DNA of 41,451 bases, taken from the NCBI GenBank assembly GCA_021794995.1, contig JAJYPY010000007.1, positions 1-41,451 on the forward strand. Direction: 5' to 3'. Positions 1-41,451 of this stretch are shown here, piece by piece; position 1 is the first letter of the stretch, and every line of letters begins with the position of its first letter. The notes under the pieces were generated by a model. The model saw only the letters and a list, made by a program, of their open reading frames with translations, did not search any database and was not told where the DNA came from. Source of the DNA: Actinomycetes bacterium (GTDB taxonomy: Bacteria; Actinomycetota; Acidimicrobiia; Acidimicrobiales; RAAP-2). A program made the translations under genes and the position numbers.

Positions 1-167
1 CAGAGGCGCAAGGGCGACCATCAGACCCGGAGCGCCAACACGGGACCACCGGGAGCCAGGTCGGCAAAGACCGTTCGTGCCGGCCCGTTGGGCGAAGGTT
101 CACTATCGCTCAGTGTTTAGGAACGGTTCCTTCGTCCGTTGACGTGCAGCCGGCGGTGTGAAGGTCT

Positions 168-1157
168 TCACCGTCCCACCTCTACCACCACTCTGGGTCG
201 CAGCTCGGGTTGCCGGGCATCTTTCGTCATGACGGCATACATCGACCCGAGGAGCCCCGCCGCGCCCCCGTGGCGCCCGTCGGGCGTGAGGGCGAGCGCG
301 CGTAGCTCCGCCGAGAACGGGTCCGGAAGTGAGCGGGCGTCCTCGAGCATCGCGGCGCATGCCTGCGCCGGAGCCATCCCGGCGGCGAGGAGGTCGACGA
401 CGCGCCGCGCGCCACTCACGCGCATCGCCATCTCCCCGCGCCCCGTACACGCGGCGCCCCCATAGCGCAGATCGCAGTAGTTCCCCGCACCCGGGAGGGC
501 CGAGTCGCCCACCCGCCCGGGGTACTTCCACGGATATCCGCTCGTCGACACGCCGACGCAGAGCTCGCCGGATTCATCGAGCGCGATGACATTGATCGTG
601 CCCCATGGCCCGTCGTGCGGGGTGAAGCGCCGCATGAGCGCGCGCGTCGTCTCGCGGTAGCGCCGGTCGCCCGCCGTCGCGTGCGCGCCTTCACCCTCGA
701 CGGGCTCGTCCTCGGCCGCGAGCGCGTCCGCGTAGAGGCGCCGGGACTCTGCGGTCAGGAGCTCAGATCGGTCGAACCCGCACTCATCGGCGAAGAGCTC
801 CGCTCCCTCCCCGACCAACAGGCAGTGCTGCGGGAGGCGATCGAGGACCGCTCGCGCAACCGAGATCGGGTGCGGGAAACCGCGGAGCGCACCGACCCCG
901 CCAAATGCGCGCGTCGAGCCCACCATGACTGACGCGTCGAGCTCCACCTCTCCACGCGCGTTGGGCAGGCCGCCCGTGCCGACATAGTGGTCCGACTCGT
1001 TGTCCTCGCATAGGCGCAGCGCGGCTTCGACCGCGTCGAGCGCACTCCCCCTGTGCCGAAGAATGTCCATCCCCGCCGTCAGCCCGACTTCACTCCGCTC
1101 ACTGCCGATGATCACCGGGCCTGCCACGGTCCTCCTTGCCACGGTCCTCCTTGCCAC
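168..1157 (-). CDS. Ntn-hydrolase, isoaspartyl peptidase / N4-glycosylasparaginase family
   Basis: ORF with ...[29 protein letters not shown]..., catalytic-Thr-like [26 protein letters not shown] and [10 protein letters not shown] motifs. Start ambiguous: in-frame GTGs at 1157, 1142 and 1127 within a tandem repeat. Confidence 0.85.
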
Positions 1158-2389
1158 GGTCCCACCCTCTCGCCGGCACGCCAGACGCCGGCGACCAGCT
1201 GAACTCCCGGACGGTAGGCGAGATGGAGGTAGCTCGGCGCGTCGAGCACCACCACGTCCGCCCGCGCCCCGATCCGGAGGTGTCCGATGTCGTCACGGCG
1301 CAGCGCCCGCGCCCCACCCGCCGTTGCCGCAGCCAGCGCCTCTTCGGGCGTCATGCGCAGCTCCCGGACGCCCAGCGCGATGCACAGCGGCATGTTCGTC
1401 GTGTAGCTGGACCCCGGATTGCAGTCGGTGGCCAGCGCGACGGGCACGCCTGCGTCGAGGAGGCGCCGCGCGTCGGGATAGGGCGCGCGCGTCGAAAAGT
1501 CGCACGCGGGCAGGAGCGTCGCGACCGTTCGGCTCTCCGCGAGCAACGCGACGTCCTCCTCGCGCAAGTAGGTGCAGTGGTCCGCCGACGCCGCCCCGGC
1601 CTCCACGGCGACCCGCACCCCAGGTCCGGGCGCGAGCTGGTTGGCATGCACACGCGCGCCGAGGCCGCGTCGAGTTCCCGCGCGCAGCACTTCGGCAGAC
1701 TGGTCCGCGTCGAAGGCGCCGCGCTCGCAGAACACGTCCACCCAGCGGGCGAGCGGCGCGCATGCGTCCAGCATCTCGCCGCAGACCAGCGCGACGTAGT
1801 CATCCGGGTGTCCCATGTACTCCGGCGCGACCATGTGTGCGCCGAGGAACGTCGTCTCGTCGGTCACCGTTCCGGCGATGCGGAGGAGACGCGCCTCGTC
1901 CTCGACGCTAAGCCCGTAGCCCGACTTGCACTCGAGCGTCGTCGTCCCGGTGCTGGCCGCTTCGGCCGCCAGCCGTTCGAGGGTCGCGCGGAGCTCGTGG
2001 TCGTCCGCGTTGCGGGTGGCCTCTACGGTGGCCGAGATCCCGCCCGCTTCGTACGGCCGGCCGGCCATGCGCGCGGCAAACTCGGGCGCACGATCGCCGG
2101 CGAACACGGCGTGGGTGTGACTGTCGACGAATCCGGGCACCACCGCGCGCCCGTCCACGTCGACCACCGCGTCGCCCACTCCCTGCGGCGTGACGGAATC
2201 TGCGCCCACCCAGGCGACGCGCCCTGTCTCGACGACGAGCGCAGCCTGGCGTCGCACGCCGAGCGGGCCCTCCCCGGCGGAGGGGTCGTTCGTCACCAGC
2301 TCGCCGATGTGGCGGAAGACGATCGACCCCGAGCCGTCTGCCACCGGCCTCCCTGCCACCGGCCTCCCTGCCACCGGCCGCTCTGCCAC
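1112..2389 (-). CDS. hutI: imidazolonepropionase
   Basis: Amidohydrolase with [43 protein letters not shown] and [11 protein letters not shown] motifs. Start ambiguous (GTG at 2389, 2374, 2359, 2344). Confidence 0.95.
1122..1163. repeat. 15-bp tandem repeat (2.8 copies) at the asparaginase-family start / hutI stop
   Basis: TGCCACGGTCCTCCT at 1122-1136 and 1137-1151, partial at 1152-1163; on - strand GTGGCAAGGAGGACC. Confidence 0.95.
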
Positions 2390-2416
2390 CGGCCGCCCTA
2401 CCGCCCTACCGCCCTA
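2339..2416. repeat. 15-bp x4 tandem repeat adjoining 8-bp x3 tandem repeat at the hutF/hutI junction
   Basis: TGCCACCGGCCTCCC-type units 2339-2398; CCGCCCTA x3 2393-2416. Confidence 0.95.
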
Positions 2417-3874
2417 GGCCCGCGCCGCGGCACGCACGACCTCTGCGATCGCGCCGGACAGCTCGGCCGCCACGTCGCCGAGGAGGAGGTGCCGCCCGTC
2501 CTCCACGACGCGCCGTCCCGAGACGACCACGTCGGTCACGTCGGGCGGTCCAGCACCGAAGACGACGTGCTCGACCAGGGTGTCCGGCGTGGCTCCTGCG
2601 AGGCGAACCGACGACAGCGACACCGTGACGAGGTCAGCCGGCGCGCCCGGCGTGATGCGTCCCGCGTCATGCCAGCCGATGGAGGCGTGTGCCCCGGTGG
2701 TCGCCGCATCAAGCAGGGCCGCCGTCTCGAAGCGCCCGCGCTCGCCGGTCGCGAGCCGGTCGTCGAGCTCGAGCGCGCGCATCTCTTCGAACGGGTCGAT
2801 GACGGCGTGGCTGTCGGTGCCGAGCACGATCGGGCTGCCCTCCCGCGCAAGCGTGGAGGCCTTCCCGATCCCGTCGCCCAGCGCCCGCTCCGTGGTGGGG
2901 CACATGCACACCGCCGTTCCCGAGCGTCCGAGCGCGCTGATCGCCGCCGGGTGGAGGTGGGTCGCGTGGACGACGGTCGTGGAGCGCCCGAGTGCGCCGA
3001 CGGAGTCGAGGAGGTCGACGGGCGCCGCCCCGTACGCGTGCCTCACCGTGTCGTTCTCCGCCCGCTGCTCGGAGACGTGGACGTGGAACGGCACGTCGTG
3101 GCCGAGGGCCCACGACGCCACCGCTCCGGCGTCGCCGGGCGCGACGGCGCGCAGCGAGTGGGCGGCCGCACCGACCAGGGCACGTCCGGGTGCCGTGACG
3201 GACGCAAGCGCCTCTGCCCTCTCCGCCCAACGCCCCACGTCCCCGTCGCAGAACCGCTGTTGGACTCCTTCCGGCGGCGTCCCGGGGCCGCCGGTGAGAT
3301 AGCAGGTGTCGAGCACGGTGATGCGGATGCCAGCGTCGGCGGCGGCGACGACGAGGACGCGCCCCATCTCGTTGGGGTCGTCGTAGGGAGTGCCGCCGGG
3401 CCCGTGATGCAGGTAATGGAACTCTCCGACGGCCGAGAACCCGGCGAGCACCATCTCTGCGAACACCGCGCGCGCCAGCCGGTGGTAAAGGGCGGGGTCC
3501 AGCACCGCGGCGACGGTGTACATCTCGTCACGCCAGGTCCAAAAAGTCCCCGGCCGTTCGGCGCGGCCCCGCAGCACGCGGTGGAAGGCGTGGCTGTGTG
3601 CATTGGCGAACCCCGGCAGCGTGAGCCCCCGAAGATGCGCTGCGTCCGCGGTGCGCGCAACGCCAGGCTCCACCGCCACGAACCTGCCGTCCTCGACCGT
3701 CACCGCCACGTCGCTCGCGGCGGTCGCCGACCCGGCGCCAAGGTACGCGAGGTCGCAGTGGTAGCGGGTCGCGCTCAACTCGTCATTCCACAGGGGCGAT
3801 GGCCACACCGCACCCTCGGGTACCACGAGCACCGCCGGCTCCTCCCGCACCGATGCAAGCCCCCACGTGGCCAC
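2414..3874 (-). CDS. hutF: formimidoylglutamate deiminase
   Basis: Amidohydrolase with GFANAHSHAFHRVLRGR, GEFHYLHH, HVSEQ and GTDSHAVIDPFEEMR motifs; lies between hutH and hutI. Confidence 0.9.
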   Translation of the reverse strand: MATWGLASVREEPAVLVVPEGAVWPSPLWNDELSATRYHCDLAYLGAGSATAASDVAVTVEDGRFVAVEPGVARTADAAHLRGLTLPGFANAHSHAFHRVLRGRAERPGTFWTWRDEMYTVAAVLDPALYHRLARAVFAEMVLAGFSAVGEFHYLHHGPGGTPYDDPNEMGRVLVVAAADAGIRITVLDTCYLTGGPGTPPEGVQQRFCDGDVGRWAERAEALASVTAPGRALVGAAAHSLRAVAPGDAGAVASWALGHDVPFHVHVSEQRAENDTVRHAYGAAPVDLLDSVGALGRSTTVVHATHLHPAAISALGRSGTAVCMCPTTERALGDGIGKASTLAREGSPIVLGTDSHAVIDPFEEMRALELDDRLATGERGRFETAALLDAATTGAHASIGWHDAGRITPGAPADLVTVSLSSVRLAGATPDTLVEHVVFGAGPPDVTDVVVSGRRVVEDGRHLLLGDVAAELSGAIAEVVRAAARA

Positions 3875-3895
3875 AACCGCAGGTCGCGATGCCGC

Positions 3896-5434
3896 TCACC
3901 CGAGCGCCCCCGCCACAGACGCAGCCGCCTCGACGAGCCGGCCGGACCGCACGAACGCATCGGCCGCCTCGAGCTCGGGTGCCGAGAAGCGATCCGGTCC
4001 CATCCCGAGCACCGTCTCGCGCAGCGCGTGGATCACCGCGGCGGTGGCCGGTGCGGGCTCCAGCGGCGCGCGTAGCTCGAGGGCCCTGGCCGCGGCCACG
4101 AGCTCCACCGCGAGGACCCGTCGGAGGTTCATGATGGCCCGGCGCAGCTTTCGCCCCGCGCTCCACCCCATGGAGACATGGTCCTCTTGCATCGCAGACG
4201 TCGGAATCGAGTCGACGCTCGCGGGCTGCGCGAGGCGCTTGTTCTCCGAGACGAGCGCCGCCTGGGTGTACTGGGCGAGCATGAGCCCCGAGTCGACACC
4301 GGGGTTCGCGGCGAGGAACGGCGGCAGCCCGTTGCTGCGCGCCCGGTCGAGCAGGCGATCGGTTCTCCGCTCCGCCATCGAGGCGAGATCGCAGAGCGCG
4401 ATGGCGAGGAAGTCCATGGCGTAGCCGAGTGGTGCGCCGTGGAAGTTCCCGTTGGAGGTGACTTCGCCCGTCTCGAGGACGACGGGATTGTCGATCGTCG
4501 CCGCCAGCTCACGCGACGCGACCGCCACGCCGTGCGCCAGCGTGTCGCGAACGGCCCCGGTGACCTGCGGCGCGCACCGGCACGAATAGGCGTCCTGCAC
4601 GCGGGTGTCCCCCGAGCGGTGCGAGGCGATGATCTGCGATCCCGACATGACGCGGAACATGTTGTCGGCGCTCACCGCCTGGCCCGGGTGCGGTCGCAGG
4701 GGTCCGTGGAGCTCCGGACGGAATGCCTGGTCGGTTCCGAGCAGCGCCTCGACGCTCATCGCCGCGGTGACGTCGGCGGCCGTGCAGAGGGACTGGAGAT
4801 CCGCCAGCGCCATGACGAGCATCCCGAGCATCCCATCGGTCCCGTTGATGAGGGCGAGACCCTCTTTGGCCGCGAGTCGCACCGGCTCGATGCCCGCACG
4901 GCTCATTGCATCGGCGCCCCGCTCACGGGCGCCGTCGGGCCCGAGCACCTCGCCCTCGCCCATGAGCACGAGCGCGCTGTGCGCGAGCGGTGCGAGATCG
5001 CCGCTGCACCCGAGTGACCCGTACTCGGGGACGACAGGGGTGATGCCGGCGTTCAGCATCGCCACGAGCGTCTCCGCAACGACCGGGCGTGCCCCGGTGC
5101 GTCCGGAGGCGAGGGTCTTGCAGCGCAAGAACATCATTGCCCGGACAACCTCTCGCTCCACAGGGTCGCCCATGCCCGCTGCGTGAGACCGGATGAGGCT
5201 CACCTGGAGGTCGTCGCGCAGCTCCCGGGGAATGTGGCGGGTCGCGAGCGCCCCGAATCCGGTGGAGATGCCGTAGGCCGGCTCGGGCGCGTCGGCCAGC
5301 AGCTCGACCGCCGAACGCGTCGCCTGCATGGCCGCCACGGCGGCCGCGCTGAGCGCGACCGGCGCATCGTGCCGGGCGACCGCGAGCACGTCGGCGGCCG
5401 TCGTCCCCGACACGCCCAGCTCGACGCGGGTCAC
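3896..5434 (-). CDS. hutH: histidine ammonia-lyase
   Basis: [25 protein letters not shown] (MIO site), [20 protein letters not shown] and EDHVSMGW motifs. GTG at 5434 overlaps the hutU stop (GTGA); the ORF-track N-terminus upstream of this is spurious. Confidence 0.95.
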
Positions 5435-7104
5435 GAGGACGCCATCGGCACGCGCACGCCGCGGCGCTCGGCCACGGCGACCGCCTCGGGGTACCCGGCG
5501 TCGGCGTGACGGAGGACACCGGTCGCCGGGTCGTTCGTGAGCACCCGTGCGAGCTTCTCGGCGGCGACGGCCGAGCCGTCGGCGACACACACCTGGCCGG
5601 CGTGGATCGACCGCCCGATGCCCACCCCGCCGCCGTGGTGGATCGAGACCCACGACGCACCGCTCGCAGTGGACACGAGGGCGTTCAGGAGCGGCCAGTC
5701 GGCGATCGCGTCGGACCCGTCGCGCATCGCCTCGGTCTCGCGGTATGGAGAGGCGACCGATCCGCAGTCCAGGTGGTCGCGCCCGATCACGATCGGTGCC
5801 GCGACCTCACCGGAGGCGACCATCTCGTTGAAGCGCAGGCCCGCCAGGTCGCGCTCGCCGAGGCCAAGCCAGCAGATCCGTGCCGGCAGGCCCTGATGGC
5901 GCACGCGCTCGCCGGCCAGCGTGATCCAGCGCACGAGCCGTTCGTTGTCGGCGAACAGCTCGGTCACCGCGGCATCGGTTGCGACGATGTCCCTCGGGTC
6001 GCCCGACAGCGCGGCCCAGCGGAACGGCCCCTTCCCTTCGCAGAACAGCGGACGGATGTAGGCCGGGACGAATCCGGGGTAGTCGAATGCCCGCTCATAG
6101 CCGCCGAGGCGCGCCTCCGCCCGCAGGCTGTTGCCGTAGTCGAAGACCTCGGTCCCCTTGTCCATCAGTGCGACGAGCGCCTCGCAGTGGGTCGCCATCG
6201 CCGCACGACTGCGTCGCACGTACTCGTCGGGGGCGTCGGTGCGCAGGCGACGGGCATCGTCGAGCGACATGCCGGGCGGCACGTAGTTCAGCGGGTCGTG
6301 CGCGGGGGTCTGGTCGGTCGCGACGTCGACCTGCACGTCTCGGCGTGCGATCTCCCCGATCACCTCCGAACCGTTGCCGACGAGCCCGACGGAGAGCGCG
6401 GTCGCGTCCCGTCGAGCCCGTTCGGCGAGCTCGAGTGCCTCGTCGAGGCTGTGTGCCAGCGTGTCCAGGTAACCCGTCGACAGCCGCCTCTCGATCCGGC
6501 TCGGATCGACGTCACAGCAGATGACCGCGCCACCGTTCATGGTGACGGCCAAGGGCTGGGCTCCTCCCATGCCGCCCGCACCGCAAGTGACCGTGAGCGT
6601 GCCTGCCAGCGTCCCGCCGAACCGCTTGTCCGCGACGGCGGCGAACGTCTCGTACGTGCCCTGAAGGATGCCCTGGGTCCCGATGTAGATCCACGAACCG
6701 GCCGTCATCTGCCCGTACATCGTGAGCCCCAACGCCTCGAGCCGGCGGAACTCGTCCAAGGTCGCCCAGTCCGGCACCAGGTTCGCGTTGGCGATGAGGA
6801 CCCGTGGCGCCCACTCGTGGGTGGACAGGATCCCGACCGGACGGCCCGACTGGACGAGGAGCGTCTCGTCTCCCTCGAGCTCTGCGAGCGACCGCTCGAT
6901 CGCCTGGAACGACGGCCAGTCGCGGGCGGCCTTCCCGGACCCTCCGTACACGACGAGCTCCTGGGGATGCTCGGCCACCTCGGGGTCGAGATTGTTGCGC
7001 AGCATGCGGAGCGCGGCCTCCTGGGGCCAGCCCTTGCACGTGATCGACGGGCCGCGCGGCGCCCGGATCACCGCCGGGGCACGGACTCCGCGTGCGTCGG
7101 GCAT
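5431..7104 (-). CDS. hutU: urocanate hydratase
   Basis: [50 protein letters not shown] and [11 protein letters not shown] motifs. ATG at 7104 preceded by GGAGGTGAGG. Confidence 0.97.
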
Positions 7105-7163
7105 CCTCACCTCCGGGACTTTTGCTGGCAGCGAGCCAGCCTACGCACCCCGGGGCGCGGTGC

Positions 7164-8849
7164 TCACTCCGCCGGGCCGGCCGCCAGGGTGACCATCGCC
7201 GAGTGGGTCTGCCCTGTGCGGGTGGTCCAAGTCACCCGCACGGTCTCTCCCGGCTTGTGGGCGAGCATGACCTTGGTCAGGGCGTTCGCTGTGCTGATCG
7301 TCGTGCCTCCCAAGCTCGTGATCACGTCGTACTGGCCGAGTCCCACCTGTGCGGCCGGCGTGTTCGGGATCACCCCTTCTACGAGCGCCCCGCTGCTCGG
7401 CGTCGACGATGTGGTGGCGGGTGTGGCGGGTGTGGCTGTCGGTGTCCTGCCCCCGCCGAACGCGCCGCCCGAGGCCGGTGTGGTACGTGTCGAGCTCGGA
7501 GACGCGATGTAGACGCCCAGAAATGCCGTGCCGCCGATGTGCACCGACGCGGTCGCCTTGCCGGCCATGATCTGGTGCGCCGTCGCGATCGCTGCGTTGA
7601 TCGGGATCGAGTAGCCCTGCCCTGTCGCAGCGCCTCTGAAGCTGTAGCCCTGAGCGGCGGACGCCGCGGTGTCCATGCCGACGACCTGGCCGGACGGAGT
7701 CACGAGGGGTCCACCCGAGTCACCGGGCTGGATGTCGGCGTTCGTCTCGATGAGCCCGCTCAGGTGCTCGGTCGTCACCCCGAGTGAGCCCTGGTCGCTT
7801 GCTGTGATCGATTGGTTCAGCGCGGTCACCGAGCCTCCAGCGGCGCTCGGTGTGCCCCCGGTGCCCCCGGCGTTCCCGATGCCGACGATCGACTCACCGA
7901 CCTTGACGTTCGACGAGTTCCCGAGAGTCACGGTCTTCAGTCCCGAGGCGCCCTTCAGCTGGATCACCGCCACGTCGACTGTCTTGTCGTACCCGACGAC
8001 GCTCGCTGTGTACGTCCTGCCGTTTCCGAGGTCGGTCACCTTGATCGACGTCGAGCCCTCGATGACGTGGTTGTTGGTGAGGACCTTGCCTGTGGGCGTC
8101 AGGACCATCCCGGTGCCGGCCGCTTCCTCTGTCTGGTAGCGCAGCACGGTGTTGATGTCGACCAGTCCCGGGGTCACTTTCCTGGCAATGGCCGCGACGT
8201 CCGCGGGGGCGCCGGTGGCAGATGAGATCTTCCCCGAGCCCTGTGTCGATGTGACTGTGGCGGGCGATGTCCGCCCACTTCCGGGAAGCACCGGGGTCGT
8301 GCGCACCGCGGGGGTGGTGCCGCCGTTCCACACCCCGTAGCCGATGCCGACGCCGACGAGCAGTGCGAGCACGGTGAAGAGCGCGGCCCCGATCGCCGCC
8401 AGCGTGCGCCGGGGCGGACGCGGACTCACCGGTTGCCCGGCTGCCCACCCTCCCTGGTGCCCCCAGGGTCCCGCCGGGGGGGCCCAGCCCCAGCCGCGCT
8501 CGGACCACGGGCTCCCCGACCAGTCTCCAGGGCCTCCGGGGCCTCCGGGGCCTCCGGGGCCGTACCCCCCGTACGTCGGCTGCTGCGCCGCGTGCCCGGC
8601 ACGTTGGCCCTCGTCGCGTGCACCCGAACCCCACGAGGATCCTCCCCATCCGGGCGCGCCGTGCCCCGGCCATTGAGCCGGCCCCGGACGGGGCTCGTGC
8701 CACCAGGGAGCTGGCGGCTGGTCGGGTGCACCGCCACCGACGGGTGCACCGCCACCGACGGGTCGGGAAGGATCCGAGGCGCCGTCTCCTGGCACCATCT
8801 CGTCTGCGTCCGGTCGTCCCTGGGCGTCGTCCGGTGAGCCCTCGCTCAT
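7164..8849 (-). CDS. HtrA/DegP-like trypsin-family serine protease with TM and C-terminal PDZ domain
   Basis: Gly/Pro-rich N-terminus, TM segment, LTNNHVIEG / DVAVIQL / QPGDSGGPLV triad motifs, PDZ-like C-terminus. ATG at 8849 with GAGGAGAGAG upstream. Confidence 0.92.
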   Translation of the reverse strand: MSEGSPDDAQGRPDADEMVPGDGASDPSRPVGGGAPVGGGAPDQPPAPWWHEPRPGPAQWPGHGAPGWGGSSWGSGARDEGQRAGHAAQQPTYGGYGPGGPGGPGGPGDWSGSPWSERGWGWAPPAGPWGHQGGWAAGQPVSPRPPRRTLAAIGAALFTVLALLVGVGIGYGVWNGGTTPAVRTTPVLPGSGRTSPATVTSTQGSGKISSATGAPADVAAIARKVTPGLVDINTVLRYQTEEAAGTGMVLTPTGKVLTNNHVIEGSTSIKVTDLGNGRTYTASVVGYDKTVDVAVIQLKGASGLKTVTLGNSSNVKVGESIVGIGNAGGTGGTPSAAGGSVTALNQSITASDQGSLGVTTEHLSGLIETNADIQPGDSGGPLVTPSGQVVGMDTAASAAQGYSFRGAATGQGYSIPINAAIATAHQIMAGKATASVHIGGTAFLGVYIASPSSTRTTPASGGAFGGGRTPTATPATPATTSSTPSSGALVEGVIPNTPAAQVGLGQYDVITSLGGTTISTANALTKVMLAHKPGETVRVTWTTRTGQTHSAMVTLAAGPAE

Positions 8850-9000
8850 GCTCTCTCCTCGGTCCACCGCCAGTCTCCTCGTTCTCTCGTGCAGGCTACG
8901 ACCCCACCGCGTGGGACCAGTACAGCGGGGCAAGGTAAGAGATCGCGAAAGACGCCGTAGAAGCCTCCTAAATTGCCCCCGCCGGCGATGTCCCAGGGCC

Positions 9001-9016
9001 GTGACGAGATCGTCAC
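9001..9016. promoter_or_regulatory. palindromic operator candidate GTGACGA-GA-TCGTCAC upstream of a TTGACA hexamer
   Basis: 7-bp perfect arms, 2-nt centre, in the divergent htrA-like/HTH gap; TTGACA at 9021-9026. Confidence 0.4.
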
Positions 9017-9123
9017 ACGCTTGACATGTCCGTGTCCTGGGTATGTCCGCAGCGGGCCACCACCGAGTCGAACCGCCGGGCCGGCGGCACCGGGGCCCTG
9101 CAGCAGACCGAAGGGAAGGGACG

Positions 9124-10191
9124 GTGGCTCTCCGCGACGACCGTCGACACCGCGTGGCACGCGAACCCACGGCGGCCGCACGCTCCACCGCGGGCTTCAC
9201 GGCCGCCGACATCGGGAGATCGCTCTCCCGCGAGCGCACCCGCCAGGGGCTCTCGCTCCACGACGTCTGCGCACGAACCGGCATCCCCCTCGACCAGTTG
9301 CGCGCCGCGGAGACCGGTGTGCTCGACCGTCCGGATGGGCTGGCGACCCTCAAGACGGTCCGTCGCTACGCAGACCTGCTCGGCCTTCCCGGCGACCGCT
9401 ACGCCCTGGCGATCCTCGAGCGCTGGCCCACCAACGGCAACGTCCCTCCACCGTTCTCCATGGGGGTCGCCACTGCCCCGCCTGCACTCGGCCCACTCCC
9501 CATCGGCGGTCCAGGCGGCGGTCCAGGCGGCGGTCCCACCGGCCCGGCGACCGCGCAGCTGGGCGCGCTGCCTGCCGACAGCGGACGCGCACACTGGGTC
9601 GACGACGGCCCCGCCTTCTCCGCGACGGGAATGACGCCAGCCGTACTGGCACCGAGCGACCAGGTCTGGCGCCGGCGGCGTCGCCGTCCTCCCGCGGGCC
9701 TCCAGGCGCTCGTGGTGGTGGTGACGCTCGCCGTGCTCGCCAGCATCGTGTTGCTCGCGGTCGACCGGGTCAAGCCCGCGTGGCTCCGCGCCGTCGGCAT
9801 CGCGGCCAACAGCACGGCCGCGTCGGCCAGCCCGCCACGCAATGGTGCGTCCCGCCGATCGGGGACGACCGCGTCGGCCGTGACCTTACGTCCCCGTACG
9901 ACGTCAGCGACGAGCACCGAGTTCAACGTCACCGCGTCGACGTTCACGGTGACGCTCTCCGCATCGGGCGGCCCGTGCTGGGTCCAGGTCACCTCGGCGA
10001 CAGCGGCCTCCCCCCTGTACGCAGGGGTCGTCCAGCCGGGCAGCCCGCGTCGCTTTCACGCCGCCCGTTCCATGGTCGTGGAGATGGGGTCGACGTCCGG
10101 TCGGCTCTCCATTTCCTCGAAGAACGGTCGTATTGCGACATACGCGCCGCCGGAGGCTCCCTACCAGATCACGGTGCACTCGCATCGCTGA
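9124..10191 (+). CDS. RodZ-like protein: XRE-type HTH domain, TM segment, DUF4115-like C-terminal domain
   Basis: GRSLSRERTRQGLSLHDVCARTGIPLDQLRAAE (HTH), LVVVVTLAVLASIVLLAV (TM), CWVQV...YAGVVQPGSPRRF (RodZ-type C-domain). GTG at 9124 with AAGGGAAGGG upstream. Confidence 0.75.
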   Translation: MALRDDRRHRVAREPTAAARSTAGFTAADIGRSLSRERTRQGLSLHDVCARTGIPLDQLRAAETGVLDRPDGLATLKTVRRYADLLGLPGDRYALAILERWPTNGNVPPPFSMGVATAPPALGPLPIGGPGGGPGGGPTGPATAQLGALPADSGRAHWVDDGPAFSATGMTPAVLAPSDQVWRRRRRRPPAGLQALVVVVTLAVLASIVLLAVDRVKPAWLRAVGIAANSTAASASPPRNGASRRSGTTASAVTLRPRTTSATSTEFNVTASTFTVTLSASGGPCWVQVTSATAASPLYAGVVQPGSPRRFHAARSMVVEMGSTSGRLSISSKNGRIATYAPPEAPYQITVHSHR

Positions 10192-10209
10192 TCGGGATCC
10201 CGCGCCCGC

Positions 10210-12717
10210 TCACTCGCCTCCCGACACCCGCGCGACGGCGGCGACCGACTGGCCGCCGTCCAGGTTCATCACCCGCACGCCGGTCGCGTCTCGGCCCTGC
10301 GAGGCGATCTCCCTGACCGCCGTGCGGATCACCACGCCGCCCGTCGAGACGAGCAGGATCTCCTCGTCGAGCGCGACCATGAAGGCGGCGACCACCCTGC
10401 CCCGCTTTGCCGTGAGACGGATGCCACGCACGCCCTGGCCACCTCTGGTCTGGCGGTTGAACCGTTCGAGCTTGGTGCGCTTGCCGTAGCCGGCGTCGGT
10501 CACCATCAGGATGTCCGCGTCGTCTCGCGCGACGTCGAGTGAGACGAGCTCGTCTCCTTCTCGCAGCCGTATCCCGCGCACGCCCGCGGCATCTCGACCC
10601 ATTGGACGGACGTCGTCCTCGGAGAAGCGGATCGTCATACCCGAGCTCGTCACGGCGAACAGATCCTCGGACCCGGCGGTGGGCACCACGCGGACGAGCT
10701 CGTCGCCGTCGCGGAGATTGATCGCGATGAATCCCTCCCGACGGGACTTGTCGTATTCGCTGAACGCCGTCTTCTTGACCTGGCCGCGCGCGGTCGCGAA
10801 GACGAGGTAGTGGTCGGCCGGGAAGTCCCGCGTCTCCACCACCGCCTGGACCGTCTCGCCCGTCTCGAGCGGGAGAAGATTCACGAGAGCCGTGCCGCGA
10901 GCCGTGCGCTCCTTCATCGGAATCTCGTGACCGCGCAGGCGGTACACCTTCCCGCGGTTCGAGAACAAGAGGAGGTACGAGAGCGCCGTCGTGTGGACGA
11001 CGTGCGTGACGAGGTCCTCTTCTTTCAGCCTGGCTCCCTGCACGCCGCGTCCGCCTCTCCCCTGCGTGCGGAAGGCGTCGGCTGCGACAGACTTGATGTA
11101 GCCGGCCGCCGTCATGGTCACCACGATGTCCTCGTCGTCGACCAGGTCCTCCACACCGAGCTCGCCGGGGTCGTGCGTGATCACCGACCGGCGACCGTCG
11201 GCGAACTTGTCGCGGATCGCGGTCATCTCGGTGGCGATCACTGCGCGGAGCTTCACGGGGTCGGCCAAGATCGACCGCAGCTCGTCCATCGTCTCGCGCA
11301 GCTGGCGCATCTCCTCTTCGAGCTCGGACCTGCCGAGTCGCGTAAGGCGCCCGAGCGTCATGTCGAGAATGTGGTTTGCCTGCTCCTCGCTGAAAGAGAA
11401 GGGCGCCGACATGAGCGCGGTCCGCGCGGCCGGGCGGTCGTCGGACGACCGGATCGCCGCGATGACCGCGTCGAGCATGTCGATGGCCCGCAGCAGCCCT
11501 TCCACGATGTGTGCGCGCGCCTCGGCCTTGCGGAGCCGATACTCCGAGCGTCGGGTGACCACTTCGAGCTGGTGAGCCACGTAGTGGCTGAGGACCTGCG
11601 CGAGATTGAGCGTGCGCGGCACGCCATCGACGAGGGCGAGCATGTTCACGCTGAAGTTCGTCTGCAACGGCGTGTGCTTGTACAGTTTGTTGAGGACGAC
11701 GTTGGCATTGGCGTCGCGCTTCAAGCGGATGACGAGCCGGGTCTTCTTCCCGGCTGAGGAGTCGAGGACCTCGGCGATGCCGTCGATCTCCCCCGCGCGC
11801 ACGAGGTCGTCGATCTTCTGGTGGATGACCTGCACCGAGGTTTGGTAGGGGATCTCCGTCACGATGATGCGCGTGGCGTCGCGCCCTTCGTCTATCTCGG
11901 CGACCGCGCGCATCTTCACCGAGCCCCTGCCGGTCCGGTATGCGTCGAGGATCCCCTGGCGTCCGAGGATCTGGCCACCGGTCGGGAAGTCGGGGCCCTT
12001 CACGAACTGCATCAGCTCGTCCGGCGTGGCATCGGGGTGATCGAGCACGTAGACGGCGGCGTCGATCACCTCGGTCATGTTGTGCGGCGGGATGTTCGTC
12101 GCCATGCCGACCGCGATGCCCTGGGAGCCGTTCACGAGGAGATTCGGGAAACGGGCCGGGAGGACCACGGGCTGCTCTGCGCTGTTCGCGTAGTTCGGCT
12201 CGAAGTCGACGGTCTCCTCGTCGATGCCCGCCATGAGGTCGAGCGACAACGGCTGCAGGCGACACTCCGTGTAGCGCATCGCGGCGGGCCCCTCGTCGGG
12301 GCCGGGCCCGCCGAAGCTCCCGTGCCCATCGACCAGCGGGTGGCGCATCGAGAACTCCTGCACCATGCGCACGAGGGCGTCGTAGATCGCCGCGTCACCG
12401 TGCGGGTGGTACGTCCCCATCACCTCTCCCACCACCGCGGCGCACTTCACGTGCGGGCGGTCGGGGCGGAGGTTCTGGTCGAACATCGAGTAGAGGATGC
12501 GTCGGTGCACCGGCTTGAGACCGTCGCGCACGTCGGGCAGCGCCCGAGACACGATGACCGACATGGAGTACTCGAGGAAGGAGCGCTCCATCTCTTCTTG
12601 GATCTCGATCGGTTCGATGAAGCCGAGCACTTCGTCGCCTCCGTCGCCTCCGTCGCCGGGCGGCGCCCCCGCGCTGCCGTTCGCAGAGGTCCCCTGGGTG
12701 CTCGGTCGTCTCGCCAT
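10210..12717 (-). CDS. gyrA: DNA gyrase subunit A
   Basis: SVIVSRALPDVRDGLKPVHRRILY, GTYHPHGDAAIYD, AAMRYTECRL; adjacent gyrB. Confidence 0.98.
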   Translation of the reverse strand: MARRPSTQGTSANGSAGAPPGDGGDGGDEVLGFIEPIEIQEEMERSFLEYSMSVIVSRALPDVRDGLKPVHRRILYSMFDQNLRPDRPHVKCAAVVGEVMGTYHPHGDAAIYDALVRMVQEFSMRHPLVDGHGSFGGPGPDEGPAAMRYTECRLQPLSLDLMAGIDEETVDFEPNYANSAEQPVVLPARFPNLLVNGSQGIAVGMATNIPPHNMTEVIDAAVYVLDHPDATPDELMQFVKGPDFPTGGQILGRQGILDAYRTGRGSVKMRAVAEIDEGRDATRIIVTEIPYQTSVQVIHQKIDDLVRAGEIDGIAEVLDSSAGKKTRLVIRLKRDANANVVLNKLYKHTPLQTNFSVNMLALVDGVPRTLNLAQVLSHYVAHQLEVVTRRSEYRLRKAEARAHIVEGLLRAIDMLDAVIAAIRSSDDRPAARTALMSAPFSFSEEQANHILDMTLGRLTRLGRSELEEEMRQLRETMDELRSILADPVKLRAVIATEMTAIRDKFADGRRSVITHDPGELGVEDLVDDEDIVVTMTAAGYIKSVAADAFRTQGRGGRGVQGARLKEEDLVTHVVHTTALSYLLLFSNRGKVYRLRGHEIPMKERTARGTALVNLLPLETGETVQAVVETRDFPADHYLVFATARGQVKKTAFSEYDKSRREGFIAINLRDGDELVRVVPTAGSEDLFAVTSSGMTIRFSEDDVRPMGRDAAGVRGIRLREGDELVSLDVARDDADILMVTDAGYGKRTKLERFNRQTRGGQGVRGIRLTAKRGRVVAAFMVALDEEILLVSTGGVVIRTAVREIASQGRDATGVRVMNLDGGQSVAAVARVSGGE

Positions 12718-12732
12718 CGCGCGGGTGCCTCC

Positions 12733-14772
<2,040 letters not shown>

Positions 14773-14847
14773 CCCGACCGTCGGCCCGGAGCGCCGCTTC
14801 ACTGCGTGAGAAACGGTCGGCACCGCGCGGACGCGCGCGCCCTGCGG

Positions 14848-15273
14848 TCACCGCCGGACGACGACCTCGAGGTGCTCGAGGGTCTCCCCCGTGCGCTCGC
14901 GCAGGCGATCGAGAATACCGGGTGCGAGCGCGCGGACCTGGGTGGCCCACGGCGGCTGGTCGACGGCGACCACGAGGACCGCCGACTCGAGGCGCAGGGG
15001 CCGCGTGTGGCGGGCCAGGGAGGGACCCACGATCTCCTCCCAGCGCGTGAAGACGGTTCCCCACACCGCCGCTGACGGGGGCGCGGAACCCTCTGTTCCC
15101 ATCGTGGCCCGGCGACCCCTCGACGACGGGGCCGAGAGGCCGCGCAGCACGTCATCGAGCGACTCGGTCACGCGTCGAGGACCTTGGTCCGAGCCGGCGC
15201 CACGCACACGCCGGCGCGGCGGCGTCCACGGCGCGGGCCCCTGCCGCTCCTCCCATCTCCGGGGCCCGCTCAC
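14848..15273 (-). CDS. dciA: DUF721 / DciA family protein (predicted helicase-loading factor)
   Basis: VFTRWEEIVGPSLARHTRPLRLESAVLVVAVDQPPWATQVRALAPGILDRLRE; start overlaps recF stop by 4 bp; placed between recF and gyrB as in other actinobacteria. Confidence 0.85.
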   Translation of the reverse strand: MSGPRRWEERQGPAPWTPPRRRVRGAGSDQGPRRVTESLDDVLRGLSAPSSRGRRATMGTEGSAPPSAAVWGTVFTRWEEIVGPSLARHTRPLRLESAVLVVAVDQPPWATQVRALAPGILDRLRERTGETLEHLEVVVRR

Positions 15274-16394
15274 CCCCGCACACCGATCGCGCGCACATCG
15301 ACGACCGCGGCCACCTCGACCCCTTCGGGCAGCGCCATGGTGGTCGTGAGGAGGGCCTGGCCGGGGGGAAGGTGGCGGACCAGGGCGCGGCAGCGATCCC
15401 GGTCGAGCTCGGAGAAGACGTCGTCGAGGAGCAGGAGCGGCGCAGCACCGGACCGCTCGGTCACGAGGGCGTGGATGCCCAGGCGCAGCGCGAGCGCGAG
15501 GCTGCGCTGCTCACCTTGGGACGCGTGCAGGCGTGCGTCACGTCCTGTGATCGCGCACCACACCTCGTCGCGCTGGGGACCGACGGTCGACGTTGCCCGG
15601 CGCACGTCCTCGGTCCGGCGCTGGACCAATGCCGCCGCGAGGGGTCCGTCCCACCCGGGGCGGTACTCCATGGAGACCGCTTTCTGACCGGACCTGTGGC
15701 ATGCCGTGCGGTCGTGGCCGGCCAGGGCGGCGTACGCGTGCGCAACGCGCGGCTCGAGGTCGGCGACGAGCGCGCGACGTGCCTCGGACACTTCTTCTCC
15801 ACTCGCAACGAGTCGTTCGTCCCACACGTCCAGCGTGGCCGCCACCTCGGCGCTGAGCCGGCCGGCCGCTTGACGAAGCAGCGCGCCGCGCTGGCGCAGG
15901 ACCCGCTCGAGGGCGTCGAGCGCGGCCCCCGCCTTGTGGTCGACGATCCCGAGCGCGCCGTCGAGGAGATCCCTCCGCCTGGCCGGCGGTCCCTGTACGA
16001 GGCCGAGGTCGTCCGGTGAGAACACCGTCGTCGGAACCGCACGCGACAACTCGCTGCGCGCCTGGACGGTGCGGCGGTTGACGAGCGTCCGTGCGCCACC
16101 CCCAACGCGCAGCTCGCTCTCGACCGTCACGCGTCGCCCTTCGCGCTCGAGCTCGGCGCGCACAATGGCGCGTTCGCAGCCGATCCGCACCATGGCGTCA
16201 CGTGAGGTGGTACGAAACGACCGCTGCGTCCCGAGGTACGCGACCGCTTCGAGCACCGTCGTCTTTCCCGAGCCGTTGGGCCCGGTGATGAGGGTGGTGC
16301 CGTCGCGTGCAACGTCGAGGGTGGCTTCGACGAACGCCCGGATGTCGTGAAGCTTGAGGTGTGCCAGGCGCGCGCCGCGGTCCGGTCCGCTCAC
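15270..16394 (-). CDS. recF: DNA replication and repair protein RecF
   Basis: LKLHDIRAF...LITGPNGSGKTTVLEAVAYLGTQRSFR, SQGEQRSLALALRL, LLLDDVFSELD. GTG at 16394 avoids the overlap with dnaN implied by the ORF track. Confidence 0.95.
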   Translation of the reverse strand: MSGPDRGARLAHLKLHDIRAFVEATLDVARDGTTLITGPNGSGKTTVLEAVAYLGTQRSFRTTSRDAMVRIGCERAIVRAELEREGRRVTVESELRVGGGARTLVNRRTVQARSELSRAVPTTVFSPDDLGLVQGPPARRRDLLDGALGIVDHKAGAALDALERVLRQRGALLRQAAGRLSAEVAATLDVWDERLVASGEEVSEARRALVADLEPRVAHAYAALAGHDRTACHRSGQKAVSMEYRPGWDGPLAAALVQRRTEDVRRATSTVGPQRDEVWCAITGRDARLHASQGEQRSLALALRLGIHALVTERSGAAPLLLLDDVFSELDRDRCRALVRHLPPGQALLTTTMALPEGVEVAAVVDVRAIGVRG

Positions 16395-16437
16395 GGTGCA
16401 CGCTCGTCCGTGCCAGGTCTCCCGGAACGGGCGGCGG

Positions 16438-17565
16438 TCAGGAGACCCGCACCGGCATGAGCAGGTACCGGAAATCGTCACGGGACGCGGCGCGCACGGT
16501 CGCGGGACGGGCGGGGTTGTCGGTCTCGATGAACACCTCGTCGTCGAGAACGGCATCCACGCCGTCGATCAGGTAGCTCGGGTTGAAGGCGACCACGAGA
16601 TCCTCGCCGGTGAAATCGCCTTCCACGGTCTCGCTCGCGTCGCCGATCTCTTGTGACACGACGCTCAGGTCCACGCCGTTGGGTCGCATGGAAAGGCGCA
16701 CCGGCGTGGTGTTGTCCCGTACGAGCAGACGGACACGACGCAGCGCCGCGACCAAAGAGTCCCTCCCGACGTGGAGCCGGTTCGGATAGTGATCCGGGAT
16801 GAGCTGGCGATAGTCGGGATAGGTGCCCTCGAGCAGTCGCGTCGAGATACGGGTGGGACCGCAGGTGAAGGTCATGTCAGAGACTCCCGGCGAGACTCCG
16901 ATCTCGGCTCCGGGACCCTCGTTTGCGCTCGCGGCCGCCTGTCCAGGCGTGAGACGTTGCAGCTCGGCCAGCGCCCGCGCAGGAACCAGCACGTCGTCGG
17001 TGCCGTCAAACGCCGCGGTCCCGTGCACGTCACGAAGCGCAAGACGATAAGAGTCCGTTGCCACGAGCCGGACGCCATGACCCGCCGTCGTGAGCAGCAC
17101 ACCCGTGAGGAGAGGACGCGCGTCGTCGTTGGATGCCGCCCGGACGACCTGGCGCAACGCTTCGAAGAGCGCAGCACGAGGAAACCTCACCGTCGGCGGA
17201 GGGGGAAGAGGGAGTGAGGGAAACTCGACTGCAGGGAAGGACCGCAGCCCGAAGTGGGCACGCGCCGAAGAGATCTCCACCTTCTCCTCATCGGACTCGA
17301 CGGTCACCGCGCCGGCCTCGAGTGCCCGCACGACGTCGGCCGTCAACCGTCCGGGGACGACGCAGGCGCCGTCTTCGAGGCCGATCACCTCGTGCTCCAC
17401 CCGTACCGTCAGATCCAGATCCGTGCCCGTCACCTCGAGCCGGTTTCCCTCGGCGCGCAGCATCAGCCCGGACAGCACCGCCGACGTGGTGCCACGTCCG
17501 CCCGCCGCTCGTCCCGCGGTGGCCAGCACCTCGGCAAGAGAGTCGCGCTCCGACCGGAATTTCAC
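16438..17565 (-). CDS. dnaN: DNA polymerase III beta subunit (sliding clamp)
   Basis: MKFRSERDSLAEVL, FEALRQVVRAASNDDARPLLTGVLL, VATDSYRLA, C-terminal YLLMPVRVS. Confidence 0.97.
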   Translation of the reverse strand: MKFRSERDSLAEVLATAGRAAGGRGTTSAVLSGLMLRAEGNRLEVTGTDLDLTVRVEHEVIGLEDGACVVPGRLTADVVRALEAGAVTVESDEEKVEISSARAHFGLRSFPAVEFPSLPLPPPPTVRFPRAALFEALRQVVRAASNDDARPLLTGVLLTTAGHGVRLVATDSYRLALRDVHGTAAFDGTDDVLVPARALAELQRLTPGQAAASANEGPGAEIGVSPGVSDMTFTCGPTRISTRLLEGTYPDYRQLIPDHYPNRLHVGRDSLVAALRRVRLLVRDNTTPVRLSMRPNGVDLSVVSQEIGDASETVEGDFTGEDLVVAFNPSYLIDGVDAVLDDEVFIETDNPARPATVRAASRDDFRYLLMPVRVS

Positions 17566-17887
17566 CGCGCCATCCTTTCATCGGTGCCATGGGGTGTTCC
17601 TGCGTACAACGGACGCATGGCCAACGCACCATGTGCTCCGAGGTGGTGTGAGACAGAAGTATGGGGGTAGTAGTGCTGTGGATTGTGGACGGCGCCGGGT
17701 CGTCGCTGGTCGGGTGCGTTCGGGCGTCCCCCGGACCGCGCGGCGAACCGAGAGGACGAAGGCCGCGCGACCCCTAGCGGGCGACACCCTGTGGACGGGA
17801 GGGGGACGCGTCCCCAGGATCCACCGAGGCCGTCCACAGGAGTCACGATGGGGCGCGTCACGATGGGGCGCGTCACGGTGGTGCCGG
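17566..17887. other. putative oriC (dnaA-dnaN intergenic) with degenerate DnaA boxes
   Basis: TGTGGATTG 17677-17685, TGTGGACGG 17684-17692 and 17790-17798, reverse CCGTCCACA 17830-17838, between dnaA and dnaN. Confidence 0.7.
17842..17877. repeat. 15-bp direct repeat (GTCACGATGGGGCGC x2 plus partial) at the dnaA-proximal edge of oriC
   Basis: Exact copies at 17842-17856 and 17857-17871, partial 17872-17877. Confidence 0.9.
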
Positions 17888-19249
17888 TCACGTGCCGGAT
17901 CGGATCTGGACCGTGAGCTCGGTGACCTGCTCGTAGAGCTGGCGGCGCTCCTTCATGTGGGTCGTGATCTTGTCGACGGCATGGATCACGGTCGTGTGGT
18001 CCCGGCCGCCGAAGACGCGTGCAATCGCGGGGTAGCTGTAGTCCGTGAGGTTCCGCACGAGGTACATCGCCACCTGGCGTGCCGTGACCAGGGGACGGGT
18101 CCTGCTCGGCCCACAGATGGCGTCGATGGTGAACCCGTAGCTCGCTGCGGTCGCTTCGAGGATCATCTGGGGCGTGATCCGCCGGGGCTCGACGCTCGAA
18201 ACGATGTCGGCAAGGACGCGTTCGGCGAGCTCGAGGGAGATGGCTTCTCGGCTCAGGCTGGCAAAGGCGGTCACGCGGATGAGGGCGCCTTCGAGCTCGC
18301 GGATGTTGTTCTTCACGTGCGTGGCGATGAATTCGAGCACGTCGTCGGGAATGTCGTCGTGGTCGTCCTCGGCTTTCTTGCGCAGGATCGCCAGACGAGT
18401 CTCCAGGTCGGGAGGGTCCACTTCGGTGATGAGCCCGGACAAGAACCGGCTCCGGAGCCGGTCCTCGAGCGTCTCGATGGATTTGGGTGGGCGGTCCGAG
18501 GTGAGCACGATCTGCTTTCCTGCACCGTGCAGATCGTTGTACGTGTGGAAAAACTCCTCTTGGAGCCCCTCTTTGTTCTCCATGAACTGGACGTCGTCGA
18601 TCAGCAGCACGTCGCACTCGCGGTAGCGGCGCTTGAACGCGATCGTCGTCGCCTGGCGGAGCGAGTCCACGAAGTCGTTCATGAACGTCTCGGTCGTCAG
18701 GTATAAGACGGTGCGGGAGGCGAAATTCTCCTGGACGTAGTTTCCGATGGCGTGGAGCAGATGCGTCTTGCCGAGCCCGGAATCCCCATAGATGAACAAG
18801 GGGTTGTACGAGCGGCCGGGCGTCTCGGCGACCGCCTGCGCGGCGGCGTGCGCGAGGCGGTTGGACGACGCGGCCACGAAGCTCTCGAACGTGAAACGGG
18901 GATCGAGAGACACCGCGGCACCTTCACGAGGCCGATCGGCCCGCGGTGCGGCCAGCGGTGCAGGTGGCGGTGCGGCCAGCGGTGCAGGTGGCGGTGCGGA
19001 TCGCTCTGCGACCTGGAGGCGCACACCGACTGCATGCCCGGCGGCTGAGGACACCGTCTGCTCGATCAAGGGGAGAAATCGCCCCTCGACCCGCTCGCGC
19101 ACGACCGCGTTCGGCACGCCGAGCGTGATGGTGTCGCCGTCATAGGACACCGGTTCGATGCTCGACAGCCACATCTGCCACGTCGTGTCGGACACCTGGT
19201 CGCGAAGCGGTGCTGCGCATCTGGTCCACAGGACAGCGGTCTCGTCCAC
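17888..19249 (-). CDS. dnaA: chromosomal replication initiator protein DnaA
   Basis: [50 protein letters not shown] track starts at 19315; GTG at 19249 with GGAGGAG upstream preferred ([11 protein letters not shown]...). Confidence 0.97.
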
Positions 19250-19277
19250 CTGCTCCTCCGCACCCCCGAGGCGATCA

Positions 19278-19309
19278 TCGTCCACAGCATGGTCCACAGG
19301 TGTGGAACA
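19278..19309. promoter_or_regulatory. cluster of three DnaA-box-like sequences upstream of / at the dnaA start
   Basis: TCGTCCACA 19278-19286, TGGTCCACA 19290-19298, TGTGGAACA 19301-19309. Confidence 0.5.
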
Positions 19310-19556
19310 CAGCACCGGCGTGGTCGGTCGAACCTACACCGTTCCGGCTCCGCCGACTAGTGGCACGGCGGATGCCCCGAAAGCCCGTGGTGCGCACCGA
19401 CGCCTGGTTCGCCCCCGACTAGTGTGGGCGACGTGCCGTCGCGTACGATCGCGCGGCAACATCGCGACCCACTCGGGGTTCTGTGATGGTCCGTGCGCCG
19501 GCGCCGGCCCAGGGTGGGCCCCCGTTGCCGGGCAACGCGGCGAAAGGCGTACCGAC

Positions 19557-19691
19557 GTGAAGCGTACCTACCAACCCAACACGCGCAAGCGAGCGAAGCG
19601 GCACGGGTTCCGCCACCGCATGTCCACGCGCGCCGGGCGAGCGATCCTGAAGGCGAGACGGCTCAAGGGGCGTCATCGGCTGACGGTGTGA
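19557..19691 (+). CDS. rpmH: 50S ribosomal protein L34
   Basis: [44 protein letters not shown], complete 44 aa. Confidence 0.98.
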
Positions 19692-19720
19692 GCCCGCGCC
19701 GGCCCGCATCCTCGAGGACG

Positions 19721-20068
19721 ATGCCACCCGTGGTGGGAAGGATCCGCCGCAGCGACACGTTTCGTGCGCTCGCGCGTCCGCAGGGGCGCGGGGCGAGCGG
19801 CCCGGTCACCGTCGTGTTCAGCCGCCGGACGAGCGAGCCGGCCGCATTCCCCCTCGTCGGCTACGCCGTCGGACGGCGCCATGGCGGCGCCGTCGCGCGG
19901 AATCGGCTCCGCAGGAGGTTGCGGGCGGCCGTGCGCGACACGGCCGCTGCGCTTCCTCCCGGCGCCTATCTCGTGCGTGCCACGACGTCGGCGACCTCCC
20001 TCGGCGCCGACGAGCTCCGCCGAGCGGTGGCGGTTGCCGCCCGGACGGCGGCAGGGGGCGCGGCGTGA
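19721..20068 (+). CDS. rnpA: ribonuclease P protein component
   Basis: [27 protein letters not shown] (RNR motif), directly after rpmH. Confidence 0.93.
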
Positions 20069-20370
20069 CCGTGCGGCGCATGGGTGGTGATGCCGGGATC
20101 GGCGCTCGGGGCTCACCGGGGACGCGCGCCGCACTCGCCGCACTCCGTGCCTATCAGGCCGCGCGCGCCGGGTACGCGTCGCCCTGCCGGTTCTATCCGA
20201 GCTGCTCGGCATACGCTGTCGAAGCGGTGGAGCGCTACGGCGCGGGCACCGGGCTGTGGCTGGCCGCTCGGCGCATCGCGCGCTGCCGCCCGCTCGGGGG
20301 CCGCGGGGTCGACCTGGTGCCTCTCGAGCCCCGGCGTCACCGCCGCACGAGGGGACGATCGTGCACCTGA
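20065..20370 (+). CDS. yidD: membrane protein insertion efficiency factor YidD
   Basis: [53 protein letters not shown] overlap with rnpA stop. Confidence 0.95.
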
Positions 20371-21605
20371 GCCCGTTTCTCGCTGAAAATGCCCTGTTCA
20401 AGACCGTCGGGGACATCTTCCATCCGCTGTTCGTCCTGATCGCCGACGTCCTCGCGTGGATCTACGCCATCGTTCCCACATACGCGGTGGCGATCATCCT
20501 GCTCACGATCCTGATCATGGCGTTGATGACGCCGCTCACGATCAAGAGCACGCGCTCGATGCTGGCGATGCAGACGCTGCAGCCCGAGATGCAGAAGCTG
20601 CGCGCAAAGTACAAGGGCCCGGAGAACCGCCAGCAGCTGAACGAAGAGATGATGAAGCTGTACCGCGAGCAGGGGGTGAGCCCAACGGGCGGCTGCCTGC
20701 CGATGTTCCTTCAGATGCCGGCCTTCATCGTCCTGTACGACACCATTCGCGGGCTCGCGAACACGGTGAAGAAGGGCGCCTTCATGGGCACAGGCAGGGT
20801 GCGCTGCACGCACCTCGTGTGTGCCACACCGCGCTACGTGCCGCACAGCTCGGCGATCTACAGGAACCTCAGGAAGACGCCGGGCGTCATGCACTCGCTC
20901 GGGCTGAACCTCGCCGCCAAACCCCTGACACATCGAGGCGTCTGGTACGACTACGTCCCGTACTTCGCGCTGCTCGCCGTCGCGGTCGCCCTGCAGTATT
21001 TCCAGATGGCGCAGATGACGAGAAGGAACAAGCGCAACAACACCGCGCAGCCGATGCCCCAACAGATGCAGACCATGCAGCGCGTGATGCCGCTGATCTT
21101 CGCCTACATCTACTTCCTGGTGCCCGCCGGCGTGGTCGTCTACATGATCATGTCGTCGGCGATCCGGGTGTTGACCCAGGACTTGATCTTCCGCCACGGA
21201 CTCGTCCAACCTGGCGGCCAAGGGCGCCAGGTTGGTGGAGGCAAACCCCAGCCCAAGCCCGCCGGGGCGATCGACGCCTCGGCAAGCCCGGCGGCGCCGA
21301 AGCGCCCGCCCGCCCCCGCCGCAGCGCAGGACCAGTCCGCTGCGCCAGCCGCTGCGCTTCCCGAGGCCGGCTCCGTGCCACCGGCTGGCGAGCGACGGAC
21401 GCTGCCCTTCAGAGCTCGGCGCGCCAGCCCACCGGACTCCGGGGCGACGGCAGGAACCAGCGATCGAGCTCCCGCTCGGGGCACCCCGGCGAGGGACGGA
21501 CGTCAGCGACGAGGCGGGTCGAACGGTACTACTAATGGTAGTACCGCTCCCTCGCCGAAGCAGCACCCCCGATCGAAGTCCAAGCGCGCGCGGAAGGCTC
21601 GTTGA
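20361..21605 (+). CDS. yidC: membrane protein insertase YidC/OxaA family
   Basis: Start GTG 20361 ([24 protein letters not shown]), [48 protein letters not shown]; long disordered C-terminal tail. Confidence 0.93.
21206..21235. repeat. perfect 11-bp inverted repeat inside yidC (CCAACCTGGCG-N8-CGCCAGGTTGG)
   Basis: Read directly; arms 21206-21216 and 21225-21235. Confidence 0.85.
21524..21546. repeat. 9-bp inverted repeat near yidC 3' end (CGGTACTAC-TAATG-GTAGTACCG)
   Basis: Read directly; arms 21524-21532 and 21538-21546. Confidence 0.85.
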
Positions 21606-21608
21606 ACC

Positions 21609-22682
21609 GTGGAGTGGGTCGAAAAGACGGGAAAGTCGGTGGGAGAAGCCACGGAGCGGGCCCTCGACCAGCTGGGCGTCTCGGAGCAGGACGCTGAGCT
21701 TGTTGTCCTCGCCGAGCCCAGGACCGGGTTGTTCGGCCGGGTGCGCGGCGAGGCGCGGGTGCGGGCCCGCGTCCGGCCGGCGGAGCCCCGCCCGAAACGG
21801 GTGCGCCGGTCTCGCGAGCGCGGACGCGCAGCGGGACGTTCCGGCGAGACCCAGGCGGCACCAGGCGCCGAGGGACAGCGCTCGCGGCAACGCCCCGCGA
21901 ACCCCAACGGTCAGCGGGGCACCGGCGGCCGCGGGGGGCACGCACAAGGCAGCGCGTCGGGGGGCGAAGATGCGAGCCGGAGCGAGAGCAGTACGGGAGC
22001 GCCGACGACCTCCGCGAGCAGTCGGCGTCGACGGAGACGCCGGAGCGCCGTCGTCCGTCAGGAGGAGAGCGGGCAAGGACCTCGTGGTGATGCGAGGGAC
22101 GCGGGAGGCGAGCGGATCGCTGCGGTCGATGACGCGCGCGGCGGCCCGTCGCAGACCACTCGAGGGTCGAGGCAGGATGGAGCAGTGAGGGAGGAGCTCG
22201 CGGTGTCTGACGGGATCACGTTGCAAGAGCAAGCGGCGGTGGCCAAGGACTTCATCGAAGGTCTTCTCGAGCGCTATGGGCTCGAGGCGACCGTGGACGT
22301 CCGGGAACTGGACGAAGAGACGGTCGAGCTGGCTGCGCGTGGCGATGGATTGGGTGTGCTCGTCGGGCCCAAGGGTGCGACGCTGGCGGCACTGCAGGAC
22401 GTGACGCGAACGGTCGTCCAGAAGCGGTTTCCGAACCGCACGGACCGGGTCCTGGTCGACGTCGCCGGCTACCGGGAACGACGGATCGCCGCGCTGCGGC
22501 GGTTCACGGCGCAGATTGCCGCCGAGGTCCTCGAGAGCGGCAGCGAGCGTGCGCTCGAGCCGATGTCGGCCGCCGACCGCAAGGTTGTCCATGACGCGGT
22601 GGTCACGATCGACGGGGTGGTGTCGAGCTCACAGGGCGAAGAGCCGCACCGCTTCGTGGTCATCTCACCCGCCGACGGCTGA
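21609..22682 (+). CDS. jag: Jag/KhpB (EloR) RNA-binding protein: Jag-N, KH and R3H domains
   Basis: VEWVEKTGKSVGEATERALDQLGVSEQDAELVVL; KH GDGLGVLVGPKGATLAALQDVTRTVV; R3H-like RNRTDRVLVDVAGYRERR...; after yidC. Confidence 0.92.
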   Translation: MEWVEKTGKSVGEATERALDQLGVSEQDAELVVLAEPRTGLFGRVRGEARVRARVRPAEPRPKRVRRSRERGRAAGRSGETQAAPGAEGQRSRQRPANPNGQRGTGGRGGHAQGSASGGEDASRSESSTGAPTTSASSRRRRRRRSAVVRQEESGQGPRGDARDAGGERIAAVDDARGGPSQTTRGSRQDGAVREELAVSDGITLQEQAAVAKDFIEGLLERYGLEATVDVRELDEETVELAARGDGLGVLVGPKGATLAALQDVTRTVVQKRFPNRTDRVLVDVAGYRERRIAALRRFTAQIAAEVLESGSERALEPMSAADRKVVHDAVVTIDGVVSSSQGEEPHRFVVISPADG

Positions 22683-22708
22683 ACCTGCGACGCGGGGTGC
22701 TTCACCGC

Positions 22709-22744
22709 GCGGACGGGGCGATGGCAGCGGACGGGGCGATGGAC
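22709..22744. repeat. 18-bp x2 tandem repeat over the rsmG start
   Basis: GCGGACGGGGCGATGGCA (22709-22726) / GCGGACGGGGCGATGGAC (22727-22744). Confidence 0.95.
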
Positions 22745-23404
22745 GGCATGACGCGCCTCCGCGGGTTGCTGACGGAGGCCCGCGCGAACGGCTTCCTCGG
22801 GCCCGGCGCCATCGGTGACCACCTCGACCACGCGGAGGCATTTGCCGAGGCCGTGGAGTCGGCATGGGGCGGAGCCGTCCCTGGCGCTCCTCATCCGGGC
22901 GATGCTCCGGCGAGGGTCGTCGACCTCGGTTCCGGCGCGGGCGTTCCTGCGCTGGTCCTGACCCTGCGCTGGCCGGCGAGCCGGTTCCTCCTCGTCGAGG
23001 CGAATGCCCGACGTGCCTCGTTTCTCGAACGGGCGACGGGGGAGCTGGGGGTTGCGGAGCGCGCCGAGGTGGTCGCCGTGCGCGCCGAGACGATCGGGAG
23101 AGACCCGGCTCGGCGAGGATGCTACGACGCGGTCGTGGCCCGCTCCTTCGGCCGCCCAGCGGTCACGGCGGAGTGCGCGGCGCCGCTGCTTCGGGTCGGT
23201 GGCATCCTTGTCGTCTCCGAGCCGCCCACCATCGACGCCGCGGCCCTCCCCCGCTGGGCACCTTCGGCGCTCGCGAGCCTCGGGATGGGCACGGGCGTGC
23301 GTCTTGGCGGCGCCCGGCACTTCGTCGCCATTCCCCAGCTGGTTGCCTGTCCCGAGCGCTTCCCACGACGCGTCGGGGTGCCGGCGAAACGCCCGCTGTT
23401 CTGA
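22721..23404 (+). CDS. rsmG: 16S rRNA (guanine-N7) methyltransferase RsmG/GidB
   Basis: RVVDLGSGAGVPALVLTLRWPASRFLLVEANARRASFLERA, VVARSFGRPAVTAECAAPLL. In-frame ATGs at 22721, 22739, 22748. Confidence 0.93.
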   Translation: MAADGAMDGMTRLRGLLTEARANGFLGPGAIGDHLDHAEAFAEAVESAWGGAVPGAPHPGDAPARVVDLGSGAGVPALVLTLRWPASRFLLVEANARRASFLERATGELGVAERAEVVAVRAETIGRDPARRGCYDAVVARSFGRPAVTAECAAPLLRVGGILVVSEPPTIDAAALPRWAPSALASLGMGTGVRLGGARHFVAIPQLVACPERFPRRVGVPAKRPLF

Positions 23405-23405
23405 A

Positions 23406-23421
23406 GGAGGGCTATCCCTCC
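23406..23421. terminator. hairpin GGAGGG-CTAT-CCCTCC straddling convergent stop codons of rsmG and the LAGLIDADG-like gene
   Basis: 6-bp perfect stem; no U-tract, so a weak terminator call. Confidence 0.3.
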
Positions 23422-23891
23422 CGCGCCGGGTCTGCGTCGTCCGCCGCACGAAGGGCGGAGAAGATCGTTGACGCTCGGTCGGGCGCGGGAAGATCGTCCC
23501 CGGAATCTGGATGATCGCCCGCGATCCCGGAGTCGTCGATCGCCAGCTGCCGGGCGTACTGGGTGCACATCGACACGAAGCGTGCATGCGCATACCGGTC
23601 GAGTGACGGCGAGAGGTGCGTGGCGATGAGGGGGACGACCGTGTCGCGAAGGTAGGCGCCGCGCACCATCCACTGGTAGTACCGCCGGCCGCCGTGGGAG
23701 TAGGGGCCGTAGAGACGACTGCCTGGATAGGTGCGCTCGAGCCAGCGAAACATGGCTTCGTGCCGTTCGTGCATGCGCAGCGTGATCTGGGGCTGGCGTC
23801 CGTCCCCTCCAAAGTGCCCCTCACCGATCAGCAGGCCGACCAGGACGCCATGGTCGAATTCGGTTGCTGCCGGGCCCCCGCCTAGTGTCAT
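23412..23891 (-). CDS. stand-alone LAGLIDADG-like (homing-endonuclease fold) protein
   Basis: VLVGLLIGEGHFGGDGRQPQITLRMHERHEAMFRWLERTYPGSRLYGPYSHGGRRYYQWMVRGAYLRDTVVPL; single GLLIGEGHF motif; SD AAGGAGG before ATG at 23891. Confidence 0.75.
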   Translation of the reverse strand: MTLGGGPAATEFDHGVLVGLLIGEGHFGGDGRQPQITLRMHERHEAMFRWLERTYPGSRLYGPYSHGGRRYYQWMVRGAYLRDTVVPLIATHLSPSLDRYAHARFVSMCTQYARQLAIDDSGIAGDHPDSGDDLPAPDRASTIFSALRAADDADPAREG

Positions 23892-23920
23892 CGAACCTCC
23901 TTGGGCGGTGGTCCTTATGG

Positions 23921-23950
23921 TGTTTCACCGTCATGTTACACGTGGAACGC
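23921..23950. repeat. 30-bp parS-like element, copy 1
   Basis: TGTTTCACCGTCATGTTACACGTGGAACGC; 23934-23949 matches parS TGTTTCACGTGAAACA at 13/16. Confidence 0.7.
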
Positions 23951-24010
23951 CAGCCACCGCCACCCCTCAGCGGACGGCGTGCCGTGGCACGATGGGGGGT
24001 GTGGTGTGAG

Positions 24011-24040
24011 TGTTTCACCGTTAGGTTACACGTGAAACGC
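24011..24040. repeat. 30-bp parS-like element, copy 2
   Basis: TGTTTCACCGTTAGGTTACACGTGAAACGC; 27/30 identical to copy 1, start exactly 90 bp later; 24024-24039 matches parS at 13/16. Confidence 0.7.
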
Positions 24041-24317
24041 GTGGGCGTCGCGCAAAAGATGCGGTAGCGAGGCTTGACCTGGACCAAGGCGCGGGCCAGG
24101 ATGGAGGCGTGAGCTGCGGCGGGGGAGCGAGTGGGCGTCCGATGCCCCGTTGGGGTGACCGTTCGACCCCCCGCACCGCTCCGACCTCGGCGTTCACCAC
24201 CACCGTGCCTGGCGCATGCATTGCGTGCCCGCCCGGGTGGTCTGCCGCCCGACGCGCATGTCCGGTCGCGCAGTGCGGGTGATCGGCCGCCGCCGCTCCA
24301 GGGAGGGGGACGGCATC

Positions 24318-25502
24318 GTGAGCCCGCCGGAGAAGGCCGAGCAGAATGCACCGCCCCCCGAGGGTGAAGAGGACGACCAGGTGACAGATGCCCAGCTGAG
24401 GATCGATAGTCCTCCCATCGCCACGGCGCAGGGAATGGAACCTGCGGAACGGCCAGACGACTTGGAGCATGGTGCCGACGCCGATGATCCCCTGTATGAG
24501 GACAGGGCCCTCGGCGAGGCCGAGGCGCCGGTCGTCGAGGAAGTTCCCCGCATGGTCGAGGAGGCTCCAGTGGTTGTGGAGGAGGCTCCACAGGTGCTCG
24601 AGGAAGCTCCACAGGTGGTCGAGGGCGCACCGCCGCCGCGCACCGCAGGCGCACGGGGGGAGCGCGCGGTGGAGCGCGAGCTGGTGGCGCGCTCAGACGG
24701 GAGAGGCGTGGCTACCCCGCGCCCACTGCCCCGTGTGGTCGCTGTCGCCAACCAAAAGGGTGGTGTGGGGAAGACGACCACGACCGTGAACCTCGGGGCT
24801 GCCCTTGCCGACCTCGGCTATCGCGTCCTCGTGATCGACCTGGACCCCCAGGGGAACGCCACGACGGGGCTCGGTATTGATGCACGGAGCTTCGAACACT
24901 CGATGTACGACGTCATCATGCGCGAGACGCCGCTCGAGGACGCGATCGAGCCGACGAGTGTGCGGAACCTGTTCGTCGCGCCGGCCACGATCGACCTCGC
25001 CGGTGTCGAGATCGAACTGGTGCCCGCGTTCAGCCGTGAGCTCCGGCTGCGCAGGGCGATCGAGACGGTCGTGGACGACTTCGACTTCGTACTGATCGAC
25101 TGTCCGCCTTCGCTCGGGCTGATCACGATCAACGGCCTTGCCGCTGCGAGCGAGGTGCTGGTCCCCATCCAGTGTGAGTACTATGCGCTCGAGGGGCTCG
25201 GGCAGCTTCTCAGGAACGTCCATCTCGTCGCCTCCAACCTCAACGAGCGCCTCGAAGTCAGCGCGATCGTCCTGACCATGTACGACGCCCGCACCCGGCT
25301 GGCCCTCGAAGTCGCGGACGATGTCCGCGAGCACTTCGGCGAGAAGGTCTGCCGGATCGTGATCCCGCGCACGATCCGCCTATCCGAGGCGCCCTCATTT
25401 GGTCAACCGATTACGGTGTTCGACCCCTCGTCTCGTGGAGCGGTCGCGTACAGGGAGCTTGCGAAGGAGGTGAGCAATGGCGCGCCGAAGCGGACTGGGT
25501 AA
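24318..25502 (+). CDS. parA: chromosome-partitioning ATPase ParA (Soj)
   Basis: VVAVANQKGGVGKTTTTVNLGAALADLGYRVLVIDLDPQGNATTGLG, LIDCPPSLGLITINGLAAA; acidic repetitive N-terminal extension. Start chosen at GTG 24318, uncertain (ORF opens 24216). Confidence 0.95.
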   Translation: MSPPEKAEQNAPPPEGEEDDQVTDAQLRIDSPPIATAQGMEPAERPDDLEHGADADDPLYEDRALGEAEAPVVEEVPRMVEEAPVVVEEAPQVLEEAPQVVEGAPPPRTAGARGERAVERELVARSDGRGVATPRPLPRVVAVANQKGGVGKTTTTVNLGAALADLGYRVLVIDLDPQGNATTGLGIDARSFEHSMYDVIMRETPLEDAIEPTSVRNLFVAPATIDLAGVEIELVPAFSRELRLRRAIETVVDDFDFVLIDCPPSLGLITINGLAAASEVLVPIQCEYYALEGLGQLLRNVHLVASNLNERLEVSAIVLTMYDARTRLALEVADDVREHFGEKVCRIVIPRTIRLSEAPSFGQPITVFDPSSRGAVAYRELAKEVSNGAPKRTG

Positions 25503-26469
25503 GGGGCTGGGCGCCCTGATCCCGACGGAGGTCGCCGGTGCCGGCGCGCAGGGGGGTGCGCTGCGTGAGGTTCCGATCTCGAGCATCCGCCCCAACACCC
25601 TGCAGCCGCGGACCCATTTCGACGAAGAGTCGATGTCGTCTCTCGCGGCGTCCATCCGGGAGCTGGGCGTTCTCCAACCGGTCCTGGTGCGCGCGCTCGA
25701 GGAGGGAGTGGAGGGGTATGAGCTGATCGCCGGGGAGCGGCGGTGGCGCGCCGCGCGCCGCGCCGGACTCCAGACGATCCCGGTGCTTGTCAGGGACGTC
25801 AACGGCGACGCGCACAGCCTCGAGCAGGCGCTCGTGGAGAATCTCCACCGGGAGGATCTCGGACCGCTCGAAGAGGCGGCCGCGTATCAGCAGCTCATCG
25901 ATGACTTCGGTCTCACCCACGAGCAGGTTGCGACCCGCGTGGGCAAGAGCCGCGCCACGGTGACGAACACGCTGCGGCTGCTGCAGCTTCCCGCAGGCGT
26001 GCAGCGCGCCCTCGCGGACGGCTCGATCTCCGCCGGCCACGCCAGAGCATTGTTGGGGACCCCAGACCGGCAGCTCCAAGAGCAGCTCGTTGGACGGATC
26101 GTCGGTGAAGGGCTCACCGTGCGGCAGGTCGAGGATGCCGTGCGCGGTGGCGACGTCGCGTCTGGCGCGTTGGGGGTGGCGACGGGTCCCGGCACGGGCG
26201 CCGACGCGAGCGGCGGGCGCGTCGGCGCGGATCATGCCGGTACTACCAGCGGTACGACTCGTCGTGTCCCGACGCGACGCCTCCCTGAGCCGGGCGTACT
26301 GGAGCTCGAAGAGCTGCTTTCGACGCATCTCAATACCCGGGTCAAGGTGGAACTTCACAACCGCCGGGGCCGTGTCCTTGTCGAGTTCGCCACCCTCGAG
26401 GATCTCGAGCGCATCTACCGGGCGATGGTCGAAGGACCCCACACGTCCACCCCTCCGCCCACGCCGTAG
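25477..26469 (+). CDS. parB: chromosome-partitioning protein ParB
   Basis: RRSGLGKGLGALIP, ISSIRPNTLQPRTHFDEESMSSLAASIRELGVLQPVLVR, GERRWRAARRAGL, RVGKSRATVTNTLRLLQLP; SD AAGGAGGTGA before ATG. Confidence 0.97.
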   Translation: MARRSGLGKGLGALIPTEVAGAGAQGGALREVPISSIRPNTLQPRTHFDEESMSSLAASIRELGVLQPVLVRALEEGVEGYELIAGERRWRAARRAGLQTIPVLVRDVNGDAHSLEQALVENLHREDLGPLEEAAAYQQLIDDFGLTHEQVATRVGKSRATVTNTLRLLQLPAGVQRALADGSISAGHARALLGTPDRQLQEQLVGRIVGEGLTVRQVEDAVRGGDVASGALGVATGPGTGADASGGRVGADHAGTTSGTTRRVPTRRLPEPGVLELEELLSTHLNTRVKVELHNRRGRVLVEFATLEDLERIYRAMVEGPHTSTPPPTP

Positions 26470-26555
26470 CGACCGGTGATGCCGGTCCCTGCACAGGGTG
26501 GGGTCTCGACCGGCACGTGACCTCGAGGGCGGAACCCTCAACCCGCACTACACGG

Positions 26556-26588
26556 ATATCCACAACCTGTGCATGACGTTGTGGATTG
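26556..26588. promoter_or_regulatory. inverted pair of DnaA boxes in the parB/amidase convergent gap
   Basis: ATATCCACA (26556-26564, 8/9 to TTATCCACA) facing TGTGGATTG (26580-26588); perfect 9-bp arms ATCCACAAC (26558-26566) / GTTGTGGAT (26578-26586). Confidence 0.6.
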
Positions 26589-26659
26589 TTCTGCTCGCCC
26601 TCAAGTACAGCATGCGGTCAGCGCAGCGCCCGTGTGGACGACGCCCGCGTGCCCCCTGG

Positions 26660-27655
26660 TCACTCCCAAGGCCCCCCGGCCCACGACGACAGCGCGTCGG
26701 CGAGCGCGTCGGCGAGCGCGGAACCGTGCTCGACGGCGAGGGACGCGGGGCCGACTTCGACGGTCACGGCGGGCATCCGCGTCTCGCGCAGGATCGTGAG
26801 CGACATCCCATGCGCCCCGAGGTCGGGCACCCCGAGGGCTCGCGGGACCGTTCGCTGGATCGCCTCGGCGAGCAAGCGGCCCCCGACGGACTCGTCGCGG
26901 TACCCCGAGTAGAAGGCGGCCAGCGCGCCGCGGCGCTCCGGCTCGAGTCGCAGGGCGAGGTAGGCCTCCGCGCCTGCGCTGTTCGCCTGCTGCGCCTGGA
27001 CGGAGTCATCGGGGTGATGAAGGGTCGTGACGGTGGCGCCGTAGGTGAGCAGTCGCCTGCGCAACGCGGCTACCGGGGGGGCCAGTCCCCCGGGCTCGCC
27101 GATCGCGATGTGGCGGCCCGCGAGCGTGGGCGGCGCCTGGCGGAGCAGCTCCCTCGCTCGTACGGTCGACACGAGGTGGACCGGCGACGGGGCGCGCGCG
27201 GCCACGCGGCGAAGCGCGCGCAACGTCTCGCTGCCAAGAATGCCGTCGGCCGGCAGCGCCGCGTTCTCTTGGAACTCACGGAGCGCGATCGCGGTGGCGT
27301 CGCCGAAGATGCCGTCGACCCGCCCGGTGTCGAAGCCGAGTGCGCAGATCCGTTGTTGGAGCTCGGCGACGTCGTCCCCGCGCATCATCGGCGTCCGGCG
27401 GTACAAGAAGCGGTCACCGAGCCGATACCCGGCTTCGACGAGGGTCTGCCACGTCTGCGCGCCGAAGAGCCCGTCCACGCGCAGTCCCCGACTCCGCTGA
27501 AACGCCTCGACGGCGGCGCGGGTCGCGCGACCGAAGACGCCACTCGGATCGGTGATCGGGCCGAACCCCAACGCAAGGAGGCGATCCTGGACGTCTGCAA
27601 CCGCATCGCCCTCGTCGCCCTCGCAGAGCGGGAGCGCGCCGCGCCGAGGGGTCAA
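26660..27655 (-). CDS. N-acetylmuramoyl-L-alanine amidase-like protein with two N-terminal peptidoglycan-binding domains (CwlM-like)
   Basis: Two PG_binding_1-type repeats (VADVQDRLLALGFGPITDPSGVFGRATRAAVEAFQRSRGL; VAELQQRICALGFDTGRVDGIFGDATAIALREFQ) plus amidase_3-like domain (ILRETRMPAVTVEVG); downstream of trxA. Start uncertain (TTG 27655). Confidence 0.8.
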   Translation of the reverse strand: MTPRRGALPLCEGDEGDAVADVQDRLLALGFGPITDPSGVFGRATRAAVEAFQRSRGLRVDGLFGAQTWQTLVEAGYRLGDRFLYRRTPMMRGDDVAELQQRICALGFDTGRVDGIFGDATAIALREFQENAALPADGILGSETLRALRRVAARAPSPVHLVSTVRARELLRQAPPTLAGRHIAIGEPGGLAPPVAALRRRLLTYGATVTTLHHPDDSVQAQQANSAGAEAYLALRLEPERRGALAAFYSGYRDESVGGRLLAEAIQRTVPRALGVPDLGAHGMSLTILRETRMPAVTVEVGPASLAVEHGSALADALADALSSWAGGPWE

Positions 27656-27663
27656 CCCGTCGT

Positions 27664-27990
27664 CTACAGGTAGCCGGACAGCTCCTGGACGAGCTGCCCC
27701 TTCGGCTTCGCCCCGATCAGGCGCACCTTGGGCTCCCCGTCCTTGAACAGAATCAGGGTGGGAATGCTCATCACGTCGTAGCGGCGCGTCACGTCCAGGT
27801 TCTCGTCGATGTTGAGCTTCGCCACCTGGAGCTTGCCTGCCTGCTCGCCCGCGATCTCCTCGAGCACCGGCGCGATCATCTTGCACGGCCCGCACCATTC
27901 GGCCCAGAAGTCGACGAGCACCGGCACCTCCGACGCCTTGACATGCTCGTCAAACGTACTGTCGTCCAACGTCACGATCTTCTCGCTCAT
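27664..27990 (-). CDS. trxA: thioredoxin
   Basis: VLVDFWAEWCGPCKMIAPVLEEIA. Confidence 0.97.
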   Translation of the reverse strand: MSEKIVTLDDSTFDEHVKASEVPVLVDFWAEWCGPCKMIAPVLEEIAGEQAGKLQVAKLNIDENLDVTRRYDVMSIPTLILFKDGEPKVRLIGAKPKGQLVQELSGYL

Positions 27991-28126
27991 CTCGCCTCTC
28001 TTCGCTCGCTCCTGCGCGCACGTCCGCCGGTGATGTCCACATCCCCCGTCATGATCACGTCAACACCGCCAGCGCACTCCCTGTTCCCGGCCGTTCGGCA
28101 CGGCAGCCCCCGTGTCGGTCGGTTGC

Positions 28127-29086
28127 CTAGGACCCGCGTGCTTCCAGCCACCGCTCGGCGTCGATGGCCGCCATGCACCCCGACCCCGCCGCAGTGACCG
28201 CCTGGCGGTACGTCTGATCCTGGACGTCGCCGCAGGCGAAGACGCCGTCGACGTTCGTGCGCGAGCCGTCGTGCGTCGCCACATAGCCTTGGTCGTCGAG
28301 CGCCACCTGACCCCTGAACACCGCGGTGTTCGGCACGTGGCCGATGGCGACGAAGACACCGGTCACCGGGAGCTCGTCATACGCCCCGGTGGCCGCATGG
28401 CGTACCCGTACCCCGGTCACCTTGCCGTCACCGAGCACCTCGACGACCTGCTGTGTCCAGGCGAATTCGATGTCGGGGTTCGCGAACGCCCGCTCCTGCA
28501 TGATGCGCGACGCCCGGAGGCGGTCGCGGCGGTGCACCACGGTCACCTTCGACGCGAACCTCGTCAGGAACAGCGCTTCTTCGAGAGCCGAGTCGCCGCC
28601 ACCGACGACGGCGATGTGCTGGTCGCGAAAGAAGAAGCCATCGCACGTGGCGCAGGTGGAGACGCCGTACCCGAGCAGTCTGTCCTCTCCCGGGACACCC
28701 AGCATCAGCGCCTGCGCCCCCGTGGCGATGATCAGCGCCTCCGTTTCATAGGTCGGTGACGGCGCGTCGGGATCGCCCGTCCACACGGCGAACGGGCTCT
28801 TCTCGAGCTCGACGCGGGTGACCTTGGCGGTGACGATGTCGGCCCCGAAGCGGGCGGCCTGTGCACGCATCGAGGTCATGAGCTCGGGACCGAGGATGCC
28901 GTCGGGGAAGCCGGGATAGTTCTCCACCTCGGTCGTGAGCATCAGCTGGCCACCGGGCTGGTCACTGGTCGACGAGGGCTCGCCCTCGATCAGGACCGGC
29001 CCGAGCTGCGCCCGAGCCGTGTACACGGCCGCGGTAAGCCCGGCCGGACCCGATCCCGCGATCAGCACCTTCAGATGAGAGGGCAC
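28127..29086 (-). CDS. trxB: thioredoxin-disulfide reductase
   Basis: [61 protein letters not shown]. Confidence 0.96.
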
Positions 29087-29093
29087 GGGTGCC

Positions 29094-29489
29094 TCAGCGC
29101 GGGCTGACAGGGGAGGGGCGAGCCGACCGGCGCGTCCAGGCGCCGAGACCCACCAAGGTCAATGCGCCACCGAGCACGAGATAGCTGAGCCAGACGCGAT
29201 GGCCGAAGACGTAGACGTCGAAGAGCCGGAGGATCGCGATGGACCCCATCACGAGCACGAGGGTGGCCAGGGCCGCGACGAGCAACCCGAAGACGATCGC
29301 GCGGGTCGCGAGCAGCGCGGGCCGAACCGCCTTGTCGTGGATGGTGTCGACGAGGAGTTGGACCACATCCGCGGCCTTGCGCGGCAGCTCCGCTGCCGCC
29401 TGCGCCGCCGCCGCGCCGACTGCCGGCGGCGGGACGGATCCGCCTGCCGGTCGTGCCGGCTCGCTGTGTGGCGCGTGCACGTCGCTCAT
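29094..29489 (-). CDS. small membrane protein of unknown function (two TM segments)
   Basis: [30 protein letters not shown] and [19 protein letters not shown] hydrophobic segments; abuts trxB. Confidence 0.65.
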
Positions 29490-29512
29490 GCGGCCAGCCT
29501 ATCTGCAGGGGG

Positions 29513-30361
29513 TCAGGGTCGGGTCGGGAGCTGGTAGCAGATGGCGATCGCGCCAGGACCCGAATGGGTGCCGACGACCGGGCCGAGGTCGGTAACGACG
29601 AGCTCGTGCACGAGCTCCACGTCGTGCAATCGGGCCACCACCGACTCGATGTCCGTCGCAGCCCCGTCGCAGATCGCCAATCGCTCGAGCGGCGCGTCCG
29701 CGCGGACCTTGGCGATCAGGTAGTCGAGCGCTCGCGTGCGCGTCCGCTGCCTGGACTCCTGCTCGACCACCCCGTCGCGTACCTCGATGACGGGCTTGAT
29801 GGACAGGAGCGACCCGACGAGAGCCGCCGCGCCGCCGATCCGTCCACCACGCTGGAGATGGTCGAGGGTGTCGACGATCCCGAGCACGCGCGTCCGGCCG
29901 ATCAGCTCGCGCGCGCGGGCAACCACCGCGTCGAGCGGAGCACCCGTCGCAGCGAGCTCCGCGGCGTCGATGCAGATGAGCCCCTGTCCCATCGTGGCCG
30001 AACGCGTGTCGATCACCTCGACCGGAACCGTGCTACCGAGCGCCTCGGCTCCCGCGAGCGCCGAGTGATAGGTGGCGGACACCCCCGCGGAGAGGGTCAG
30101 GCACACGACGGCGTCGGCGCCCTCGCTCACGCAGTGCTCGAACGCGGTGCGAAACGCGCCGGGTGGGGGTGCAGCGGTCTCGGGGAGCGACGCAGACGCC
30201 TTGCAACGACGCCAGAACTCGGCGGGCGTCACGTCGCGCCGGTCGAGCAGCTCCTCGTCGCCGAACCGGATCGTGAGCGGCACGACCACGATTCGCGAGC
30301 GGGCGGCGAGCTCGTCGGAGAGATCGCACGCGCTATCGGTGACGATCCACACACCCGCCAC
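29513..30361 (-). CDS. DegV family (fatty-acid-binding) protein
   Basis: VAGVWIVTDSACDLSDELAARSRIVVVPLTIRFGDEE, SAGVSATYHSA, DTRSATMGQGL, HLQRGGRIGG. GTG start at 30361; ORF-track N-terminus is spurious. Confidence 0.9.
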   Translation of the reverse strand: MAGVWIVTDSACDLSDELAARSRIVVVPLTIRFGDEELLDRRDVTPAEFWRRCKASASLPETAAPPPGAFRTAFEHCVSEGADAVVCLTLSAGVSATYHSALAGAEALGSTVPVEVIDTRSATMGQGLICIDAAELAATGAPLDAVVARARELIGRTRVLGIVDTLDHLQRGGRIGGAAALVGSLLSIKPVIEVRDGVVEQESRQRTRTRALDYLIAKVRADAPLERLAICDGAATDIESVVARLHDVELVHELVVTDLGPVVGTHSGPGAIAICYQLPTRP

Positions 30362-30443
30362 GAAGACCCCCTCGCTTGCCTCGCCGTCGCAAGATCGGCA
30401 GTGATGCCCGGGTCGCCCGTCGGCGTCCGTCGGCGCGAGCAAC

Positions 30444-32501
30444 CTATCGCGGCTGGTGCCGGCGCAAGGGCGTCGCGGTGCCTCCGAGCCACCGCCGTTC
30501 GCCCGGGTCGTCTCCGCCGTCGTCATGCTCTGGCTCGGCGCGGGCGCGCCCGGCGGGTGGGGCCTCAGGTCGTTGGGCAGGCGGACGGGAGACCCGACGC
30601 GCGGGCGGAGAGGAAGCAGCGCGGGAGGACCGTGACGAGCTCCGGGCGATCGGGGTTCCCGGCGGAGGCACGATCCGGATCCGCGGACCCGTGTTGACCG
30701 GTGCGCGCGCGTCGCCCCACGCCGCGCCCAACCCCGCCCCTGCGCCGAGCTCGTCACGGTCGAGCGCTGTGGCTGTCGGCTCGAGCGACGTTCCGGTGAG
30801 CAGTGCGAGGGGGCGTCGTCGTCCACCCAAGACCGCGGCGATGCCACCGTAGACGGCCGCGCCGGCAACGACTGCGGCGACGACGCGCAGGAGGAGTCCC
30901 GCGCCGTGCTGCGCACCCGAGAGGTCGGAGACGACCAGGACGACCGCGCCCATCGCGACCGTCGCCCCTGCCGCCCGTCGAAGGGGCGACCAGGCGCCCG
31001 GGGTGCCGAGCCTTCCGATCCAGCGGCGCACGACCACGATCGCGAGCACGGAGGCGACGCTGTAGGCGATCGTGAGCGACAGCGCGAGCCCTCGCACGCC
31101 GAGGGGGCCGACGAGGGCGACCGCCAGCACGACGTTGAGGCCGTTCTCCACGAGGTACAGGTAGAAGGCCACCTTGGTGCGCTGCATGGCCTGCAGGACG
31201 CGGACCATGTAGAGGTAGATACAGAATCCGGGCAGTCCGAGTGAGAACATCGCGAGCGCGGCGCCCGTCGTGTTGGTGTCGGCGGCGGTCGTCCTGCCGT
31301 GGCCGAGCAGGAGCGCGACGGCCGGGTGGGCGAGGATCAGCATGCCCATCGCCGCCGGCAGGATGGCGGCGATGGTCGCACGCAGGCCGCCGGTCAGGCG
31401 CCGCCGGAACGCTTCTTCGTCGCCCGTCGACCAGCGTTCAGCGAGGTCCGGGGTCACCGCGCTCATGATCGACACCGCGATGACTGCATACGGCATCACC
31501 ATGAAGGTGTAGGCGTACGTGTACGACGACACCGGAGCGCGGCCCTTCGCGCCGAGCGCGAGCGCCAGCACGACGTAGAGGGCCACCTGGTTGGCGAGGA
31601 CGAAGCCGAACGTCCAGCCGCCGAGGCGAACCACGGTCTTGACGGCCTCGTGCGCAGGCTCCCAACGCCAGCGGAGCCGACCGAGCCCGATGCCGCGCAT
31701 GGCGGGGAGCAAGAGCAGCGCCTGGACGAAGACTCCGGCGGTGGTCCCGAGTCCGAGCAGGACGAGTGCCCCGGAATGCGCGTGGACGGAGGCGAGCGAG
31801 GGAAAATTCGGCACGATCGCGTGGAACCAGAGCAGGACGACGACCGTCACGACGTTGTTCGCGATGGGCACCCACATCGGCGCGGCGAAGCGACGGCGCG
31901 TGTTCAACAACGCGGTCACGAGCGAGATGAGGCCGTAGAGCGCGACCTGTGGAACGAACCAGCGCAGGAGCGTGGACGCCACAGCTTTCTCCTGGGCGAG
32001 GGTCCCCGCGGCGCGCGGGCGTACGTGGTCGAACGCGGTGTATGCCGAGATCACCTCGGGCGCGAGGAACCAGAAGAGGATGGTCATCGCGGCGAGCAAC
32101 GCGACCGCGACGGTCACGATCGCCGAGATCGCGCGCCACGCCTCTCGCTCTGTGCGCGTCGCGAGCCGGTCGACGAAGACAGGGATGAAGGTCGCCGCGA
32201 GAATGCCGCCGAGCACGATGTCGTAGATCATGTTGGGCGTCGTGTTCGCGAGGTTGTAGGCGTCTGCGAGATGGGTCAGCCCGAGCGCGTAGGCGAGCGC
32301 GATGATCCGGAGGAGTCCGGTGAACCGTGAGACCGCGGTGCCCGCGGCCATCCACACCGCGGCGCGCTGGAGGCGCGTGCCGCCGGCCGGAGCTACGCCT
32401 GTGGCGCCGGAGCCCCGTGCTGCGTCCCGATCCTCTCCCCCGCGCCTGGCGGCGTGGGCAGGTTCGCGGCCCTGCCCCGCTCGGCCCCAGCTCCTAGGCA
32501 C
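30444..32501 (-). CDS. murJ: MurJ/MviN-type lipid II flippase
   Basis: Polytopic; AAVWMAAGTAVSRFTGLLRIIALAYALGLTHLADAYNLANTTPNMIYDIVLGGILAATFIPVFVDRL; disordered C-terminal tail. Exact start uncertain. Confidence 0.9.
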   Translation of the reverse strand: MPRSWGRAGQGREPAHAARRGGEDRDAARGSGATGVAPAGGTRLQRAAVWMAAGTAVSRFTGLLRIIALAYALGLTHLADAYNLANTTPNMIYDIVLGGILAATFIPVFVDRLATRTEREAWRAISAIVTVAVALLAAMTILFWFLAPEVISAYTAFDHVRPRAAGTLAQEKAVASTLLRWFVPQVALYGLISLVTALLNTRRRFAAPMWVPIANNVVTVVVLLWFHAIVPNFPSLASVHAHSGALVLLGLGTTAGVFVQALLLLPAMRGIGLGRLRWRWEPAHEAVKTVVRLGGWTFGFVLANQVALYVVLALALGAKGRAPVSSYTYAYTFMVMPYAVIAVSIMSAVTPDLAERWSTGDEEAFRRRLTGGLRATIAAILPAAMGMLILAHPAVALLLGHGRTTAADTNTTGAALAMFSLGLPGFCIYLYMVRVLQAMQRTKVAFYLYLVENGLNVVLAVALVGPLGVRGLALSLTIAYSVASVLAIVVVRRWIGRLGTPGAWSPLRRAAGATVAMGAVVLVVSDLSGAQHGAGLLLRVVAAVVAGAAVYGGIAAVLGGRRRPLALLTGTSLEPTATALDRDELGAGAGLGAAWGDARAPVNTGPRIRIVPPPGTPIARSSSRSSRAASSPPARRVSRPPAQRPEAPPAGRARAEPEHDDGGDDPGERRWLGGTATPLRRHQPR

Positions 32502-32516
32502 GCGCGCGCTCTTCGC

Positions 32517-34673
32517 TCACGGCAGCGGCCGGCGCGCCGGTACCGGTCCCTGTGCAGGGTGGATCGGGGTTGGGCCCGCGGCGCGCAGCCGCCGACGGCG
32601 CCGCCGGCCCGTCCACCAGGTCCGTCCCCACCACGTGAGGAGCACACCGAGGGCGAGCACCGTGAGGACGACCCCTACCACCGACGTGGCGGTGGAACGC
32701 ACCGTGAGCACGCCCTGCGCGATGACGAGCCGGCCGTTGGGTGACGTGAAGACCGCACGCAGGGGGAGATCGCCCGACGAGCGTGCTTTGACCAGCACTC
32801 GCCACGGGTTCGTGACGTGGGTCAGGCGCATGCCGGGGCGCGAGGAGCGGTGCGGGAACACGAACTTGTTGCCGCTCACCGACAACGTGCCGATCACCGT
32901 GTAGGACGCGCGGGACTCGACGGTGACCGGGATCCAGCCTGTGCGCGCGGTCAGGGTGAAGGTGCGCTGTGTCGCGAAGGTGACGAGGTGCAGCTGGCCC
33001 GAGAGGACTCGTTCGAAGGTCCTGATCCCCGACGCCTGGGCACGGGGGCTCAAGTTTTCAGACTCCGATGAGAGCAGCGCGTCGTCGAGCTCTCCGAGGA
33101 CCGGCGGCGCTCCGACGACGGCGCTGTCGAAGTCCGAGAGGCGCACGCGCGCCGTCGATATGGCGCGCGCCATCGATGCGCGGATGCGAGGACCCGAGCT
33201 TCCGTCCTGCAAGTGGCGGGTCCCGTCGGGTGCGACCGCGCCGAAGAACCCCGAAAGGGTGACCGCCGCGACGTCCGGATTGCCCTGGAGTCCCGCGAGC
33301 AGCACCCGGTCGAACGTGGCGTTGGGCATCCAGTGGGCTGGCGGCACGGCGATCATCCCGCGCACCGATGTTGTGTTCGGCCGTTCGAAGTGCACCATGG
33401 CGAGGTCGGCGAGAAGCTGGCTCGCTGCGAGCGCGGGATCGCCGCGTGCCCCGCTGAACTGCCCGTCGAGAAGTGTGTCGGTCTCGGCGGCGCGCACCGT
33501 CGCAGATGTGCCCTTGCCGAGCGCGAGTTGGAAGGTTGACGCCCAGGTTCCGGCGACCGGTGTGACTGTGGGGGCGAGATCAGCGCCGGGGACGACGACC
33601 TGCGTCGCGCCGATCTGCTTGAGACCGGCGGCGAAACCGCTGCCCACCGGTCCGGTCGTCACCCACGCGGCAGGGGACCTCGCCGTCTGGATGCGGAATT
33701 TGTGCATGACTGTGGCGCCCGCGGCCATCTGGGCCACGATCTCGGTCGGCTCCCCAGCGGCGGCCAGGGCGCCCAAATTGATCGGGACGTACGGAGCGGC
33801 GAGCACCTGATCGACCGCCTGGTTTTGAGAGAGGGTCGCGATCGTCGTGATCGCTGCACGGCCCGCGGCACCGCTGTGTGCGAGCCTCTGGAGCGTCTGG
33901 GGCGACGCGTCCAGGGTGAGCGGGATCCCCGCCGCCGCGCGGAGCTGGGCCGCGAGCACGTCGAGCGCCGCCGCGTGGGCCTTGGAGAGCGGGGCGATGA
34001 CGGTCGAAGGGCCGCTCGGGTGGGAGGAGAGTGCGGCCGTCGTGCTGAACGGCACGACCCACGCGAAGTCGAGTGGGTGCGCGCTCTTTCCTGCAACGTA
34101 GGTGAGGAAGGTGGTGAAGTGGTCGACCACCCGCTGTGACTCGAGCAGCTGGACCACCACGGGGTACACGCCTGTGCATGTGCCCGAGCCTGTCGGCGGC
34201 GCGCACGCCAGGCCCAGCCGCGCGCTGCCGGCACTGGCGGCACCCTTCACCACGTCGATTGCGAAGCTGGCGGAGCCGGGGGCGCGCGGCTCGGGAGGAA
34301 GGCTCGTGACGGCGGTGGGCGACGTGCTCGAGATGGGGATCCCACGGGGGCCGTTCGCGACCGTGTTCTTGAAGTCGTAGCGGGTGTTCAGCCGCGGGTA
34401 GAGGACCGCGTCCACCTGCGCGCCCGCCGACGCATTGCGGGCCCTGAGGGTGAGGTCGAACAGCGAAGGGGCTGTCGGTGCGCTCGAGGCGGGCGCAACC
34501 ACCCACTGGGACTGGTTCTCGAGGAGGATCGCGGGCTTGTGTGCGCCCGGCGAGAGAGGCGCCGCCCCGGCGAGGGTCCCCCATCCGAGGACCGTGCCGC
34601 CCAGGACCGTGCCGCCCAGGACCGTCGCCGCCAGCGCGGCGAGCCGGGCGCGGCGACTGCTCCACATCGACAC
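32517..34673 (-). CDS. secreted/membrane-anchored protein, DUF6049-like (mycobacterial Rv3909-position homolog)
   Basis: N-terminal signal/TM (ALAATVLGGTVLGGTVLGWGTLAGAAP), C-terminal TM (VVGVVLTVLALGVLLTWWG), position between murJ and pcnA. Confidence 0.7.
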   Translation of the reverse strand: MSMWSSRRARLAALAATVLGGTVLGGTVLGWGTLAGAAPLSPGAHKPAILLENQSQWVVAPASSAPTAPSLFDLTLRARNASAGAQVDAVLYPRLNTRYDFKNTVANGPRGIPISSTSPTAVTSLPPEPRAPGSASFAIDVVKGAASAGSARLGLACAPPTGSGTCTGVYPVVVQLLESQRVVDHFTTFLTYVAGKSAHPLDFAWVVPFSTTAALSSHPSGPSTVIAPLSKAHAAALDVLAAQLRAAAGIPLTLDASPQTLQRLAHSGAAGRAAITTIATLSQNQAVDQVLAAPYVPINLGALAAAGEPTEIVAQMAAGATVMHKFRIQTARSPAAWVTTGPVGSGFAAGLKQIGATQVVVPGADLAPTVTPVAGTWASTFQLALGKGTSATVRAAETDTLLDGQFSGARGDPALAASQLLADLAMVHFERPNTTSVRGMIAVPPAHWMPNATFDRVLLAGLQGNPDVAAVTLSGFFGAVAPDGTRHLQDGSSGPRIRASMARAISTARVRLSDFDSAVVGAPPVLGELDDALLSSESENLSPRAQASGIRTFERVLSGQLHLVTFATQRTFTLTARTGWIPVTVESRASYTVIGTLSVSGNKFVFPHRSSRPGMRLTHVTNPWRVLVKARSSGDLPLRAVFTSPNGRLVIAQGVLTVRSTATSVVGVVLTVLALGVLLTWWGRTWWTGRRRRRRLRAAGPTPIHPAQGPVPARRPLP

Positions 34674-34783
34674 CGCAAGACGCTACTTGCATTGACCCGC
34701 GCACCCGTCGCGTCGGCACGGGGGGAGGCGGCGCGCGGGGTGCACGTACGGGCCGCATGCGGCGCGGCTGTACGGTGGACGAG

Positions 34784-36202
34784 GTGACGTCGCCAACTGT
34801 CCCCGCGCGGTTCCGCGCGCTCGCCGACGCCACCGCCGCGCTCGCCGACCGGTTCCGGGCTGCCGGGCACCGCATCTTTCTCGTCGGCGGCTCGGTGCGC
34901 GACGCCCTCGTGGCGCACCCCCGGTCCAACGGCGCGGCCCCGGGCGACTACGACCTCACGACCGACGCGCGTCCCGAGGAGATCGAGCGACTCGTGCGCG
35001 GCTGGGCCGATGACGTGTGGACGCAGGGCAAGCGATTCGGCACGATCGGGTGCGCGGCCGGCGGCCGGACCTACGAGATCACCACGCACCGGGCGGAGGC
35101 CTACCGCCCCGATTCTCGCAAGCCCGATGTGATCTTCGGCGACGACGTCGAGACCGATCTGTCGCGGCGCGACTTCACCGTGAACGCGATGGCGCTCGAG
35201 CTGCCCCACCTCGCGCTCGTGGACCCGTTCAACGGCATCGCCGACCTGGCCGCGCACCGACTGCGCACGCCCCTCGATCCTGACGTCTCCTTCGACGACG
35301 ACCCGCTCCGCATGCTGCGCGCAGCCAGGTTCGCGGCCGCCTACGCGCTCGTGCCCGACCCCGAGCTCGTCGACGCGGTGCGACACGGCCACCACCGGCT
35401 CTCGATCGTGTCGGCGGAGCGGATCCGCGACGAGCTCGACAAGATCGTCATGCTGCATCCTCCGGGTCCTTCGCGCGCGTTGCACTTCGTCGTCCAGACC
35501 GGGCTGGCCGACGAGTTCCTTCCCGAGCTTCCTGCCCTCGCCCTGGAGCAGGATCCCGTCCATCGTCACAAGGACGTGCTCGCCCATACCCTCGCCGTCG
35601 TGGACAAGACGAGCGGGGACAAGCTCCTTCGACTCGCGGCGCTCTTCCACGACGTCGGTAAACCGCGCACCCGGACATTCGGGCCAGACGGGGTCACCTT
35701 CCACTACCACGACGTCGTCGGCGCCCGTCTCACGCGCCAGCGCATGGAGGCTCTGCGGTACCCGAACGACGAGGTGGAAACGGTCACGGCGCTCGTCGAG
35801 CTCCACCTGCGGTTCCACACGTACCGCCTCGGCTGGACCGACAAGGCCGTCCGACGCTACGTGCGCGACGCCGGTCCCTTGCTCGACAGGTTGAACGAGC
35901 TCACGCGTTGCGACTGCACGACGCGCAACGCGGCCAAGGCTCGGGCACTGGGCCAGAGGATGGACGAGCTGGAGCGCCGCATCGCAGAGCTACGTAGCCA
36001 AGAGGAGCTCGACGCGATCCGTCCGGATCTGAACGGGACACAGGTGATGGCGCGCCTCGGGATCCCACCGGGCCGTGCCGTGGGGGAAGGGCTCGCCTTC
36101 CTGCTCGAGCTCCGCCTCGACGAGGGACCGCTCGGCGAGGAGGAGGCGGGCCGGCGTCTCGACGCGTGGTGGGCACAGCGCCGGTCGTCCGGGCACGGCT
36201 GA
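34784..36202 (+). CDS. pcnA: CCA tRNA nucleotidyltransferase / poly(A) polymerase family with HD domain
   Basis: IFLVGGSVRDALVAHP...DYDLTTDARPEEIERLV, RRDFTVNAMALEL, HDVGKPRT. Start approximate. Confidence 0.93.
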   Translation: MTSPTVPARFRALADATAALADRFRAAGHRIFLVGGSVRDALVAHPRSNGAAPGDYDLTTDARPEEIERLVRGWADDVWTQGKRFGTIGCAAGGRTYEITTHRAEAYRPDSRKPDVIFGDDVETDLSRRDFTVNAMALELPHLALVDPFNGIADLAAHRLRTPLDPDVSFDDDPLRMLRAARFAAAYALVPDPELVDAVRHGHHRLSIVSAERIRDELDKIVMLHPPGPSRALHFVVQTGLADEFLPELPALALEQDPVHRHKDVLAHTLAVVDKTSGDKLLRLAALFHDVGKPRTRTFGPDGVTFHYHDVVGARLTRQRMEALRYPNDEVETVTALVELHLRFHTYRLGWTDKAVRRYVRDAGPLLDRLNELTRCDCTTRNAAKARALGQRMDELERRIAELRSQEELDAIRPDLNGTQVMARLGIPPGRAVGEGLAFLLELRLDEGPLGEEEAGRRLDAWWAQRRSSGHG

Positions 36203-36262
36203 GAGGGGTTGACCGCCGCTCCGGCACGCGGTCACCCGCACGCGGGATCCAGGGGCTGGACC

Positions 36263-37360
36263 TCAGTCCTCGGGCCAGCGTGGTCCGGCCGCGCCCGCGG
36301 CAAACTCCTCGACGAGCTGGGAGGCGACGTCGTCGTGGTACTGCACGGGCGGGGACTTCATGAAGTAGGCGGACGGCCCCACCAGCGGGCCGCCGATCCC
36401 GCGATCGAGCGCGAGCTTGGCGCAGCGCACCGCGTCGATGATCACCCCAGCCGAATTGGGCGAGTCCCACACCTCGAGCTTGAGCTCGAGGTTGAGCGGC
36501 ACGTCGCCGAAGTTCCGCCCCTCCATCCGGATGTACGCCCACTTGCGATCCGCCAGCCAGGGCACATGGTCCGACGGTCCGATGTGCACGTCGTCGGCGG
36601 GCAATGCGACGTGCTCGATCTGGCTCGTGACGGCCTGGGTCTTGGACACTTTCTTCGACTCGAGCCGGTCGCGCTCCAGCATGTTCTTGAAGTCCATGTT
36701 CCCCCCGACGTTCAACTGGTAGGTGCGGTCGAGGACGAGGCCGCGATCCTCGAACAGGCGGGTGAGCACCCGGTGGACGATCGTCGAGCCCACCTGGCTC
36801 TTGATGTCGTCGCCGATGATGGGCACGCCGGCGTCGGCGAAGCGCCGCGCCCACGTCGGGTCCGACGCGATGAAGACGGGGATCGCGTTCACGAACGCCA
36901 CCTTTGCGTCCAGCGCGGCCTCGGCGTAGTAACGCTGCGCCTTCTCCGAACCGACAGGCAGGTAGGCGACGAGCACGTCCGCCCTCGACTCGATGAGCGC
37001 CTGGGCGACGTCGACAGGCGCCGTGGGCGCCTCTTCGACCATCTCTCGGTAGTAGCGGCCGAGGCCGTCAAGGGTCGGTCCGCGTTGGACGGTGACGCCG
37101 AGGTCACCGACATCGGCGAAGCGAAGCGTGTTGTTCTGCCCGGCGTGGATGGCCTTGCCCAGGTCCATCCCCACCTTGGCCGCGTCCACGTCGAACGCGG
37201 CGACGGGCACCAAGTCGCGCACGTGGTATCCGCCGAGCACCACGTGCATGAGCCCGGGCACGACATCGCCCTCCGTGGCGTCGCGGTAGTACGAGATCCC
37301 CTGCACGAGGGAGCTGGCGCAGTTGCCCACGCCGGCGATGGCCACTCGGATGCTGCTCAT
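36263..37360 (-). CDS. ino1: inositol-3-phosphate synthase
   Basis: [77 protein letters not shown]. Confidence 0.95.
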
Positions 37361-37422
37361 CGATCGTCTCCTTGTCGTCACGAGGCCCACGCGGGTCGCG
37401 CAGGTGTCCGTTCTTGCGGTCG

Positions 37423-38103
37423 TCATTGGGCGCGTGTGCCCCCGGTCGCCGCCGTCGCGTGCGGCGGTGGCGGGACGGTGGCGGGCGCACTGCGCTGCGC
37501 TGCGGCCTGCTCGGCGTCGATCAGGCGGTCGAGCCAACCGATGTCGTGGCGCACAGCGTCGGTCATGTGCTCGACGACCGAGCGTGCGTAGGTGTCGAGC
37601 GCCCGGTCGCTGCCGGCCGCGCGCACGTCGGCGAGCCGGGCCGCGAGCTGCTGCCTGCGCCGCTCCAAGAGGGCGAGGCGCGCCGGCGCGGGCAGGTAGC
37701 GCGCGAACGCAAGCCGCAGCCCGAAGCTGCGCTGGTCGTCGGAGCCCGCTGTCCCTGCGAGGAGGTCGGCGAACAGTTCCCGCCCCTTCGCCGTGATGCG
37801 GTACACCTTGCGGGCGCGGCGCCCGTGGCTCCGTCGCGTCGTGAGCCGGCGGGCGCGAAGGACGGCGAGCTCCCCGCTGAGGGACCCCGTCGGGGGGACA
37901 GCGTCGAACGGCTGCTCGGGAGGTGAGGGCGCGTCGATGGCTTCCACCGCGCCGGCCATCTCCAGCCGGGCGAGCGCCGGGTAAAGGGAGCCGAACGACA
38001 CGTTGGCGAGCAGCCCGAGCCCGTCGCGGAGCTGCTTGCGGATCTCGTAGCCGTGCAGGTCACCCCGCTCTTGGAGGAGACCCAGGATTGCGAGGTCGAG
38101 CAC
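37423..38103 (-). CDS. PadR family transcriptional regulator
   Basis: [74 protein letters not shown] at 38103; ORF-track N-terminus is spurious. Confidence 0.92.
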
Positions 38104-38110
38104 GAGGTGA

Positions 38111-38129
38111 CTATATCGAACCGATATAG
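38111..38129. promoter_or_regulatory. palindromic operator CTATATCG-AAC-CGATATAG immediately upstream of padR
   Basis: 8-bp perfect arms, 3-nt centre; on the - strand TATAGT ends 6 nt before the GTG start. Confidence 0.7.
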
Positions 38130-38236
38130 CGGTGTGTGCACCGCCGAGATCGACCCGTCGTGGGCTGCCGCGCCGAGCCGGTCGGGAGGGCCGCAGGAGC
38201 GGCTGCCGGCGCGAATCCCGGCGGTAGCCTCTCGGC

Positions 38237-38683
38237 GTGAACTCCGGCTCCCGGCCCGGCGTACCTCGGCGTGCGGAGGAGACCGTGCACGAGGCTCGCG
38301 TCGAGTACCGCCTCGTGCGTGACTCGGTCGTGCGGGACGTGCGCCGAGGTCGGCTCGGCACCGTGGACGTCTGCGATGCCCACCCTGAGCTCCTCCGGGC
38401 CGCCCGGAACATCGGCCGTCCCCTCGACGAGGACTGCCCCATTTGCGGTGACGAGCGCACGGTGCAGGTGACGTACGTGTTCGGCGCCGGGCTGCCGCCG
38501 GGGGGAAGGTGCCCGGGGACGGCCACCGAGCTGAACCGTCTGCGCCGTCGTGCAGACCCGGTCCTCTGCTACGACGTGGAGGTCTGCCCCCGTTGCGCGT
38601 GGCACCACTTGCTGCGCAAGTATCCCGCCGGGGGGCGCAGTACGAGAGAGCGGGGCACGCGGGGCACCGCGCGACGCGGGTAG
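38237..38683 (+). CDS. DUF5318-like protein (conserved actinobacterial, CxxC pairs)
   Basis: VEYRLVRDSVVRDVRRGRLGTVDVCDAHPELLRAARNIGRP, CPICGDE, TYVFG, CPRCAWHHLLRKY; position next to padR/ino1 parallels mycobacterial Rv0046c-Rv0049. Confidence 0.75.
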   Translation: MNSGSRPGVPRRAEETVHEARVEYRLVRDSVVRDVRRGRLGTVDVCDAHPELLRAARNIGRPLDEDCPICGDERTVQVTYVFGAGLPPGGRCPGTATELNRLRRRADPVLCYDVEVCPRCAWHHLLRKYPAGGRSTRERGTRGTARRG

Positions 38684-38890
38684 GGGCGGCCTGGAGCTGG
38701 ATCGATCGACCCGGGTGCCGGGCGAGCGCCGTGTGACGTGTGGCGTGCGGCGTGCGGCGTGTGGCGTGCGCGGCCGCAGGCGCGCCAGGATGTGTCCGGC
38801 AGGGCCGCACGCCGCGAGCGGCGGCACCAGCTGCCGGAGCCCGTTGGCCCGGCAACCCGACGACGACAAACCTCCAGAGGAGGGCATGCA

Positions 38891-39772
38891 ATGGACAGCC
38901 CTACCGTCCGGGAGCAGGGGCGACCCCGCGGCCCGATCACCGTTCCCATGATCGCCACGCGCAAGCGCCGAGCCGGCGACCTTCCGGTGGTGATGGTCAC
39001 CGCGTACGACGAGCCCAGCGCGCGCATCGCGGACGGGGGAGGTGTCGACGTCCTGCTCGTCGGTGACTCGGTTGCGAACAACGTGCTCGGCTACGAGGAC
39101 ACCCTGCGGGTGACGGTCGACGACATGGTGCGACACGTGGGGGCGGTGTCACGCGCCAAGCCGTCCGCGCTCGTCGTGGCTGACCTGCCGTGGATGAGCT
39201 ACCACCTGAGCGTCGATGCCGCCGTCGCGAACGCCGCACGGCTGGTGCGCGCGGGTGCGGCCGCCGTCAAGCTCGAAGGTGGTGCTGAGCGCGTGGCGGT
39301 CGTTGAGGCGATCGTGCGGGCGCAGATCCCGGTGATGGGCCACCTCGGCCTCACGCCGCAGTCGGTGCTGACGATGGGCGGCTACCGCGTGCAGGCGCGT
39401 GATGTCGACGCTGCCGAAGAGGTGGTGTCCTCGGCGCGTGCGCTCGAGCAGGCAGGGTGTTTCTCGCTCGTGCTCGAAGGGGTGCCCGACGTCGTGGGCG
39501 CACGGGTCACCGATGCGCTCGGCGTGCCGACGATCGGCATCGGGGCGGGTCCCCACTGCGATGGGCAGGTGCTCGTCTTCCACGATCTGCTCGGCCTTGG
39601 CGCCGCCCCGGTCCCCAAGTTCGTGCGCCAGTACGCCCGTCTGGCCGAGCTCGCCACGGAAGCGGTCGAGACGTTCGCCGCCGACGTGAGAGCCGGGACC
39701 TTTCCCGGCGAGTCCGAGAGCTACCACGGCTCCGAGGAGCTCCAACGGGTCTTTGGGGGTGCCGCCGTCTGA
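38891..39772 (+). CDS. panB: 3-methyl-2-oxobutanoate hydroxymethyltransferase
   Basis: VVMVTAYDEPSARIADGGGVDVLLVGDSVANNVLGYEDTLRVTVDDMVRH, PVMGHLGLTPQSV, GIGAGPHCDGQVLVFHDLLG. ATG 38891. Confidence 0.96.
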   Translation: MDSPTVREQGRPRGPITVPMIATRKRRAGDLPVVMVTAYDEPSARIADGGGVDVLLVGDSVANNVLGYEDTLRVTVDDMVRHVGAVSRAKPSALVVADLPWMSYHLSVDAAVANAARLVRAGAAAVKLEGGAERVAVVEAIVRAQIPVMGHLGLTPQSVLTMGGYRVQARDVDAAEEVVSSARALEQAGCFSLVLEGVPDVVGARVTDALGVPTIGIGAGPHCDGQVLVFHDLLGLGAAPVPKFVRQYARLAELATEAVETFAADVRAGTFPGESESYHGSEELQRVFGGAAV

Positions 39773-39886
39773 GCTTCGGCGGTGCGTCCCGACGAGCGTC
39801 GACGGACCTGTGTCCGCTGTGACCGGGCGGACGGCTACCATCTGCCCCGGTCCCTCACCCGCTGGCGGGCCACGAGGACGAACCCT

Positions 39887-39930
39887 GCCCCGGACCGACC
39901 GGGGCCCGGATGCGAGCCGCACCCGGTCCG
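39887..39930 (+). promoter_or_regulatory. candidate structured rpsF leader with two mutually exclusive helices
   Basis: Hairpin GCCCCGG-ACCGA-CCGGGGC (39887-39905) versus CGGACCG (39891-39897) pairing with CGGTCCG (39924-39930) directly before the SD AAGGGAGGTG. Confidence 0.4.
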
Positions 39931-39948
39931 AAGGGAGGTGAGCCGCCC

Positions 39949-40500
39949 ATGCGGCCCTACGAGGTCATGGTCATCTTCGACACCGGCGCCGAGCCGCCGG
40001 CGATCCAGGCGGTCGTCGATCGCCTGCTCGAGACGATTCGCGCCACCGACGGCGCCCCCGGGCACGTCGACAGATGGGGACGCCGCCCCTTCGCCTACGA
40101 GGTGAAACACCGGCGCGAGGGGTACTACGTGCTCGTGGAGCTCTCCGGTGCTCCCAAGACGGTTGCCGAGGTCGACCGTTTGCTGTCCCTCGCTGACGAG
40201 GTGTTGCGGTTCAAGATCGTGCGCCTCCCCGAGAAGGTGGCCAACCGCGCCGCGGCGGGTGGTTCCTCGCAGACCCGTCCGTCCGGGCGCGTGGCGGGCT
40301 CTCGCCCGGGCCGCAGCGGCGCGCCGACGCGACCCGAAGCGGCTGCGGCTGCTACGGCGGCTGCGGCTGGCGGGGTGCCCGGTGAGGATCCACAGGGCGC
40401 CGCGCGCGCACCCGGAGGGGATGATGAGGAGGCGAACCGATCGCCGGAGATCACGCCGCAGGTGGCCGTCGCCGATGGCGCGGTCCCGGCGGAGGGCTGA
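39949..40500 (+). CDS. rpsF: 30S ribosomal protein S6 with long C-terminal extension
   Basis: MRPYEVMVIFDTGAEPPAIQAVVDRL, RPFAYEVKHRREGYYVLVELSG, RFKIVRLPE; AAGGGAGGTGA SD. Confidence 0.95.
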   Translation: MRPYEVMVIFDTGAEPPAIQAVVDRLLETIRATDGAPGHVDRWGRRPFAYEVKHRREGYYVLVELSGAPKTVAEVDRLLSLADEVLRFKIVRLPEKVANRAAAGGSSQTRPSGRVAGSRPGRSGAPTRPEAAAAATAAAAGGVPGEDPQGAARAPGGDDEEANRSPEITPQVAVADGAVPAEG

Positions 40501-40551
40501 TCCCGCCGCCGCCAGCACGGCCGTGGGGACAGGAACGAGGAGGAAGAGACC

Positions 40552-41013
40552 ATGCCGGACAACAGCGTGACGCTGGTGGGCAACGTGACGAGGGACCCCG
40601 AGCTGCGCTTCACCAATACGGGCCAGCCGACCGCCACCTTCGGGTTGGCGGTGAACCGCCGCTGGCAGAATCGCCAGACCCAGGAATGGGAGGAGGCGAC
40701 GAGCTTTTTCGACGTCGTCTGCTGGCGCGAGATGGCCGAGAACGTCAGCGAGAGCCTCAGCCGGGGATCACGCGTGGTGGTCTGCGGCCGGCTCGAGCAG
40801 AGGAGCTGGGAGACGCCCGACGGCGATCGCCGCTCGAAGATCGAGGTGGTGGCCGATGAGGTCGGACCGTCGCTTCGCTGGGCCACCGCGCAGGTGACGA
40901 AGAACGAGCGGCGCGGACCCGCTGACGGACCGCGCGGAGCGGCACGCCCGGCGCCCGCGCCCCGCCAAGAAGAGACCGGAACTGGGTTCGGCTACGACGA
41001 GGAGCCTTTCTGA
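40552..41013 (+). CDS. ssb: single-stranded DNA-binding protein
   Basis: [66 protein letters not shown]-terminal acidic EEPF. Confidence 0.96.
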
Positions 41014-41451
41014 TGGCACGCAGCAACTACCGCGGTGGCACGTCCCGACGCGCACCCAAGGACGTCGGCCGCAGGGTGAAGAAGAAGCCGTGCGCCTTGT
41101 GCCGCGACGGCATCGAGTGGGTCGACTATAAGGACGTGCCGCTCTTGCGCAAATTCATGAGCGACCGCGGCAAGATCCGGTCACGGCGCGTGACGGGCAA
41201 CTGCGCCCAGCATCAGCGCGATATCGCCGAAGCGATCAAGACGGCACGCGAGCTCGTGCTCCTGCCTTACACCCAGCGCACCGTCACCGAGCGGCCAGGC
41301 GCACGTCGGGGTGAGCGCGGTGACCGGGGTGATCGGGGCGATCGCCCCGAGCGCTCCGAGCGCGGTGACCGGGCAGATCGCCCCGAGCGAGGCGCGGGCG
41401 GCGCGGGCGGCGCGGGTGGCGCGGGTGGCGCGGGTCGAGAGCAGGAGCCCG
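41013..41451 (+). CDS. rpsR: 30S ribosomal protein S18 (3' end beyond the window) with low-complexity C-terminal extension
   Basis: Hand translation: [146 protein letters not shown]...; absent from the ORF track because no stop lies in the window. Confidence 0.95.

Follow-up and report, generated by a model that had tools for sequence, protein, structure and literature searches.

The window analysed here, a stretch of 41,451 nucleotides, is part of a 2.64-Mb draft genome of a member of Acidimicrobiales; among public genomes, its nearest named relatives are metagenome bins of Acidimicrobiales or Acidimicrobiaceae. Its minus strand carries gyrA, gyrB, recF, dnaN and dnaA, followed on the plus strand by rpmH, yidC, jag, rsmG, parA and parB; past parB, the genes for a CwlM-like amidase, thioredoxin and thioredoxin reductase lie on the minus strand again. 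This gene order around parAB and dnaA is kept in relatives. In the DnaA encoded in the window, the DNA-binding domain retains its GGRDHTTV motif. Upstream of parA lie two parS-like sites 90 bp apart, GTTACACGTGGAAC (23935–23948) and GTTACACGTGAAAC (24025–24038). Sites resembling this pair were found in 63 of 71 relatives, and a T-to-A variant of the consensus parS site appears to be in use in the genus.

The parB gene (25477–26469, plus strand; TIGR00180, 183 bits) and the gene for a CwlM-like peptidoglycan-binding protein, a peptidoglycan amidase (26660–27898, minus strand), converge on a gap of 190 bp that holds a DnaA-box site. The GC content at the site is 50–54%, compared with 64–80% on either side. 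The first-pass annotation had described in this convergent gap after parB an inverted repeat with two DnaA boxes, a neighbouring hairpin GAGGG-CGGAA-CCCTC (26525–26539) and a dip in GC content, and all of these features were confirmed when the sequence was checked. The inverted pair of boxes is therefore real, but a third box in the middle, TGTGCATGA, had been missed.

With this box included, the element has a 9-3-9-3-9 layout and reads ATATCCACA-ACC-TGTGCATGA-CGT-TGTGGATTG. Box I (ATATCCACA, 26556–26564) lies on the plus strand and matches TTATCCACA at 8 of 9 positions. Boxes II (TGTGCATGA, 26568–26576) and III (TGTGGATTG, 26580–26588) lie on the minus strand, on which they read TCATGCACA and CAATCCACA, respectively. 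The inverted repeat is formed by ATCCACAAC (26558–26566) and GTTGTGGAT (26578–26586), exact reverse complements with 11 bp between them. Single 8/9 matches to TTATCCACA are not above chance in the window, where two were seen and 1.0 was expected. It is the arrangement that exceeds chance and not the single box, since the exact inverted pair is unique within the 2.64-Mb assembly and is conserved.

To estimate how often the triad occurs in relatives, which were mostly metagenome bins, we used an unbiased set of parB downstream gaps from loci fetched by ParB similarity alone, with duplicates removed. Loci fetched by the TCCACA pattern were excluded from the rate estimates because they are positive by construction. 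The triad score required a II–III gap of 3 and a I–II gap of 2 or 3 and counted six core letters per box, with a maximum of 18. At most two core mismatches were found in 62 of the 82 in-order gaps, of which 32 scored 18, five scored 17 and 25 scored 16. The 42 outgroup gaps came from 13 genomes of a sister order within the class and 29 genomes of another class; none held such a triad, and their best score was 13 of 18. Fisher's test for 62/82 versus 0/42 gives a p-value of about 8e-18, which is not exact because the sequences share ancestry. Some relatives are without a recognisable triad: five of the 82 in-order gaps scored 13 or less, and the parB gap of one closed genome (G026) contains no clear triad. 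The conservation check that the first-pass annotation had proposed for the parB downstream regions of relatives thus leaves its claim standing, with the pair kept as part of a triad, and this conservation strongly supports a dedicated, predicted DnaA site near parAB.

The spacing of the boxes is conserved as well. When triads with at most one core mismatch were counted on a grid of spacings in 100 in-order gaps (some of them pattern-fetched loci), the cell with both gaps at 3 bp held a triad in 53 gaps and the other cells in 0–8, and the reversed-sequence control yielded 0 triads in every cell. Within the order, at least 14 families have an exact-core triad after parB. The TCCACA core of box I is nearly invariant at the same place in relatives. 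The orientation of box II is flipped in four relatives (L025, L192, L198 and L199), in which both 3-bp gaps are retained, and another relative (L062) carries the near-perfect boxes TTATCCACA-GGA-TGTGCATAA-AGC-TGTGGATAA. The flanks of the triad are free to vary with one exception, a short conserved block next to box I (26538–26552, plus strand) that contains T-18, A-15, T-7 and A-4, counted from the first base of that box. This block holds 0.9–1.2 bits per position against a background of 0–0.3, and its T..A steps recur at 10–11 bp and keep that phase into box I. It may perhaps represent two degenerate low-affinity DnaA sites or the site of another protein.

In five AT-rich relatives (L072, L078, L085, L089 and L101) the triad's place in the parB downstream gap is taken by TTATCCCCA-N3-TGGGGAAAA, a sequence with the look of an intrinsic terminator. 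Such terminator-like gaps passed a loose triad score, and the stricter core count was adopted for this reason.

We then searched whole genomes with the pattern I-N(1-8)-II-N3-III. Of 148 genomes from the order, 90 contained the module, as did 124 of 297 from the phylum, while reversed-pattern controls were nearly empty. Nearly all inspected hits were located either at the 5′ end of dnaA or upstream of it, with a I–II gap of 2 or 3 bp, or after parB, with a gap of 3 bp. The window's genome contains exactly two modules, the one after parB and a second triad at the 5′ end of dnaA (19278–19309, minus strand), where four TCCACA-core boxes are present (19222+, 19278+, 19290+ and 19301-). Across Actinomycetota, a triad of the dnaA type lies at dnaA or upstream of it; it probably serves as the autoregulatory operator of this gene. 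The parB triad shares with it the orientation pattern and the II–III gap of 3 bp. The dnaA copy differs in its I–II gap, which is mostly 2 bp (as in the window), in its middle box, TGTGGA instead of TGTGCA, and in its promoter or leader location. Since the same module recurs at dnaA, DnaA would be the natural ligand of the parB triad, and the parB copy is unusual because it is the regular copy that has no promoter.

A few triads were observed at other positions. Two lie just upstream of dnaE-like genes for DNA polymerase III alpha, identified by eye from the translation (L211:777-804 in G034 and L224:2073-2099 in G185), which suggests DnaA control of dnaE in some lineages. Another (L218:1527-1553 in G046) is situated between thiolase-like and Ppx/GppA-like genes, away from both dnaA and parB.

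The statement of the first-pass annotation that the best boxes of the window are not at dnaA–dnaN is correct for the E. coli consensus only, as the dnaA–dnaN gap contains four TCCACA-core boxes (17677-, 17684-, 17790- and 17830+). In this gap the DnaA-trio TAGTAG (17668–17673) adjoins TGTGGATTGTGGACGG, and together with CAATCCACA (17677–17685) and CCGTCCACA (17684–17692) it makes up a predicted origin unwinding element (17668–17692, minus strand). A box followed by a DnaA-trio is the layout of the basal unwinding system (PMC8287927). At least two tandem DnaA-trios were present in the dnaA–dnaN gaps of 47 of 50 relatives, compared with 2 of 55 cases near the parB triad, and no DnaA-trio was found at the parB triad of the window. 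The position of the GC-skew switch mostly points the same way: the cumulative minimum falls within about 0.2 kb of dnaA–dnaN in two relatives (G072 and G110) and the window also prefers this gap, whereas G145 is neutral, G138 leans the opposite way and the skew of the closed genome G026 is noisy and did not place the origin. With the trios at dnaA–dnaN and the skew mostly there, oriC is very probably the dnaA–dnaN gap, about 9 kb from the parB triad, and the triad itself is very probably not an origin. A secondary origin at the triad, one of the roles suggested at first, was rejected on the DnaA-trio evidence and, less firmly, on the GC skew.

The inverted arrangement of the boxes could also reflect an RNA hairpin or an unspecific palindrome, and the strand is indeed able to fold (−14.8 kcal/mol, z −2.5). 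In 48 distinct triads, however, arm pairing is high only within the invariant box cores and drops to 31–69% at pairs 1–3, 11 and 12, just outside the cores, where the changes are one-sided. An A-T/G-C exchange was seen at pair 10 alone and fits equally well a lineage's preferred base after the DnaA box. Moreover, the supposed loop is the conserved box II, which flips intact. A search for intrinsic terminators, defined as a GC-rich stem with a T-run, returned none within 26400–26700, and the small hairpin at 26525–26539 folds weakly (z −1.0) and is likewise without a T-run. As covariation between the arms is absent beyond the box cores and no terminator is present, the triad is not a hairpin; the terminator reading was rejected on these grounds, and an RNA family was rejected after Rfam gave no match in the window. 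This leaves a hairpin or unspecific palindrome as a highly improbable explanation.

The oriC-proximal DnaA-box cluster of S. coelicolor was reportedly described by Smulczyk-Krawczyszyn et al. in 2006. Like this cluster and the B. subtilis DBCs, which lie in the origin region or at other chromosomal positions, the parB triad consists of several DnaA boxes clustered outside oriC and without an unwinding element. Unlike them, it is a single fixed module with exact spacing order-wide, always after parB. E. coli datA likewise binds DnaA without being an origin and sits in the origin-proximal region of the chromosome; DnaA binding is predicted for the triad as well. However, the essential boxes of datA share one direction (PMC5742627) and an IHF site is needed, whereas the boxes of the triad are opposed (+,−,−). 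The datA-like role that had been proposed is thus not supported in the strict sense.

Based on the sequence, we propose with moderate confidence that the parB triad is an auxiliary DnaA-binding control element, that is, an origin-proximal titration or control cluster and not an origin. Its three boxes, one facing two in tandem with all gaps at 3 bp, would hold a small cooperative DnaA complex after parB; E. coli DnaA in vivo prefers box pairs 2–3 bp apart (PMC11317965). At about 9 kb from oriC the triad would be replicated very soon after initiation, so that its doubling would titrate DnaA and help to prevent re-initiation. There is precedent for such a role in Bacillus and Streptomyces, whose oriC-proximal DnaA-box clusters have been proposed to act by titration. 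DnaA-box clusters outside oriC are reported to restrain initiation in B. subtilis and S. coelicolor (PMC5742627; PMC5295017), with the B. subtilis effect being strong only upon removal of six clusters (PMC5295017). For the dnaA promoter region of E. coli, the estimated capacity is only 3–4 titrated DnaA molecules (PMC5835720). As three boxes make a small sink, one triad that acted purely by titration may have a weak effect, and the fixed geometry exceeds what a titration sink needs. DnaA binding at the triad, its cooperativity and its effect on initiation timing are what we infer by analogy with these systems.

The geometry largely matches that of the E. coli DARS cores, DARS1 being TTATCCACT-N5-TGTGGATAA-N3-TGTGTATTA and DARS2 TTATCCCAG-N5-TGTGGATAA-N3-GGTGTAAGA. 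We read these box positions off the MG1655 sequence, guided by the statement on orientation and equal spacing in PMC5742627. In both DARSs box I is opposed to boxes II and III (PMC5742627), and the parB triad has the same three-box core with the same opposed orientation and a II–III gap of 3 bp. A DARS-like element, also suggested by the first-pass annotation, would use the opposed pair and the tandem box to assemble ADP-DnaA head-to-head, promote ADP release and regenerate ATP-DnaA. The conserved flank of box I favours this function, as does the survival of the one-against-two arrangement as a mirror image after box II has flipped. The suggestion holds for orientation and II–III spacing but fails for the I–II gap, which is 3 and not 5 bp; exact-core triads with 5/3 spacing occur in only 2 of 100 gaps. 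The triad further differs in its strong outer boxes and in having no known IHF/Fis flank, and the E. coli DARSs are far from oriC. Two chromosomal DARSs were found among 52 similarly arranged E. coli box pairs (PMC5835720), which makes the box arrangement alone weak evidence, and the recurrence of the triad at dnaA points to a general DnaA operator. We therefore regard DARS-like activity as unlikely. A variant of this idea, which we find quite doubtful, sees the parB triad as a switch of the DnaA nucleotide state. It would be a DARS-like (or inactivating) sequence that evolved independently in Acidimicrobiales, close to the origin and within the ParB-parS domain, where ParB occupancy would gate DnaA recharging and link segregation to the next initiation.

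The neighbourhood of the triad allows two further explanations. In an extended or bipartite origin, DnaA on the parB triad would meet the DnaA bound at oriC or at the dnaA 5′ triad through a DNA loop inside the parS-ParB domain, which would tie initiation to segregation. The triad, the parS-like sites before parA (23935 and 24025) and oriC all lie within 9 kb in a conserved gene order, looped structures are formed by the bipartite origin of B. subtilis (PMC5295017), and domain I of actinomycete DnaA is a head-to-head dimer (PMC13270200). Nevertheless, a distance of about 9 kb is large compared with known bipartite origins, the parB triad carries no DnaA-trio and the contact is a prediction, so this arrangement appears improbable. 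Alternatively, DnaA on the inverted boxes could act as a bidirectional roadblock terminator that stops the transcription arriving from parB on one side and cwlM on the other. At E. coli asnC, RNA polymerase is blocked by DnaA/box complexes (Schaefer and Messer, as described in PMC10950094), and the triad is always in a convergent gap, which in the window is without an intrinsic terminator. Intrinsic-terminator-like sites were found in 4 of 55 triad-bearing gaps and in 15 of 45 other gaps, a difference that fits the roadblock and counts against titration, although genomic GC and phylogeny confound the comparison. On the other hand, the distance from the parB stop to the triad varies from a few to more than 200 bp across relatives, and the gaps of the sister order and the other class are without any triad. 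Overall, a roadblock is rather unlikely to be the function of the element.

No paper combining DnaA, oriC and Acidimicrobiia turned up in a search of open-access literature. To our knowledge, only a few model bacteria have DnaA-controlling sites outside oriC whose function is known. A conserved three-box element of fixed spacing and with fixed neighbours, in a largely uncultured order, is a precise and testable target, and it lets one ask whether Actinomycetota use DnaA titration or recharging and whether such control is linked to the parABS locus.
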